Assembly (NCBI RefSeq): GCF_003052605.1
Contig: NZ_QASO01000130.1
Span: 124,001 to 188,000 of the forward strand
From: Ectopseudomonas oleovorans
GTDB taxonomy: Bacteria > Pseudomonadota > Gammaproteobacteria > Pseudomonadales > Pseudomonadaceae
Reading direction: 5' to 3'
DNA: 64,000 nt
The notes below the pieces were generated by a model, which searched no databases, was not told the DNA's origin, and saw only the letters and a list, made by a program, of their open reading frames with translations. Below, piece after piece: positions 1 through 64,000 of this stretch. Position 1 is the first letter of the stretch. Each line of letters begins with the position of its first letter. The position numbers and the translations under genes are program-made.

Positions 1-727
1 TGGCCACCAGGCGGCCCTGGTCGAGCACGCAGAGGCGGTCGCAGAAGGCCGCCGCCAGGTTCAGATCATGGAAGCTGGCCAGGGTCGCCAGACCCAGTGC
101 CTTGATCTGGCCCAGCAGTTCGAGCTGGTAACGCGGGTCGAGGTGGTTGGTCGGCTCGTCGAGGATCAGCAGTTGCGGCTGCTGCACCAGAGCGCGGGCA
201 AGCAGGGCGCGCTGCTTCTCGCCGCCCGAGAGGCAGGCGAAGGGTTGCTGCGCCAGGCCGCTCAAGCCGACACGGGCCAGCGCCTGATCCACCAGGCGCT
301 GGTCCTCGGCATCGTCGCCGTCGAACAGGCCCTTGTGCGGCGTACGGCCCATGGCCGCCACTTCGTGCACGCGCAGGCCGAAGTCCTGCGGAAATTCCTG
401 CAGCACCACCGCCACGCGCTGTGCGCTCCAGCGCGGCGGGCGCTGCCACAGCGCCTCGCCGTCCAGTTCGACGCTGCCGCCGCTGGGGCGCTGAAATCGA
501 TAGGCGCAGCGCAGCAGGCTGGTCTTGCCACTGCCGTTGGGGCCGATCAGACCGAGCAGCTCACCATCGCCGATCTGCAGGTCGATGGCCTCGAGCAAGA
601 CGCGCTGGCCATCCGGCGACCAGGCCAGGTCACGGATGCGCAGGCGCGGCTCAGGCGCCGCCGTACGGCGGCTCGCAGGCGGCGAGAACAGGCTGGCAGG
701 CCAGCCAGCGGCACTATTCACTGACAC
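1..727 (-). CDS. ABC transporter ATP-binding protein (iron-complex/cobalamin class), 3' end off the window
   Basis: ATPase of a FecE/FepC/BtuD-type importer, acting on the inner face of the cytoplasmic membrane. The minus-strand frame stays open to the window edge, so the C-terminus is missing. Visible in order: Walker A GPNGSGKT (about 519-546), a Q-loop VVLQEF, the signature LSGGEKQRALLARAL, Walker B LLILDEPTNHLD and the switch histidine ASFHDLNLA. The start is uncertain: in-frame GTG codons lie at 727 and 721 and there is no early ATG. It begins about 45 bp after the TonB receptor gene and is probably cotranscribed with it behind a B12 riboswitch, so the likely cargo is cobalamin or a related corrinoid. 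That substrate is inferred from context; the fold alone would also fit haem or siderophores. Confidence 0.88.
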   Translation of the reverse strand, partial: MSVNSAAGWPASLFSPPASRRTAAPEPRLRIRDLAWSPDGQRVLLEAIDLQIGDGELLGLIGPNGSGKTSLLRCAYRFQRPSGGSVELDGEALWQRPPRWSAQRVAVVLQEFPQDFGLRVHEVAAMGRTPHKGLFDGDDAEDQRLVDQALARVGLSGLAQQPFACLSGGEKQRALLARALVQQPQLLILDEPTNHLDPRYQLELLGQIKALGLATLASFHDLNLAAAFCDRLCVLDQGRLVA

Positions 728-770
728 GCAAAGTCTCCACGCGCGGCACGCCTGCACAGGCACGCTCGCT

Positions 771-2882
771 TCAAAAGCTGTAATCCGCCGTGACGAAGAA
801 CGAACGCGGCGCGCCCAGGTACCACTGCTCGCCGTCGCTGCTGGCGCTGGTGGCGTACTGGCGGTCGAACAGGTTGTTCAGTTCCAGACCCAGGCGCACA
901 TCCGGCAACGCCTGCCAGGCGATGTTGGCGTCGACCACGGTGTAGCCGGGCACCTTGGCGGTATTGGCGCTATCGGCGTAGCGCGCATCGACATAACGCG
1001 CGCCGATGCCGGCTTCCACGCCGCCACCGAGCGCCTTGTTCAGCCACAGGTTGGCGGTGCGCCTGGGCACGTCGGTCGGGCGATTGCCGCTGCGGTCGCC
1101 GCCACCTTCGACGAAGTCGTCGTACTCGGCGCGCACCAGGGCGGCGTTGGCCGACACCTGCCAGCCCCGACCCAGCGCCAGTTCCAGGGTGGCTTCCAGG
1201 CCATCGGACGACTGCTGGCCGATCTGCTCGGTGGGCGAGGTCGGGGTTTCACGGCTGAGCAGCTTCTTCTTGACGATGTGATAAGCCGCCAGCGTCCACT
1301 CGCCCTGCCCGCCCCAGAACACCTGCTTGAGGCCGATTTCGGTCTGTTTGGCTTCGCTGAGGTCGAACTGCTGCTGAGTCGGGTTCAGGGTCAGCAGGTT
1401 GTTCACCCCCTCGGTGCTGGTGGCGTACTGGCCGTACAGCGAGAGGTCGGGCGTCAGGGCGAAGACCAGGCCGGCGCGCCAGTTGTCGCCGCTCAGGCTG
1501 CGATCGGCGCTGCTGCCATTCACCAGGTTGTCGCGCTGGATATGCACCTGATCGCGGCGCACGCCGGTGACCAGCGCCAGGCGCTCGGTGAGCTGGGTAC
1601 GGTTCTCGGCGAACAGCGAGAACTGCCGCGCCAGGTTGCGCTCGCGCGGGCCATAACCGAGCGGATCGGTGCTCTGGTACTGCCCACCACCGGAACCGGC
1701 CAGCGGCACGCTGTCGCTGAAACTGCTGGCGAAATCGTGCTGGCGGGCGAAGTGGATGCGGTTGTAATCCACCCCGACCACCGTGCGGCTATCGAGGCCG
1801 AACAGGGCGTGATCGAGGGTGAAGGTCTGGCGGTCGCCGACCTGCTCCTGGGTGTGCTTGATCCGGTAGAACTCGCTGCGCTCGACCGTATCACCCGGCT
1901 GCCAGCGATAGGCCTCGGCATTGCGCCAGTAGCGCTGGGTCTTGATGTAGTAGAGCTGGTTGCTGGCGCTGAGCGTGTCGTTGATGCGCCAGTCCGTCAC
2001 CAGGCGGGTGATCTGGTCGTTGTAGCGGATATCCGCGTCGGCGACGTTGTAATTGCGCTCGCGGATGCTCTCGCGGTACTTGCCGGCCACCAGCGGCGTA
2101 CCGAGATAACGCATCGAGCTCTGGTCGCCATGGTCGTGGGACAGAGTGAAGCTCAGGTCGTCATGGGCGTCCCAACGCAGGGCGGCGCTGAGCGCGACGC
2201 TGTCCGAATCGCCCCGGTCGACCCAGCCATTGCTGGCCTGCTGATTGATGTTGAAGCGGTAGCTCAGTTCGTCACTCAGCGAACCGCCGCTGTCCAGGGC
2301 GGCCTGGCGGCGGTCATCGCTGCCATAGCCGAGGCGCAGCTGGTTGCGGATCTCGCCGGCGAAGGGCTTCTTCGGCACCACATTGATCACCGCACCGGTG
2401 GCACCCTCGCCGTAGAGCACCGAGGCCGGGCCGCGCAGCACGTCGATACGTGCCACCGACCAGGTGTCCACCGGGAAGGTCACGGTGCCGGCGCCGACGT
2501 ACTGGCGGGTACCATCGTACAGCTGCATGGTCGCCGAATGGCCGGTGAAGCCGCGCGCCGACAGCGCGGTGCCGCCATTGCCGGGCGAGCCGATGCTGCT
2601 GATACCCGCCGTGCGGGTCACGGCGTCCTGCACCGTCAGATTGTTGCGCCCACGCACTTCGGCGCCGCTCAGGCTGCTGGTGCTGGCCGGTGTTTGCAGC
2701 GCCGACAGCTCCAGGCGCGAGCCGGACGTGGTGGGCGTATGCAGATCGCTCTCGCCTTCCTCGACAACGTGCGCCTGGACGGTGACGTCAGGCAGATCGA
2801 CTGGTGAGGCGCTGGCCATGGCTGAAGCAGCCAATAGCAACGCGAACGATGCACAGGTTTGGAACAGGGGATAGCGCGCCAT
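771..2882 (-). CDS. TonB-dependent outer-membrane receptor, probably for a corrinoid
   Basis: About 703-residue gated outer-membrane barrel driven by TonB. ATG at 2882 is chosen because GGAAG lies just upstream and a clean signal peptide follows (MARYPLFQTC..., hydrophobic core, ASA cleavage site), then a TonB-box-like PDVTVQ. The plug domain shows VLYGEGATGAVINVV, and the barrel ends with the expected aromatic C-terminus ADYSF. By sequence it resembles siderophore-type (FhuA/FpvA-like) receptors as much as classical BtuB. The cobalamin riboswitch directly upstream and the downstream ABC ATPase argue for vitamin B12 or a precursor as substrate. Substrate is inferred; receptor class is clear. 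Confidence 0.9.
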   Translation of the reverse strand: MARYPLFQTCASFALLLAASAMASASPVDLPDVTVQAHVVEEGESDLHTPTTSGSRLELSALQTPASTSSLSGAEVRGRNNLTVQDAVTRTAGISSIGSPGNGGTALSARGFTGHSATMQLYDGTRQYVGAGTVTFPVDTWSVARIDVLRGPASVLYGEGATGAVINVVPKKPFAGEIRNQLRLGYGSDDRRQAALDSGGSLSDELSYRFNINQQASNGWVDRGDSDSVALSAALRWDAHDDLSFTLSHDHGDQSSMRYLGTPLVAGKYRESIRERNYNVADADIRYNDQITRLVTDWRINDTLSASNQLYYIKTQRYWRNAEAYRWQPGDTVERSEFYRIKHTQEQVGDRQTFTLDHALFGLDSRTVVGVDYNRIHFARQHDFASSFSDSVPLAGSGGGQYQSTDPLGYGPRERNLARQFSLFAENRTQLTERLALVTGVRRDQVHIQRDNLVNGSSADRSLSGDNWRAGLVFALTPDLSLYGQYATSTEGVNNLLTLNPTQQQFDLSEAKQTEIGLKQVFWGGQGEWTLAAYHIVKKKLLSRETPTSPTEQIGQQSSDGLEATLELALGRGWQVSANAALVRAEYDDFVEGGGDRSGNRPTDVPRRTANLWLNKALGGGVEAGIGARYVDARYADSANTAKVPGYTVVDANIAWQALPDVRLGLELNNLFDRQYATSASSDGEQWYLGAPRSFFVTADYSF

Positions 2883-3005
2883 ATTGCTTCCATCGCAAAG
2901 AGAAAAGGCACGGCAATCCGATGGAAATGCGCAACAGCAGACAGGGGCACGGCGGCGCCCTACTGGAGTCAACGCCCGCCCACCGCGGGTTGCCAGACAA
3001 ATGAC

Positions 3006-3215
3006 TCCAGGCCGGTCTCCGGGCTTGCGAGGGTCATGAACGCATCGCCTTCCCATGCGCGTGGCGCACAGTGGCGTATCGATGCGGTCGCTCGCTTACC
3101 GTTGCGGGGGCAGCGTCGGACTTCAACCGACTTCCCGTTTCACCTCACGCGCGGCGGCGTGAGACACCTGAAGCGGGGCGGATATGACCACCCACACCCG
3201 CTCAAGTCAAGGCGC
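3006..3215 (-). promoter_or_regulatory. Cobalamin (AdoCbl) riboswitch upstream of the TonB receptor
   Basis: Read on the minus strand it contains the B12-box core GCTGCCCCCGCAACGGTAAG, then GCCACTG, GGGAAGGCGATGCG, CATGA and GGAGACCGGCCTGG, in the order of the cobalamin riboswitch consensus. It ends about 125 bp before the receptor start, as expected for a 5'-UTR switch that represses uptake genes when adenosylcobalamin is plentiful. It is intact and serves as an internal reference for the interrupted copy at 6481-6905. Confidence 0.92.
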
Positions 3216-3288
3216 GGGGGTAATTGTGGGAGGCGCTTTAGCGGCGATTGCTCGTAGCCTGGATTGGCCGCAGGCGTAATCCGAGTTG

Positions 3289-3987
3289 CTAATTGTTGCC
3301 CGGCTCATCGATGCGCAGCTCCGGCAGCGCCCTGCCCGCCACCAGACGCTCATCGACCAGGCGGATCACCGCCGCCTCGTCCTGGATGCCGTACCACTCA
3401 CCCTGTGGATAAAGACTCGCGGTCGGGCCCAGGTCGCAGGGGAACTGGCACTGGCTGCGGGTGATATGCACCCCGCCCTCGCACTCCAGCTTGCCGGCGC
3501 TCTTGAGCCGCTGGCGCAGGGTTTTCCACAGGCCCAGCGCACCCTTGCGCGTGCAGCGCGGGCCATTGCACAGCAGCAGGCGCTGCGCATGTGGTGGGAT
3601 CTGCGACCAGGCGTGGTGCGCAGGAACGGGTGGCACGTCGCTGCAGGGGATATGCGCTTCACGGCGTTCGAGCAACGCGCCCAGGCCATCGAGCCAGGCA
3701 TCTTCCATGGCGCTGCAAACCACGAATACCTCGCTCCCGTTACCGCGTTCGGCGATGCACTCGCGCAGCCAGTCGCGGTGCGCGGCATCGGCGCGTGGCT
3801 CCAGATCGACCACCAGCACCGGGCGTGGCGCCTCGATGATGGCCTGCCAGAAGCCGTCCTGTTCCGTGTCATGCAGATGCGCCTCACCCAGCAGCGTTTC
3901 GATACGCTGTTGCAGACGCTCGGACGATGCACCGCGCCCCAGGCCGGGGCCGATGAACAGGATGCGCGCGTAAGGGGCTTGGCTCAT
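3289..3987 (-). CDS. (2Fe-2S) ferredoxin-like protein of the cobalamin locus
   Basis: 232 residues from ATG 3987 (GGAGAC SD 6 nt upstream). The N-terminal half resembles a chelatase/CbiX-like fold (ILFIGPGLGRG...). The C-terminal half is a thioredoxin-like [2Fe-2S] domain with cysteines in LLCNGPRCTRKG and SQCQFPCDLGP. Proteins of this kind recur inside pseudomonad cob clusters, where an electron-transfer role (for instance for CobG or cobalt reduction) is plausible but unproven. It follows cobL-cobK on the same strand, separated from cobK by the tandem array at 4033-4496, so it may share their transcript. Function is inferred. Confidence 0.72.
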   Translation of the reverse strand: MSQAPYARILFIGPGLGRGASSERLQQRIETLLGEAHLHDTEQDGFWQAIIEAPRPVLVVDLEPRADAAHRDWLRECIAERGNGSEVFVVCSAMEDAWLDGLGALLERREAHIPCSDVPPVPAHHAWSQIPPHAQRLLLCNGPRCTRKGALGLWKTLRQRLKSAGKLECEGGVHITRSQCQFPCDLGPTASLYPQGEWYGIQDEAAVIRLVDERLVAGRALPELRIDEPGNN

Positions 3988-4032
3988 GACAGTCTCCAAA
4001 AGGGCCGGCAGTCTAGCAGCGCAACGGCAAGC

Positions 4033-4496
4033 GTAGGGCGGCTGCAACCCGCCAGATCGGCAGTGGCGGGTTTCACCCGCCCTACAGAAGCAGCGCTTCG
4101 CCCCAGGCATCCAACTCAGTGAACTCGCACGGCACCGCTGGCAATGGCAGGCGGCGTTGCGTCAAGCGTAGGGCGGGTGCAACCCGCCAGACCGGCGGTG
4201 GCGGGTTTCACCCGCCCTACAGAAGCAGCGCTTCGCCCCAGGCATCCAACTCGGTGAACTCGCACGGCACCGCTGGCAATGGCAGGCGGCGTTGCGTCAA
4301 GCGTAGGGCGGGTGCAACCCGCCAGACCGGCGGTGGCGGGTTTCACCCGCCCTACAGAAGCAGCGCCTCGCCCCCAGGCATCCAACTCGGTGAACTCGCG
4401 CGTCACCACTGGCAATGGCAGGCGGCGTTGCGTCAAGCGTAGGGCGGGTGCAACCCGCCAGACCGGCGTTGGCGGGTTTCACCCGCCCGACAAGGA
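4033..4496. repeat. Tandem array of ~135-bp units: GC hairpin plus duplicated cobK 3' end
   Basis: Four hairpins starting GTAGGGCGG at 4033, 4168, 4303 and 4439 (periods 135, 135, 136). Each hairpin pairs GGGCGGGTGCAACCCGCC with GGCGGGTTTCACCCGCCC. The spacer between hairpins repeats the last part of cobK: on the minus strand it still translates as [15 protein letters not shown], against [15 protein letters not shown] in CobK. The final hairpin holds the genuine cobK stop codon. So the array is a segmental tandem duplication of a gene tail with its terminal palindrome, not a CRISPR array. Confidence 0.9.
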
Positions 4497-5207
4497 CAGC
4501 GCCTCGTAGAGAGCGTCCAACTCCGCGAACTCACGCGTTACCACCGGCAACTGCGGGCGACGCAACAGCAAAACTGGCAATCCAAGCTCACGGGCGACCT
4601 GCAGCTTGGGTTCGGTGGAGGCGCTGCCGCTGTTCTTGCTCACCAGCACGTCGCAGCGGATACGGGCGAACAGGGCGCGCTCCTCATCCAGCGAGAACGG
4701 CCCACGTGCACCGATAATCTCGGCGCGCGGCGGCGCCGGCTCGGCCTGCAGGCAGCGTACCGTCCAGTGCTGGTGGGCAGGAATCTCGTGCAAATGCGCC
4801 AGCGGCTCGCGGCCGGAGGTAAAAAATGGCCGTTCGAACGGCGCAAGCGCGCGGGTCAGCTCATCCCAACCGTCCACTTCGCGCCAGTCGTCATTCGCGC
4901 CGGGCTGCCAGCCGGGGCGGCGCAGGGCCCAGCAGGGCACACCGGCGATCTCGGCGGCGCGGGCGGCGTTATGGCTGATCTGCGCGGCATAGGGGTGGGT
5001 CAGATCCAGCAGCAGCTCGATGTCTTCGCTCACGATAAAGGCCGCCAGGCCTTCGGCACCGCCAAAGCCGCCGACGCGCACGCGGCAGGCCAGATCGTCC
5101 GGCACGCGGCCGAGGCCGGCCAGGCTGTAGACGGTCTCCGGCCCCAGGCGGCGGGCCAGGCGCAGCGCCTCGGTGGTACCGCCTAGCAGCAGGAGTCGCG
5201 CCGTCAC
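4479..5207 (-). CDS. cobK: Precorrin-6A reductase
   Basis: 242 residues. Catalyses NADPH-dependent reduction of precorrin-6A to precorrin-6B in the aerobic cobalamin pathway. Family features: N-terminal [30 protein letters not shown] near residue 70-85, FTSGREPL, and [24 protein letters not shown] near the C-terminus. The start is GTG at 5207 and overlaps the cobL stop (GTGA), indicating translational coupling. The C-terminus (ALSLSGG, TGA) is encoded inside a REP-like hairpin and its 3' end has been copied in tandem just downstream. The stop may therefore have been shaped by the repeat. Confidence 0.95.
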
Positions 5208-6406
5208 GATTTATAGGCCGCCAGCAGGGTGATCGGCAGCGCCGCGCGCCAGGTGTCGAAGCCGCCCAGCGGCTGCGCCTGAGCCACAGTCAGACGCAGC
5301 AGCTCGCCACCGTGCTGCTCGCGGAAATTCACCAGCGCTGCCTCGCTTTGAATGGTCACGGCATTGGCCAACAGACGCCCGCCCGGCTTGAGCGCCGCCC
5401 AGCAATCATCGAGCACGCCAGGCACGGTAACGCCACCGCCGATAAAGATCGCATCCGGCGCCGGCAACCCAGACAAGGTCTCGGGTGCATGCCCGGCGAC
5501 CAGTTGCAGGCCGGGTACGCCGAGCGTGTCGCGGTTATGGCGGATATGTTCCTGGCGCCCCTCGTTGGCTTCGATGGCGATGGCCCGGCAGGCCGGGTGT
5601 GCGCGCATCCACTCGATGCCGATGGAGCCGCAACCGGCACCGACATCCCACAGCAGCTCGCCGGGTAGCGGGGCCAGGCGCGCCAGGGTGACCGCGCGCA
5701 CGTCGCGCTTGGTCAGTTGGCCGTCGTGGCGGTAGGCCTCGTCCGGCAGGCCGCAAGTTGGTGGCAACAGTTGCGCCCCGGCATCAGCCAGGCACTCCAC
5801 GGCCAGCAGGTTGAGATCGGCACCGCGTGGCAGGTTCCAGCTCGCGGCCAGGCCATCGATACGGCGCTCGTTGGGGCCGCCAAGGTGCTCCAGCAGATTC
5901 AGGCGGCTGGCGCCGAAACCGCGCGCACGCAGCGCTTCGGCAACCAGCGCAGGCGTATCGCCATCGGCGCTCAATACCAGCAGGCGCGTACCGGGATACA
6001 ACCGGGCGTTGAGCGTGGTCAGCGGCCGGCCGACCAAGGAGACCACCTCCACCTCCTGCAGCGGCCAGCCCAGACGCGCCGCTGCCAGCGACACCGAGGA
6101 CGGCGCCGGCAAAACCTGCAGTTCGTCGACCGGCACCTGGCGCGCCAGGCTGGCACCAACGCCATAGAACATCGGATCACCGCTGGCCAGCACGCACACC
6201 GCCTCGCCACGCCGGGCCAGCAGCGGTTGCAGATCGAAGGGGCTCGGCCAGGTTTCCCGCTCGCCCGTGATGCACGGCGGCAACAGCGCCAGCTGGCGCG
6301 GTGCACCGACAATACGCGTGGCCGCCAGCAGGGCACGGCGCGCGGCCTTGCCCAGGCCGGGGTAGCCGTCTTCGCCGATGCCGACCAGGGTCAACCAGGG
6401 TTTCAT
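5204..6406 (-). CDS. cobL: Precorrin-6Y C5,15-methyltransferase (decarboxylating), CbiE-CbiT fusion
   Basis: 400 residues from ATG 6406 (GAGGA 6 nt upstream). The N-terminal CbiE half is a class III SAM methyltransferase ([27 protein letters not shown]). The C-terminal CbiT half is a Rossmann methyltransferase ([24 protein letters not shown]). Together they methylate C5 and C15 and decarboxylate the C12 acetate of precorrin-6B to give precorrin-8. It is the first gene of a minus-strand cobL-cobK pair, divergent from cobG. The 600-bp divergent region contains the interrupted riboswitch. Confidence 0.96.
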
Positions 6407-6518
6407 CCAATGTCCTCGCACAGGCCCGACGGAGCGCCTGTCCGCGCTCCGGGCAAAGCGGGCATAATAGCGCCTTCGTCGGTGCCCTTGAGTCGATACG
6501 ACTCAGTAAAGGGCCTAA

Positions 6519-6629
6519 GGAAACTCTGAAATAGTCGTCATTCCCGCGCAGGCGGGAATCCAGAATCTCAGTACTACCTGGGCTCCCGCCTTCGCGGGAG
6601 TGACGGTAAATGGCCATTTCAGAGTTTCC
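6519..6629. mobile_element. MITE-like insertion 1 inside the cobG riboswitch
   Basis: 111 bp with perfect 14-bp terminal inverted repeats GGAAACTCTGAAAT / ATTTCAGAGTTTCC. The interior holds two GC-rich arms (ATTCCCGCGCAGGCGGGAAT and CTCCCGCCTTCGCGGGAG) that are themselves palindromic. No coding capacity. It separates GGGCCTAA from AGAGGGAAC of the B12 aptamer. A short AA flank on both sides could be a target duplication but is too short to be sure. Confidence 0.75.
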
Positions 6630-6706
6630 CCAAGAGGGAACACGGTAAAACCGTGGCTGCCCCCGCAACTGTAAACAGCGAGTCCAACGCAATCGGCCAC
6701 TGGAAA

Positions 6707-6846
6707 CAGGCCGCTGAAAAACGTAAGCGAGGCAGGCAAGACAAGGCAAAAACGACCGAAAAAGCGCAGTTTACGTGTTGTAAATGAGCATTTTGAGGCC
6801 GTTTTTAACGCCGTATTGCCAACGCAGATAGTTTTTCAACGGCCTG
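6707..6846. mobile_element. MITE-like insertion 2 inside the cobG riboswitch
   Basis: 140 bp bounded by CAGGCCGCTGAAAAAC and its near-complement GTTTTTCAACGGCCTG. It is AT-richer than its surroundings and has no open frame. It interrupts the aptamer between CCACTGG and GGGAAGGCGC, a segment that varies in length in ordinary cobalamin riboswitches. Its terminal sequence recurs at 52072 (CAGGCCGTTGAAAAACT), suggesting a common IS family could mobilise it; which family is not certain. Confidence 0.78.
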
Positions 6847-7004
6847 TACCGGGAAGGCGCAGCGGATCATGACCTGTCAGCCAGGAGACCTGCCGACGAA
6901 CGCTGGTCGCGAGTGCCAACATCGGGCGGGGTGTACCGATGCCATGGAGTCCCCTATGGGATTTCGCTGGTTCGGTCACCGCGTCGTTATCCACAGGTGA
7001 CCGC

Positions 7005-8318
7005 TTGCCCACATCCGTCCGCCCTTCCGCCTGCCCCGGCCTGCTGCGCATCGTCCCCGCGCTCGATGGTGGCATCTGCCGCATCAAGCTTCCTGGCGGC
7101 GTGCTGCGCAGCGCCCAGGCGCGGGCAATTGCCGAGGCGGCCAGGCACTGTGCCAGCGGCGTGCTGGAGCTGACCAACCGCAGCAACCTGCAGATCCGCG
7201 GCGTGCTGCCCGGCCAGGAAAACGCGCTGATCGACGCGCTGCTGAGCGCCGGCCTGGGCCCGCGCGTGGCCGCCGCCGACGATGTGCGCAACCTGCTGCT
7301 CAGCCCCGCCGCCGGCCTCGACCCGCACATGCGGATGGACGTGCGCCCAATGGCCGGCCAGTTGCTCGACCTGCTGCAGGACACCCCGGCGCTGCATGCC
7401 CTGTCGCCCAAGTTCGCCCTGCAACTCGATGGCGGCGAAGCCCTGGCCGTGCGCGAACACCCCCACGACCTGTGGCTGGCGGCTGAAGACGAGCAGCATC
7501 TGCTGCTGGGACTGGCCGGCTGCCCTGGCGATGCGCCCGTCGCGCGCGTCGAAGCGAGCCAGGCGCTCGAACTGGTTCGCCAACTGCTGCTGCTGTTCCT
7601 CGAACTGGCCACGCCCGAGCAGTCGCGCATGCGCCAGTTGCTGACGCAGATCCCGGCCAACGAACTGCTGCAGCGCCTGCAGGCGCGCCTGGATTTTGCC
7701 CTGCAGCAGGCCCCGGCCACGTGGCAGCCCGCCGCCACCGTCGAGCGCGCGCCGGCGGGGATTTATCCACAGGCGCAGAGCGGCCTGTGCATGGTCGCTG
7801 CTGGCGCCCAGCTGGGCCGGTTGCACGCCGAACAACTGACCACGCTGGCCGAGCTGAGCGAGCGCCATGGCGATGGCGAGCTGCGCCTGACGCCCTGGCA
7901 GGGTCTGCTGCTGGGCAACGTCCCCGAAGCCCGCGCCCGCGAACTGCTGGCTGAGCTGGACCAGCTGGGCCTGCTGACCCAGGCCGACGAGCCGCTGCTC
8001 GGCCTGGTCGCCTGCACCGGTTCGGCGGCCTGCGCGCGCGGCCTGGCCGACAGCAAGCACCACGCCCTGCATCTGGCCGAGCTGCTGCGCGCAAGCGGTA
8101 CCCGCCCGCAAGTGCACCTCAGCGCCTGCCCGCGCAGCTGCGCCAGTGCCCGTGTGCAGCCCTACACATTGCTGGCCAGCACGCCCGACCACTACCAGCT
8201 CTACCAACGCACGCCCGAGACGCCCGGTTTCGGCCGTCTGCTGGCGCCGGCCATGACCATCGACGAGGCCGGCGCCTGGTTCGCCCGCCAACATCCCGCA
8301 GGAAAACCCGATGCTTGA
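7005..8318 (+). CDS. cobG: Precorrin-3B synthase
   Basis: About 437 residues. Oxygen-dependent monooxygenase with 4Fe-4S and sirohaem-reductase-like architecture, converting precorrin-3A to precorrin-3B, which commits the cell to the aerobic route. Sequence features: CPGLLRIVPALDGGICRIKLPGG at the N-terminus, the ferredoxin-like repeat ELTNRSNLQIRG, and a C-terminal cysteine cluster VACTGSAACARG...LSACPRSCA that binds the Fe-S cluster. Start chosen as TTG 7005, preceded by AGGTGA with 5-nt spacing; an in-frame ATG at 6939 is possible but lacks a ribosome site. First gene of cobG-cobH-cobI; overlaps cobH by 8 nt. Controlled by the interrupted riboswitch upstream. Confidence 0.93.
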   Translation: MPTSVRPSACPGLLRIVPALDGGICRIKLPGGVLRSAQARAIAEAARHCASGVLELTNRSNLQIRGVLPGQENALIDALLSAGLGPRVAAADDVRNLLLSPAAGLDPHMRMDVRPMAGQLLDLLQDTPALHALSPKFALQLDGGEALAVREHPHDLWLAAEDEQHLLLGLAGCPGDAPVARVEASQALELVRQLLLLFLELATPEQSRMRQLLTQIPANELLQRLQARLDFALQQAPATWQPAATVERAPAGIYPQAQSGLCMVAAGAQLGRLHAEQLTTLAELSERHGDGELRLTPWQGLLLGNVPEARARELLAELDQLGLLTQADEPLLGLVACTGSAACARGLADSKHHALHLAELLRASGTRPQVHLSACPRSCASARVQPYTLLASTPDHYQLYQRTPETPGFGRLLAPAMTIDEAGAWFARQHPAGKPDA

Positions 8319-8937
8319 TTACATCCGCGACGGCCAGGAAATCTACCGCCGCTCCTTCGCCACCATCCGCGCCGAGGCCAACCTCGACGGCATCCCCGCC
8401 GACCTGGAGAAACTCGCCGTGCGGGTGATCCATGCCTGCGGCATGGTCGACGTGGTGGAAGACCTGCGCTTCTCCCCCGGTGCCGGCGCGGCCGGCCGTG
8501 CGGCGCTGCTGGCCGGCGCGCCGATCCTCTGCGATGCGCGCATGGTCGCCGAGGGCATCACCCGCCCGCGCCTGCCGGCGAACAACCAAGTGGTCTGCAC
8601 CCTGCACGACGCCGGCGTGCCGGAGCTGGCCCGCGAACTGGGCAATACCCGCTCGGCGGTGGCCCTGGAGCACTGGCGCGAGCACCTGGAAGGCAGCGTG
8701 GTGGTGATCGGCAATGCCCCCACCGCACTGTTCTACCTGCTGGAAATGCTCGACGCCGGTGCGCCCAAGCCGGCACTGATCATCGGCATGCCGGTGGGCT
8801 TTATCGGCGCGGCGGAATCCAAGGATGCCCTGGCCGCAGACAGTCGCGGCGTGCCCTACGTGATAGTCCGTGGCCGCCGTGGCGGCAGCGCCATGGCGGT
8901 GGCCGCGGTCAACGCCCTGGCCTCGGAGGTGGAATGA
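8311..8937 (+). CDS. cobH: Precorrin-8X methylmutase
   Basis: 208 residues. Moves the C11 methyl group of precorrin-8 to C12, forming hydrogenobyrinic acid. Recognised by [19 protein letters not shown], the catalytic histidine in VIHACGMVD (His41) and the glycine-rich AFIGxPVGF-like segment [15 protein letters not shown]. Start ATG 8311 overlaps the cobG stop (ATGCTTGA), and its own stop overlaps cobI (ATGA). The length is normal for the family. Confidence 0.96.
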
Positions 8938-9677
8938 TGGCCGGTCGCCTACTCGGTCTCGGCGTCGGCCCCGGCGACCCCGAGCTGCTCACCCTCAAGG
9001 CCTTGCGCCTACTCCAGTCGGCGCCGGTGGTGGCCTACTTCGTGGCCAAGGCCAAGCACAATGCCGGCCACGGCGGCAATGCCTTCGGCATCATCGAGGC
9101 CCACCTTACCGAGGCGCAGCAGCGCCTGCCGCTGGTCTATCCGGTGACCACCGAGAAGCTCGCCCCGCCGCTGTCCTACGAGGATGTGATCGCCGACTTC
9201 TACGACACCTGCGCCGAGCAGATCGCCCGGCTGCTGGACGCCGGCCAGGACGTGGCGGTGATCTGCGAAGGCGACCCGTTCTTCTACGGCTCCTACATGT
9301 ACCTGCACGACCGCCTGGCCGACCGCTACGAAGTGGAGGTGGTGCCCGGCGTCTGCTCCATGCTCGGCTGCGCCTCGGTGCTCGGCACGCCGCTGGTCTA
9401 CCGCAACCAGAGCTTGAGCGTGCTCTCCGGCGTGCTGCCGGAAGACGAGCTGGAACAGCGCCTGCGCGACGCCGAAGCGGCGGTTGTGATGAAGCTCGGG
9501 CGCAACTTCGACAAGGTGCGCCGCGTGCTGCGCAAGCTCGGCCTGGACGACCGCGCCCATTACGTCGAACGCGCGACCATGGTTAGCCAGAAGATCGTGC
9601 CGCTGGACGAGGTAGAGCCCATGGATTCGCCGTACTTTTCCATGATTCTGCTGCCTGGGCAGAAATGGCGGGGGTAA
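8934..9677 (+). CDS. cobI: Precorrin-2 C20-methyltransferase
   Basis: 247 residues. SAM-dependent methylation of precorrin-2 at C20 to precorrin-3A. A class III tetrapyrrole methylase: [20 protein letters not shown] at the N-terminus, [16 protein letters not shown] in the middle and [16 protein letters not shown] as the SAM-site loop. It overlaps cobH by ATGA; a second ATG lies immediately downstream (8937). A GTAGGGCGGG palindrome follows 5 bp after the stop and may terminate or stabilise the transcript before cobJ. Confidence 0.95.
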
Positions 9678-9681
9678 TGCC

Positions 9682-9734
9682 GTAGGGCGGGTGCAACCCG
9701 CCTGCAGCGAGCTGGCGGGTTGCACCCGCCCTAC
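9682..9734. repeat. REP-like palindrome between cobI and cobJ
   Basis: GTAGGGCGGGTGCAACCCGCC pairs with GGCGGGTTGCACCCGCCCTAC around a short loop, nested palindromes of the same family as the array at 4033-4496. There is no T-run, so it is more likely an extragenic palindrome that affects mRNA stability than a canonical terminator. Confidence 0.85.
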
Positions 9735-9800
9735 CCGTCTCAAGACCGTATACGGATGCACCCCGGGAAACCCATTCCCCGGATTGCAAGGATTTACCGC

Positions 9801-11450
9801 ATGAACATCGTCATCCTCGGCGCCAGTGCGCTGGCCACTGCACAACGTCTCAAGGCGCTTTATCCACAGGCGGAGATCCAAGGCCTGCGCGGGCGTGCCG
9901 ACGGCGCCGAGCGCCATTACGACGAGTTCGGCGAGCACCTGCGCACCCTGTATCGCGCCGGTCAGCCACTTGTGGTGCTGTGTGCTGCCGGGATCGTGAT
10001 TCGCAGCCTTGCCGCGCTATTGGCCGAGAAAGGCGCCGAGCCGCCGGTGCTGGCCCTGGCAGAGGATGGCAGCGCCGTGGTGCCGCTGCTCGGTGGCCTG
10101 GCTGGGGTCAACCGCCTGGCCCGCGAGATCGCCGCGCACCTGGGTGTGACGCCGGCCATCACCACCAGCGGCGAGCTGCGCTTCGGTACCTGCCTGCTGG
10201 AACCACCGGCCGGCTACGCGCTGGCCGACCTACAACAAGGCAAGCGCTTCGTCAGCGACCTGCTCGGCGGCGAGACGGTACGCATCGAAGGCCAGGCGCC
10301 CTGGCTGGACGATGCGCAACTGCCTGTGGATAACGCCGCCAGCCGGGTCATCCACATCACCGCGCAGGCGCGCCCGGCGCAACCGGACGAACTGTTGATC
10401 CACCCGCGCTGCGCCGCTGCGCTGATCGAGCGCCCCGGCGCCGACCTATCGGCTCGCCTGCAGCAGGCGTTGAGCGATGCCAACCTGGCGCCGCAAGCGC
10501 TGGCCGTTCTGCTCGCGGACAAAAGCTGGATGGCCAACGCCGAACTGCACGCCACCGCCGCCGAGTTGAAGCTGCCACTGCGCTTTATCCACAGCACATC
10601 CGAGCTACCGCCCGAGCACCATGCCAGCGACGGCCTGCGCCTGCTGCTGAGTGAACAACCGCTGGATATCGAACGCCTCGGCCAGCGCCGTGGCCGCCTC
10701 AGCGTGGTCGGCCTCGGCCCCGGCGCCGCCGAACATATGACGCCCGCCGTGCGCCGTGCCCTCGACGAAGCCGAAGACCTGCTCGGCTACGACACCTACG
10801 TGAAAATGGCCGGCCCGCTGCGCGCCGATCAATGCGTGCACCCCAGCGACAACCGCGAGGAGCTGCAGCGCGCCGCCCACGCCTTCGAACTGGCCGCCAG
10901 CGGTCGGCGGGTGGTGATGATCTCCTCGGGCGACCCTGGCGTGTTCGCCATGGCCGCTGCCGTAATGGAGGCGCTGGAAAACCCGCAAAGCGAGACCTGG
11001 CACAGCATCGAGCTGGAAGTACTGCCGGGCGTTTCCGCCGCCCTGGCTACCGCTGCTAAGGCCGGCGCGCCGCTGGGTCACGACTTCTGCCTGATATCCC
11101 TGTCCGACAACCTCAAGCCCTGGGCAGTGATCGAAAAGCGCCTGGAGCACGCCGCCGCAGCCGATCTGGCCATGGCCTTCTACAACCCGATCTCCAAGTC
11201 GCGCCCCTGGCAGCTCGGCCGCGCGCTGGAGTTGCTGCGCCAGCACCGCACGCCAGAAACGCTGGTGGTGCTCGGCCGCGATATCGGCCGCCCGGCCGAA
11301 GCGCTGCGCACCCTCACCCTCGGCGAGCTGACGCCGGAGCTGGTCGATATGCGCACCCTGGTGATCATCGGCTCCAGTCAGACCCGCCGCTTCCCGCGCG
11401 CCGATGGCGGCGAGTGGGTCTATACGCCGCGCTGGTATCCCGATCTGTAG
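9801..11450 (+). CDS. cobJ: CbiG-like / precorrin-3B C17-methyltransferase fusion
   Basis: 549 residues from ATG 9801 (AAGGA 8 nt upstream). Residues about 1-130 resemble CbiG_N (VVLCAAGIVIRSLAALLAEKG, AVVPLLGGLAGVNRLA). Residues about 190-275 resemble a CbiG_C/CobE-type domain. From about residue 295 the class III methylase begins (LSVVGLGPGAAEHMTPAVRRAL, MISSGDPGVFAMAAAV, VLPGVSAALATAAKAGAPLG). The methylase half performs C17 methylation and ring contraction of precorrin-3B. CobJ-CbiG fusions are usual in pseudomonads; the role of the CbiG part in an aerobic pathway is unclear. The TAG stop is the TAG of a REP palindrome (GTAGGAGCC). Confidence 0.94.
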   Translation: MNIVILGASALATAQRLKALYPQAEIQGLRGRADGAERHYDEFGEHLRTLYRAGQPLVVLCAAGIVIRSLAALLAEKGAEPPVLALAEDGSAVVPLLGGLAGVNRLAREIAAHLGVTPAITTSGELRFGTCLLEPPAGYALADLQQGKRFVSDLLGGETVRIEGQAPWLDDAQLPVDNAASRVIHITAQARPAQPDELLIHPRCAAALIERPGADLSARLQQALSDANLAPQALAVLLADKSWMANAELHATAAELKLPLRFIHSTSELPPEHHASDGLRLLLSEQPLDIERLGQRRGRLSVVGLGPGAAEHMTPAVRRALDEAEDLLGYDTYVKMAGPLRADQCVHPSDNREELQRAAHAFELAASGRRVVMISSGDPGVFAMAAAVMEALENPQSETWHSIELEVLPGVSAALATAAKAGAPLGHDFCLISLSDNLKPWAVIEKRLEHAAAADLAMAFYNPISKSRPWQLGRALELLRQHRTPETLVVLGRDIGRPAEALRTLTLGELTPELVDMRTLVIIGSSQTRRFPRADGGEWVYTPRWYPDL

Positions 11451-11765
11451 GAGCCCGCTTGCGGGCGATACAGCACCATCGGATACCTTGATCGCCGGCA
11501 AGCCGGCTCCTACGAAAAGCGCGTCTGCGCGCACCTTACAGACCCACGCACCAAGTGCCGGTATCCCAACCCGTAGGAGCCCGCTTGCGGGCGATCCAGC
11601 ACCGTCGGACACCTTGATCGCCGGCAAGCCGGCTCCTACGAAAAGCGCGTCTGCGCACACCTTACAGACCCACGCACCAAGTGCCGGTATCCCAACCCGT
11701 AGGAGCCCGCTTGCGGGCGATCCGGCACCGTCGAACACCTTGATCGCCGGCAAGCCGGCTCCTAC
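11447..11765. repeat. Three tandem 126-bp units: REP pair plus duplicated cobJ 3' end
   Basis: Units start with GTAGGAGCCCGCTTGCGGGC at 11447, 11573 and 11699 (period 126). Each contains the partner arm GCCGGCAAGCCGGCTCCTAC. The stretch before units 2 and 3 (GCCGGTATCCCAACCCGTAG) resembles the end of cobJ (GCTGGTATCCCGATCTGTAG), so the unit appears to include a copy of the cobJ tail. Same logic as the cobK array but built on a different REP family. No gene lies in this 400-bp interval. Confidence 0.88.
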
Positions 11766-11850
11766 GAACGGCGCGTCTGCACAAACCTTCTAGCCCTGCG
11801 CGTCGGACGCGCTAAGCTCGGGCGTTCACAGCAACGACAGGCAACAGGCG

Positions 11851-12747
11851 ATGAACGCGCAATCATGGGTCGACCTCAAGCAGGATGCCGATACCGGCAT
11901 CGAGGTGATCCGCGCGCATTTCGAGGGGCACGCCTACGATCCACACTGGCATGACAGCTACCTGATCGGCTTTACCGAGCAGGGTGTGCAGCAGTTTCAT
12001 TGCCGCCGCGCGCTGTTCAGTAGCGTGCCCGGCCAGACCTTCTTCCTCGAACCCGGCGATATCCATGACGGCCACGCGCCGACGCCGGGTGGCTTCACCT
12101 ATTCCACGCTCTACCTCGAACCAGCCTGGCTGGAAAAGGCATTGCCGGGACTGTTCGAGCAGGCACCCGCCGACTGCCTGCCCGGCGTGCGGCGCACCCA
12201 GCCGGACGATCCTGGCTTGCTGCCGTGTATTGCCAACGCCCTGCAGGCGCTGCGCGACGGCGAGCCACGCATGGTACGCGACGCCACGCTGGATGCGCTG
12301 CTGGAACGTATCTCGCGCAGTCTGCACTGGCGCCAGCGCCTGTCGGGCAACCCACAGATCGCCAGTGTGGCCCTGCGTGCTCGCAATTATCTGCATGCGC
12401 ACTTTCACCAGAACATCGGCCTCGACGAACTGGCGCGATTCTGCGGCGTCGACCGGCGCCAGGGCTTGATCCAAGGCACTGGCCTGCAACTGATCAACCC
12501 CAAGACCTGGCTGATGAGCGTCTCGGTCACGGCGATCTTCCTCGACGGCCAGGCCTCGTTCGGCGCGGTGGCGAGCTATGCGACGCTGTTCCTGCTGGTA
12601 TCGACGCCCTGCCTGCTGGTCTGGGGTGTGCTGGGCGTCGGCGGCGCGCGCCTGTTGCGGCAACCGGCCCGGCTGCTGTTGTTCAACCGCAGCATGGCCC
12701 TGTTGCTACTGGCTTCAGTGTGGCTGCCGCCGCTGGCAAGCCTGTAG
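11851..12747 (+). pseudogene. In-frame chimera: AraC-type sensor domain joined to the C-terminal half of a LysE exporter
   Basis: Residues 1 to about 200 are the cupin sensor domain and the very start of the HTH of an AraC regulator (PHWHDSYLIGFTEQGVQQF, FLEPGDIHDGHAP, NIGLDELARFCGVDRRQ). At about 12454-12470 the frame passes without a stop into the C-terminal part of a LysE/RhtB exporter (GTGLQLINPKTWLMSVSV, then three hydrophobic segments). AraC regulators and LysE exporters are often neighbours, so one deletion could have fused them, removing most of the DNA-binding domain and the exporter N-terminus. Function is unlikely, although the frame is open for 298 codons. The stop lies inside a REP. 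Confidence 0.8.
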
Positions 12748-12817
12748 GAGCGTCGCCCCGGCGCGAAGCAATTGCAGCCGGCTATTCGCCACATTCGCCG
12801 CGAGGCGCGGCTCCTAC
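12744..12817. repeat. REP-like palindrome shared by two convergent stop codons
   Basis: GTAGGAGCGTCGCCCCGGCGCG and CGCCGCGAGGCGCGGCTCCTAC form an inverted pair. The left TAG ends the AraC/LysE chimera and the right CTA is the stop of the minus-strand GlxA-type gene. It probably acts as a bidirectional 3' border. Confidence 0.82.
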
Positions 12818-13794
12818 AACGCGCCGCCCTGACGGCGGAAGGCGCCAGGCGCAACACCGAAGCGCTGGCGGAACAGCTTGCCCAGGTGACTGGCATCGCT
12901 GACGCCGATCTCGTCGGCAAGTTGCGCCAGGCTGTGGCTGGAGTTGAGCAGACGCCAGCGCACATGTTGCAGGCGTAGCTCATTCCAGTATTCGCGCGCA
13001 CTCATGCCCTGGCTGGCCTGAAACAGGCGATCCAGCTGACGCCGGCTGATGCCGACACTGGCCGCCAGCTGCTCGATGCCATCGGCACTGGCCAGGCCGT
13101 GGCGCATCAGGGCGATGGCGCGGTCTACATGGCGCTCGCCGCTCGATGTCGTGTGCAACGAGCGCAGCGCGTGCTGGCCACTGCGCGTTTCGTCCACCAG
13201 CATATCGGCCAAGCCCTTGAGCGCCCGTGCCCGGCCGCTGCCCTGAGCCAGCAGTTCCACCGCCAGATCGATGGCTGCGGTGCCGCCGGCGCAGGAAATC
13301 CGCGCACCATCAAGGCAATACAGACGCTCGCGAGCCAGGCGCAGCTGCGGAAAGCTGGCACGGAACTCCGCCTCATGGCGCCAGTGCACCGCCACCCGAT
13401 GACCGTCGAGCAGGCCGCAGGCGGCGAACAGGAAGCTGGCATTGTCGATCGCCACCAGCTTCACCCCAGCGCGGGCTGCGCGACGCAGCAGCTGCTGATA
13501 GGTCGGCGCCAGCGCGGCAGTGGCCTGCGCGTTGCGCCCGCCGAACAGCACCAGATAGTCGTAGTCGGCCAGCTTCAGCTCGTCCGGCGTGGCCTCGATA
13601 CGCAGCGCCGCACCGCTGCTGGACAGCACATGCCCTGGTTGCAGGCCGAGAATCGTCCAGGTGCAGTAACGCTGGCGACTGTAGTCCTCGTCGTCGGCGC
13701 TAAAACGCAACTTGTCGAGAAAACCACCAAACGGCAGCAGGGCGAACTCCGGCAAGGGCAACAGGAGAAAACGCAGATCGGGGCTTTCGGCCAT
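12814..13794 (-). CDS. GlxA-family (DJ-1/PfpI + AraC) transcriptional regulator
   Basis: 326 residues. The N-terminal class I glutamine amidotransferase-like domain (FLLLPLPEFALLPFGGFLDKLR, YDYLVLFGGRNAQ, AIDNASFLFAACGLLDG) usually binds an effector without catalysis. The C-terminal AraC domain has two HTH motifs (IEQLAASVGISRRQLDRLFQ and LAQLADEIGVSDASHLGKLF). ATG 13794 is chosen as the family-like N-terminus; the ribosome site is weak. It is divergent from the LysE exporter at 13889 with a 94-bp gap, suggesting it controls export or catabolism of an amino acid or quaternary amine. The ligand is unknown. Confidence 0.88.
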   Translation of the reverse strand: MAESPDLRFLLLPLPEFALLPFGGFLDKLRFSADDEDYSRQRYCTWTILGLQPGHVLSSSGAALRIEATPDELKLADYDYLVLFGGRNAQATAALAPTYQQLLRRAARAGVKLVAIDNASFLFAACGLLDGHRVAVHWRHEAEFRASFPQLRLARERLYCLDGARISCAGGTAAIDLAVELLAQGSGRARALKGLADMLVDETRSGQHALRSLHTTSSGERHVDRAIALMRHGLASADGIEQLAASVGISRRQLDRLFQASQGMSAREYWNELRLQHVRWRLLNSSHSLAQLADEIGVSDASHLGKLFRQRFGVAPGAFRRQGGAL

Positions 13795-13888
13795 GTTATG
13801 TCCAGAATCAACTGCTAGATAGCCAGAATCTACCTTATTCAAGTACCTGCCGCTGACTAGACTGGCCGCGCCCAAACAGGAGACCCGC

Positions 13889-14500
13889 ATGGCTCTAGAA
13901 CTCTGGCTCGTCTACTTCGTCGCCACCCTTGGCCTGGCTCTGACGCCCGGCCCTAACAGCCTGCTCGCGCTGACCCACGGCGGGCTGTACGGCGCACGCA
14001 TGGCACTGGCCACCATTCTTGGCGGTGTGGTCGGCTTCAGTACCTTGATCGCACTGGCCATGTTCGGCCTCAGTGCGCTGCTCAAGACCGCGCCCAACGC
14101 GCTGCTGGCGCTGAAGTGGATCGGCGGCGCCTACCTGATCTGGCTGGGCGTGCAGCTGTGGCGCTCGCCACCGATGAACCTGACCCTGGCCGACAGCGGT
14201 GTCCGCCCCAGCGCCAGCCGGCTGTTTCGCCAAGGCCTGCTGTCGGCGCTGTCGAATCCCAAGGTGATCCTGTTCTACGGCGCCTTTCTGCCACAGTTCG
14301 TCGATCCGCAGCGCGGCCTGGCCGTTCAGTTCGTGGTGATGGCAGCGACCTTCGCCGTGGTCGAGTTCCTCGTCGAACTGCTGCTGGCACTACTGGCGTT
14401 TCGCGTACGCCCCTGGTTGCAGCGCGGCGGCAGCGCCTTCAACCGCAGCTGCGGCGTGCTCTTCGTGCTGATCGGTGTAGCGCTACCGCTGGCGCGCTGA
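13889..14500 (+). CDS. LysE/RhtB-family amino-acid exporter
   Basis: 203 residues with about six membrane segments. N-terminal LALTPGPNSLLALTHGGLYG is the family signature (PGPN), and LSNPKVILFYGAFLPQFVD marks the central motif. ATG 13889 follows AGGAGACCCGC. Inner-membrane efflux of an amino acid or homoserine-like compound is inferred. Paired divergently with the GlxA-type regulator. Confidence 0.92.
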   Translation: MALELWLVYFVATLGLALTPGPNSLLALTHGGLYGARMALATILGGVVGFSTLIALAMFGLSALLKTAPNALLALKWIGGAYLIWLGVQLWRSPPMNLTLADSGVRPSASRLFRQGLLSALSNPKVILFYGAFLPQFVDPQRGLAVQFVVMAATFAVVEFLVELLLALLAFRVRPWLQRGGSAFNRSCGVLFVLIGVALPLAR

Positions 14501-14512
14501 GCACGCCCGACA

Positions 14513-15082
14513 TCAGGCCTTGAGCGCCTCACCAATCGCGTAGTAATGCCCACCGGCCACGTGATGCAGGCTGCGCAGGCTCGGGTCGGCCGTTTCGAAA
14601 TGCCAGCGGCCATCGCGGAACACGCGCTCGTCGGCCCAGGCGGCGATCACCTCGCCGATGAACAGGTCGTAGGCCTGCTGGTTGTGCGGCTCATCGATCA
14701 GCCGACAGACCAGCCAGGCCGAGCAGCCCGCCACCAGCGGCAGGTCGTGGTCTTCCATGGTGAACAGCTCGACGCCGGTATGGGCCAGCTTCGCCGGGTC
14801 GGCGGCCAGGCTGGCGTTGCCCACCGCTTGGGTCAGTTGCAGCTGCGCCACGGTCGGCACCTGGATGGCGAACAGGCCGCTACCCTCGATCAGCGCGCGG
14901 GTGCGGGTGGCCTTGTCCAGCACCACGGTGAGTTTCGGCGGATCGAAATCCAGGGCGCAGCACCAGGCTGCCGCCATGACGTTATCCACAGCCTGATGAC
15001 GCGCCGACACCAGCACGGTCGGCCCGTGGTTGAGTAGACGGTAGGCCTTGGCCAGGTCGACGGAATGAATGGACGCGCTCAT
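14513..15082 (-). CDS. Flavin reductase-like FMN-binding protein
   Basis: 189 residues from ATG 15082 (CAGGAG SD). The fold resembles the flavin reductase/DIM6 family: AYRLLNHGPTVLVSARH, NVMAAAWCCALDFDPPKLTVVLD, GLFAIQVPTVAQL and the C-terminal ADPSLRSLHHVAGGHYYAIGE. Likely binds FMN and reduces it or serves as the reductase for an unknown monooxygenase. It ends convergently with the LysE gene, 12 bp apart. Substrate unknown. Confidence 0.85.
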   Translation of the reverse strand: MSASIHSVDLAKAYRLLNHGPTVLVSARHQAVDNVMAAAWCCALDFDPPKLTVVLDKATRTRALIEGSGLFAIQVPTVAQLQLTQAVGNASLAADPAKLAHTGVELFTMEDHDLPLVAGCSAWLVCRLIDEPHNQQAYDLFIGEVIAAWADERVFRDGRWHFETADPSLRSLHHVAGGHYYAIGEALKA

Positions 15083-15165
15083 GCAGACTCCTGAAAGCGA
15101 AAAAGGCGCCTGCATGCTGGCTCGGGTGAACCAGCATCGCAAGCGCCTGCAACAGCGGTTATGGA

Positions 15166-15909
15166 TCAGAACTCCTGCGTGGTCGGACGCAGAACGATCT
15201 CGTTGATGTCGACGTCAGCCGGCTGCTCGATGGCGTAGGCAATGGCGCGTGCCACCGATTCCGCCGGAATCGCCTGCTTGTAGAAGTCGACGACGAAGTC
15301 GCGGCTCTGCTGGTGCGAGCTGCCGAACTTCAGCTCCGAATCCACCGCGCCCGGCTCGATGGTGGTGGTGCGGATGCTGCCGCCCACTTCATGGCGCAGG
15401 CCTTCGGAGATGGCGCGCACGGCGAACTTGGTGCCGCTGTAGACGGTACCACCGGGGCTGAACACCTTGATCCCGGCCACCGAGGCGATGTTGATGAAGT
15501 GCCCGGCATTCTGCTGCTGGAACACCGGCAGCGCCGCGGCGATGCCGTACAGCACGCCCTTGATGTTGATGTCGATCATGCGCTCCCACTCCTCGACGCG
15601 CACATCGCTCATCGGTGCAATGGACATAAGGCCGGCGTTGTTGATCAGCACATCGACGCGGCCGAAGGTGTCCAGTGCGCCCTGGATCAGTGCCTTGACC
15701 TCGTCGGCGCGGGTCACGTCGGTCTGGTAGGCCACGGCCTCGCCACCAGCGGCAACCAGTTCGCTGACCAGTTGCTCGAGACGCTCTTTGCGCCGTGCGC
15801 CCAGCACCACCTTGGCGCCCAACTTGCTCAGATGACGGGCGGTGGCTTCGCCCAGGCCGCTGCTGGCGCCGGTGATGACCACGACCTTGCCGGAAATATT
15901 GTTGCTCAT
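15166..15909 (-). CDS. Short-chain dehydrogenase/reductase
   Basis: 247 residues from ATG 15909. Classical SDR: cofactor motif TGASSGLGEATARH (residues about 13-26), NNAG (about 88-91), catalytic Ser about 140 (INIASVAG) and the YSGTKFAV motif (Tyr and Lys about 155-159). An arginine pair after the first strand (GARRKER) favours NADP. Substrate not predictable. It is divergent from the LysR regulator at 16050 (140-bp gap), a common pairing in which the LysR protein controls the SDR. Confidence 0.93.
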   Translation of the reverse strand: MSNNISGKVVVITGASSGLGEATARHLSKLGAKVVLGARRKERLEQLVSELVAAGGEAVAYQTDVTRADEVKALIQGALDTFGRVDVLINNAGLMSIAPMSDVRVEEWERMIDINIKGVLYGIAAALPVFQQQNAGHFINIASVAGIKVFSPGGTVYSGTKFAVRAISEGLRHEVGGSIRTTTIEPGAVDSELKFGSSHQQSRDFVVDFYKQAIPAESVARAIAYAIEQPADVDINEIVLRPTTQEF

Positions 15910-16049
15910 GGGTAAGCCCTCTCTCGATTGATTGGAGTGTCCACGCCATACGCCGGACATGAGCTCACGTTATAGGCGATTCCCGTTTCAATGAATGGAA
16001 GAGTTTGGATTAAAATATTCCATATTCTGGAATATGAAGGTGCCCCGAC

Positions 16050-16961
16050 ATGCTCAATCGCATGGAGATGATCCGCATCTTCTGCAGCGCGGCCGACTGC
16101 AGCAATTTCCGCGAGGCGGCGACTCGCCTGAGGATTTCTCCGCAGGCGGTGACACGTGCGATCAAGGCGCTGGAGGAAGAACTCGGCGAGATTCTGTTCC
16201 ACCGCAACACCCGCCAGGTGCATATCACCGCCTTTGGCGCGGCCTACGCGCTGCGCGCCCGGCAGATGCTGGAAGACTTCGATGCGCTGTTTCGCGGCCA
16301 TCGCGCCGAGGCCGAATCGGCCATCGCCGGGCGCATCGGCATCACCGCGCCGCAGGCCATTGGCAAGCGCTTTCTGGTGGCGTTCCTGCAGCCCTTGCTC
16401 AAGCAGCACCCACAGCTGGTGCTGAACCTGCGCCTGGAGGACGAGATCACCGACGCGGTGGAAGCGCAGATCGACATCGGCATCCGCGTCGGCTTCCTGC
16501 GTGACAGCCGCTACGTCGCCCGCGCCCTCGCACCCGTACCGTTGCAGGTGGTGGCCACACCGCAACTGATCGCCGCCAGTGGTGCGCCGCGTAACCTCGA
16601 CGAGTTGCAGCAGCGGCCGCTGTCGGTGCTGATCGACCGCAAGAACGGCCGCCCCTGGCCGTGGACCTTCGCTCACGGCCCCAGCCTGCACCCGCCCACT
16701 CCAGCGCTGGTGTGTGACGATCCCGAAGCCGAGCTGGAAGCCGTGCTCGCCGGCCTGGCCTACGGCCAGTTGCCCGCCTACCTGGCGCAACCGTACCTGG
16801 AGAACGGCCGCCTGCAGGCGGTGCTGACCGAGCAGGCACCCGATCCCTGGCAGTTGTTCATCTACCGCCCGCAGCAAGGCCCGGTGCCGCCCAGGGTGCG
16901 CCTGGTGTTCGATCACCTGCGCGCCTGCTTTTCCAACCCGGCACAGTTTCCCCAGGGCTGA
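16050..16961 (+). CDS. LysR-family transcriptional regulator
   Basis: 303 residues. N-terminal winged HTH (MIRIFCSAADCSNFREAATRLRISPQAVTRAIKALEEEL, with LFHRNTRQVHITAFG as wing) followed by a periplasmic-binding-like effector domain (GRIGITAPQAIGKRFLVAFL, DIGIRVGFLRDSRYVARAL). Divergent from the SDR gene, its probable target. The divergent space has AT-rich near-palindromic TTAAAATATTCCATATTCTGG (about 16011-16030), a candidate operator. Effector unknown. Confidence 0.93.
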   Translation: MLNRMEMIRIFCSAADCSNFREAATRLRISPQAVTRAIKALEEELGEILFHRNTRQVHITAFGAAYALRARQMLEDFDALFRGHRAEAESAIAGRIGITAPQAIGKRFLVAFLQPLLKQHPQLVLNLRLEDEITDAVEAQIDIGIRVGFLRDSRYVARALAPVPLQVVATPQLIAASGAPRNLDELQQRPLSVLIDRKNGRPWPWTFAHGPSLHPPTPALVCDDPEAELEAVLAGLAYGQLPAYLAQPYLENGRLQAVLTEQAPDPWQLFIYRPQQGPVPPRVRLVFDHLRACFSNPAQFPQG

Positions 16962-17062
16962 GGTCGCTCACGACAACGCCGCTGTCGCCTGCGAAGCACC
17001 CGCCCCGCCCATCGCTCCATAACCTGCCTGAAGCCGTCTAAATCAGGGATCAGGAGCGTTAC

Positions 17063-18058
17063 ATGAATGCCATCCACACGGGCCAGCAGGTCAGCCCGGC
17101 CACCTTGCACAAGGTGATCGCCGCCTCGGCCATCGGTAACTTCGTCGAGTGGTTCGACTTCGCCGTCTACGGTTTTCTCGCCGTGACCATCGCTTCGCTG
17201 TTCTTCCCGCCGGGCAACCCGACCCTGGCGCTGCTGCAGACCTTCGCCGTGTTTGCCGTGTCGTTCGCCCTGCGCCCACTGGGCGGCATCGTCTTCGGCA
17301 TTCTCGGTGATCGGATCGGACGCAAGCGCGTGCTGTCGATCACCGTGCTGCTGATGGCCGGCGCCACCACGCTGATCGGCCTGCTGCCCACCTACGCCAG
17401 CATCGGCCTGTTCGCCCCGCTGCTGCTGGCGCTGGCGCGTTGCCTGCAAGGTTTCTCCGCCGGAGGCGAATACGCCGGTGCCTGCGCCTTCGTCATGGAG
17501 CATGCGCCCACCGAGCAGAAAGCCCGTTATGGCAGCTTCGTGCCGGTCTCGACCTTCATGGCATTCGCCTGCGCCGCCGGCCTGGTATTCGGCATGGGCT
17601 TGTGGCTGGACGAAGCGCAGATGCAGGCCTGGGGCTGGCGCGTGCCCTTCCTGATCGCTGCGCCGCTGGGTCTGGTCGGCTTGTACATGCGTCTGCGTCT
17701 GGACGAATCACCGGCCTTCCAGGCCCTGGCTGCGCAACCTCATCCCGAACATTCACCACTGCGCGAAACCTTGCGCGAGCACGGCGGCACCGTGCTCTGC
17801 CTGTCGGCGTTCATCTCCGCCACGGCGCTGTCGTTCTACATGTTCACCACTTACCTGACCACCTACATGCAGGTGGTCGGTGGCGCAGCACGGCCGGTGG
17901 CTTTGCTGGCCAGCCTGATCGCGCTGTTCTTCGCCGCCCTGCTGTGTCCCTTCGTCGGGCGCTATTCGGATCGCGTCGGGCGCCGCCGCACCATCCTGAC
18001 TGCCGTGGTGGCGTTGATCGTCGCGGTGTATCCGGCCTTTACCCTGGCCGCCCCGTAG
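17063..18058 (+). pseudogene. MHS-family (ProP/KgtP-like) MFS transporter, 3' truncated by an IS30 remnant
   Basis: AGGAG 8 nt before ATG 17063. Metabolite:H+ symporter signature: [20 protein letters not shown] near the N-terminus, [14 protein letters not shown] between TM2 and TM3, [15 protein letters not shown] in TM4. Full-length relatives have about 430 residues and 12 segments. Here the frame stops after 331 residues at [10 protein letters not shown], where the DNA becomes an IS30 transposase fragment in the opposite direction. The last two or three membrane helices are missing, so it is very probably inactive. Confidence 0.85.
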
Positions 18059-18235
18059 ATCGTCTCGCGACAGACGTAGGCCTCTCTGAGGCTGGGAATG
18101 TTCATGCTGCGCAGCTTGCCGGCAATCTGCTCGGGAGACAAACGCTCACGCAGCATATGCGCCACCAACTCGAAGCGCTCACCACCCGGCAACAGCTTTC
18201 GCTTCGGTCGACACACCTGACGGCGGGCCTGCGTA
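18057..18235 (-). mobile_element. IS30-family transposase fragment
   Basis: On the minus strand about 55 residues match an IS30 transposase internal region: [38 protein letters not shown]. Both ends of the transposase and the inverted repeats are absent. It abuts the broken MHS transporter on one side and cobF on the other, so a deletion followed insertion. Confidence 0.82.
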
Positions 18236-18254
18236 ATTAACGTCCAGCGTGCCC

Positions 18255-19016
18255 CTACGCCACCCGATCCTTACGCAACAAATAACTATCCATGATCCAC
18301 CCATTGCGCTCCCGCGCCTCGGCGCGGGTGGTGACGATGCGCTCAGCCACCTCATCCAGCGGCCCGGCGATCAGGATTTCATCGGCAGTGCCGACATAGG
18401 CGCCCCAGTAGATATGCAGGCCCTGACCGACGAAGCGGCGGTAGGTGTCCTTGGCGTCGAGCATCACCGCCACGCTGTCCACGCCTTGCGGCCAGCCTTC
18501 GGCGAGCAGGCGGCCGGTGGTGATTTCCACGGCGCGGCCGATGCTGTTAAGCGGGATGCGATGCCGTGCGGTCAGCGCCTGCAGGCTGGTGATGCCGGGG
18601 ATCACGTCATAAACGAAGTCGCTACGCCGTGCGGCGATGGCCTCGATGATGCGGATGCTGCTGTCGTATAGCGATGGGTCGCCCCAGACCATAAAGGCCG
18701 CCGTCTCGCCGTCGGCCATCTGCTCGTCGATCAGTTGCTCGAACACCGCCTGCTTGTCGCGGTTGAGTTCGTCGACGCTGGCGCGGTAGTCCGCTGCCTC
18801 GCGTTCGCGCTCCGGTTGCAGGCCTTCGGCGAAACGCGGCATGTGGCCTTCGAGGAAACGTGCGCAGATTTCCCGGCGTAGGGCGTTGAGCTTGTGCTTG
18901 GCCGCGCCCTTGTCCATCAGGAAGATCACGTCGCTGCGGCGCAGCGCCTTGATCGCCTGGTAGGTGATGTAGTCCGGGTCGCCGGCGCCGATGCCGACCA
19001 GCAGCAGGGTTTTCAT
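18255..19016 (-). CDS. cobF: Precorrin-6A synthase (deacetylating)
   Basis: 253 residues. SAM-dependent C1 methylation with loss of the C1 acetyl group (precorrin-5 to precorrin-6A), specific to the aerobic pathway. LLLVGIGAGDPDYITYQAIKAL at the N-terminus, FMVWGDPSLYDSSIRI in the middle and VIPGITSLQALTARHRIPL are class III methylase motifs with the CobF-type spacing. ATG 19016 overlaps the stop of the upstream VWA gene (ATGA). Last gene of the cobW-cobN-chlI-like-chlD-like-cobF series. Confidence 0.95.
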   Translation of the reverse strand: MKTLLLVGIGAGDPDYITYQAIKALRRSDVIFLMDKGAAKHKLNALRREICARFLEGHMPRFAEGLQPEREREAADYRASVDELNRDKQAVFEQLIDEQMADGETAAFMVWGDPSLYDSSIRIIEAIAARRSDFVYDVIPGITSLQALTARHRIPLNSIGRAVEITTGRLLAEGWPQGVDSVAVMLDAKDTYRRFVGQGLHIYWGAYVGTADEILIAGPLDEVAERIVTTRAEARERNGWIMDSYLLRKDRVA

Positions 19017-19780
19017 GGGGTTCTCCAGGTGCGGCCTGACGCGCCGGGCGCCAGGTCGTCGATATGGTGGTAGTCGGCCTGTAGCGCCTGCGCCATCTGG
19101 CGGGCGCGACCCAGGCGGATGGGCGCACGTTCGGTATCGAGCAGCAGGGTTGGGCACGGCAGGGGCACCAGCGCTGGCAGATCACGCAGGCGGCCATCGG
19201 TCAGGATCAGCAGGCGCTGGCGTTCGTTCGGTTTCAGACGCTGACGGCGCAACAGCCAATCGCCGGCCTGTTGCAGGGCATCGAGCAGCGGCGTACCACC
19301 ACCAGCGCCCAATTCGTGCAGCCAACGGTGCAGCTCGGCGCTGGCCTTGCGCCCCTGCCACAGCCATTGCGCTTCGCGGCCACCGGCCTGCAGCACGGCC
19401 AGGCGCGCGCGCTGGCGATAGGCGCTGTCGAACACCTCCGCTAGCACGCCCTTGGCCCGGCTTAGCGCACCATGGCGGCGGGTGGAGGCGGAGGCATCCA
19501 CCAGCACCAGCCATAGCTCTTCGGCCTGCTGGCTGCGCGGGCGCAGAACCAGTTGTTCGCGGCGTTGCGGCCGGCCCTGGCGCAGAGTCGCCGCCCAGTC
19601 GATACGACCGGCCACGCCGCTACGTGCAGCACCATGCAGGCCGCCGCCGAGTCTTCCGGGCCGGTTGCGGGCATCCGCGCCAGTGGCTGTGCGCGGGCGG
19701 ATGCTCAGGGCTTTTTTGGCCAGCGCGGCGGCACCCGCCGCTCGCCCATGGCCTGTGGCTGGGCCGGCAGTTCGCCCCAC
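19013..19780 (-). CDS. VWA-domain protein, ChlD/CobT-like chelatase subunit
   Basis: Up to 255 residues. The VWA fold shows the MIDAS motif DASAST ([16 protein letters not shown]), [17 protein letters not shown] and [11 protein letters not shown]. Probably the integrin-like partner of the AAA+ protein encoded just upstream; the pair would power CobN, replacing the CobS-CobT found in alphaproteobacteria. The start is unclear: the frame opens with GTG at 19780, overlapping the AAA+ gene by 76 nt, and no ATG follows nearby. A shorter start near the AAA+ stop is possible. The stop overlaps cobF by ATGA. Confidence 0.8.
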
Positions 19781-20706
19781 TGACCTTGGCCCTGACTCTG
19801 TTCCTGCGCCTGCTGCGGTGCCTGGCGCTGCTCCGGCGGCGTGGTAGCCGGCGGCTGTTGCTGGCGACGACGGTGGCGCAGAACGAAGTCCTCCACCGCA
19901 TCGATATCCACAGGCTCGATGCCCGCCGCGCCACGCCAGGCCGCATGGGCACGGGCGGCGCGCAGCCAGACCAGGTCGGCACGCAGGCCATCGACGCCGG
20001 CAGCGAAGCAGCGCTGGCTGATCTCGCCCAGCGCCGCATCATCCAGCGGGATATCGGCCAGGCGCTGGCGGGCATTCTGGCAACGGGCCGCGAGGGCAGC
20101 CTGCTCGGTTTGCCAGCGCTGCAGGAAGGCAGCAGGGTCGGCATCGAAGGCCAGGCGGCGACGGACAATCTCGGCACGTTCGGTCGGTTGCGGCTGACCC
20201 TCGAGGGCCAAGTTGAGGCCGAAGCGGTCGAGCAGTTGCGGGCGCAGCTCGCCCTCCTCGGCATTCATGGTGCCGATCAGCACGAAGCGCGCGGCATGCC
20301 GATGGGAGATGCCGTCACGCTCGACATGGTTGACCCCACTGGCGGCGGCATCGAGCAGCAGATCGACCAGATGATCCGGCAGCAGGTTGACCTCATCGAC
20401 ATACAACACGCCACCGTCAGCACGGGCCAGCAGGCCGGGAGAGAACTGCGCACGGCCTTCGCCCAGCGCCGCGTCCAGATCCAGGGTGCCGACGATGCGC
20501 TCCTCGCTGGCGCCCAGCGGCAGAGTGACGAAGCGCCCGCCGTCCAGCAGGTCGGCCAGGCCACGGGCCAGTGTGGACTTGGCCATGCCGCGCGGGCCCT
20601 CGATCAGCACCCCACCGATGGCCGGGTCGATGGCCGCCAGGCACAGCGCCAGCTTCAGCGAATCGGCGCCGACCACGGCGGCGAGGGGGAAGTGATGTTC
20701 GGTCAT
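19705..20706 (-). CDS. AAA+ ATPase, ChlI/BchI-like chelatase subunit
   Basis: 333 residues from ATG 20706. Walker [17 protein letters not shown] (residues about 36-50), Walker [18 protein letters not shown] (about 95-110) and sensor-like [21 protein letters not shown] are those of magnesium chelatase subunit I. The last 50 residues are a Gln/Pro-rich tail. Located downstream of cobN, so the role is ATP-driven cobalt insertion with CobN, not chlorophyll synthesis. Overlaps the VWA gene. Confidence 0.88.
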
Positions 20707-20742
20707 GGCTGTGATCCGTGGAGGTGAAGGGTCGCACCAGGC

Positions 20743-20978
20743 TGTTGTGGGAGGGGCTTTAGCCGCGAGCCTGTCGCCGCTAAAGCGCCTCCCACAAGGG
20801 GCACGCTGCACCCGTAGGGTGGGTTAGCGGCGCAGAACGCCGGCCTTGTATCTGCAGAAAAACTCGGCGCGCCGCGTAACCCACCAGGCGATATACCGTG
20901 TGGCGCCAATGGTGGGTTACGCCGCACCCGCTTCAGCGAGTTGGCCAGCAACCATGACAGGCGGCTAACCCACCCTAC
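20743..20978. repeat. Repeat-filled cobN-chlI spacer: REP hairpin and a GTAGGGTGGGTTA inverted pair
   Basis: First, TGTGGGAGGGGCTTTAGCCGCGA pairs with CGCTAAAGCGCCTCCCACA (20743-20798). Then GTAGGGTGGGTTAGCGG (20814) pairs with the distal CGGCTAACCCACCCTAC (ending 20978), with further GGGTTACGCCG-type copies inside. No gene in this interval. A half copy of the first type (TGTGGGAGGCGCTTTAGC) also lies at about 3226-3243. Confidence 0.8.
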
Positions 20979-20992
20979 AGGAAAGTGTCGCT

Positions 20993-23900
20993 TCATGATT
21001 CCTCGCTATCGAGCAGCAGGTTCTCCAGCGCTTCGCGGTAGTCGCCGGGATTCTCCCACAGGCCGCGCTGCTGGGCTTCCAGCAGGCGTTCGAGGATATC
21101 GTTGAGCGCGCCGGGGTTGTGCTGCTGGATAAAGTCGCGGGTACCTTTGTCGAGCAGGTAGGCATCGGTGAGCAGTGCGTACTGGTGGTCATCGACCAGC
21201 TCGCTGGTGGCGTCGAAGGCGAACAGGTAGTCGATGGTCGCGGCCAGCTCGAAGGCGCCCTTGTAGCCGTGGCGCTTCATGCCCTCGATCCATTTGGGGT
21301 TGGCGGCGCGGGCACGCACCACGCGATTGAGTTCTTCCTTGAGGCTACGAATGCGCGGCGTGTCCGGCTGGCTGTTGTCGCCGAAGTAGCTGGCCACCTT
21401 GAGCCCGCGCAGGGTTTCCACCGCCGCCAGCATGCCGCCCTGGAACTGGTAGTAGTCGTTGGAATCGAGGATGTCGTGCTCGCGGTTGTCCTGGTTGTGC
21501 AGCACCGCCTGCATCTGCTCCAGGCGCTCGACGAAGCGCTGCCGTGCGGGCGCGCCCTCGGCGCCGCTACCGTAGGCGTAGCCGCCCCAGTTCAGGTAGA
21601 CCTCGGCCAAATCCGCGCGGCTCTGCCACAGGCGCTCCTCGATGGCGTTCTGCACCCCAGCGCCATAGGCCCCCGGTTTGGCGCCGAACACCCGCCAGCC
21701 GGCCTGACGCCGCGCTTCGGCTTCATCCAGGCCGCCATCCTTGAGCGCCAGCGATTCGCGCCAGACCCGCGCCGACAGCGGGTTCATGTCTTCCGGTTCG
21801 TCCAGCTCGATCACTGCCTGCACGGCCTCGTCGAACAGGCGAATCAGGTTGCTGAAGGCATCGCGGAAGAAGCCGGATACGCGCAGGGTGACGTCCACCC
21901 GTGGCCGACTCAACTGCTCCAGCGGCAACACCTCGAAGCGCTCGACGCGCTGGCTGCCCGGCTGCCACACCGGGCGCACGCCCATCAGCGCCAGGGCCTG
22001 GGCGATATCGTCGCCGCCGGTACGCATGGTCGCCGTGCCCCATACCGACAGGCCGAGTTGGCGCAGGTGATCGCCTTCGTCCTGTAGATGGCGCTCCAGC
22101 AGGCGATCCGCCGCCTGCACGCCGAGGCGCCAGGCGGTGGGCGTGGGCAGGTGGCGCACGTCGACGGTGAAAAAGTTGCGCCCTGTGGGCAGCACATCGA
22201 GGCGCCCGCGACTGGGTGCGCCGCTCGGCCCGGCGGGCACGAAACGCCCCTCCAACGCCGCCAGCAGGCCGCCCATCTCGGCGTCGCCGCAGGCATCGAG
22301 CAGCGGTGCGATATGCTCGGCCAAGCCGTCGAGGATCAACGCCACCTCGGCGCCAAAAGCGTCGATACGCTCGCCCGCCAGGCGCTGCTCGATCAATCTC
22401 AATGCCAGCAGCTCCAGGCGCTCGCGGGTATCACCCACGGTGCGCCACAGGCTGTTATCCACAGCCTGCAACGCCTGTGGACGCAGCCCCTCCCAGGGCT
22501 GACCCATATCGCAATCCAGCGGATCGAGGCCCAGTTCCAGGCCACGGGCCAGCGCACGTAGCAGGCTGGCATTGGCACCCTGGCCATCGCCACGGGGGAT
22601 GCGCAGCAGCGCCAGCAGGGTGTCACGGCGCAGTTGCCCGGCGGGTGACTCGCCAAATACGTGCAGGCCATCGCGGATCTGCGATTCCTTGAGGTCGCAC
22701 AGGTAGGCGTCGAGCTGCGGCAACCAACTGTCATCGTCATCATTGAGTTGCAGGCCCAGCTCGCGGTCGAGGCTGGCCTCGCGCACCTTGGCCAGAATCT
22801 CGCCACGCAGCTCCATGGCGCGGCGCTGGTCGAGCTGGCTGGCCTCGAAATACTCGTCAGCCAGGCGCTCCAGATCGCGCAGCGGGCCATAGCTCTCGGC
22901 GCGGGTCAGCGGCGGCATCAGGTGGTCGATGATCACTGCCTGGGTGCGACGCTTGGCCTGCGCGCCCTCGCCCGGATCGTTGACGATAAACGGGTAGACG
23001 TTGGGCAGCGGGCCGATCAGCGCCTGCGGCCAGCAGCCCTCGGACAGGCCAACGCTCTTGCCCGGCAGCCATTCCAGATTGCCGTGCTTGCCGACGTGGA
23101 TCAGCGCATCGGCGGCGAACGCCGTGCGCAGCCAGGCGTAGAAGGCGATATAGCCGTGCGGCGGCACCAGATCGGGGTCGTGGTAGACCGCCGCCGGATC
23201 GAGCTGATAACCGCGTGCCGGCTGGATGCCGACGAAGGTCAGGCCGAAACGCAGGCCAGCAACCATCATCCGCCCGCTGCGGAACATCGGATCGTCCTGC
23301 GGCTCGCCCCAGCGCTCGCGCACGGCTTGTTGATTCTGTTCAGGCAGGCTGTGGAAAAACCCCAGATAGTCATCCAGCGCCAGGCTCTGTGCACAGGGCC
23401 GGGTATCCAGACCATCGAGGTCGTTGGTCACGCCACCGAGCAGGCTGTGGACAAGTTCGGTGCCGCTGTCCGGCAGGTTATCCACTGGATAGCCCTGCTG
23501 TTGCAGCGCCTGCAGGATATTCAGCGCGGCGGCGGGCGTATCCAGGCCGACACCGTTGCCGATGCGCCCATCGCGGGTCGGGTAGTTGGCCAGAATCAAG
23601 CCGATTCGCTTCTGATCGTTGCTTTTGATCGCCAACTGACACCATTTACCTGCCAGTTCAGCGACATAAGCCATGCCCGACTCATGCGCCTGGTAGCACA
23701 CCACGTCGCTCTGGCTGCGCTCGCTACGCCAGGCCAGCCCCTTGAAGCTGATGGCGGTGCCGATCAGCCGGCCATCCAGCTCGGGCAACACCACATGCAT
23801 GGCCAGGTCACGCGAGCCCAGGCCCTGAGTGCTGGCCTGCCACTGCGCGTGGTTGTCCAGCGAGCAGATGGCCTGCAGTACCGGGATATCGCGGCGGAAG

Positions 23901-24739
23901 ACCCGCGCCTGCGGCGCCTCGGGGTTGGATAGGGCGAAGCCGGTGGTGTTGATGATCAGCGCGGCGTCGGTGTCATCCAGCCAGGCCTGCACCTGATCCA
24001 GGCAGGCAGGTTCCTTGAGGCTGGCCACAGCAATGGGTAGCGGGTTAAGGCCCTGGCCGAACAGGTGCTGGCAGAAGGTATCGACGAAGACGGTGTTCGC
24101 CGACTGCACATGGTTGCGGTAGAACAGCAGCGCCACCACGGGCGCGTCCGGTTGCCACTGCGCCTGCCAGGCGGCCAGCGTGGCCAGGCTACGCTGCGGG
24201 TGATAAAGACCGACACGCGGCAGCGGCTGCGGCTCCTGCCAAGTGTCGTCACGCCCTAGCCAGCGGCTGCCGATGCAGCGGAACAGCTGGCGGGCATTGT
24301 CCAGCCCACCCTGGCGCAGGTACTGCCACAGGCGCTGGCTGTCTTGCTCGGCGACGTTGCCGAGCGCACTCAGCTCCGGGTCGGGCTTGTCGTCACCCGG
24401 CACCATGATCACCGTGGCGCCGCGCGCACCCAGCTCAACCAGCCGCTCGACGCCGTAGCGCCAGTAGCTCACGCCGCCATGCACCGAGATCAGGATGACC
24501 TTGGCATGCTGCAGCACCTGCTCGACGTAATAATCCACCGAGGCGTTGTTGCTCAGTTGCGCCGGGCTGGCCAGACGCAGACTGGGGTAGTCGTCCGGCA
24601 GTTGCCGGGCGGCTTCGGCTAACAGGGAAAGGTGCGAATCACCCGTGCACAGGATCACCAGATCGGCAGGCGTCTGGCCGAGGTCGGCGATGCTGTCTGC
24701 CGGCAGTTGAGCGCCGGGTTGGGTGCGCAGTAAGTGCAT
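20993..24739 (-). CDS. cobN: Cobaltochelatase subunit CobN
   Basis: 1248 residues, the usual size of the large chelatase subunit that binds hydrogenobyrinate a,c-diamide and inserts Co2+. Recognisable segments: ILISVHGGVSYWRYGVERL near residue 85, LNILQALQQQGYPVDNLP, HVGKHGNLEWLPGKSVGLS in the central catalytic region, and SNDYYQFQGGMLAAVETLRG with NPKWIEGMKRHGYKGAFE near the C-terminus. ATG 24739 has only a weak ribosome site. Flanked by a REP and cobW upstream and by the AAA+/VWA partner genes downstream. Confidence 0.96.
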   Translation of the reverse strand: MHLLRTQPGAQLPADSIADLGQTPADLVILCTGDSHLSLLAEAARQLPDDYPSLRLASPAQLSNNASVDYYVEQVLQHAKVILISVHGGVSYWRYGVERLVELGARGATVIMVPGDDKPDPELSALGNVAEQDSQRLWQYLRQGGLDNARQLFRCIGSRWLGRDDTWQEPQPLPRVGLYHPQRSLATLAAWQAQWQPDAPVVALLFYRNHVQSANTVFVDTFCQHLFGQGLNPLPIAVASLKEPACLDQVQAWLDDTDAALIINTTGFALSNPEAPQARVFRRDIPVLQAICSLDNHAQWQASTQGLGSRDLAMHVVLPELDGRLIGTAISFKGLAWRSERSQSDVVCYQAHESGMAYVAELAGKWCQLAIKSNDQKRIGLILANYPTRDGRIGNGVGLDTPAAALNILQALQQQGYPVDNLPDSGTELVHSLLGGVTNDLDGLDTRPCAQSLALDDYLGFFHSLPEQNQQAVRERWGEPQDDPMFRSGRMMVAGLRFGLTFVGIQPARGYQLDPAAVYHDPDLVPPHGYIAFYAWLRTAFAADALIHVGKHGNLEWLPGKSVGLSEGCWPQALIGPLPNVYPFIVNDPGEGAQAKRRTQAVIIDHLMPPLTRAESYGPLRDLERLADEYFEASQLDQRRAMELRGEILAKVREASLDRELGLQLNDDDDSWLPQLDAYLCDLKESQIRDGLHVFGESPAGQLRRDTLLALLRIPRGDGQGANASLLRALARGLELGLDPLDCDMGQPWEGLRPQALQAVDNSLWRTVGDTRERLELLALRLIEQRLAGERIDAFGAEVALILDGLAEHIAPLLDACGDAEMGGLLAALEGRFVPAGPSGAPSRGRLDVLPTGRNFFTVDVRHLPTPTAWRLGVQAADRLLERHLQDEGDHLRQLGLSVWGTATMRTGGDDIAQALALMGVRPVWQPGSQRVERFEVLPLEQLSRPRVDVTLRVSGFFRDAFSNLIRLFDEAVQAVIELDEPEDMNPLSARVWRESLALKDGGLDEAEARRQAGWRVFGAKPGAYGAGVQNAIEERLWQSRADLAEVYLNWGGYAYGSGAEGAPARQRFVERLEQMQAVLHNQDNREHDILDSNDYYQFQGGMLAAVETLRGLKVASYFGDNSQPDTPRIRSLKEELNRVVRARAANPKWIEGMKRHGYKGAFELAATIDYLFAFDATSELVDDHQYALLTDAYLLDKGTRDFIQQHNPGALNDILERLLEAQQRGLWENPGDYREALENLLLDSEES

Positions 24740-24755
24740 CTACGAATCCAAGTAC

Positions 24756-24808
24756 ATCGCCCGCAAGCGGGCTCCTACAGGGTGTGTAGGAGCCCGCTTG
24801 CGGGCGAT
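24756..24808. repeat. REP palindrome between cobW and cobN
   Basis: ATCGCCCGCAAGCGGGCTCC...TAC and its exact complement (about 23 bp each) face each other across 7 bp. Same REP family as the cobJ array at 11447-11765. Positioned between two genes of one operon, where such elements often set differential mRNA stability. Confidence 0.9.
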
Positions 24809-24813
24809 CATTA

Positions 24814-25863
24814 TCAAGCCAGCGCCGCCTTCAGCTCGGCTTCGATAGCCGCGCGGTCGAGCTGCTGGCCGATCACCACCAGGCGGCTCAGGCGCGGCTC
24901 GTCGGCCTGCCAGGCGCGGTCGAAGTGGCGGTCGAAACGCTGGCCAACGCCCTGCACCAGCAGACGCATGGGTTTGCCAGGGATGGCAGCGAAGCCTTTC
25001 ACACGCAGGATGCCGTACTTGGCCACAGCGTCCTTCAACGCAGCCAGCAGGCGCGCCTCCTCTGTTTCCGGTAGTTCCACGTGGAACGAGTCGAATTCCT
25101 CATGATCGTGGTCTTCGTCTTCATCGTCATGGTGGGTGCGACGGCTGTCGATATGCAGCTCGGTTTCGCTGTTCAGGCCGAGTAGCACGTCCAGCGGCAG
25201 TTCGCCGCCGTGCGCCTCGATCACCTTGACTGCCGGCGGCAGCTCTTCGGCCACCTCGGCGCGCACGGCGGCCAGTGCCTCGGCGTCGAGCAGATCGGCC
25301 TTGTTGAGGATCACCAGGTCGGCGCTGGCCAACTGGTCGGCGAACAGCTCGTGCAGCGGCGATTCGTGGTCGAGGTTGGGGTCGAGCTTGCGCTGCTCGT
25401 CCACCTGATCGGGGAAGGCGGCGAAGGTGCCGGCGAGCACCGCCGGGCTGTCGACCACAGTGATCACCGCGTCGACCGTGCAGGCGTTGCGGATTTCCGG
25501 CCAGTTGAAGGCCTGCACCAAAGGCTTGGGCAGCGCCAGGCCACTGGTCTCGATGAGGATATGGTCAAGATCGCCACGGCGCGCCACCAGCTCGCGCATC
25601 ACCGGGAAGAATTCTTCCTGCACGGTGCAGCACAGGCAGCCGTTGGCCAGTTCGAAAACACGGCCATTGGCCTCCTCCTCGCTGCAGCCGATGGAGCATT
25701 GCTTGAGGATTTCGCCATCGATGCCCAGCTCGCCGAACTCGTTGACGATCACCGCGATACGGCGGCCGCCGGCATTGGCCAGCAGGTGACGCAGCAGAGT
25801 GGTTTTGCCGGCACCGAGAAAACCGGTGACGATGGTGACAGGCAGTTTGGCGAGGGTTTTCAT
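24814..25863 (-). CDS. cobW: CobW-type metallochaperone GTPase
   Basis: 349 residues from ATG 25863. COG0523 G3E GTPase: Walker A TGFLGAGKTTLLRHLL, the metal-binding CxCC in NGCLCCTVQEEF, switch region ETSGLALPKPLV and the guanine motif NKAD. A His/Asp-rich stretch (HHDDEDEDHDHEE, residues about 242-254) is a probable metal site. Thought to deliver Co2+ to CobN. First gene after the B12 riboswitch at 25974-26136; cobN follows after a REP. Confidence 0.95.
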   Translation of the reverse strand: MKTLAKLPVTIVTGFLGAGKTTLLRHLLANAGGRRIAVIVNEFGELGIDGEILKQCSIGCSEEEANGRVFELANGCLCCTVQEEFFPVMRELVARRGDLDHILIETSGLALPKPLVQAFNWPEIRNACTVDAVITVVDSPAVLAGTFAAFPDQVDEQRKLDPNLDHESPLHELFADQLASADLVILNKADLLDAEALAAVRAEVAEELPPAVKVIEAHGGELPLDVLLGLNSETELHIDSRRTHHDDEDEDHDHEEFDSFHVELPETEEARLLAALKDAVAKYGILRVKGFAAIPGKPMRLLVQGVGQRFDRHFDRAWQADEPRLSRLVVIGQQLDRAAIEAELKAALA

Positions 25864-25973
25864 GGCGGGCCCCGTGGCGTCGGTAAGTTCGGCGGACGGG
25901 TACGCGCAGGCGAGCACGCAAGGGCGTGCTGGCCGCGTCGGATCACCCCGTCCGAGCAAGTGGCTAGTCAGTC

Positions 25974-26136
25974 GAGGCAGGTCTCCTGGCTCACGGTCGC
26001 GCATCGCGTGCCCTTCACCTTCCCGCCTAAGGCAGTGGTGTATTGAAGGGTTTAAGACCGTTTACAGTTGCGGGGGCAGCCAGGGCATCACCCTGTTCCC
26101 TCTTAGCTCCCCAGCGGTTAGCCGGGAAGAACCTCG
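25974..26136 (-). promoter_or_regulatory. Cobalamin riboswitch upstream of cobW
   Basis: Minus-strand order: AGGTTCTTCCC, GCTAAGAGGGAACAGGGTG, GGCTGCCCCCGCAACTGTAA, ACCACTG, GGGAAGGTGAAGG, GTGAGCCAGGAGACCTGCCT. This is an uninterrupted B12 aptamer about 110 bp before cobW and the best internal template for judging the split copy at 6481-6905. Confidence 0.94.
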
Positions 26137-26237
26137 AAAGCGAGAAGGCTACGCAGGCCGCAGCGGCCGGTCAATCACGGTTGACCGCTGGCAGGTGCCA
26201 TGATGAGCTACGCCACCGCTAAGCCCGAATACCACTC

Positions 26238-26675
26238 ATGTTGCCGACCACCTCCGATCATCCTTCTGCCTCATCGATACAGGTCGTCGCCGGGCTGGGA
26301 TGTCGACGTGGCTGCAGCCAGGACGAGCTGCTCGACCAGCTTATCCACAGCCTGGCTCGGCATGAGCTGACGGTGGACAACCTCGCCGGCCTGGCCAGCA
26401 TCGCCCACAAGCGCAACGAAGCCAGCCTGCATGGCCTGGCCGAGCACCTGGCCCTGGAGTTGGTGTTCTTCGCACCCGAGCAACTGAGCACCTATCAAGC
26501 CATGACCACCGGCAGTGCATTGACTCAAGCAGCCACAGGCAGTCCCGCCGTAGCGGAGCCTTGTGCCCTGGCATTGGCAGCGCGCCTGGGCACATCGCCC
26601 TGCCTGCTCGGAGAGAAAACCCGCAGCGCCAGCGCCACCTGTGCGCTAGCCACCTTCGATAGAGAACCTGCATGA
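26238..26675 (+). CDS. cobE: Cobalamin biosynthesis protein CobE (CbiG C-terminal-like)
   Basis: 145 residues. Carries the small CobE/CbiG_C fold signature: VVAGLGCRRGCSQDELLDQL at the N-terminus, ASIAHKRNEASLHGLAEHL in the middle and SPAVAEPCALALA near residue 105-120. Its exact step is not settled; it may bind a precorrin intermediate. Overlaps cobM by ATGA and is divergent from the cobW riboswitch. A short in-frame-unrelated ATG leader lies at about 26202. A CbiG_C-like domain is also present in the CobJ fusion, so the locus has two such domains. Confidence 0.88.
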   Translation: MLPTTSDHPSASSIQVVAGLGCRRGCSQDELLDQLIHSLARHELTVDNLAGLASIAHKRNEASLHGLAEHLALELVFFAPEQLSTYQAMTTGSALTQAATGSPAVAEPCALALAARLGTSPCLLGEKTRSASATCALATFDREPA

Positions 26676-27427
26676 CCGTCTACTTTATCGGTGCCGGCCC
26701 CGGCGATCCTGAACTGATCACCGTCAAGGGCCAGCGACTTATCCACAGCTGCCCGGTGATTCTCTATGCCGGCTCGCTGGTGCCCGAAGCCGTGCTGCAA
26801 GGTCACAGCGCCGAGCAGGTAGTCAACACCGCCGAGCTGCACCTGGGCGAGATCATCACGCTGCTACGCCAGGCCCATGAACGCGGCCTGGACGTGGCCC
26901 GCGTGCACTCGGGCGACCCGTCGCTATACGGCGCCATTGGCGAACAGATTCGCGAGCTGCGGGCGCTCGGCATCCCCTTCGAGATCATTCCCGGGGTCAC
27001 TGCCACCGCTGCCTGTGCGGCGTTGCTGGAATCCGAGCTGACCCTACCCGGCATTGCTCAGACGGTGATCCTCACCCGCTACGGCACCTCCTCGCCGATG
27101 CCCGAGGGCGAGCAACTACACGACCTGGCGCGACACCGCGCAACCCTGGCCATCCACCTCGGCGTGCGCCATCTACCGGCCATCGTCGAAGAACTACTGC
27201 CGCACTATGGCGCCGACTGCCCCATCGCGATTATCCACAGAGCGAGTTGGCCGGATCAGGACTGGGTGCTGGGCACACTGAGCGATATCGAAGAAAGGGT
27301 CGCCGCCAAGGACTTCCGCCGCACGGCGCTGATCCTGGTCGGCCGCGTGCTCAATCCAGGCGCCTTCGCGGAATCTGCGCTGTATGACGCAGCGCATCGG
27401 CACCTCTACCGCCCCGGCAGTGCCTGA
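26672..27427 (+). CDS. cobM: Precorrin-4 C11-methyltransferase
   Basis: 251 residues. Methylates precorrin-4 at C11 to precorrin-5. Class III methylase signatures: VYFIGAGPGDPELITVKGQRL, VARVHSGDPSLYGAIGEQI, IIPGVTATAACAALLESEL and ILTRYGTSSPMPEGE. Translationally coupled to cobE. It is the last gene of the cobalamin block; the sequence becomes AT-richer and gene-poor right after it. Confidence 0.96.
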   Translation: MTVYFIGAGPGDPELITVKGQRLIHSCPVILYAGSLVPEAVLQGHSAEQVVNTAELHLGEIITLLRQAHERGLDVARVHSGDPSLYGAIGEQIRELRALGIPFEIIPGVTATAACAALLESELTLPGIAQTVILTRYGTSSPMPEGEQLHDLARHRATLAIHLGVRHLPAIVEELLPHYGADCPIAIIHRASWPDQDWVLGTLSDIEERVAAKDFRRTALILVGRVLNPGAFAESALYDAAHRHLYRPGSA

Positions 27428-27649
27428 ACCCTGGCGATAAACCGTACAAAGCGCTGAAAGCCTTTCCGCGTGAGGCCTTCAGAGCTTTATCAACAGGATA
27501 GGAAGCGACTTATCCAATCAAGCTGTGGATAGTGGGCAAGCTGGCGAGCACTTTCTGTACAACTGACTGTAGAGCCCTATTTTCAACGGCTTCAGCCAAC
27601 TGTCACGAGGATATCCACAGCTTGATCCACGCCAACTGTGAGCAACTGC

Positions 27650-27853
27650 TCAGAGCTGTACTTCCACCCGTTTGATACCCAAGCCACGCAGCTCAACCAT
27701 CAACGCATCCAGACTGGTAAAGGTCTGCACCTGCTCGGCAGCGTCCACCAGAAAGAAGCTGCGCCCCGCATCCTTGTTGAAGAACACGATCCATTCGCTG
27801 GTATTGCCCGGGTTGACCATGACCTGGGTGTGGAACACCACGCCATCGGCCAA
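27650..27853 (-). CDS. Small hypothetical protein, possibly 5' truncated
   Basis: 67 residues ending TSLDALMVELRGLGIKRVEVQL, with NPGNTSEWIVFFNKDAGRSFFLVD in the middle. The composition looks like a real globular protein and the codon use is plausible, but no family is recognised with confidence. The upstream side switches abruptly to AT-rich DNA at about 27865, so the natural N-terminus may be lost. Low certainty. Confidence 0.4.
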   Translation of the reverse strand: MADGVVFHTQVMVNPGNTSEWIVFFNKDAGRSFFLVDAAEQVQTFTSLDALMVELRGLGIKRVEVQL

Positions 27854-28430
27854 CCTGGTGGCTTACAAATAATTCTGACAATTTCAGAACTATAAATCGG
27901 GGGCTGAGGTCGATTAGAGTCAGCTTTCAAATAATAATATTTCGACAATCAACGTGTAGAGAACTGACTAGAACAACGATTTTTGCCAAAATATTTTGAC
28001 AATTTCACCGTACATACAACGTGCATGCTGTGGAGCCCAAGATTGCTGCTGCAACTTAGGCTTTGGCATCACACTGCTGCAACTCTACAGCACATAAAAC
28101 CTTTGCCGCGCCTCACTCCGTTGACCTGCAGACCCTGCTCAAGAGGCGCGTAGGAACAACAAGACACTGCCTCCACGGAGCAGCGCCTCGTCGAACCGCC
28201 ATCTCCACGGTGCTAGAGCACCTTGTTCATGCTTGCCACTGAGGTGAAAAAGCGGAAAAGGCATGAGATATTTGGTCTATCCAGATCCCAGGAGCGCGAT
28301 TTTTCGCAGCCAGCGATGTAAGGCTCGCGCTATCGAGGCGTTAGCCGGTCATTACTCCGTAGCGCCAATGTGCCGGCCGTTGCGAATATCGCGCGGCGGT
28401 TTTTTGCAACGATCTCAATAAGCCAACGTA
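27854..28430. other. AT-richer junction DNA without a recognisable gene
   Basis: Contains the palindrome TTCTGACAATTTCAGAA (27873-27889) and a second TGACAATTTCA at 27997-28007. No frame here looks coding. It marks the change from the cobalamin block to accessory DNA and could hold a decayed element end. Confidence 0.5.
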
Positions 28431-28432
28431 CA

Positions 28433-28674
28433 TGCCGCGCTGGTGATGGCCGTCGCATGCCCGCAGCCACGATCGGAGATGCCGCTGTACTCGGATTGCG
28501 GCAGGGAGCTGTTGGGATAATGCGGCGATAGAGAGCTTTTTCAGCTCGTTTAACGCCGAACTGGTGTACCTGACTCGCTATGAAGCGAAAACCGACCTGC
28601 TCGACTACATCCGCTTATACAATCACCCTCGGCGCCACTCGACGCTGGGCTACCTTAGTCCGATCAAGGTTTGA
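28433..28674 (+). mobile_element. IS3-family orfB remnant
   Basis: Decayed transposase C-terminus. A segment reading ALVMAVACPQPRSEM...YSDCG corresponds to the IS3 ALxMAV...HSDxG region. After a frame break comes SCWDNAAIESFFSS (28507 on) and then YNHPRRHSTLGYLSPIKV with a stop at 28672-28674. The N-terminal half and the inverted repeats are missing. Distinct from the IS3 element at 43155. Confidence 0.82.
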
Positions 28675-28880
28675 GCGGCCAAACGCGAGCAGTAGCTCTC
28701 AACTATCTGTCCGCCAACCCCGGGACAGACCTGCCTAGTTGCTTTCAGCTTCTAGTGTGTCGTTGGGCGAAGCCTGCAACACTCCTAACAAGTTTTTCAG
28801 ATAAGAGGGAGCATGATGTTTCAAATCCATCGGATGCGGGCTCTGACGCTAGTGTTCGCCAACGCCAAGAGTTCACCGCA

Positions 28881-29315
28881 ATGATCCCTCAACGTTCCAA
28901 TATGACCTGGAACCTGCTGCTGCTAACCTGGCTGTTCGCACTGGTATCGACCCTGTCCGCGCTGTTCATTGGTGAGGTAATGGGCCAAGCACCCTGCGTG
29001 TTGTGCTGGTTCCAGCGTGCCTTTATGTTTCCGCTGGCGGTGATTCTGGCCATCGCCTGCTACCGCTCGGATTTTACAGTCTGGCGTTATGCCCTACCGC
29101 TGACCACTATCGGTGCGGCACTGGCATTTGTTCACACGCTGCTCTATGCAGGGCTGATTCCACAGCCGATCCAGCCCTGCACGGCCACCGGTCCATCCTG
29201 CTCAGGCGCCGGAATGACCCTCTTCGGCGTGGTGCCCCTGCCGGCACTCGCCTTGTTCGCTTTTATCCTTATCGCCATCCTGCTCATTATCATCCGTCGG
29301 AGAACCACCCCATGA
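28881..29315 (+). CDS. DsbB/BdbC-like disulfide bond formation protein
   Basis: 144 residues with four membrane segments. First redox pair CVLC in QAPCVLCWFQRAFMFPL, second pair in PIQPCTATGPSCSG. This is a thiol:quinone oxidoreductase that would reoxidise the DsbA-like protein encoded next. Start ATG 28881 is chosen because the membrane protein begins there; upstream in-frame codons read through IS debris. Overlaps the next gene by 4 nt (CATGA-type). Such BdbC/BdbD pairs occur on mobile elements and in metal-resistance islands. Confidence 0.88.
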   Translation: MIPQRSNMTWNLLLLTWLFALVSTLSALFIGEVMGQAPCVLCWFQRAFMFPLAVILAIACYRSDFTVWRYALPLTTIGAALAFVHTLLYAGLIPQPIQPCTATGPSCSGAGMTLFGVVPLPALALFAFILIAILLIIIRRRTTP

Positions 29316-29992
29316 ATCGCCGTTCCGTGGTCCTGATCGTCAGTGTCGTGATCCTGGCCGTCTTTGCTGCCGCCGCATTCTTCTATTCCCCCTCGCAGTC
29401 GCCTCAACAGGCCCAGGCTCCCGGTTCGACCGCCCAAGAGACCGGGACACAACCCAAACAGAACGGCGGCCAATTGGTTCGCTTCCACTCACCAGTGTTC
29501 GGTCCGGCGCAGGCTCCAGTGACCATCGTCGAATTCTTCGATCCTTCATGCGAGGCATGCCGCGCCTTCCATCCCTATGTGAAGCAGATCCTCGCCGAGA
29601 ACCCGGAAGATGTACGTCTAGTGCTGCGCTATGTACTGTTTCATCAGGGTTCGGAAGAAGTGGCGCGGATGCTGGAGGCGGCGCGTAAGCAAAATCTCCA
29701 TGAAAAAGTGCTGGAGGCTGTGCTGGAGGCCCAACCCGGTTGGCACGACGACCCCAAGGTAACGCAGGCATGGGCTGCTGCAGAGCGCGTCGGTTTGAAC
29801 TTGGAACAGGCCCGCCAGGACATGCATACGCCTGGCGTCAACGCCGTGCTGGAAACGGACATGCAGGACGTTAAGGCCGTTGGGGTTCGTGGCACGCCGA
29901 CTTTTTTTGTCAATGGTCGTGCGCTCAGCGAGTTTGGCCCGGAGCCGCTGCGCCAATTGGTGAACAGCGAAGTGGCCAAGGCACGGGAATGA
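29312..29992 (+). CDS. DsbA/BdbD-like periplasmic thiol oxidoreductase
   Basis: 226 residues. N-terminal membrane anchor (MNRRSVVLIVSVVILAVFAAAAFFY), Gln/Pro-rich linker, then a thioredoxin fold with active site FFDPSCEACRAFHP (CEAC) near residue 85 and the cis-proline loop VRGTPTFFVNG. Probably forms disulfides in exported proteins together with the DsbB-like partner. The CEAC dipeptide is unusual for DsbA (CPHC) but normal for BdbD-like proteins. Confidence 0.88.
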   Translation: MNRRSVVLIVSVVILAVFAAAAFFYSPSQSPQQAQAPGSTAQETGTQPKQNGGQLVRFHSPVFGPAQAPVTIVEFFDPSCEACRAFHPYVKQILAENPEDVRLVLRYVLFHQGSEEVARMLEAARKQNLHEKVLEAVLEAQPGWHDDPKVTQAWAAAERVGLNLEQARQDMHTPGVNAVLETDMQDVKAVGVRGTPTFFVNGRALSEFGPEPLRQLVNSEVAKARE

Positions 29993-29996
29993 CACT

Positions 29997-30458
29997 ATGA
30001 GCGCGCTGGAAAATCGCGTGCCACCGCTGCTCGTGGCAGGCCTGATCGCTGTGCTGATGGGTTTGTCGGGAACCAAATTGCCGGGTTTCGAACTGGCATG
30101 GACCGCGCGCCTGACCTTCGCTTTGCCGGTACTGCTCCTGGGGCTCGGCGTGTGCCTCGCCGGCGTCCTGTCGTTTCGCCGCGCGCGTACAACGGTTAAA
30201 CCATTGCAGCCGCAGCAGGCTTCGGCATTAGTGGAGGCTGGCATCTACCGGTACAGCCGCAACCCCATGTACTTAGGCTTTGCCATTATCCTGGCGGCTT
30301 GGGCGCTGGTCTTGGCTTCGCCTCTAACCCTGCTTGGCGTGGTTGCTTTCGTGCTGTACATGAACCGTTTCCAGATCACACCCGAAGAGTGGGCGCTGGA
30401 AGCACTGTTCGGCGAATCATTCGCCCGCTACCGTGCACGAGTCCGCCGCTGGCTCTGA
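29997..30458 (+). CDS. Isoprenylcysteine carboxyl methyltransferase-family membrane protein
   Basis: 153 residues with about four hydrophobic segments and the PEMT/ICMT signature YRYSRNPMYLGFAIILAAWAL followed by NRFQITPEEWALEALFGESFARY. Bacterial members are predicted SAM-dependent methyltransferases of unknown substrate. It starts 4 bp after the DsbA-like gene, so the three form one operon. Confidence 0.85.
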   Translation: MSALENRVPPLLVAGLIAVLMGLSGTKLPGFELAWTARLTFALPVLLLGLGVCLAGVLSFRRARTTVKPLQPQQASALVEAGIYRYSRNPMYLGFAIILAAWALVLASPLTLLGVVAFVLYMNRFQITPEEWALEALFGESFARYRARVRRWL

Positions 30459-30673
30459 GCGTCGGCGGCGGTAGCGACTGGCGGGGCTTACTCGTCGCGG
30501 CAGCCTGCTGAAGGTGCCACGACCTAGCCTGATCTCCTCGTGGCGAGCTACTTTGGCCACATGCCGTTAGCATTTCTAAGGTCAAGGGCATAGCGCCAAC
30601 GAGTGCCGCACGCGAATTCGCTCCGTTGATATCGAGTTAACTGTCAAGTGACAGCGGTAAAAGCAAAGCAGGC

Positions 30674-31594
30674 TTATGCTTCGCTGCGATGATTTTCGGC
30701 CTGCCTGGTGTCGATACAAACACTGCCGTCTAGCTCCATTTCAAGTGTCGAGTGGCTGACTTTGAATTGCTCATGGAGTACTCGTTTTAAATCGGTCTTC
30801 ACTCGTTCGATATCAGGCAGACTAGCCTTCTTTATGACAACGTGGGCTTCCAATGCAATTGTATGTTCCGCGATTTCCCAAACATGTACGTGGTGAACGC
30901 TCTCAACATCGTCTACTTGCTCCATGACGTTGATTATATCGGCGATGGAAACCCCTTCTGGTGCGCCTTCCATCAACAAGTGAATGGTTTTAGGCAGCAT
31001 GCTAAAGCCCTGCCAGAGCACGTAACCAGCAATCATCAGCGTCAGTACAGTATCCGCCCAGTACCACCCATAAAGAAGTATCAATGTCCCGGCGATAACC
31101 ACTCCAACGGAGGCCAGTGCATCCGACACATTGTGCAAAAATGCCGCCTTTATGTTCATGCTGTCCTTAGACATCGAGTATGTGAGAAAGGCAGTGACGA
31201 TATCTACAACCAAGGCTACTCCTGCGACCACGACCACCGTCCAACCTTCAATGGGCTGCGGGGAAAACAACCGGCCTATGGCCTCATAGATAAGATAGAG
31301 GCCGACGATAATCAGCGTGACCAAGTTGATCAAAGCCGCTATGGTTTCACTGCGCCGGTAGCCAAAGGTTTTAAAAGCATCTGGCGGCCTGCGACCGATT
31401 TTACGTGCGATCAGCGCAATAACCAGTGATGCGGCATCGCTCAAATTATGTAGTGCGTCTGCTATGAGCGATAAGCTACCAGAAAGTATTCCGCCGACTA
31501 TTTGCGCCAGTGTTAATGCTGTATTGACGCCAATAGCAGCGATTAGACGCTTATCGCCTATGGCTTCAGTATTATGGTTATGTTCGTGAACCAT
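30674..31594 (-). CDS. Cation diffusion facilitator, CzcD-like
   Basis: 306 residues, six membrane segments. N-terminal His tract (MVHEHNHNTE) and the two metal-site helices with LIADALHNLSDAASL (TM2) and AAFLHNVSDALAS (TM5), each HxxxD. The C-terminal cytoplasmic domain VESVHHVHVWEI is typical of Zn/Co/Cd antiporters. Exports divalent metals to the periplasm, where CzcCBA can take over. Faces away from the small secreted gene at 31997; the 400-bp gap holds two palindromes. Confidence 0.93.
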   Translation of the reverse strand: MVHEHNHNTEAIGDKRLIAAIGVNTALTLAQIVGGILSGSLSLIADALHNLSDAASLVIALIARKIGRRPPDAFKTFGYRRSETIAALINLVTLIIVGLYLIYEAIGRLFSPQPIEGWTVVVVAGVALVVDIVTAFLTYSMSKDSMNIKAAFLHNVSDALASVGVVIAGTLILLYGWYWADTVLTLMIAGYVLWQGFSMLPKTIHLLMEGAPEGVSIADIINVMEQVDDVESVHHVHVWEIAEHTIALEAHVVIKKASLPDIERVKTDLKRVLHEQFKVSHSTLEMELDGSVCIDTRQAENHRSEA

Positions 31595-31809
31595 TGATTT
31601 ATAACCGCCTATTAAAAAACCAGTATTAGACTAATGGCTAGCAAGCCAAACAGCTGCCCATCAACAAATAGAAAATAATAGCCATTTATATCGTCTTGCA
31701 CGGAAACAGCTTCCAAACCATTGACAGGAATCCGACCACCACCGCCCGCGTTCGTGCGTCATTCCCTACAAACTGCCGATAACAGGCCGACCCTTGTCAT
31801 GATCTGAAT

Positions 31810-31825
31810 ATGACAGATCTGTAAT
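31810..31825. promoter_or_regulatory. CzcR/CopR-type box (imperfect)
   Basis: ATGACAGATCTGTAAT matches the local consensus ATTACAAATTTGTAAT at 12 of 16 positions. Lies in the divergent region of the CDF gene and the 71-residue secreted protein, about 170 bp before the latter. Confidence 0.5.
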
Positions 31826-31869
31826 CTTTCGATCATTCTGTGGGCCCAAGCTGCACTGCCGAACATCGC

Positions 31870-31890
31870 ATTACATTTCAATAATGTAAT
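31870..31890. promoter_or_regulatory. Palindrome ATTACAT-N7-ATGTAAT
   Basis: ATTACAT and ATGTAAT arms separated by 7 bp, 106 bp before the ATG at 31997. Related in its half-sites to the CzcR-type boxes but with a wider centre, so it may be an alternative operator or a hairpin in the leader. Confidence 0.45.
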
Positions 31891-31996
31891 GTTTGGCTCA
31901 CACTGCCGTTATCTTCAGTCACGCAAAATTCATTCGAACCTGTAGAGCTCACAGGAAAAGCTCAACAAACCACTTTGAATTTGGCGAGGACTGTCT

Positions 31997-32212
31997 ATGA
32001 ATCTGTTGAAAGCTGTTGTTGTTGGATCTGTAATCTTCGGCTCCGCATTGTCTTATGCGGGAGATGGCTACGATCGTTCAATGAAATTCAATGAAAAATT
32101 CCGTGCAGATCAAAAAAGAATTCACGGATCCGAGGCTGCTGAAAAAAAATTAGACGCTCTAGAAGCTAAGAGTACGCGACCAGATCAGAGCAATATGCAA
32201 ATCAAGAAATAA
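31997..32212 (+). CDS. Small secreted protein of the metal island, PtrA-like
   Basis: 71 residues: signal peptide (MNLLKAVVVGSVIFGSALSYA) followed by a charged mature part GDGYDRSMKFNEKFRADQKR. GCGAGGA lies 8 nt upstream of ATG 31997. The mature N-terminus recalls the GG(D/S)R-type start of metal-induced periplasmic PtrA proteins, but the match is weak and function unknown. A Rho-independent terminator follows at 32295. Position beside CDF and czc genes and upstream palindromes suggest metal-induced expression. Confidence 0.72.
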   Translation: MNLLKAVVVGSVIFGSALSYAGDGYDRSMKFNEKFRADQKRIHGSEAAEKKLDALEAKSTRPDQSNMQIKK

Positions 32213-32294
32213 ACTAAAACTGACTAACCGCTTCATTCCGAACAATCTCCGCCTCCGATAGCTTCAGAATACCGTTGGTAAAGTTGTATTTCAA

Positions 32295-32317
32295 GCGCCT
32301 TTCGAGGCGCTTTTTTT
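32295..32317 (+). terminator. Rho-independent terminator after the 71-residue gene
   Basis: GCGCCTTTCGAGGCGC stem followed by seven T. Placed about 85 bp past the stop at 32212. Confidence 0.85.
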
Positions 32318-32407
32318 GCTTCCAGATAACGTGTCCGCCAGTCGTTACCAGAGCATTGGGACCATAAATCCTCAGTGAACCATTCTAAGCTTCGATTCGA
32401 AGTTCAT

Positions 32408-32438
32408 AAAAAGGCCAGGCATCAAGCCTGGCCTTTTT
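32408..32438. terminator. Bidirectional terminator downstream of czcA
   Basis: AAAAAGGCCAGGC-ATCAA-GCCTGGCCTTTTT: a perfect stem with A and T runs on both sides, 16 bp beyond the czcA stop. Confidence 0.9.
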
Positions 32439-32453
32439 ATGCGAGAACCAATA

Positions 32454-35400
32454 TCAGCTCGCTTCCTCATCCTCTTCGTTACGTCTCACGCGGCCTTGCA
32501 GGACCGTGTAATAGAGCGCAGGCAATACCAGCAACGTCAGTGCCGTCGAGGAGAGGATGCCGCCAATGACTACGGTTGCTAGAGGCCGCTGGACTTCCGC
32601 ACCGGTCCCTGTGGCCAACGCCATCGGGACGAAGCCGAGCGACGCCACCAACGCTGTCATCAGGACTGGGCGCAATCGCACCAGTGCGCCCTCACGCACA
32701 GCCTCGGATAAAGGCCGGCCTTCCTCTAGCAATCCTTTAATGAAAGCAATCATCACCAGTCCGTTGAGTACTGCCACACCCGACAACGCGATGAACCCGA
32801 CGCCAGCGGAAATTGAGAGGGGAATGTCCCGGAGCCAGAGTGCAAGAATTCCCCCAGTAAGCGCGAACGGAATGCCAGTGAAGACGACCAGCCCATCGCG
32901 CAGTGTGTTGAACATCATGAACAGCAGCACGAAGACCAGCAGTAAGGCGACTGGGACGACCAGCTGCAGGCGCTTGGCGGCAGCCTGCAGCTGCTCGAAC
33001 TGCCCACCCCACGTCGTCCAGTAACCGGGCGGTACCGGGTTTCGTTCAGCGATTGCTGCAGACGCATCTTGGACGAAACTGCCAATGTCACGCCCTCGAA
33101 CGTTGGCGCTTACCACCACCAGACGCTTGCCATCCTCACGGCTGATCTGATTCGGGCCCAGCACGAATTCCAGCGTGGCAACCTCAGCCAGCGGGATAAA
33201 GTCGATTCGGTCGTTGGCAGCACCCGCTACCGCTGGCACCGGAATCGGCAGGCGAGCCAGCACATCCGGATCGGCACGCAGCGTATCGGAAAGACGAACA
33301 ACGATGTCGAAACGACGGTCACCCTCAAAAAAGGTTCCGGCTTCCCGTCCGCCAATCGCGGCGGCGACGGTATCCTGCACATCGCCGATGTTGAGCCCGA
33401 AGCGTGCCGCCTTGTCACGATCCACATTGACGCTCAGCAATGGGAGGCCCGTCGTCTGCTCCACTTTAACTTCGGAAGCGCCTGGTACGTCTTGCAATAT
33501 CGCCGCGATGTCATCAGCTGTTTTGTTGAGAACATCCATATCGTCCCCGAACACCTTAACGGCCACATCGCTGCGAACTCCGGAAATTAGCTCGTTAAAG
33601 CGTAACTGGATCGGCTGAGACATCTCATAGTTGCTGCCCGGCACAGATGCGGCCGCCTTTTGGATGTCCTCAATGAGCTGCTCGCGGGATTTGTCCGGAT
33701 CTGGCCATTCTTCCTTGGGCTTGAGCATCACATAGCTGTCCGAAATATTCGGCGGCATCGGGTCAGCCGCGATCTCGGCGGTGCCGGTTCGGGCAAATGT
33801 ACGCTTGACCTCCGGGACCTGCTCGGCAATTGCCTTTTCCAGCCGCTGCTGCATATCCACGGATTGGGAGAGGCTGGTCCCTGGAACGCGCAGAGCTTGA
33901 AGCGCAAAATCACCCTCGCTAAGGCTCGGAATGAACTCGCTACCCATTCGCATCACCAGCAGGGCAGACAGCAGCACGCTAGCGACGGCGCCACTGAATA
34001 CCAATGTGCGATGACGCATGACCCAGTCGAGCACGGGCGCATAGCCATTGCGCGCCGCGCGCATCAGGCGGTTGTCCTTCTCTTGCACCTTACCGGTGAC
34101 AAAAAGCGCAACAGCAGCGGGCACGAAGGTGACCGATAGAATCATGGCACCCAACAGTGCGATTACCACGGTGAATGCCATGGGGTGGAACATCTTCCCC
34201 TCGACACCAGTGAGCGCAAAGATGGGCAGGTAGACCACCATGATGATCAGCTGGCCGTAGATGAGCGGACGCCGTGCCTCCTTGGCCGCCGCGAATACTT
34301 CGTGGAAACGCTCGCTACGGGTCAGAATCCTGCCATGTTTTTCCTGCGCGTGGGCAAGCCGGCGGATGGCGTTTTCGACGATGACCACCGCACCGTCGAC
34401 GATGATGCCGAAGTCGAGAGCCCCTAGGCTCATGAGGTTGGCACTGACTTTGTTGGTGGCCATGCCGGTGAAGGTGAACAGCATGGACAACGGGATGACC
34501 ATTGCTGTGATCAGGGCTGCACGCAGGTTGCCGAGGAAGAGAAACAGCACGGCGATAACCAGGATCGCGCCTTCGATCAGGTTCTTGCGAACCGTGGCGA
34601 TTGCCTTGTCTACGAGGTCGGTCCGGTCATAGACCGTTATCGCGCTTACGCCTTTTGGCAGGTTCTGGTTGATAATCTCCAAGCGCTGCGCGACGGCCTG
34701 CGACACGCTACGGCTATTTTCTCCTACCAGCATGAACGCGGTCCCAAGGACCACCTCGCGTCCATTGTCGGTGGCTGCCCCTGAACGCAGCTCACGACCG
34801 ATCCCCACTTCGGCAATATCGCGAACCCGCACGGGCGCGCCGCCTGCGTTGCTCAGGACGATATTGCCAATGTCCGCGGGGGAGCCGAGCTGGCCAGGTG
34901 TGCGGATCGACAACTGTTCGCCGTTACGCTCAATGAAGCCGGCGCCGACGTTGGCATTGTTGCGCTCAAGCGCAACGACGAGCTGTTCCAGAGTGATTCG
35001 GTAAGCGGCCATGCGCTTCGGATCGGGCGCTACCTGATACTCTTTGGCGAAGCCACCGATCGTGTTGATCTCGGCAACGCCTCGAACGTTTCGCAGCTGC
35101 GGCTTGATGATCCAGTCCTGGATTTCACGCAGGTCGGTCGGCGTGTAGGGCTGACCATCAGGACGGCGCGCCTCGGGCTCGGCCTCGACCGTCCAGAGGA
35201 AGATTTCCCCCAGGCCGGTGGAGATGGGACCGAGAGTGACCTCCACGCCCTGCGGAAGCTCGTTGCTCGCGGCCTGCAGCCGTTCACTCACCAATTGCCG
35301 GGCGAAATAGAGATCGGTGCCATCATCAAAGATTACGGTGATCTGAGCGAACCCGGAGCGCGATAATGAACGTGTCTGGCGCAGGTGGGGCAAGCCGGCC

Positions 35401-35618
35401 ATCGCCGTCTCGATGGGGAAGGTAACGCGTTGCTCGGTTTCAAGCGGCGACGCGCCTGGGACTGCGGCGTTAATTTGAACCTGTACATTGGTGATGTCGG
35501 GCACAGCGTCGATAGGTAAGCGCTGATAGCTATAAACCCCGACGCCCGCCATGCCCAAGACCGCCAGCAGCACTAGCCAGCGCTGCTCGATGGCGAAGCG
35601 AAGAATACGTTCGAACAT
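32454..35618 (-). CDS. czcA: Heavy-metal RND efflux pump, CzcA family
   Basis: 1054 residues, 12 membrane segments and two large periplasmic loops. N-terminal RFAIEQRWLVLLAVLGMAG; TM4 carries the HME-RND signature LDFGIIVDGAVVIVENAIRR, typical of Zn/Co/Cd (HME1) pumps. A proton-driven trimer spans from periplasm or cytoplasm to the outer membrane with CzcB and CzcC. It starts 19 bp after the czcB stop and ends at a strong terminator. Metal range is inferred from TM4 and context. Confidence 0.95.
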   Translation of the reverse strand: MFERILRFAIEQRWLVLLAVLGMAGVGVYSYQRLPIDAVPDITNVQVQINAAVPGASPLETEQRVTFPIETAMAGLPHLRQTRSLSRSGFAQITVIFDDGTDLYFARQLVSERLQAASNELPQGVEVTLGPISTGLGEIFLWTVEAEPEARRPDGQPYTPTDLREIQDWIIKPQLRNVRGVAEINTIGGFAKEYQVAPDPKRMAAYRITLEQLVVALERNNANVGAGFIERNGEQLSIRTPGQLGSPADIGNIVLSNAGGAPVRVRDIAEVGIGRELRSGAATDNGREVVLGTAFMLVGENSRSVSQAVAQRLEIINQNLPKGVSAITVYDRTDLVDKAIATVRKNLIEGAILVIAVLFLFLGNLRAALITAMVIPLSMLFTFTGMATNKVSANLMSLGALDFGIIVDGAVVIVENAIRRLAHAQEKHGRILTRSERFHEVFAAAKEARRPLIYGQLIIMVVYLPIFALTGVEGKMFHPMAFTVVIALLGAMILSVTFVPAAVALFVTGKVQEKDNRLMRAARNGYAPVLDWVMRHRTLVFSGAVASVLLSALLVMRMGSEFIPSLSEGDFALQALRVPGTSLSQSVDMQQRLEKAIAEQVPEVKRTFARTGTAEIAADPMPPNISDSYVMLKPKEEWPDPDKSREQLIEDIQKAAASVPGSNYEMSQPIQLRFNELISGVRSDVAVKVFGDDMDVLNKTADDIAAILQDVPGASEVKVEQTTGLPLLSVNVDRDKAARFGLNIGDVQDTVAAAIGGREAGTFFEGDRRFDIVVRLSDTLRADPDVLARLPIPVPAVAGAANDRIDFIPLAEVATLEFVLGPNQISREDGKRLVVVSANVRGRDIGSFVQDASAAIAERNPVPPGYWTTWGGQFEQLQAAAKRLQLVVPVALLLVFVLLFMMFNTLRDGLVVFTGIPFALTGGILALWLRDIPLSISAGVGFIALSGVAVLNGLVMIAFIKGLLEEGRPLSEAVREGALVRLRPVLMTALVASLGFVPMALATGTGAEVQRPLATVVIGGILSSTALTLLVLPALYYTVLQGRVRRNEEDEEAS

Positions 35619-35637
35619 GAGTTAGGTATCCGGAGGA

Positions 35638-36945
35638 TCAGTGAACGTGCTCGGCGGAGCCTTTGCCGAGTTCGGATTTCAGGATGAAGCTGCCAGCGGT
35701 CGCGATCTGTTGGCCGGCCTGCAATCCGTCACGAATTTCCACGCGATTTTCGTCGCGCTGGCCCAGCGAAACCGGGTGCGCCTGGAAGCCGTGCGGCGTG
35801 CGAACGAAAACCGTCGGCGCGTTTTCGACGGTCTGGACCGCCTCGACTGGAACCGTGACCGGTGCACTGCGTCCATCGGCGCTAACTCGGACCGTCACGA
35901 AAAGACCGGGACGCCAAGCCCCATCGGGGTTGGCCAGGGTCACGCGGGCTGTCGCGGCACGCGTCTGCTCGCCCAGCAGGCTGCCCACATGGGCGACCTT
36001 CCCCATTGTTCGCACGCCTAGCTCGCCGGCAACAACTTCGACTTCTCGGCCGACGGTTACGCGCATCAAATCACGGGCAGGTACGCTGAACGTGGCCCAA
36101 ACCCGCGACAAATCAGTCAGAGTGAAGACGCTGGTCGTTTCATCCACACGCTCGCCCAGCACAATATGCTTCTCGACGACCACTGCATCGAAAGGTGCGC
36201 GCAGCTCGTAGCGGTTGCCTACGCCTGCGCCACTTCCGCCGCCCAGCGCCCGTGTTTTTTCTTGGGCATTACGCAAGTCGATTTCTGCTACGCGCAGGCT
36301 CTGCTGGGCCTGCAAATAGTCCTGTTCTGCAGAGATACGCTCCTGCCATAGGGTGCGCTCACGCTCGAACAAGGTGCGAGCCAGCCGGAGGCGCTGCTCG
36401 GCGGCAGCCAGCTCACTACGCTGCTCGGACAGCTGCTCGCTGGCGATAACCGCCAGCAACTGGCCCTTCTTCACTTGGTCACCCAGGTTGACCGAAACCG
36501 ATTCGACAACGCCGGCCACACGGGGCACGACATGTGCGGTACGGTCTTCGTCGAAACGCAGCTCGCCCGGCAAAGATACAGACGAGCCGATTTCAGCCGG
36601 TCCGGCCTTGCTTAGCTGAATGCCTGCGGCACGTATCTGCTCTTCGGAAAGCTCAATCTCACCTTCGGCATGCGTTTCGTTGCCGTGCTCGTCCTCCTCA
36701 CCGCCATGACCGCTTTCGTCACCATGGCCGTGGCCATCGCCTTCAGCGTCATGACCGTCTTCGTCCCCATGGTCGTTCTCAGATTCCTCGTGACCGCTTT
36801 CTCCATCCTCATGCGCGTGGCCATCCTCGGCGTGCTCAGCCTTGTTATCGCTGGCCTGCGCCTCAAGAACGAAGCCCTGTTTTACGCCAACGCCGGTCAG
36901 CAGTACCAAAGCGACCGCCAGAGCGATTCCCGTCTGTTTTTTCAT
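35638..36945 (-). CDS. czcB: RND periplasmic adaptor, CzcB family
   Basis: 435 residues from ATG 36945 (GGGGGAGC SD). Signal or anchor segment, then an unusually long His/Asp/Glu tract (residues about 35-95, many GH and HED repeats) likely to bind metal. After it come the lipoyl and hairpin domains (VVPRVAGVVESVSVNLGDQVKKGQLLAVI) and the beta-barrel (LRAPFDAVVVEKHIVLGERVDE). Membrane fusion protein linking CzcA and CzcC. Between czcC and czcA in one operon. Confidence 0.95.
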   Translation of the reverse strand: MKKQTGIALAVALVLLTGVGVKQGFVLEAQASDNKAEHAEDGHAHEDGESGHEESENDHGDEDGHDAEGDGHGHGDESGHGGEEDEHGNETHAEGEIELSEEQIRAAGIQLSKAGPAEIGSSVSLPGELRFDEDRTAHVVPRVAGVVESVSVNLGDQVKKGQLLAVIASEQLSEQRSELAAAEQRLRLARTLFERERTLWQERISAEQDYLQAQQSLRVAEIDLRNAQEKTRALGGGSGAGVGNRYELRAPFDAVVVEKHIVLGERVDETTSVFTLTDLSRVWATFSVPARDLMRVTVGREVEVVAGELGVRTMGKVAHVGSLLGEQTRAATARVTLANPDGAWRPGLFVTVRVSADGRSAPVTVPVEAVQTVENAPTVFVRTPHGFQAHPVSLGQRDENRVEIRDGLQAGQQIATAGSFILKSELGKGSAEHVH

Positions 36946-36986
36946 GCAAGCTCCCCCACCGCCAATACGTAATGGCGGCGTTTCGG

Positions 36987-38222
36987 TCATTCGAAGGTAG
37001 TGGTAGGTCCGTACAGCCGCTCGATACGCGCCCAGGCGTCGACCACGGCTTGCAATGACTGCAGATAGCGCGTGCGTGCATCTATCAGCGCACGCTGTGC
37101 GTCGAGCACGTCGAGGAACGCGAAGCGGCCAAGACTGAAACCACGTGTGGCCGCTTCCACGGTTCGCTGTCCTGCCGGCAGTATCCGGTTGCGTATTTCC
37201 TCGACGTCTGCACGTGCGGTACGCCAGTCGCGAAGGGCCTGCTGGATCTCCGCACGAACGCGCAGCTCTGCCGCATTACGAAGATCACGCGCCTGCTCCG
37301 CCCGCCGTGCGGCCGCCAGAACATTGCCTTGGTTACGATCGAATAAAGGCAGCGGAACAGAGAGGCCGACGAGGTTGACGCGCTCACGCTCGATTTCGTC
37401 GTACTGGCTACCGATACTGACGCTTATGTCCGGGTAGCGCTGGCTTCGCTGAAGCCCCAGCTCGGCTTCACTCAAGGCCACTTGGCGCAGAGCCCTACGC
37501 ATATCGGCACTCTCACGCACGCGCGCCAATAATGCAGATTCGCTAGGCACATCTGGCAGGTGTTCGAAACTGCCCAGCAAACTGCCAAACTCCGGTGCGT
37601 CGGTCCCGAGTAGGCGCGCTAGCATCTGGCGAGCGTTATCCCATTCCTGTCGCGCTCGCCGCAGGTCCAGTTGTACGGTCGCCAGCTGCATGTCGGCACG
37701 CGTCGCCTCTACTGGCGAAACTTTTCCGGCATCGACCTGTGCGTCGGCGACCTTAGCAGCCCGCTCGGCCAATGACAGAGAGGCCTCGGCCAGTTGCATG
37801 CCCTCCTGGGCACGCAAGGCGGCGAAGAAAGCCTGGATCACATCTGCACGTAATCCTTGGCGTCGAAGGTCGAGATCGGCATCCACCATCGAGCGATTAG
37901 CATCCGCCACGCCGATTCGAGCGCCGCGCTTGCCGCCCAACTCGATCGACTGGGTGATTGTAATTGAGCGGGTCTGGCGATCGGACTGAGTGTCTTCCAC
38001 CTCGAATCCTAATTCCGGATTTGGAATGGCCCCAGCCTGGCGGCGCAGCCCGCTCGCGATACCTATCTCTGCCCGCGCGGCGGAGAATTCTGGGTTGCGT
38101 TCATACGCAAGGGACACGGCTCGCTCCAGTGTCAGACCTTCTTGCGCGCCCACCTCAAGCGACATCAGTGCCAGCCCAAGCAGGCCGCTGGCAAGCAGAT
38201 ACAAGCGTTTCTTTTGGTACAT
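36987..38222 (-). CDS. czcC: Outer-membrane efflux channel, CzcC family
   Basis: About 411 residues. Signal peptide followed by two TolC-like repeats (LTLERAVSLAYERNPEFSAARAEI; IPNPELGFEVED; later LPLFDRNQGNVLAAARRAEQA and SLGRFAFLDVLDAQRALIDARTRYL). ATG 38222 is preferred; a GTG nine bases upstream (38231) is the alternative. First gene of czcCBA. The CzcR-type palindrome at 38355-38370 lies about 130 bp upstream, shared with the divergent OprD gene. Confidence 0.93.
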   Translation of the reverse strand: MYQKKRLYLLASGLLGLALMSLEVGAQEGLTLERAVSLAYERNPEFSAARAEIGIASGLRRQAGAIPNPELGFEVEDTQSDRQTRSITITQSIELGGKRGARIGVADANRSMVDADLDLRRQGLRADVIQAFFAALRAQEGMQLAEASLSLAERAAKVADAQVDAGKVSPVEATRADMQLATVQLDLRRARQEWDNARQMLARLLGTDAPEFGSLLGSFEHLPDVPSESALLARVRESADMRRALRQVALSEAELGLQRSQRYPDISVSIGSQYDEIERERVNLVGLSVPLPLFDRNQGNVLAAARRAEQARDLRNAAELRVRAEIQQALRDWRTARADVEEIRNRILPAGQRTVEAATRGFSLGRFAFLDVLDAQRALIDARTRYLQSLQAVVDAWARIERLYGPTTTFE

Positions 38223-38354
38223 ACGCAACACTGCCGGGCAGTGCCCCCTTTATTGTCGATCGCGTTTCTCCAGCCGCGCTAAACCGGCCAGATAGCTGAT
38301 GGGTAAACGGCGGTGACTTTATATAAGGGCGGATATCGGCCGGGTGACTACGAC

Positions 38355-38370
38355 ATTACAAATTTGTAAT
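38355..38370. promoter_or_regulatory. Perfect 16-bp palindrome ATTACAAATTTGTAAT between czcC and oprD
   Basis: A perfect palindrome at about equal distance from czcC (133 bp) and the OprD-like gene (158 bp). Near copies lie before czcRS (39981) and before the small gene at 42767 (42681), all in the metal island. Consistent with a CzcR/CopR response-regulator site; OprD repression together with czc induction is known for CzcR in Pseudomonas aeruginosa. Confidence 0.75.
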
Positions 38371-38527
38371 CCAAGGAATATCTGCGATTGCACCGCTCAA
38401 GATTACGAGATCGTCATTTACCGCTAATCCTGCGGTCATTTACAGGGGAAGATCATCGCCCGGCACTCGAACAAAAAGGCGAAGGCGTCATTCGAGCGCT
38501 GACATGCCGTATATCAGGAGCATCATC

Positions 38528-39849
38528 ATGAGCAAAAAGGCCGCCCTTTCACTGACAGCTCTTTCATTGGCACTGGGCGGCGCCTCGGTCTTTGCCCAGT
38601 CGGAAACAGCAGCGGAGGGCTTCATCGAAGGCAGCACGCTATCGCTGATCAATCGAAACTTTTATTTCAATCGAGATTTCCGCGACGGTGAGAACGCAAC
38701 CGGCAATGGCTACTCTGAGGAATGGGCTCACGGGCTGATGGCCTTCTTCGAGTCCGGATATACCCAAGGCTCGGTGGGGATCGGCGTCGACGCCTTCGCC
38801 ATGCTCGGCCTCAAGCTCGATTCTGGATCAGGACGTTCCGGTGCTGGCGGAACCGTCGATCTTCTCCCCTACAATAGCGCCGGCGATGCCGAGGATGACT
38901 TTTCTCGAGTAGGGGGGCCGTGAAAGCACGGTTCTTGGGCACCGAGATCAAGGCAGGCGATGTATTTCCCGCTACTCCTGTCGTGCACTTTGGTGACGCA
39001 CGGCTGCTGCCGGAGTCTTTCAAGGGTGTCACCGTTGTGAACAACTCGCTGGACGACCTCACCCTCCAGGGCGGCCGCCTGCACGCGATGAGCCAGCCCA
39101 ATACCAGCAACACGAACGATGACTTCGTCACGTTTTATGGCGGCGGCGTCGACTCGCCTTGGCTCGGCTACGCAGGCGGCGACTATAGCGTGAACGAAAA
39201 CCTCAGTCTTAGCCTGTATACCAGCCGGCTGAAGGATGCCTGGGATCAACATTATTTCGGTGTCTCGGCCACCTATCCACTTTCCGATGCCGTCGTGCTG
39301 CTGGGCAGCTTCAACTACTACAAGGCAACCGACGAAGGTCGGAAATTGCTGGGCGAGTTTAACAACAGCATCTGGAGTTCCAGTCTGGGTGTCGCCTTCG
39401 GCGCGCACACCGTCACGGCGTCGTATCAGCGAAACAACGGTAACAACGACTTTGACTACTTGCGCCAAGCGGACTCGATCTACCTGAATAACTCCATCCA
39501 GTACAGTGATTTCAACTCACCTAAAGAGCAGTCCTGGATGCTGCGTTATGACCTGAACATGGCGGGTTACGGCATACCTGGGCTTACGTTCATGACTCGC
39601 TACGCCCGCGGCTGGGGCGCCGATTACAGCAACGCAAATGAGGTATATATGCGCCAAGACGATAACGGCGCGCCTCTGTCCGGACAGAAGCGCTGGGAAC
39701 GCGACGTCGAAGCACGCTACGTTGTACAGACAGGCTCGTTCAAGGACCTCTCTCTGCGGGTGCGCCAGGCTACAACACGGGCGACTGCTTTCGAGTCCGA
39801 CCTCAATGAGGTTCGATTCATCGCCGAGTACCCGCTCTCGATCCTGTGA
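38528..39849 (+). pseudogene. OprD-family porin with a frameshift in a G run
   Basis: AGGAG 7 nt before ATG 38528, signal peptide ending SVFAQ, then OprD features ([35 protein letters not shown]). After DDFSRVGGP the frame hits TGA at 38921. The next frame continues directly with [23 protein letters not shown] to a normal end at 39849 (aromatic-poor RFIAEYPLSIL). One extra G in the GGGGGG run (38911-38916) would restore VGGAVKARF. Total length about 440 residues fits OprD. Either a real null mutation, a phase-variable tract, or a sequencing error. Confidence 0.88.
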
Positions 39850-39908
39850 AGCACTACGAGCAACACCACATCTTCTTTTTGTGCTCCCTTGGTTTGAAGA
39901 TGTGTTTC

Positions 39909-39934
39909 AGGCGCCCGTAGGGCGCCTTTTTTTG
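39909..39934 (+). terminator. Rho-independent terminator after the OprD-like gene
   Basis: AGGCGCCCGTAGGGCGCCT stem followed by a run of seven T. Confidence 0.9.
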
Positions 39935-39980
39935 CTTAAGTGCACCTCCTTGCGCTGCGGGCCAACCAAATGACAGGTAG

Positions 39981-39996
39981 ATTACAAATTTGCAAG
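39981..39996. promoter_or_regulatory. CzcR-type box upstream of czcRS
   Basis: ATTACAAATTTGCAAG, 14 of 16 identical to the box at 38355. About 100 bp upstream of the MerR-type promoter of czcR, so autoregulation is plausible. Confidence 0.65.
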
Positions 39997-40095
39997 ACAG
40001 CCCCGCAGGACTTTTACCGCGTTAAAGTGCTTCCCGCTTCCCTGTGCAGGTCATTTCGCCTCTGCCTTTCACCCTAGAGCCAAGCCTCTTTCGTC

Positions 40096-40126
40096 TTGAC
40101 CCTATAGTTACTACATGGATTATTTT
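40096..40126 (+). promoter_or_regulatory. CadR/PbrR-type (MerR) promoter upstream of czcR
   Basis: -35 TTGACC (40096-40101), dyad ACCCTATAGTTACTACATGG in the spacer, and -10 TATTTT after 19 bp. The long spacer is the hallmark of MerR-family promoters. The dyad is nearly the same as those at 45378-45398 and 45897-45917, next to the MerR gene at 45449. The czcR ATG lies 45 bp downstream. Confidence 0.78.
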
Positions 40127-40170
40127 TGGTTCCGCTTACCACGCACCTCCTTGCCGAGTTACCTGAAAAC

Positions 40171-40845
40171 ATGCGCATTCTGGTTGTAGAAGACGAGATC
40201 AAAGCTGCGGAATATCTGCAGCAGGGTCTTATCGAATGTGGGTACATCGTCGATTGCGTAAGTGATGGGCTAGATGGATTTCACCTGGCACTGCAGAACG
40301 ACTATGACATCGTGCTACTAGATGTGAATCTGCCAACCATGGATGGGTGGGAGGTGCTCGAACTCATCAGGCGGCGTAAGCAGACACGCGTCATCATGCT
40401 GACCGCCAATGGTCGCTTAGAGCAAAAAGTCCGCGGTTTGGAACTGGGCGCCGACGACTACCTGGTCAAGCCGTTCCAGTTCCCCGAGCTGCTCGCTCGT
40501 ATCCGGACACTGTTGCGGCGAGGCGAGGCAGTCGCACTTCCAAGCAACCTGCGTGTAGCCGACCTCGAACTGGACCCTGGCCGGCATCGGGCCTACCGGA
40601 GTGGTCAGCGTATTGATCTCACCAGCAAAGAATTTGCGTTACTGCACCTGCTCATGCGCCGGACTGGCGAGGTGCTGACGCGCACCGAAATTACCGCCTT
40701 GGTCTGGGACATTAACTTCGACTGCGATACCAACGTGGTGGATGTCGCAATTCGTCGCTTGCGGATGAAGGTGGACGAACCCTTTGGCGATCGCCTGATA
40801 CACACCATTCGCGGTGTCGGGTACGTGCTGGAGGCGCGGCCTTGA
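40171..40845 (+). CDS. czcR: Heavy-metal response regulator, CzcR/CopR/IrlR group
   Basis: 224 residues from ATG 40171 (MRILVVEDE). Receiver with acidic pair ED, phosphoacceptor in DIVLLDVNLPTMDGWEVL (Asp51), Thr in MLTANG and Lys in YLVKPF; C-terminal OmpR winged helix (IDLTSKEFALLHLLMRR, NVVDVAIRRLRMKVD, IRGVGYVLE). Overlaps the kinase gene (TTGA). Likely binds the ATTACAAATTTGTAAT-type boxes in this island and induces czcCBA. Its own promoter appears to be under a MerR regulator as well. Confidence 0.94.
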   Translation: MRILVVEDEIKAAEYLQQGLIECGYIVDCVSDGLDGFHLALQNDYDIVLLDVNLPTMDGWEVLELIRRRKQTRVIMLTANGRLEQKVRGLELGADDYLVKPFQFPELLARIRTLLRRGEAVALPSNLRVADLELDPGRHRAYRSGQRIDLTSKEFALLHLLMRRTGEVLTRTEITALVWDINFDCDTNVVDVAIRRLRMKVDEPFGDRLIHTIRGVGYVLEARP

Positions 40846-42215
40846 AGCCACTCAGCCTCGCATCGCGTCTCGCGCTTCAAATCACACTGACCGGCGCCGC
40901 TTTGGTCGCGCTACTGATTGCACTGAGCTACTGGGTACTTGTGCGCCAACTGGAACTGCGCGCCCAGGAGGAGGTGACGGCCAAGCTCTCGCAGATCGAT
41001 CATGGACTTCTAGAAGACACCAAAGCCCGTATGGGTCGTTCCTGGCAACACGCACTGAGCGATACGGTACTCGGCCATGACAACCTTTCGATTACGGTCA
41101 TCGGCGATACGGCGCAATCAGCCATTTTCAATATCGGCCGGTTCGCCCATGCGCCGCAGCAGCTGGATCTCGTGAGCAGGGACGGCGACTATCTTGGCTG
41201 GACAACGAAGGATGGCGTGCAGATGCTAACCGGGCGCAAGCAAATCCAGGTCCCGGGACTGGCTCCAATGACGCTTTTGCTTTCGCAAGATCGCAGTGCC
41301 GATCAACGGCTGGTGGCTGCATTCCTGCGCTCGGCCTTAGTGATCGTGCCGATGCTACTGATATTGATCGGATTGGCTGGATGGCTAATCGCCCAAAATG
41401 GTTTGCGACCGCTGCGCAAGTTCCGGGTCTTGGCGACTAAGGTATCGACACAGGACCTATCACCCCGAATCCGCAGCGATCGGCTCCCACAAGAACTCCA
41501 GGCATTAGCGCACAGCCTCAACGTAATGCTTCATCGACTCGATGACGGAGTTCAGCAACTGTCACAGTTCTCGGACGATGTGGCCCATGAATTGAAAACT
41601 CCGCTGAACAACCTAATAGGCAAGGCGCAAGTGACTTTGGTACGTGAGCGAAGCAAAGAGCAGTATCGTGAAGTACTCGAATCATCCGTTGAAGAACTGG
41701 AACGTATGGATCGAATCGTGTCAGACATGCTGTTTCTCGCCCAGGCCAGCCACGCCAGCCCAGCACTGAAACTCGAACAACTATCCCTGGGAAGTGAGGC
41801 GAATCGCGTCTGTGAATACCTCGAAGTCCTCGCCGAAGAAGCCGGAGTCGCAACGACGGTAACGGGCGATGCCATAGTTCTAGGAAATCGGCTTATGGTC
41901 CAACGGGCCATTTCCAACCTGCTATCCAACGCGTTGCGGCATTCGAATACTGGCAGCACGGTCGAAATTAAGATACTTGAGAAGGACATAGACATCGTCT
42001 CGCTGGCTGTCACCAATCATGGCGCGACTATCGAATCGGATCATCTCCCGCACCTGTTCGACCGCTTTTACCGCGTTAACGGCATACAACCTCGTGGGGC
42101 AGGATTGGGGCTAGCTATTGTCCGTTCAGTGATGAACCTCCACAAAGGCCACGTGGCCGTCGCCAGCAAAGACGGTCGGACCACGTTCGAACTCACCTTT
42201 CCTCGGCATGCCTGA
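40842..42215 (+). CDS. czcS: Heavy-metal sensor histidine kinase, CzcS group
   Basis: 457 residues starting with TTG 40842 inside the czcR stop. TM1 at residues about 10-35, periplasmic sensor of about 130 residues, TM2 about 165-185, HAMP, then the H-box FSDDVAHELKTPLNNLIG (phosphoaccepting His), N-box AISNLLSNALRHS and G-boxes LFDRFYRVNG and GAGLGLAIVRSVM. Senses periplasmic Zn/Cd/Co, by family. Cognate to the upstream regulator. Confidence 0.94.
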   Translation: MKPLSLASRLALQITLTGAALVALLIALSYWVLVRQLELRAQEEVTAKLSQIDHGLLEDTKARMGRSWQHALSDTVLGHDNLSITVIGDTAQSAIFNIGRFAHAPQQLDLVSRDGDYLGWTTKDGVQMLTGRKQIQVPGLAPMTLLLSQDRSADQRLVAAFLRSALVIVPMLLILIGLAGWLIAQNGLRPLRKFRVLATKVSTQDLSPRIRSDRLPQELQALAHSLNVMLHRLDDGVQQLSQFSDDVAHELKTPLNNLIGKAQVTLVRERSKEQYREVLESSVEELERMDRIVSDMLFLAQASHASPALKLEQLSLGSEANRVCEYLEVLAEEAGVATTVTGDAIVLGNRLMVQRAISNLLSNALRHSNTGSTVEIKILEKDIDIVSLAVTNHGATIESDHLPHLFDRFYRVNGIQPRGAGLGLAIVRSVMNLHKGHVAVASKDGRTTFELTFPRHA

Positions 42216-42766
42216 TTGAAAGTGACACGGCTAGGGAGACGGCTTATGAGAGCATCAAACTATGGAGAAGAGTAATCATTTGAGCGTGCACGTTGGTCGG
42301 GTACCCACTCCCGCGAGCCCAACGCCATTCGTTTAAGCATGCCTCCCGGTGAAAATTCCGCAGGGCTCAACTTACACCCATCATGTTTTGCCGGGTGATT
42401 GCACAGTTCCTATGGTATTTGTTTATCTCTGGTCGCTATCGTTTCGTTGCCGACCGGCATACCGTCGATAAACAGCCTATAGATGGCATGCCAGTTGGGC
42501 CAAAAGCACGATCATGTCCAATGGACCGGAAGTTGGCGATCCATACCGCTAATGTCACCGGTATGGCCAAGGGTGAATGTGAGCGAGACCGTCACCGCCT
42601 GCAGCCCGGTCGAAGCGCGGGTGGCCTACAATAACGATGAGCTTTAAAACAAACCACGATCAGCGGAAACCGGACAATCAATTACAACTTTGTAATGTTG
42701 ATAACATCTCTTGGTAAGGATTGGCCCTTTAATATAAAGGCATCAACTAACCAACAGGTATGACAA
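42216..42766. other. Gene-free 550-bp interval with one regulatory palindrome
   Basis: No convincing frame, RNA gene or IS end is visible between the czcS stop and the small gene at 42767, apart from the CzcR-type box at 42681-42696. Likely degenerate DNA plus the promoter of the next gene. Confidence 0.55.
42681..42696. promoter_or_regulatory. CzcR-type box upstream of the 105-residue secreted protein
   Basis: ATTACAACTTTGTAAT, 15 of 16 identical to the perfect palindrome at 38355. About 70 bp before the ATG at 42767, a typical activator distance. Confidence 0.7.
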
Positions 42767-43084
42767 ATGAGCAGCACGGCTAAAGTAATTCTACCGTTCA
42801 TTCTAACCATTGCTTCCTCGCTTGCAATGGCTGAAAGCGGGAGCGAACGAACAATGCAGCGGCTTGACAATGCGCCGGCAAAAAAGCCCACACTGAAAAT
42901 GCTTGTTAAAGAAGGTGAAGTGCTGAGCATAGCTCCCGCAGGGATGACAGGTACGACCGGAATGATTCAAAACTATAGGACTAACGACAGGGTTCAAACG
43001 TATGAGATGAGGGTAAAAACTCCTGACGGAAAAATCCATACGGTATATTTTCTGAGCGCCCCGGTTGGTGTAAACAACGGTTAA
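42767..43084 (+). CDS. Small secreted protein of the metal island, possibly PtrA-related
   Basis: 105 residues with signal peptide (MSSTAKVILPFILTIASSLAMA) and mature start ESGSERTMQRLDNAPAKKP, followed by a small beta-type region (MRVKTPDGKIHTVYFLSAPVG). The mature N-terminus resembles that of the protein at 31997 (polar residue, R, S/T, M pattern). Both lie behind similar palindromes, so they may be coregulated periplasmic metal-response proteins. No certain family. Confidence 0.7.
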   Translation: MSSTAKVILPFILTIASSLAMAESGSERTMQRLDNAPAKKPTLKMLVKEGEVLSIAPAGMTGTTGMIQNYRTNDRVQTYEMRVKTPDGKIHTVYFLSAPVGVNNG

Positions 43085-43216
43085 CAGGCCAGTAAGTCCC
43101 AACGTCAATCATTTAATATATGCATCCTCGCTAATGCCGGCGAGAATGCCGCAATGAATCGCCCCTAGTTTCGTAGACACCTCCAGGCCTCATAATACGG
43201 CCCACTAGGAGGAGTC

Positions 43217-43495
43217 ATGAGCAACCCGCGTTATCCCGAAGAATTAAAAATCGAAGCAGTCAAACAGGTGACCGAACGAGGTCTGCCAGTGGCGGAGGTA
43301 GCTGCTCGTTTGGGCATGTCGACCCACAGCCTGTATGCCTGGGTTAAACGCTACAGCAAGCCCCAAGAGCAGCGCGCGCAAGAGGACGATCAGCAAGCTG
43401 AGCTGCGTCGTCTTCGTGCCGAACTCAAGCGCGTGACCGAAGAGCGAGACATCCTAAAAAAGGCCGCCGCATACTTTGCCAAGGAGTGCGGCTGA
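43217..43495 (+). CDS. IS3-family OrfA (DNA-binding)
   Basis: 92 residues: HTH (YPEELKIEAVKQVTERG, VAEVAARLGMSTHSLYAWVKRY) and a leucine-zipper-like C-terminus (AELRRLRAELKRVTEERDILKKAAAYFA). Preceded by AGGAGG 5-6 nt before ATG 43217. Fused to OrfB by frameshifting at AAAAAAG in active elements. Confidence 0.93.
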   Translation: MSNPRYPEELKIEAVKQVTERGLPVAEVAARLGMSTHSLYAWVKRYSKPQEQRAQEDDQQAELRRLRAELKRVTEERDILKKAAAYFAKECG

Positions 43496-44362
43496 AGTAC
43501 GCCTTCATCAACCAGCTATCCGCTGACTATTCGGTTCGCCGCCTGTGCCTGACGCTGAAAGTACATGCCAGTGGTTACTACGCGTGGCTGGCTGAACCGA
43601 AGTCGGCACGAGCCAAGGATGATCAACGCCTGCTTGGACTGATCAAGCACGCGTGGCTAGAGAGCGGCCGAGTGTACGGCTACCGCAAAATCCACGACGA
43701 CCTGCGTGAGCTTGGAGAAGCATGCGGCAAGCATCGTGTTGCTCGACTGATGCGCTTGGAAGGGCTGCGCTCACAGACATGGTATCGTCGCCGACCGGGC
43801 CGCTATGGTGGTAAGCCTCCAGCGGCTTCACCGAATCATCTGGAGCGCCGATTCAATGTCACCGAACCCAACAAGGTCTGGGTCACGGACATCACCTACA
43901 TCCGCACCTATGAGGGCTGGTTGTATTTGGCGGTGGTGCTCGATCTGTTCTCGCGGCAGGTAATCGGTTGGTCAATGAAACCGCAGATGACCAGCGACCT
44001 GGCTATTGATGCGTTGCTGATGGCAGTTTGGCGGCGTAAGCCAAAGCAGGAAGTGATGATTCACTCAGATCAGGGGAGCCAGCAGCGGCGACTGGCAGAG
44101 CTTCCTGAAAGCCAACAACTTGCTTGGCAGCATGAGTCGGCGCGGCAATTGCCATGACAACGCAGTAGCGGAAAGCTTTTTCCAGCTGCTGAAGCGGGAA
44201 CGGATCAGGCGAAAAATCTATAGCACCAGGCAGGACGCACGCGCTGATGTGTTCGACTACATCGAGATGTTTTACAACCCAAAACGCCGACACGGTTTCA
44301 ACAACCAGCTGTCACCGGTAGAGTTTGAGAAGCGACATTTACTGAGCCTGGAAAGTGTCTAA
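43486..44362 (+). pseudogene. IS3-family OrfB transposase, frameshifted
   Basis: DDE transposase: HTH_21 region (YGYRKIHDDLRELGEACGKHRVARLM), first Asp in NKVWVTDITYI, second in MIHSDQGSQ, and Glu in DNAVAESFFQLLKRE. Between the last two, after HSDQGSQ, the reading frame shifts (QRRLAELPESQQ stops at 44155) while the next frame continues with SGDWQSFLKANN-like codons into GSMSRRGNCHDNAVAESFF. A few bases were lost near 44083-44090, so the element is probably immobile. Confidence 0.88.
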
Positions 44363-44487
44363 GAAATCCGGGGCGATTCAATGGTGGTGCCACTCCTGGT
44401 GGCCGGCACGGCCATGAAAGATGCCGATGCCGGGCCCTATCCAGGCCTGGCCTGCCCAGCGTACGGTATCCGTTGAGAGCGAGCCTT

Positions 44488-44997
44488 TCATTCGTTGACT
44501 CGGCCGGCTTCCGCATTTGGGCTTAGCAAACTGCTCAGGATCAACATGGCGGCGCCACCGACGATAGCAATATCCGCCAGGTTAAACGCAGGCCAATGCC
44601 AGGACAGCCAGTAAAAATCCAGGTAGTCGATTACATGGCCTCGAAATGCGCGATCAATCAGATTCCCAACTGCCCCGCCCAAGATAAGGCTATAGCCTAG
44701 GGCTTCGCTTTTGGCTCTGCGTTTACGCAATATCAGAGCCAGCACGATCGAAACGACCAAAGCTATGACAATGAAGAAGTAACGCTGCCAACCACCCGCG
44801 TCAGCCAGGAAGCTGAACGCTGCACCGGTATTCCAGAAGTGAACCAGGTTGAAGAACGGGGTGAGAGGAATCACGGTGCCGACCGGGAGCGAACCCGTAA
44901 TTGCGCTTTTCAACGCTAGGTCGGCCGAGGCAATGGCTAGCGATAGCATCCACCAGAACCCAGGAGCAACAAGAGGTGATCTAGGAGACGACCTCAT
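44488..44997 (-). CDS. lspA: LspA-like signal peptidase II of a metal-resistance module
   Basis: 169 residues from ATG 44997 (AAGGAG SD). Four membrane segments with aspartyl protease motifs: FNTGAAFSFL-type segment WNTGAAFSFLADAGG, LGGAVGNLIDRAFRGHVIDYLD (Asp) and FNLADIAIVGG (Asp). Extra lspA copies are typical of cadmium/lead (pbr/cad) operons. Its start overlaps the DUF3703 gene (ATGA), and both lie behind the MerR-type promoter at 45371-45401. Confidence 0.9.
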   Translation of the reverse strand: MRSSPRSPLVAPGFWWMLSLAIASADLALKSAITGSLPVGTVIPLTPFFNLVHFWNTGAAFSFLADAGGWQRYFFIVIALVVSIVLALILRKRRAKSEALGYSLILGGAVGNLIDRAFRGHVIDYLDFYWLSWHWPAFNLADIAIVGGAAMLILSSLLSPNAEAGRVNE

Positions 44998-45341
44998 TGC
45001 ATTTCTCCTTGAAGAAGTCGCTGCAGCTCCGGTGAAATAGGCATCGGCGCAAAAGCACTGACCCTGGCGCGCCCGCTGTTTCCGAGCGGCACCCAGATCT
45101 TCGAGAACAGCAGGGCCGCTATGATTCGCGGTACTTGGCTGAGCACCTCCCGAAAGTCGCGCAACTGCCAGCCAGCCCTTAGCATCAGCCAATGGCTCTG
45201 AGCATGAAGAATAGGCATTCGCTGGTTCAATATGTGGGCTCGCTCCAGCCAGGAGAAAGCCTCGGTTGGCGTCTGTTCTTTGAGTGCTTTCCTCGCTTGG
45301 TAGAAGGCCTCATCGATGGCAATGCTGAGAGCGGTATTCAT
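44994..45341 (-). CDS. DUF3703-family protein
   Basis: 115 residues, mostly helical (AIDEAFYQARKALKEQTPTEAFSWLERAHILNQ, HAQSHWLMLRAGWQLRDFREVLSQVPRII). Such proteins are regularly found beside LspA and CDF genes in MerR-controlled metal modules, with unknown function. First gene after the perfect MerR-type dyad; overlaps lspA by 4 nt. Confidence 0.85.
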   Translation of the reverse strand: MNTALSIAIDEAFYQARKALKEQTPTEAFSWLERAHILNQRMPILHAQSHWLMLRAGWQLRDFREVLSQVPRIIAALLFSKIWVPLGNSGRARVSAFAPMPISPELQRLLQGEMQ

Positions 45342-45370
45342 CTGGATCTCACTTACGCAGTAGATGCCCG

Positions 45371-45401
45371 AGTGAACACCCTATAGCTGCTATAGGGTCA
45401 A
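45371..45401 (-). promoter_or_regulatory. CadR/PbrR-type promoter of the DUF3703-lspA operon
   Basis: On the minus strand -35 TTGACC (45401-45396), then a perfect dyad CCCTATAGC-A-GCTATAGGG (within 45378-45398) in a 19-20 bp spacer. Located 37 bp upstream of the DUF3703 start, consistent with a MerR activator acting by DNA distortion. Confidence 0.88.
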
Positions 45402-45448
45402 GCGCTATGGGCGATTCAAGACGACGCAAAAATGACTTTATGTCGGAA

Positions 45449-45856
45449 TTACGAAAGAGGTTTGTCGCCCCCCAGCAGGCCCGAAAGTATCCCGCAGTCC
45501 AGACTTTGTCGTTCGTTATCGCAGCAACCTCGCAACGTCACCAGCTGGTTTTCGAGAGCATGTAAGGATGCGATCTGAGCCCTTACCTGTGCGATATGTC
45601 TATCAAGGAGCTCATTGACCGCAACGCAGGGTTGCTGCGGCTGTTCCTGATAGCTCTGCAAAACACCAATTTCTTCCAGTGACATGCCAAAAGAGCGGCA
45701 TCGGCGAATGAACAGCAGTTTGTCCGCATGGTCTGCTTTATAGGTTCGATAGCCATTGTCCTCGCGATTAGGCGGTGGAAGCAGTCCCTGACGTTCGTAA
45801 AAACGAATCGTCTGAATGTCCACTCCCGCCTGCTGTGCAAGTTGACCGATGCGCAT
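45449..45856 (-). CDS. cadR: Cd(II)/Pb(II)-responsive MerR-family regulator (CadR/PbrR)
   Basis: 135 residues. Winged HTH (MRIGQLAQQAGVDIQTIRFYERQGLLPPPNR), dimerisation helix, and metal-binding cysteines in QQPCVAVNELLD and GCCDNERQSLDCGIL, the CadR/PbrR pattern. It is divergent from the HMA-CDF transporter, with its presumed operator in between, and lies beside two further matching promoters. Whether Cd, Pb or Zn is the main inducer cannot be told. Confidence 0.9.
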   Translation of the reverse strand: MRIGQLAQQAGVDIQTIRFYERQGLLPPPNREDNGYRTYKADHADKLLFIRRCRSFGMSLEEIGVLQSYQEQPQQPCVAVNELLDRHIAQVRAQIASLHALENQLVTLRGCCDNERQSLDCGILSGLLGGDKPLS

Positions 45857-45893
45857 GGTCTGTCCCTTGGTAAAAAAGCCAGTATATCCAGGC

Positions 45894-45924
45894 TTGACCC
45901 TATAGCCACTACATGGTTTTTAAT
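45894..45924 (+). promoter_or_regulatory. CadR/PbrR-type promoter of the HMA-CDF transporter
   Basis: -35 TTGACC (45894-45899), dyad ACCCTATAGCCACTACATGG, -10 TTTAAT after 19 bp, 34 bp before the ATG at 45958. It lies in the MerR/transporter divergent region, so it may also affect the regulator. Confidence 0.88.
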
Positions 45925-45957
45925 CGGTAGAATCAAGTCCTATAGGAGAGGCGAGTC

Positions 45958-46851
45958 ATGACTTCTTGTGATAAATCCTGTGGCTGTGGCCCTGAGCCGG
46001 TAAGCACTGAAGCGGCAGCCGCGCCTTCGAATGAAGGGACTTGGGTCAGCAGTTTTTCTGTGCCCAAGATGGATTGCCCGTCAGAAGAGCGAATGATTCG
46101 GCTCGCGCTCAATGGCTTTTCTGAACTCAATTCGCTGTCCTTTGATCTGAGCAGCAGACAGGTACGCGCTTTCCATGACGGTCCGGTTGACCAGATCGCG
46201 ACCAAGCTGGAGTCGCTTGGTTTAGGGGCAACGCTTCTCGGCACTCAACCGGCCAGCCAGGAAGCAGCTTCGACCAATAGCGCCAGTGAAGAGCTGACTG
46301 CTTCCAAGGAGGCCGGCACGCTCAAAATCCTGCTCGGTATCAATGCCGCGATGTTTGTCATCGAGTTGGGCGCGGGCTTGATCGCTCAGTCGACGGGCCT
46401 GATCGCCGACTCGCTGGACATGTTTGCTGATGCAGCCGTCTATGGCCTGGCTCTCTTTGCGGTCGGTCGAGCTGCGCAGCTGCAGGTTCGCGCTGCGCAC
46501 CTGGCGGGTATCGTCCAGATCGTATTGGCTCTGGGGGTACTCGTGGAGGTGGTTAGACGCTTCATGTATGGCAGCGAACCTGAGTCGATGCTGATGATGG
46601 GGATTGGCTTATTTGCACTCGTCGCGAACGCCAGCTGTCTGTTGATGATCTATGGCCATCGCGAAGGCGGTGCACACATGAAAGCGAGTTGGATTTTTTC
46701 GGCCAACGATGTGATCGCGAATATTGGCGTTATCGCCGCCGGAGCTCTGGTGGCGTGGACAGGTTCTCCCTATCCAGATTTGGTGATTGGTACCGTCGTT
46801 GGCCTCATCGTACTGAACGGTGCGCGTCGAATCCTGGCATTGAAAGCCTGA
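45958..46851 (+). CDS. Cation transporter, HMA-like domain plus CDF membrane domain
   Basis: 297 residues. N-terminal Cys-rich start (CDKSCGCGP) and an HMA-like domain with KMDCPSEERMIRLALNG (single Cys in place of CxxC). This is followed by six membrane segments with the CDF metal-site helix GLIADSLDMFADAAVYGLAL and a second site FSANDVIANIGVIAAG. GGAG lies about 9 nt upstream. Inner-membrane Cd/Zn/Pb export is inferred from family and the CadR-type promoter. Confidence 0.9.
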   Translation: MTSCDKSCGCGPEPVSTEAAAAPSNEGTWVSSFSVPKMDCPSEERMIRLALNGFSELNSLSFDLSSRQVRAFHDGPVDQIATKLESLGLGATLLGTQPASQEAASTNSASEELTASKEAGTLKILLGINAAMFVIELGAGLIAQSTGLIADSLDMFADAAVYGLALFAVGRAAQLQVRAAHLAGIVQIVLALGVLVEVVRRFMYGSEPESMLMMGIGLFALVANASCLLMIYGHREGGAHMKASWIFSANDVIANIGVIAAGALVAWTGSPYPDLVIGTVVGLIVLNGARRILALKA

Positions 46852-46902
46852 CCAGCCGGATCGACAGCCACTCCCATTTTCCCAAACAGAGACGCGTAGC
46901 TT

Positions 46903-47142
46903 GTGACTGACGTTGATACGACTGAGATAGAACAGTTGATGGCTGGATTGAGCGGCAAAATTGCCGAAGGGCATGCAGCCCAAAGTTGCGATGCAGCTTA
47001 TGCTGTTTATTTGGAGCTTGAGGCGCTTCGTGAACAATTCGCACCCAAGCCTGATGTGAATAGAACCCGTACAAAAGCCGGGGTGGAGAAAGCCTTGGAG
47101 CAAGCCAGCCAGAAGGCTTGGCGATCCGCGTCACCTGTTTGA
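46903..47142 (+). CDS. Small hypothetical protein whose 3' end runs into Tn3 DNA
   Basis: 79 residues from GTG 46903, largely helical (EIEQLMAGLSGKIAEGHAAQSCDAAYAVYLELEALREQF). The last ten or so codons are antisense-free but overlap resolvase sequence in another frame, so the natural C-terminus is probably lost at a deletion junction near 47110-47130. No family recognised. Confidence 0.4.
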   Translation: MTDVDTTEIEQLMAGLSGKIAEGHAAQSCDAAYAVYLELEALREQFAPKPDVNRTRTKAGVEKALEQASQKAWRSASPV

Positions 47143-47638
47143 GGATCGTGCCTCTGGCGCGAAGGATGACCGTGCCGGCTTGGCGCGGGCGCTTGAGTTC
47201 GTTCGAGCCGGCGATGTGCTGGTGGTGTGGAAACTCGACCGGCTCGGTCGCTCGCTGTCGCACCTGCTCGCCATTGTGACTTCGCTCAAGGACAAGCGGG
47301 TGGCGTTCCGCTCGCTGACAGAGAACCTGGACACTACGACGCCCTCGGGCGAATTCCTGTTCCAGGTGTTCGGTGCGCTCGCGCAGTACGAGCGCGCCTT
47401 GATTCAGGAGCGCGTCGTCGCGGGCTTGGCCGCCGCACGCAAACGCGGCCGGATCGGCGGCCGGCCGCAGGCGATCACTGGTGAGAAGCTGGACGCCATC
47501 GTCGCCGCGCTCGATGGCGGCATGTCTAAGGCGGCGGTGTGCCGCAACTTCAATGTCAAGCGCACTACGTTGATCGAAACATTGACGCGAGCAGGTTGGC
47601 GTGGTGCGGGAAGGACGGTCGATGAGCAACAAGAATAA
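47133..47638 (+). pseudogene. tnpR: Tn3-family resolvase, 5' truncated
   Basis: Serine recombinase lacking its first ~40 residues, including the catalytic Ser. It enters at DPRHLFEDRASGAKDDRAGL and continues normally (LVVWKLDRLGRSLSHL, FGALAQYERALIQERVVAGLAAAR, C-terminal HTH MSKAAVCRNFNVKRTTLIETL). Overlaps tnpA by 17 nt. The left end of the transposon and res site are missing. Confidence 0.9.
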
Positions 47639-50600
47639 GCTACTCACCGTCTTTTCTGACGCAGAGCAGGAAGCCTTGTACGGCCTACCGGACTTCGACG
47701 ATGCTCAGCGGCTGGAATACCTGGCGTTGACCGAATCTGAACTGGCGTTCGCCAGCAGCCGGCCTAGCCTGCAGGCCCAAGTCTATTGCGTCTTGCAGAT
47801 CGGCTACTTCAAGGCCAAGCATGCTTTCTTCCGCTTCGATTGGCATGAGGTCGAGGACGATTGCGCCTTCGTGCTGAGTCGCTATTTCCACGGCGAAGCG
47901 TTCGAACGCAAGGCGATCACCAAGCATGAGCACTACAGCCAGAGGGGTCAGATCGCCGAACTGTTCGGCTACCGGTCGTGGGCGGCTAGCTTCCTGCCGC
48001 AACTGGCACAGCAGGCTGAACAGATCGTGCGGCGCGACGTAATGCCAGGATTCGTGGCCGCCGAACTGATCGTTTGGCTCAGCGAGCACAAAATCATCCG
48101 GCCCGGCCACACCACCTTACAAGAGCTGGTCAGTGAAGCCCTGTCCACCGAACGCAGGCGCTTGGGCGGCTTGCTGGCAGAAGTGTTGGACGAATCGGCC
48201 AAAGCTGCGCTGGGCCAGCTCCTGGTGCGTGACGACACCCTGTCTCAACTGGCAGCGCTCAAGCAGGACGCTAAAGATTTTGGCTGGCGTCAGATGGCAG
48301 GGGAGCGCGAGAAGCGCGCCACGCTGAAGTCCTTGCACGGGATCGCCAAGGCGCTGCTGCCCAAGCTCGGCATCTCGCAGCAGAACCTGCTGTACTACGC
48401 GAGCCTGGCGAACTTCTATACCGTCCATGACCTGCGCCACCTGAAGGCGGAGCAGACCCGGCTCTACCTGCTGTGCTATGCCTGGGTACGTTACCGGCAG
48501 CTCACCGACAACCTGGTCGACGCGATGGCCTTCCACATGAAAAAACTTGAGGACGAGAGCCGCACGGGTGCGAAACAGTCCTTTGTCGCCGAACAGCTGC
48601 GACGCCATCAGGAAACGCCGCAGGTTGGCCGCCTGCTGTCGCTGTACGTGGACGACAGCGTGGCCGATCCGACGCCGTTCGGCGAGGTGCGCCAACGCGC
48701 CTACAAAATCATGTCCAGGGAATTGCTGCAAAACACGGCGCAGCGCATGAGCGTCAAGCCACTGAACAAACTGGCGCTGCACTGGCAGGCGGTGGACGGC
48801 CTGGCCGAACGCATTCGACGCCATCTACGGCCGCTGTACGTCGCGCTCGACTTCGCCGGCACGGCCCCCGATAACCCATGGCTCGCGGCGCTGACTTGGG
48901 CCAAGAGCGTGTTCGCCAAGCAGCAGCGCCTATCACAACGGCCACTCGACGAATGTCCGGCGGCAACGCTGCCGAAACGCTTGCGTCCGTACCTGCTGAT
49001 GTTCGATGCCGAAGGCACGCCGACAGGCCTGCATGCCGATCGTTACGAATTCTGGCTTTACCGTCAGGTCAGGAAACGCTTCCAGGCGGGCGAGCTCTAC
49101 ATTGACGACAGCTTGCAGCACCGGCATTTGTCCGACGAGTTGGTTTCGATGGACGAGAAAGCCGCTGTGCTCGCGCAGATGGACATCCCCTTCCTGCGGC
49201 AGCCGGTCAGTGCCCAGCTCGATGCACTGGCGGCCGAGTTGCGTGCGCAATGGGTGGCGTTCAATCGCGAGCTGAAACAGGGCAAGCTGACGCACCTGGA
49301 ATACGACAAGGACACGCAGAGACTGACCTGGCGCAAGCCCAAGGGGGAGAACCAGAAGGCGCGCGAGCAAGCTCTCTACGAGCAACTGCCATACTGCGAT
49401 GTCGCCGACGTGTTTCGCTTCGTCAACGGCCAGTGCCAGTTCCTGTCGGCGCTGACACCATTGCAGCCACGCTATGCGAAGAAGGTAGCCGACGCCGACA
49501 GTCTGATGGCGGTGATCATTGCCCAAGCCATGAACCACGGCAACCAGGTTATGGCACGTACCAGCGACATCCCGTACCACGTCCTGGAGAGTACCTACCA
49601 GCAGTACCTGCGCCAGGCGACGCTACATGTGGCCAACGATTGCATCAGCAACGCCATCGCCGCACTGCCGATCTTCCCGCATTACTCGTTCGACCTCGAT
49701 TCGTTGTACGGTGCCGTTGATGGGCAGAAATTCGGCGTCGAGCGACCAACTGTGAAGGCGCGCTACTCGCGCAAATATTTCGGCCGCGGCAAGGGCGTCG
49801 TCGCCTACACGCTGCTGTGCAATCACGTGCCGTTGAACGGCTACCTGATAGGCGCACACGAGTACGAGGCTCACCACGTGTTCGACATCTGGTACCGCAA
49901 CACGTCGGACATCGTGCCGAGCGCGATCACCGGCGACATGCACAGCATCAACAAGGCCAACTTCGCCATCCTGCACTGGTTCGGACTTCGTTTCGAGCCG
50001 CGCTTCACCGACCTCGACGACCAGTTGCAGGAGCTGTATTGCGCCGATGATCTGGCATTGTACGAGAAATGCCTGATCCGGCCGGCTGGCCAGATCGACC
50101 GGCAACTCATCGTCGGTGAGAAGGCGAACATCGACCGAATCGTCGCCACACTGGGCCTGAAGGAAATGACGCAGGGCACGCTGATCCGCAAGCTGTGCAC
50201 CTATACGGCGCCGAACCCGACGCGGCGCGCAATCTTCGAGTTCGACAAGCTCATCCGCAGTATCTACACACTGCGCTACCTGCGCGACCCGCAACTGGAG
50301 CGTAATGTTCACCGCTCGCAGAACCGCATTGAGTCCTATCACCAGCTACGCTCGACCATCGCCCAAGTCGGTGAAGAAGGAATTGACCGGCCGCACCGAC
50401 ATCGAAATCGAGATCAGCAACCAGTGCGCCAGGCTGATCGGCAACGCGATCATCTTCTACAACTCGGCGATCCTGTCCCTGCTGCTGACGAAGTACGAGG
50501 CAGCTGGCAATGCCAAGGCGCTGGCGTTGATCACGCAGATGTCGCCAGCGGCCTGGCGGCACATCCTGCTGAACGGGCATTACACCTTCCAGACTGACGG

Positions 50601-50649
50601 CAAGTTCATCGACCTGGATGCGCTCGTGGCGGGACTGGAGCTGGGCTGA
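47622..50649 (+). pseudogene. tnpA: Tn3-family transposase, frameshifted near the C-terminus
   Basis: Starts ATG 47622 (MSNKNKLLTVFSDAEQEALYGL). It runs about 920 residues as a normal Tn3 transposase with DDE elements in LYGAVDGQKFGVE, ITGDMHSINKANFAILHWFG and QNRIESYHQLRSTIAQVG. There the frame breaks (about 50370) and reads nonsense to 50597. The correct continuation KKELTGRTDIEIEISNQCARLIGNAI lies in the next frame to 50649 and ends LDALVAGLELG. The glutamate region is just before the break. Probably inactive. Confidence 0.92.
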
Positions 50650-50681
50650 CGGAAATTTCTGGGATTCCGGCGTACAACCCC
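50644..50681. repeat. Right 38-bp inverted repeat of the Tn3-family element
   Basis: Read inward from the outer end it begins GGGGTTGTACGCCGGAATCC and ends at the tnpA stop region, exactly 38 bp. The GGGG start and length are diagnostic. No matching left repeat is seen in the window. Confidence 0.85.
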
Positions 50682-51097
50682 GATGTGGAAGGAGTTACTG
50701 GCGGAACAGTGCGCTGTAAGTGGCGACCGACAGGCTGTTCTGCATTTTTACTGCACAAGGTTCGGGCGGCGTGGATCGGAAGGGGGCACTCCTCGCCTGC
50801 CCATATGGCGCCCGCCACGCCGCGCAGCCCGCACCGTCACGAGGCACGCGGCCGATGTCCTGTGCGCCCTTTGGCATCACCCTTCGCGCCAGTGCGCTCC
50901 AGAAAAGTGCAGGACCATGCCAGGCGTGCCACGGAGGCTGGCTCCAAGCCCTGAAAAAATTAGCTAAGCCGCTGAAAACAGACGCATTTCTCGAAGTGGC
51001 AAGGGATATGCAAAGCCCGTTCAGCTTGCTTCCGAGCTGTTGCCGACTTACCCGCCGGGCTACTGAATTTCCGGCGCCACCATTAGGGAATACCACC
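50682..51097. other. Interval between Tn3 end and TorF gene, no recognisable gene
   Basis: About 415 bp without a family-like frame or clear repeat. The last part (51040-51097) should hold the porin promoter; a GGGAATACC motif precedes its ATG. Confidence 0.5.
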
Positions 51098-51820
51098 ATG
51101 CTCAAGAAACTGACTCTCGCCACCGTTGCCGCCAGCGCCGTGACCGCCAGCAGCTTCGCCGTCGCCGAAACCCTCTCCAGCCCTGTTGGCGACTTCGACG
51201 TCAGCATGAACGTCGGCCTGACCTCGGACTACATCTTCCGTGGCATTTCGCAGACCCAGGGCAACGGCGCGATCCAGGGCGGTCTGGACGTGGCCCATGA
51301 AAATGGCCTGTACATTGGCACCTGGGCTTCCAACGTCGACTTCGGCGGTGACGCTTCGGTGGAGTTCGACTACTACCTGGGCTTTGGCAACGACATCACC
51401 GAGAACATTTCCTACGACCTGGGCTGGATCAAGTACGACTACCCAGGCGAGAGCGCGCTGAACTTCAGCGAGTACTACGGCAGCCTGAGCGCCTACGGCC
51501 TCACGGTCGGTGCGGCCTATTCCGATGACTTCGGCGGCAGCGACACCACCCTCTACTCCTACGTCTACTATGAGTACGCCCTGCCCTACGACGTCGGCCT
51601 GGCCCTGCAGTACGGCAAGTACGATTTCAAGGACGCCACCTTCGGCAACGACGATTCCTACAACGACTGGTCCATCGGCCTGAGCAAGACGCTGGTCGGC
51701 CTCGACTTCGGCCTGACCTACAGCGACACCAGCCTGAGCGGCAGCGAATGCGCAGGCTTCGTCGGCAAGGACGACTACTGCGACGCGACCTTAGTGGTCT
51801 CGGTTTCCAAGACCCTGTAA
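51098..51820 (+). CDS. TorF-family putative porin
   Basis: 240 residues from ATG 51098. Signal peptide (MLKKLTLATVAASAVTASSFAVAE), then the family signature VSMNVGLTSDYIFRGISQTQGNGAIQGGLD and alternating beta strands rich in Tyr/Gly/Asp, ending SVSKTL. Outer-membrane beta barrel of unknown solute. Has a strong terminator directly after. GC and codon use match the chromosomal blocks, so it may be resident DNA between mobile segments. Confidence 0.9.
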   Translation: MLKKLTLATVAASAVTASSFAVAETLSSPVGDFDVSMNVGLTSDYIFRGISQTQGNGAIQGGLDVAHENGLYIGTWASNVDFGGDASVEFDYYLGFGNDITENISYDLGWIKYDYPGESALNFSEYYGSLSAYGLTVGAAYSDDFGGSDTTLYSYVYYEYALPYDVGLALQYGKYDFKDATFGNDDSYNDWSIGLSKTLVGLDFGLTYSDTSLSGSECAGFVGKDDYCDATLVVSVSKTL

Positions 51821-51835
51821 GCGGGACTGCGGTAG

Positions 51836-51871
51836 AAAAAGGGGGGCGCCGAATCGGCGCCCCCCTTTTTT
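51836..51871 (+). terminator. Rho-independent terminator after the TorF porin
   Basis: AAAAAGGGGGGCGCC-GAATC-GGCGCCCCCC followed by six T; a 10-bp-plus GC stem 15 bp past the stop. Confidence 0.93.
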
Positions 51872-52071
51872 GTTCGCGCCTCGCGGCTCCCAGCCTCCGC
51901 CTGCGATTGGAGCCGTCTCGTCGGCGACCGGGCTACCGTTGCGCCGCGCCTGGTACTGATCGTGGCGGAAACCCGCGCCGTGCGCGCTTCACTCCGCAGC
52001 GGCTCCGTCCATGGGCTACGAAACCGCCAAAGCGCAACGCCGGGCAGAACCCGGCGTTGCGTACCCCCTAG

Positions 52072-52089
52072 CAGGCCGTTGAAAAACTC
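52072..52089. repeat. Element end resembling the riboswitch MITE terminus
   Basis: CAGGCCGTTGAAAAACT, the same outer sequence as the element at 6707-6846. The partner end is not visible nearby and the following 140 bp has no frame, so it is likely a broken IS or MITE end. Confidence 0.55.
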
Positions 52090-52229
52090 GGCTTCAACTG
52101 CCCCAACCCGTCCGGTTTGGCGCTTTTTCAAGCGCTTTGGCCTAACGGAGTCCACACAAGGCCTGACTTCAGGCCTTTTTGACAGGTTTCAGCACCACGT
52201 TCACGCCTTTCTGCGGATTTCGGAGCATC

Positions 52230-52322
52230 GTGACCGGCCGTTTCGGTTGATCGTGACCGGTCATTTCGCTAACGCGTGACCGCTGATTTCGCTAACAACG
52301 TGACCGATTTTCCACCTGTTCC
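52230..52322. repeat. Four ~23-bp direct repeats starting GTGACCG
   Basis: GTGACCG occurs at 52230, 52253, 52276 and 52300, with TTTCG or TTTCGCTAAC at a fixed place in the repeats. Regularly spaced terminal repeats of this size are typical of IS21-family ends or Tn7-type transposase sites. The sequence is unlike the Tn7-like end at 59461-59524, so an IS21-type remnant is more likely. Confidence 0.6.
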
Positions 52323-52414
52323 GAAACAGGCGGTCACGGCTTTGCGCCAACAGCGCCTTGGCACTGCGCCGCTGTTGCTTGGGCCGCAGCGAATCGGCTT
52401 TTAGCGCCTGCTCC

Positions 52415-53111
52415 AGCGTGGCGTGAACCCGATCTGCTCTCGGGTGGCGAACGTCAGCGAGTCGGCATAGCTCGCGCCCTGGCGGTCAGCCCGCGCCTGC
52501 TTCTGCTGGACGAGCCGCTGGCCGCGCTCGACCTAAAGCGCAAACAGGAGATCCTGCCCTATCTGGAGCGGCTGCACGACGAGCTTTCCATCCCGGTTCT
52601 CTACGTCAGCCACTCCCCAGACGAAGTGGCACGGCTGGCCGATTACCTGGTAGCAATTGAGTCAGGGCGGGTGTTGGCTGCTGGCCCCCTAGCCGAAACG
52701 CTGGCCCGCCTCGATTTACCGTTCCGGCTCGGTGACGATGCCGGAGCAGTGCTTGATGCCACGGTGGGCGAAGTAGACAAGGATTGGCACCTGGTGCGCG
52801 TGGATTTCGCGGGTGGCAGTCTGTGGGCGCGCGATCAGGGCCTGTCTGTCGGCCGCCGTGTCAGGGTGCGCGTCCTGGCGCGAGACGTGAGCTTGGCCGA
52901 ACAACCGGGGAGGAGCAGCATTCAAAATGTGCTGCGCGGCCAGGTCGATGCCATCGGCAACGACGAACATCCCGGCCTGGCGCTAGTGCGCGTCCGGGTT
53001 GGCGATGCCATGCTGTTGGCTCGGCTGACCAAGCGGGCGGTTACTTCGCTCAGCGTGACGCCTGGGCAAACCCTGTGGGTGCAGGTGAAGTCGGTTGCCC
53101 TGATGGAGTGA
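52415..53111 (+). pseudogene. modC: 5'-truncated molybdate ABC transporter ATPase
   Basis: About 230 codons without a valid start. The frame enters just before the ABC signature (PDLLSGGERQRVGIARALAV), continues with Walker B RLLLLDEPLAALDLKRK, the switch region VLYVSHSPDEVARLADY and a C-terminal TOBE/Mop domain (VRVRVLARDVSLAEQPGRSS, LTKRAVTSLSVTPGQTLWVQVKSVALME). Walker A and Q-loop are missing. The break coincides with IS-like repeats at 52230-52322. No modA or modB nearby. Confidence 0.88.
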
Positions 53112-53189
53112 GCGCCGTGTCCCCTTCCCAGCTTGATACGACTTTGCCGTTTTCTCGATCCATCCATTCGACAGCGAAGGAGCAAGAGC

Positions 53190-53495
53190 ATGCTATTGCC
53201 GGGAGCAGAAGCACTGGGAATGACTCACAACCAATGCCTGGAGCTGCTTGAAAGCGCCGAGGACACGCTCGACTTCCTGACCTCCAGCCTGACCTACCTG
53301 ATCCATGCGGAAAGCCAGCAGGCGCAACCAGATGCTGGACTGATCGCTGAGTGGGAAGCCTTGGATCAGGAGGTGTTCGAGGTGCAGCATGCGTTGCTGG
53401 GTTCGGACGTAGAGACCTATCGGCAGGTCATCAAGACCTATGGTCAGCGCAACCGCGAGCTGCGCCCGGTTGTTGATCGGTACATGGCGAAGTAG
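53190..53495 (+). CDS. Hypothetical helical protein downstream of the modC fragment
   Basis: 101 residues from ATG 53190 (AAGGAG 8 nt upstream, a strong site). Highly acidic and helical: HNQCLELLESAEDTLDFLTSSLTYLIHAES, LIAEWEALDQEVFEVQHALL, YGQRNRELRPVVDRYM. No family recognised and no membrane or signal segment. It overlaps the 3' end of the convergent gene at 53431-54489 by 65 nt. Confidence 0.6.
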   Translation: MLLPGAEALGMTHNQCLELLESAEDTLDFLTSSLTYLIHAESQQAQPDAGLIAEWEALDQEVFEVQHALLGSDVETYRQVIKTYGQRNRELRPVVDRYMAK

Positions 53496-54489
53496 CTGAC
53501 GGCTCGATGGCTGGCTGTACAGGACGCCCTGCACCAGAGCGTTTGCCGCCCCATTGTCCCCGCACGTCTTCTCGGCATCGGTGCCAGCCCTCGGCCCGTA
53601 TGAGCATTGGCCAAATCAGCAGCGGATGTTCATGTAGGTGCTGATTGATCAGTCGGTAAATCTGGTGGGCCTTGGGGGGCAGGCCATCAGGGCTGTGCAG
53701 TAGGTCAAGCAGCATGCCCACGGCATTGCCATCGTTGAACTCCTGCTGCCGTTCGCCAAGCAATTGCCACAACAGTGGGCGACGCTCCGTCAGCCAGGCC
53801 GCAATGCTCTGTTCGGGGAGCAGCACCACGGGAGTGAAGAGCCCTTCATGGAACTCCGTCACTTCCTTGGTCAGGATGCGATTTACCGCCTTATCGAACC
53901 GCTCTCTTTGGCGAACGCCTGACTTGTAGCGTGCCGCCGCAGCTTGCATTCCGACCTCATCCTGAAGCGGAACATTGGGAGAGTGGTGTGCACAGAGTTT
54001 TCTTCCTGGTAATGGCTGCCGCCAACACAACGTGCAAAAGCTAAACGGATCAACTCGCTGGCCATTTTCCAAGCGCAAATGACTCTGCACGGGGATCTTC
54101 AGTTGAGTACACATGCTGAGGAAGTAGGTGACCTCAATGACAGTCGGGAACGTGTACTCCCTTGGCGGCCAAGTCGTGTAGTGATGGATAAGCTCCACTG
54201 CCTTCATTACTTCAAACAGCTGGGGGTTGTTGCTCTTACCAACACAGCACCCCAGGTCGGCATAAATTCCCCAGATGCCATTCCAGGTCGCTATGCGCTG
54301 CCCATAAAGCACATGGCAATGCTCAGGCGGGATCAGGGGCTGTAGATACTGCCTGATCAGTCGCAGCGCGATTGCGGGCGTAACAGCTATGTCAGCAGCG
54401 TGCAGCCTGATTGCCCAGAGGGCAACCGCTACGTCCTCGTATACGAAAGAGTCGAGAAGTTCATCGTCCAGGTAGAAAGGCAAAATCAA
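53431..54489 (-). CDS. Unrecognised 352-residue protein with a zinc-knuckle-like motif
   Basis: Starts with TTG 54489 (ILPFYLDDELLDSFVYEDVAVALWAIRL). Middle part holds CTLCWRQPLPGRKLCAHH, a CxxC-x9-CxxH arrangement that could bind zinc; the C-terminal part has RGQWGGKRSGAGRPV, a GGxRxGAGRP motif common in phage and DNA-binding proteins. The last 25 or so residues look low-complexity and overlap the opposite gene, so the true end may be truncated. Divergent from the small HTH gene at 54584 (about 95 bp). No family assigned; a mobile-element accessory role is a guess. Confidence 0.6.
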   Translation of the reverse strand: MILPFYLDDELLDSFVYEDVAVALWAIRLHAADIAVTPAIALRLIRQYLQPLIPPEHCHVLYGQRIATWNGIWGIYADLGCCVGKSNNPQLFEVMKAVELIHHYTTWPPREYTFPTVIEVTYFLSMCTQLKIPVQSHLRLENGQRVDPFSFCTLCWRQPLPGRKLCAHHSPNVPLQDEVGMQAAAARYKSGVRQRERFDKAVNRILTKEVTEFHEGLFTPVVLLPEQSIAAWLTERRPLLWQLLGERQQEFNDGNAVGMLLDLLHSPDGLPPKAHQIYRLINQHLHEHPLLIWPMLIRAEGWHRCREDVRGQWGGKRSGAGRPVQPAIEPSATSPCTDQQPGAARGCADHRS

Positions 54490-54583
54490 GTGTCCAATCT
54501 GGCTAGTAGTTGGGCATCCACCAACTGCCTAGCATGCGCTATCGGGATATTGCAGTGCAGGCAAGGGGATGACGGTGGAGACG

Positions 54584-54766
54584 ATGACACTCATGGAGGT
54601 GAGCCAGATTCTCAGGATTTCTGAGCATACGGCCCGCAACCGGCTGAGCATGGGCCTGCCGATGCCGCCTTCGTTCCGCGTCGGCCGCCGCCGTTTGTTC
54701 CTCAAGCAGGAGGTCGAGCGGTGGCTGGCCGCACAGGCTGGTGTATCCGGCAGCTACGACCACTAA
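54584..54766 (+). CDS. Small HTH (excisionase/MerR-like) DNA-binding protein
   Basis: About 60 residues. TLMEVSQILRISEHTARNRLSMGLPMPPSFRVGRRRLFLKQEVERWL is an HTH_17/AlpA-type excisionase fold. ATG 54584 follows GGAG closely; ATG 54569 is an alternative. A terminator-like hairpin follows at 54834-54868. Divergent from the unknown gene at 53431-54489, which it may regulate. Confidence 0.75.
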   Translation: MTLMEVSQILRISEHTARNRLSMGLPMPPSFRVGRRRLFLKQEVERWLAAQAGVSGSYDH

Positions 54767-54833
54767 GGCCCAGAAACGCTACAGGACATCACGCTATCGA
54801 TTAGGTCATGCGGGCAACAAAAACTGTGGACGC

Positions 54834-54868
54834 AAAAAAGGCCCGGAGCAGCAACTCCGAGCCTTTTT
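54834..54868. terminator. Terminator-like hairpin after the small HTH gene
   Basis: AAAAAAGGCCCGGAG-CAGCAA-CTCCGAGCCTTTTT: one mismatch in a 9-bp stem, with A and T runs on both sides, so it may work in both directions. Confidence 0.8.
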
Positions 54869-54991
54869 CTAGATGACATAAGCACCTTCAACGCTTGTGG
54901 ATTCTCAGCGTCCTTCTATCGGCTGTCAAGGCCGAGGGGCAGGTACTGCCTGCCGTTCAGCGCCCCACCCACGGGGCACGAAGGAGTATGG

Positions 54992-55996
54992 ATGAGAGTC
55001 AGGATTGAACCGCGCCTGCTGCGCGAGGCAGTGCGCCTGCACTATGGCACACGTCTATCGACACGCGAAATCGCTCATAGCACTGGGCTTTCGCGCAACA
55101 GTCTAAAGCGTTTGTGCCGCCACTTGGAAAGCATCGATCTCGATGTGGATCAATTAGCTGGGTGGAGCGACGAGCAACTTTATGAACGCTTGGGTATCAA
55201 GCCGTTCAACGGCTTCCGCTTGAAAGCCTGCCCTGACTGGAACTGGGTGCATGCGGAAATGCGTAACCCCAGCGTCACCCTGGAACTGCTATGGCGTGAG
55301 TGGCGGGCTACCGAGCCAGACGGCATCGCCTATTCACAGTTCACTGCAAGCTATCGCAGCTTTGTGCAGCAGCAACCATTGGCAATGCGTCAGCTGCATC
55401 AGCCTGGCGACAAGCTGTTTTTGGACTTCTCCGGCAAGACCATGCCGATCTATCTGGACGGCCAATCAGAACCTCGCCTGGCGCAAATCTTTGTCGGCGT
55501 ACTGGGCTACTCCAGCTACACCTTCGCCTGCGCCGTGTGGAGTCAGCGGATCGAGGACTGGATGCACTGCCATGTGCAGGCCTTCAATTTCTTCGCGGGT
55601 GTGCCCCGCCTACTGGTTCCCGACAACCTCAAGGCAGCTGTGATCAAGCACGGCAAGGATGAAGTCCAGCTCAACCTGATCTATCAGCAACTGGCCCACC
55701 ATTACCAGGCCATTATCCTGCCGGCCCGCCCGCGTAGACCCAAAGACAAAGGCAAAGTAGAGGCCGGGGTGAAGCTGGTTCAACGCTGGCTGCTGGCGGC
55801 CCTGCGCCACCGCCGTTTCTTCAGCTTGGCAGAACTCAATCAGGCCATCCTGGAGTTGCTGCCGGCATTCAATCAACGCCCGTTCAAACGCCAGCCTGGC
55901 AGCAGTCGGCACAGCCTATTCGTCGAGGTGGAGCAGCCCGCGCTCCAGCCGCTGCCGATCCACGCCTATGGCCAAGGCTTACCGCGACCAGCTTGA
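54992..55996 (+). pseudogene. istA: IS21-family transposase IstA, C-terminus deleted
   Basis: 334 residues against about 500 in full IstA. N-terminal HTH (LSTREIAHSTGLSRNSLKRL), DDE core with Asp in LFLDFSGKTMPIYL, Asp in RLLVPDNLKAAVIK and Glu in DKGKVEAGVKLVQRWL. The frame breaks off after HSLFVEVEQPALQPLPIHAY and ends GQGLPRPA within istB. The usual beta-barrel region (YYSVPY-type) and helical C-terminus are missing. Confidence 0.88.
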
Positions 55997-56654
55997 GCAA
56001 CCGCGCATGCAGGAACTGCCCTTCGATGACCGCTTGGGCCTGATGGTGGATCGTGAACTCAGCGAACGCGAGAACCGCAAGCTGTCTCGCCTACTGAAGC
56101 AGGCGAAGTTGCGCTATGCCGCGCACCTGGAAGATGTGGATTACCGCAGCAGTCGCGGTCTGGATAAGCAAGTGATCGCCGGTCTGGCGGGATGCTCCTG
56201 GATTGGTCAGCAACAGAACCTGCTGCTGACCGGAGCCACCGGCACAGGTAAGAGTTGGCTCGCCTGCGCATTTGGTAGCCAGGCCTGCCGACAGGGCTAC
56301 TCTGTGATCTATAAAAGCGCCTCGAAACTCTATGAAGAGCTGCAAATCGCCATTGGCGATGGCTCTCTGCCCAAGTACCGAACAGCCTTGAGCAAAGTCC
56401 ACCTGCTTATCCTTGATGACTTCGGTCTGGCTCCGGTAGAACCCACGGTGGGGTATACCTTGCTGGATATTGTCGATCAGCGCATGCAGACCGGCTCGCT
56501 GATCATCACCAGCCAATTCCCTACTGAGCACTGGCACAGCATGTTCAACGACGCCACATTGGCCGAGGCCATCCTGGATCGCATTGTCCACCGCTCACAC
56601 CGTATCGGGCTCAAGGGCGAGTCCTTGCGCAAGCAGGCTGCCAAGGCGCAGTGA
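55968..56654 (+). CDS. istB: IS21-family helper ATPase IstB, N-terminus slightly shortened
   Basis: 228 residues. Walker A LLTGATGTGKSWLACAFG, Walker B VHLLILDDFGLAPVE, sensor GSLIITSQFP and C-terminal LDRIVHRSHRIGLKGESLR. Full IstB proteins have about 15 more residues before MAKAY. The ATG here lies at the deletion junction inside istA, so it is an internal Met used as a start. ATPase core intact. Confidence 0.88.
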   Translation: MAKAYRDQLEQPRMQELPFDDRLGLMVDRELSERENRKLSRLLKQAKLRYAAHLEDVDYRSSRGLDKQVIAGLAGCSWIGQQQNLLLTGATGTGKSWLACAFGSQACRQGYSVIYKSASKLYEELQIAIGDGSLPKYRTALSKVHLLILDDFGLAPVEPTVGYTLLDIVDQRMQTGSLIITSQFPTEHWHSMFNDATLAEAILDRIVHRSHRIGLKGESLRKQAAKAQ

Positions 56655-56661
56655 TCGACAA

Positions 56662-56684
56662 CGAAGGGGGCAATGCCCCCTTCG
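56662..56684 (+). terminator. Hairpin after istB
   Basis: CGAAGGGGG-CAATG-CCCCCTTCG, 8 bp past the istB stop, followed by CTATTTTCG. Probable terminator. Confidence 0.78.
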
Positions 56685-56713
56685 CTATTTTCGCGCCCGC
56701 GAAAATGAATGAG

Positions 56714-57037
56714 TCACTGAGCCTGCATCTCTAGGTGACGCAAGCAGGTATTCAGCACGGCCTCGCCGGTATGTCTGAAATCCCCCTTTAGCCAGGCCTC
56801 CAGGCAAGATGCCTCAACTCCTGTCACTGCCGACGCCTGATCCAGTCCCAGCGCCTTGGCAGAGATAGCATCACCGATTCGCACGACGAGCATGGCTTTT
56901 CGCCGCATTAGCTCGGCATCTGCACACCCGAGATCGGCATAAGCATTTTGACTGCCTTCTTCAATCAATTGCGGCGACCTACGAGGAAGGGGAAGTGGAT
57001 AGTTTAGCGCTTGAGGGTGGGTCAGAATCATCAGCAT
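56714..57037 (-). CDS. XRE/HigA-like HTH protein, possible IS21 passenger
   Basis: Up to 107 residues. The core NAYADLGCADAELMRRKAMLVVRIGDAISAKALGLDQASAVTG resembles the XRE antitoxin group whose members read YADLGxPDAEE...RIxxxIxxRGLTQ. The HTH is imperfect. The listed start (57037) lies in the IS end repeats; a TTG at about the LIEEGSQ codons is a more natural start. No toxin gene is adjacent. Its place between istB and the IS end makes it a cargo candidate. Confidence 0.55.
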   Translation of the reverse strand: MLMILTHPQALNYPLPLPRRSPQLIEEGSQNAYADLGCADAELMRRKAMLVVRIGDAISAKALGLDQASAVTGVEASCLEAWLKGDFRHTGEAVLNTCLRHLEMQAQ

Positions 57038-57133
57038 GGTGGATCACAATCACTGGAATGGGTGGATCAGCACCTCCAGCGCGAGTGGGTCAGATCCAGT
57101 GGAATAAAGTGTCAGAACCACCAGCGCCCACAC
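57017..57133. repeat. Right-end repeats of the IS21-type element
   Basis: GTGGGTCAGAATC (57017), GTGGATCACAATC (57039), GTGGATCAGCACC (57062), GTGGGTCAGATCC (57085), GTGTCAGAACC (57109): five direct repeats at 22-24 bp intervals. Outer limit is set at about 57133 because TnsB similarity (LTGR) begins just beyond. Confidence 0.75.
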
Positions 57134-58590
57134 AACCGACCGGTCAAGCTGGCCAAGCCCCAGTTCCACAGCATGACTGGAATCGCCGGCAGATCGCCCG
57201 GCATTCCCGCAGCCCTGTCGTATTTGCTCAGGGTGTGGAAATTGTTGTGGTGGAGGATGCCGGCAATGATGATTTTCGTGAATTCGGGCAAGGTCAGACT
57301 GGCATCAAGCCTGTAGTCGTGGCCACCTCGCTTCCGGCTGGTAGTGTCCTCGACCACACCGCTGGCGTAAGGCTTGAAACGCTCCTGCACCGTTCGAAAA
57401 TAGCGCTCGACGATGCCCTTGGCATCACCTCGCCTGGCCGGTGCGTTCTCGATGCGGACGCCGAAGGCTTGGGAAAATGCCTCAACCTTGGTGCCGTTCA
57501 GTTCGCCCTTATCGGCCAGTATCACATCCGGCAAACCCTTGACCGGCCAATCGCTGGCATCGATCTCCAAACCATACTGGCGACAATACTCGACCTTGTC
57601 GGCGACCGTGTTGGCCAATGCCACCATGGCACTGACCCAGGAGGGCCCCTCGAATCCGACGTACATACCAACGACCATGCGGCTGAACACGTCGAGCACC
57701 ATGTAAACGACAGGCCTGCCGACGATAAGGCTGCGGTCATGCTCTGAAACCAGATAAATATCTGCGATGGTGGCATCTATTTGGTAACGGTATCCTGGAC
57801 CCAGGGTCTCAGTCGTCGATGTGCTGTTGAGCGGCCGGAAGTCCTTGGCAAAGTCCACTGCGGACATCCTGCGCGGCAAGGTGTCGGTGAAATGATATTC
57901 GCGCCCATAGAAGTACCGGAACTGCCCCAATGTAGGCAGTTCGGAGGTCGGCAGCTCCGGCTGAACAGCACGGAGCAGGTTCAGCCCGGAGGCGTAGGCA
58001 TCAGGAATGGACGGATGTTTTTCCTTGAGCAAGCGTTCCTCGATGACCCGGCGAAAAATGCGCTCGATATCCGGCGTGACATTACGCCCTTTCCCCGCCA
58101 TCACCACTCTTGGCCTGCCCAGCTTGGCTCTGTTCGGCCTTCGGCGCTTGCCACGGGCACCCGAGTTGACATAGTCCGGCAAGAGGGCGTTCCTACACAT
58201 GCCTCGTTGCCAGTAGCGCCTCAGTAATCTGTACACCGTCTGTTTGGTGACACCATGGCGTTGCATGATGCTTCCGACAATGAGCCCTCTGGGGCGCCGC
58301 ACGAAAAGCTGGGGATCGTGCATATAATCCGCCAGCATCGCCCACGCCTCATCACGTTTCAGCTGGTCAGGGGAGCCTGCCTCCACCTCCCGAAGGACCG
58401 TCTCCTCGAAGGGATCGCCAATGCTCTCCAGCTCACCCTCAATAATCAGACGCTCCAGCTCTGCAACCGATATCGATTCGGGCAGCGCCGTGTCCAAATC
58501 GATATCAATCCAGACAGCCTGCTCGGTACCGGACCAGAGCAGGCGCTTTCGGAGCTCTCCCATACGGAACACCTGATTAACGGACAACAC
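57112..58590 (-). pseudogene. tnsB: Tn7-like transposase TnsB, truncated by the IS21-type element
   Basis: 492 residues against about 700 in Tn7. Retains DDE catalytic residues at D272 (YQIDATIADIYL), D360 (VILADKGELNG) and E395 (AKGIVERYFRT), one residue off Tn7 D273/D361/E396. Similarity ends at WNWGLASLTGR, where IS DNA begins. The C-terminal region that contacts TnsC is lost. The start is GTG 58590, overlapping tnsA by 14 nt. Confidence 0.92.
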
Positions 58591-59404
58591 TGATCAGCTC
58601 CTGATGAATCTGATGAGGGTTGGCAGCTAGATCCTTCGGCTTCAGCACGCGGTAAGGGGTGTCAAGATCGAAGAGAAACCAGTGCCGAGCCAGCAGCTGG
58701 CGTAGCCAATAGAGTGCTTGACCAGCCTCCAGTTGGCCGGAAGTATCCATTTCCTGGGCAATGGCGGTCAGCTTCCGGTCTGGGTGACGCTGAAACTCGA
58801 GCAAAAACAGCTGCTGATAGTGTGCGAGATCATCCTGTGCAATGTCGTCTTCAGCATGGGCCGGATAGAGCCATTGGATATTGGCAAATGCCTCTCTGGA
58901 TACCTCGCGCTCCGTGATGATGAACCAGGGAATCCCTTTTTCCTGCCAGTAGCGCCTTTCAAGTTCAAGTCTCTCGATGACTTCCGGCTTCTGCAGATCG
59001 GCACTGTACTTGGCCTGGATCGCGACGGATGGGCGCTGGGGGTCATCAAAATCCACCAGGAAATCGCTGGTCAGAACCTGAGGGATTCCTTTGTAGCGAC
59101 CGTGAGCAAGGCCAAGTTCCTCGGCGATGCGCACCGTATCTTCGGCCCGCATCGGGAACTGCTCACGGATATCAGTGACCTGGGGAGACCGATCCAAGGT
59201 CAGGAAAATGGCCAGTTCAAGATCGGATAAAAGATGGTGCAGACGCCGGGTCTTGCTGCCAGGCAGGCGGTGGGAGCGCCCCAACGAGGACACATCCCTG
59301 GTGTAGATGAACGGCTTGTAGTCCCGTCCCTGGCCTTGGCCACGCCCCTCCTTGAGCCTTCTATCAATCTGTGCCTGGGTCAGGCCCTTGAATGTTCCAG
59401 ACAT
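58577..59404 (-). CDS. tnsA: Tn7-like endonuclease subunit TnsA
   Basis: 275 residues from ATG 59404; with this start the catalytic triad falls at E63 (SDLELAIF), D114 (TSDFLVDFD) and K132 (AIQAKYS), the same numbers as in Tn7 TnsA. KEGRGQGQGRDYKPF and LERRYWQEKGIPWFI are further family matches. TnsA cuts the 5' ends of the element to allow cut-and-paste. A GTG 18 bp upstream (59422) is an alternative start. Gene looks intact, but its partners are not. Confidence 0.95.
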   Translation of the reverse strand: MSGTFKGLTQAQIDRRLKEGRGQGQGRDYKPFIYTRDVSSLGRSHRLPGSKTRRLHHLLSDLELAIFLTLDRSPQVTDIREQFPMRAEDTVRIAEELGLAHGRYKGIPQVLTSDFLVDFDDPQRPSVAIQAKYSADLQKPEVIERLELERRYWQEKGIPWFIITEREVSREAFANIQWLYPAHAEDDIAQDDLAHYQQLFLLEFQRHPDRKLTAIAQEMDTSGQLEAGQALYWLRQLLARHWFLFDLDTPYRVLKPKDLAANPHQIHQELISVVR

Positions 59405-59460
59405 GAAAAAGCCTGCATCCACCGTGTCGATGACCTCAACATAGCGGATACAGGCTTAGG

Positions 59461-59524
59461 ATGAAACTTTATTTGTAAGGATGATACTTTATTTGTACGG
59501 ATGAAACTTTATTTGCATCCCACA
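59461..59524. repeat. Tn7-like terminal repeats (TnsB sites)
   Basis: Three direct repeats ATGA(A/T)ACTTTATTTG at 59461, 59481 and 59501, exactly 20 bp apart. The outer end on the minus strand reads TGTGGGATGC. The TGT terminus and repeated sites are as in Tn7. The tnsA promoter probably lies within them. Confidence 0.9.
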
Positions 59525-59548
59525 ACCGCTTGATCACGTCCTCACGCT
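59525..59548. other. attTn7 insertion point downstream of glmS
   Basis: 24 bp between the glmS stop codon (59551-59549) and the transposon end. The first five bases beyond the element (ACCGC) would be the target duplication, but the other copy cannot be identified in this window. Confidence 0.8.
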
Positions 59549-61399
<1,851 letters not shown>

Positions 61400-61409
61400 G
61401 GGGCTCTCC

Positions 61410-62180
61410 TTAGTTTTCCAGCGGCGCGAGGATCAGCTGGATGCCACGCGCGCGTATCTGTTCGGCGGCCTGGGTATCCAGGCGCTCGTCGGTAATCAGG
61501 GTATGCAGGCTGCTCCAGGGCAGTTCCAGATTGGGAATGCGCCGGCCGATCTTGTCGCTCTCGACCATGACGATGACTTCGCGAGCCACCTCGGCCATCA
61601 CCCGCGACAGACCGAGCAGCTCGTTGAAGGTGGTGGTACCACGCTCCAGGTCGATGCCGTCGGCGCCAATGAACAGTTGGTCGAAGTCGTAAGAACGCAG
61701 CACCTGTTCGGCCACCTGGCCCTGGAAGGATTCCGAGTGCGGATCCCAGGTACCGCCGGTCATCAGCAGCACCGGCTCGTGTTCGAGTTCGCGCAGGGCG
61801 TTAGCCACATTGAGCGAGTTGGTCATCACCACCAGCCCGGGCTTGTAGCCAAGCTGCGGGATCATCGCCGCCGTGGTGGTGCCGCTGTCGATGATGATGC
61901 GTGCGTGTTCGCGGATGCGCGCCACGCCGGCACGGGCAATCGCCTGCTTGTAGGGAGAAATGGGCTGCGTCGGCTCGCTGATCAGCTCCTGCGGCACCGG
62001 CACCGCGCCGCCGTAGCGACGCAGCAGCAGGCCGTTCTTTTCAAGAGCGGCGAGGTCCTTGCGAATGGTCACTTCGCTGGTGGCGAAGTGCTGAGCCAGG
62101 GCATCCACCGACACCTCGCCCTGCTCAGCGAGCAAGGCAAGAATGGTGTGACGACGTTGCGGCGTATTGCGCTTCGACAT
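61410..62180 (-). CDS. glmR: DeoR-family regulator upstream of glmS (GlmR-like)
   Basis: 256 residues. N-terminal DeoR HTH ([51 protein letters not shown]) and a sugar-phosphate-binding domain ([40 protein letters not shown]). In pseudomonads this gene sits between glmU and glmS and adjusts amino-sugar synthesis and envelope stress tolerance. Gene symbol by position and similarity. Confidence 0.9.
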
Positions 62181-62253
62181 GCTTAAGTTTCGATTCGAAA
62201 GATAACGGCGCGAATCAAAACATATGATCGAAAAGCCCGCAAGCGTCCGCCGG

Positions 62254-62865
62254 TCAGTTCAGCGTCAGCTTGACCCCGAAGCCGACCAGGCACAGCCCCG
62301 CCAACTTCTCGAGACCACGGGCGATACGCGGGTTGGCGCGCATATGCTCGGCGAGAAAGTGCGTCAGCAGCACGATAAGAAGGCCGTAGAGAAAGGTCAG
62401 CGCCATGATGGTCACTGCCATGAAAGCGAACGTAGTCAGTCCCTGATGGCGCTGCGGGTCGATGAACAGCGGGAAGAAGGCCATATAGAAAATGATGGCC
62501 TTGGGGTTGAAGACCGTGATCACCAGGGTTTGCCAGAGGTACTGGCGCGGCTTGATCTCCAGTGTCGGCGCCGCCCCCGGCTTGGCCAGAATCATGCGCA
62601 GGCCGAGGTAGACCAGGTAGGCCGCACCGAGCCACTGCACGACATGGAAGGCCGCCGGATAGGCCTTGAGCAGCGCAGCAACACCGGCCACCGCCAACCA
62701 CAGCAGCACCTGGTCGCCGAAGATGATACCGAAGGTCGAAGCCAGCCCGCCACGAATCCCGCCCTTGCCGGTGGAGAGAATCAAGGCCAGGTTACCCGGG
62801 CCAGGAATGGCCAGCAGGATGATGAAGGCCACCACGAAGGCGGCATAATCCGTCACACCGAGCAT
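62254..62865 (-). CDS. LysE-family amino-acid exporter
   Basis: 203 residues, six predicted membrane segments. LLAIPGPGNLALILSTGKGGIRGGLAS carries the PGPx motif; VFNPKAIIFYMAFFPLFID the central motif. Not the same gene as the copy at 13889. It is inserted between glmU and the DeoR gene, which are adjacent in many pseudomonads. Substrate unknown. Confidence 0.92.
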   Translation of the reverse strand: MLGVTDYAAFVVAFIILLAIPGPGNLALILSTGKGGIRGGLASTFGIIFGDQVLLWLAVAGVAALLKAYPAAFHVVQWLGAAYLVYLGLRMILAKPGAAPTLEIKPRQYLWQTLVITVFNPKAIIFYMAFFPLFIDPQRHQGLTTFAFMAVTIMALTFLYGLLIVLLTHFLAEHMRANPRIARGLEKLAGLCLVGFGVKLTLN

Positions 62866-62921
62866 ACAGGACTGTCTCCGGCAGGTTATCCACAGGCCCG
62901 GTCACCCAGACCCGATCGGGT

Positions 62922-64000
62922 TCACTTCTTGGTGGGGCGCTTCCAGCCTTCTATATTGCGCTGCTTGGCCCGACCCACTGCCAGCATATCGGCCGGCACA
63001 TCGCTGGTCACTACCGAACCGGCACCCGTGGTCGCACGGTCGCCCAGCGTGACAGGCGCCACAAGGGCACTGTTGGAGCCGATGAATACGTCCTCGCCCA
63101 TAATGGTGCGGAACTTGTTGGCACCGTCGTAGTTACAGGTGATAGTGCCGGCGCCGATATTGCTGCGCGCACCGATCTCGGCATCGCCCAGATAGCTCAG
63201 GTGGCCGGCCTTGGCGCCCTGCCCCAGCACGGCGTTCTTCAGCTCGACGAAGTTACCCACATGAGCCTTGGCGCCCAGTTTGGTGCCGGGACGCAGGCGG
63301 GCGAACGGACCACAGTCGGCGCCCTCGCCCATCTCGGCACCTTCCAGGTGGCTGTTGGCCTTGACGATGGCGCCCTTGCGCAGCACCGAGTCCTTGATCA
63401 CGCAGTTGGGGCCGATCTGCACATCGTCCTCGATCACCACCTTGCCTTCGAGGATGACGTTGATGTCGATGGTCACGTCGCGGCCAATGCTGACTTCGCC
63501 ACGCACATCGAAACGATGCGGATCGCGCAGGGTGACGCCCTGGGCCATCAGGCGGCGGGCCATCCGCTGCTGGTAATGGCATTCGAGCTGCGCGAGCTGA
63601 ATGCGGTCATTGGCACCCAGCACTTCCATCTCGTCGGCGGCACGCTCGGTGGCCACGGTCAGGCCATCGGCAACGGCCATGGCGATCACGTCGGTCAGGT
63701 AGTACTCGCCCTGGGCGTTGCTGTTGGACAGACGCCCCAGCCAGTCGGCCAGGCGCTTGCCCGGTACGGCGAGGATGCCGGTATTGCCTTCGCGGATCTG
63801 CCGCTGCGCGTCGCTGGCGTCCTTGTGCTCGACGATGGCCTGCACCACGCCGGCCTCATCACGGACGATACGGCCGTAACCGGTCGGGTCAGCCAGCTCG
63901 ACGGTGAGCAGGCCCAACTGATCATCGCTGACCAGGGCCAGCAGGCGCTGCAGGGTGGCAGGCTCGATTAGCGGCACGTCGCCATAGAGAATCAGCACGC
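62922..64000 (-). CDS. glmU: GlmU uridyltransferase/acetyltransferase, 5' part outside the window
   Basis: About 359 C-terminal residues are visible. The uridyltransferase part begins at [15 protein letters not shown] and includes [19 protein letters not shown] and [11 protein letters not shown]. The left-handed hexapeptide helix follows ([90 protein letters not shown]), ending [11 protein letters not shown]. It makes UDP-GlcNAc from GlcN-1-P. The first ~95 residues lie beyond position 64000. Confidence 0.97.

Follow-up and report, generated by a model that had tools for sequence, protein, structure and literature searches.

Two MITE-like inserts enlarge a cobalamin riboswitch upstream of cobGHIJ that most likely still works

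The leader of cobGHIJ raises the question whether a cobalamin riboswitch that holds two inverted-repeat inserts, here called E1 and E2, can still be a working switch, or whether the genes behind it have become constitutive or silent. The locus lies in the window, i.e. the whole stretch of 64,000 nucleotides that was analysed, which is part of contig 36 of a genome of 5.2 Mb. A sequence-only reading had claimed that all boxes of a cobalamin aptamer are present and in order before cobG, and that two non-coding pieces have been inserted among them. In a cmscan of the window, an RF00174 match was obtained at 6587-6911 with 83.5 bits (gathering cut-off 31.5), so the riboswitch is recognised despite the inserts. 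The match begins within E1, because the covariance model reads letters of E1 as a 5' strand. Two other cobalamin riboswitches of the window run without interruption (117.0 and 114.4 bits in the same scan) and are usable as intact controls, as had been proposed. The parts of the interrupted riboswitch are the following.

6475-6482, + strand: P1 5' strand TTCGTCGG; the true 5' strand, found in the leaders of relatives with few changes
6484-6514, + strand: P2 hairpin GCCCTT ... AAGGGC with inner hairpin GAGTCGATACGACTC; length and sequence differ among relatives
6515-6518, + strand: left target duplication CTAA, within the CUAAG junction motif; empty sites read GGGCCTAAGAGGGAA
6519-6629, + strand: E1, 111-bp MITE-like insert between P2 and P3, with perfect 14-bp ends
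6630-6633, + strand: right target duplication CCAA (T to C relative to CTAA); restores the 3' junction motif save one base
6634-6655, + strand: GAGGGAAC and P4 (CACGG 6641-6645 / CCGTG 6651-6655)
6656-6674, + strand: GCTGCCCCCGCAACTGTAA segment with L5
6697-6705, + strand: P6-extension hairpin hosting E2, 5' side CCACTGGAA
about 6706-6847, + strand: E2, 142-bp MITE-like insert in the loop of the P6-extension hairpin, with 17-nt ends that have one mismatch
6848-6857, + strand: P6-extension hairpin hosting E2, 3' side ACCGGGAAGG
6879-6900, + strand: AGCCAGGAGACCTGCC and P1 3' strand (CCGACGAA 6893-6900)
6920-6941, + strand: P13-like hairpin CATCGG-(GCGGGGTGTA)-CCGATG

Read from the sequence, P1 is closed by eight pairs out of eight between its two strands, and the AGCCAGGAGACCTGCC segment is the B12 box. 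The loop GCGGGG of the P13-like hairpin is complementary to CCCCGC of L5 and lies about 70 nt before the likely start of cobG; the hairpin, CATCGGGCGGGGTGTACCGATG, is identical across the leaders compared, L088 excepted. When the core was defined as the 138 alignment columns that are invariant across 20 intact orthologous leaders, the window matched 137 of these columns, with the conserved segments in order. A consensus scan of 6380-7060 found no promoter- or terminator-like sites brought in by the inserts.

Downstream, the genes are arranged as follows.

6939-8318, + strand: cobG open reading frame as listed (TIGR02435); the true start is probably TTG 7005
8311-8937, + strand: cobH, precorrin-8X methylmutase
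8934-9677, + strand: cobI, precorrin-2 C20-methyltransferase
9720-11450, + strand: frame with a cobJ domain (TIGR01466 above cut-off)

The N-terminal part of the last frame resembles CbiG, below model cut-offs, and the gene is perhaps a CbiG/CobJ fusion. Oriented opposite to cobGHIJ are a gene for precorrin-6A reductase and a CobL-like gene with CbiE and CbiT domains. On the minus strand, the frame at 10605-11753 repeats a stretch of about 42 codons, with two nearly identical copies and a partial third one, from the end of cobJ outwards; this resembles an intergenic repeat array. In the region 6939-7005 of the window, an ATG in the 3' arm of the P13-like hairpin is shared by all 44 leaders described below. 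It is open into the cobG frame in 19 of them and opens a short frame of 2-23 codons in the other 25 (88 codons in L077), possibly a small upstream ORF; in most leaders, a TTG some 66-70 nt beyond this ATG is the likely cobG start.

Both inserts have the properties of MITEs, namely inverted ends, multiple copies, target duplications and empty sites. In the case of E1, the length of 111 bp and the perfect 14-bp ends given earlier were confirmed, as the arms (6519-6532 and 6616-6629) are complementary at all 14 nt. In the case of E2, the earlier description as a second inverted-repeat insert held, and its size of 140 bp with 16-bp ends had to be refined to 142 bp with 17-nt ends and one mismatch, reading ACAGGCCGCTGAAAAAC from 6706 and GTTTTTCAACGGCCTGT to 6847. 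These ends are absent from the repeat-finder output because the mismatch breaks its 9-nt seed. The genome itself holds 30 match rows for E1 (some places on both strands, the weaker rows partial) and 44 for E2 (partly partial). Other copies were picked from the best matches and aligned by eye, several of both families having degenerate or different ends: 10 of 16 other E2 copies with flanks lie between TA dinucleotides, and two of nine other E1 copies have exact 4-bp duplications, CTAA and TCAG. At the locus studied here the E1 duplication differs by one base (CTAA/CCAA). The E2 target is TA, which is present on both sides in L063 and lost from the window copy.

A third family, F3 (TCTGTTTACGATCTCGCGAGCTAGAGCC...), has a middle that resembles E2 (GTAAATGAGCATT in L077 and others), with 45 match rows in G000, 17 in G008 and 48 in G109. 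YTAR-like duplications are a feature of IS5 and TA duplications of IS630/mariner elements. The target duplications thus suggest that E1 was mobilised by an IS5-type and E2 by an IS630/mariner-type mover.

To describe filled and empty sites, cobG leaders were taken from the best 30 loci of 298 genus genomes and from 17 loci of named genomes. The window and L060-L106, less L086, L087, L089 and L060 (the window itself), gave 44 aligned leaders, a non-random set in which some rows are near-identical strains. Inserts are present in 24 of the 44 (15 at site A only, 2 at site B only, 7 at both), and 20 have none, L071 among them. Site A, i.e. the P2/P3 junction or the P2 loop, holds E1 in 13 leaders and F3-type elements in nine, reversed in L093 and L097. 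Site B holds full-length E2 in seven leaders; in L069 a remnant of roughly 40 nt is left of E2, and L076 has an F3-like element there. Between the same limits, the window leader measures 427 nt and the 20 intact orthologues 158-185 nt; the inserts add 253 nt. For E2, the empty site reads GCCACTGGGTAACCGGGAAGG in several species and corresponds to GGGTA[E2]TAACCGGG in L063, which makes the TA duplication visible. Empty sites for both elements were found within loci of the P. mendocina/oleovorans group, relatives having been named beforehand as a comparison to make, and no native stems were seen in their place. This group also includes all of the 17 CobG loci to which CobG of the window is 82-97% identical in best segments. 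P. guguanensis JCM 18416 (L090) has the nearest cobG (98% over 1100 columns) and neither E1 nor E2, and the three closest relatives by cobG are all without inserts. Since both elements recur genome-wide and relatives have empty sites, E1 and E2 are not chance pairings. Altogether, multi-copy elements, target duplications and natural empty sites bear out the earlier view of the two pieces as insertions in a cobalamin aptamer.

Recurrence was then followed beyond cobG. Among 20 genomes of the clade, RF00174 gave 110 matches, at least 20 of which have extra stretches, namely cobG leaders in 12 genomes plus eight further loci (L107, L108, L109, L110, L111, L113, L114, L144). L111 is a shortened element judged by eye; for the remaining matches the match length was the sole criterion, so that an insert on the 5' side can escape notice, as that of L144 did. 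A second riboswitch of the own genome, G000:C130:5034 (L113), carries an E2-like insert in the P6 extension and has an empty orthologue, L117. It scores 33.5 bits with the insert, and the empty orthologue in G202 scores 98.4. L110 and L114 were grouped with it. In 28 further genomes, chosen partly for holding E2 or cobG matches, 109 matches (two below cut-off) include at least eight with long stretches (L125-L131, L134); L112 and L132 have longer stretches that were not counted as inserts. In L108 and L127-L130, a long unclassified filler (GTCTGTCGG ... CCGACAG) lies in the site-B loop of another cobalamin riboswitch, of which L136 and L137 have short forms; the L108 filler is a candidate mobile insert.

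Over the 48 genomes and 17 named loci, 14 insertion events could be distinguished, counted by element, site and locus and not from a tree, because recombination seems to move alleles between species. Twelve fall in variable regions and two at the P2/P3 junction; by site, there are two at this junction, four in the P2 loop, two in the P4 loop and six in the P6 extension, one of these being the unclassified filler. Inside the P3-P6 core segments, none was seen among the 14. An after-the-fact estimate for 11 of 13 events outside conserved columns, made before the fourteenth was added, gave P 0.0005. The TPP and FMN riboswitches of these 20 genomes served as controls, and every match has normal length: 20 for TPP, at 106-108 nt, and 19 for FMN, at 149-164 nt, G093 having no FMN match. 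Before L144 was counted, 19 of 110 cobalamin matches versus none of 39 TPP and FMN matches gave a Fisher p of 0.004, for genomes that are related and not independent and for cobalamin switches that are longer than TPP and FMN switches. For three inserts in the six riboswitches of the own genome, a rough after-the-fact calculation gave P 0.0002-0.003, assuming 12% intergenic DNA, 60-150 element copies and 200 nt per switch.

In folding predictions for the window, 99% of the pairing of E1 and 97% of that of E2 is kept inside the element. Exceptions to such self-pairing among 16 leaders are L105 (83%) and the shortened F3 insert of L102 (3%). When P1, P4, P13 and the site-B stem are imposed, the cost is 4.5 kcal/mol for the window; it ranges over 1.0-8.2 kcal/mol among the 24 carriers and 0.0-9.9 among the 20 intact leaders, with one or more helices not located by pattern, and hence not imposed, in some rows. 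In the forced fold of the window, E1 stands free as a hairpin between P2 and P3, and E2 prolongs the site-B hairpin. In the unforced, ligand-free fold, P1 has a probability of 0.01 in the window; six intact leaders are likewise ambiguous, at 0.00-0.61. Scores of RF00174 are 103.2-121.3 bits in ten intact orthologues and 83.2-100.5 in ten insert carriers, a drop that inserts would cause in any case.

In the 13 E1 carriers, 1 of 138 core columns varies versus 17 of 111 E1 columns (Fisher 6e-6), and in the seven E2 carriers 1 of 138 versus 15 of 151 site-B columns (Fisher 4e-4), both p-values treating columns as independent. Over all 24 carriers, 47 of 3312 core cells depart, and the changes touch 26 of the 138 columns; 16 of these departures are in the divergent leader L088, five in L073, four in L068 and three in L076. 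The column that changes in the E1 carriers is the base copied by the target duplication: the U of CUAAG (6631 in the window) is U in 20 of 20 intact leaders and C in 13 of 13 E1 carriers, and it is G in L068, L073, L076, L088, L101, L102 and L106. Thus one conserved base did change, which counts against intact function.

This altered base is among the points for the alternative that the inserts broke the switch, leaving cobGHIJ constitutive or silent, with the core persisting only as the allele is young or recently recombined. Divergence of E1 between species is low (0-10 of 111 positions per pair), so the E1 alleles may be too young or too recently shared to show core decay. In addition, the tract 6451-7050 of the window is 99-100% identical with L061, L062 and L100, and identity drops to 84-88% over the 300 bases that follow, as a recent exchange would give. 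However, the embedded element changes more than the core in the same alleles. Deep branches of the cobG tree also hold F3-type inserts, in L073 and L077 at the same junction and in L088 within the P2 loop, and these three leaders keep 133, 136 and 122 of 138 core columns, respectively. The distinguishable events moreover avoid the P3-P6 core, and no such filtering is expected of a broken switch. We therefore consider a broken switch improbable. Tolerated expansion, the other branch of the earlier alternative, is favoured because the core is far better conserved than the inserts, retention at peripheral sites is repeated and the inserts mostly fold on themselves; on these grounds we infer that ligand binding and regulation are retained.

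The identity pattern around the locus is a mosaic. Compared with P. oleovorans DSM 1045 (L095), identity is 96-100% in each 150-base block of 5551-7200 and falls to 79-91% over 7201-8250. Against P. guguanensis, it is 94-100% over 7201-8400 and 81-93% over 4201-6450. Outside 6451-7050, L061, L062 and L100 are at 84-96% in two blocks after and one block before. A recombination tract carrying the double-insert leader would explain this pattern, and the allele apparently came by homologous recombination from a P. oleovorans-like donor. A plasmid search with the riboswitch core returned 56 records, none covering 80% of the query.

A selected role of the added stems, e.g. as folding or timing modules that tune the response, would agree with inserts that recur and persist over many species and with an E1/E2 tract that some species share at higher similarity than the genes next to it. 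Such similarity is explained by recent recombination, the closest cobG relatives do without inserts, and L069 retains just its E2 remnant. By eye, the end pairing of E1 decays without compensatory change in L063 and L105, which leaves E1 unsupported as a selected stem, and overall we hold selected stems to be very improbable. Native extra stems of a riboswitch subtype can be dismissed: peripheral stems of cobalamin riboswitches vary naturally according to excerpts of PMC11260477 and PMC2258182, but genomic copies, target duplications, near relatives with empty sites and other elements at the same sites leave this reading next to no probability.

In conclusion, we consider it quite probable that the locus is a class I-like AdoCbl riboswitch enlarged by two MITEs that most likely works, and that the double-insert allele was recombined in. 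The 4-bp target of E1 is CTAA in the CUAAG junction, and its duplication returned a copy of the junction motif to the 3' side, beside P3. E2 went into a TA in the hairpin loop of the P6 extension. Each element is predicted to fold alone into a long hairpin, which would leave the four-way junction (P3-P6), P1, L5 and the L13-like loop free; with these parts free, the switch most likely still senses AdoCbl. The AdoCbl-bound switch would then lower cobGHIJ expression through L5-L13 loop pairing. The double-insert allele itself apparently entered by homologous recombination from the P. oleovorans-like donor.

On balance, we also lean towards a wider reading, in which Pseudomonas cobalamin riboswitches are recurrent landing sites for MITEs of several families in the P2 loop, P2/P3 junction, P4 loop and P6 extension of several paralogous switches. 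Selection would keep inserts that spare the core, recombination would spread the alleles, and insertion at P2/P3 would be largely self-healing via the target duplication. This would amount to a natural insertion scan and to a route to new peripheral domains. It bears on how structured RNAs gain such domains, and nature appears to have tested where a cobalamin riboswitch can be enlarged. Donor elements, target duplications, empty sites and a species series are all at hand, so this natural scan is directly testable. As the model misplaced the 5' strand into the insert, and G000:C130 reaches so low a score, other expanded riboswitches may be missed or shortened in databases.

The riboswitch does not represent a new class of RNA. 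It is unusual that a single riboswitch family holds so many inserts, of such diversity and with such a bias in position, and that the duplication at P2/P3 is in large part self-restoring. Architecture and loop-loop mechanism were taken from excerpts of PMC11260477, PMC10907184 and PMC2258182, the class I-like architecture (PMC11260477, PMC2258182) consisting of a P2 arm, a P3-P6 four-way junction and a P6 extension (P7, P8, P10, P11). The window riboswitch resembles class I-like members of RF00174 in the order of its conserved segments, its score above the gathering cut-off and its L5-L13 complementarity, the helix mapping being our own, and differs in being enlarged by 253 nt of transposon inserts. 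Like bacterial MITEs, E1 and E2 are short, with inverted ends, many copies and target duplications. The excerpted review PMC10969869 states that bacterial MITEs might act through riboswitches or terminators; unlike the MITEs in that excerpt, which names no such case, E1 and E2 lie within a metabolite-riboswitch aptamer, and repeatedly so. Among the matches listed for open-licence papers in PubMed Central, none described a transposon that lies within a metabolite aptamer. The nearest precedent found, in the excerpt of PMC3049150, is a pneumococcal BOX element that separates two T-box riboswitches in front of the trp operon, and the authors argue from RNA-seq that the flanking riboswitches still function. 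As in that case, a small mobile repeat is co-transcribed with riboswitches; whereas BOX, as described in this excerpt, sits between two complete riboswitches, the inserts described here interrupt a single aptamer twice, relatives have empty sites, and there are many parallel cases.
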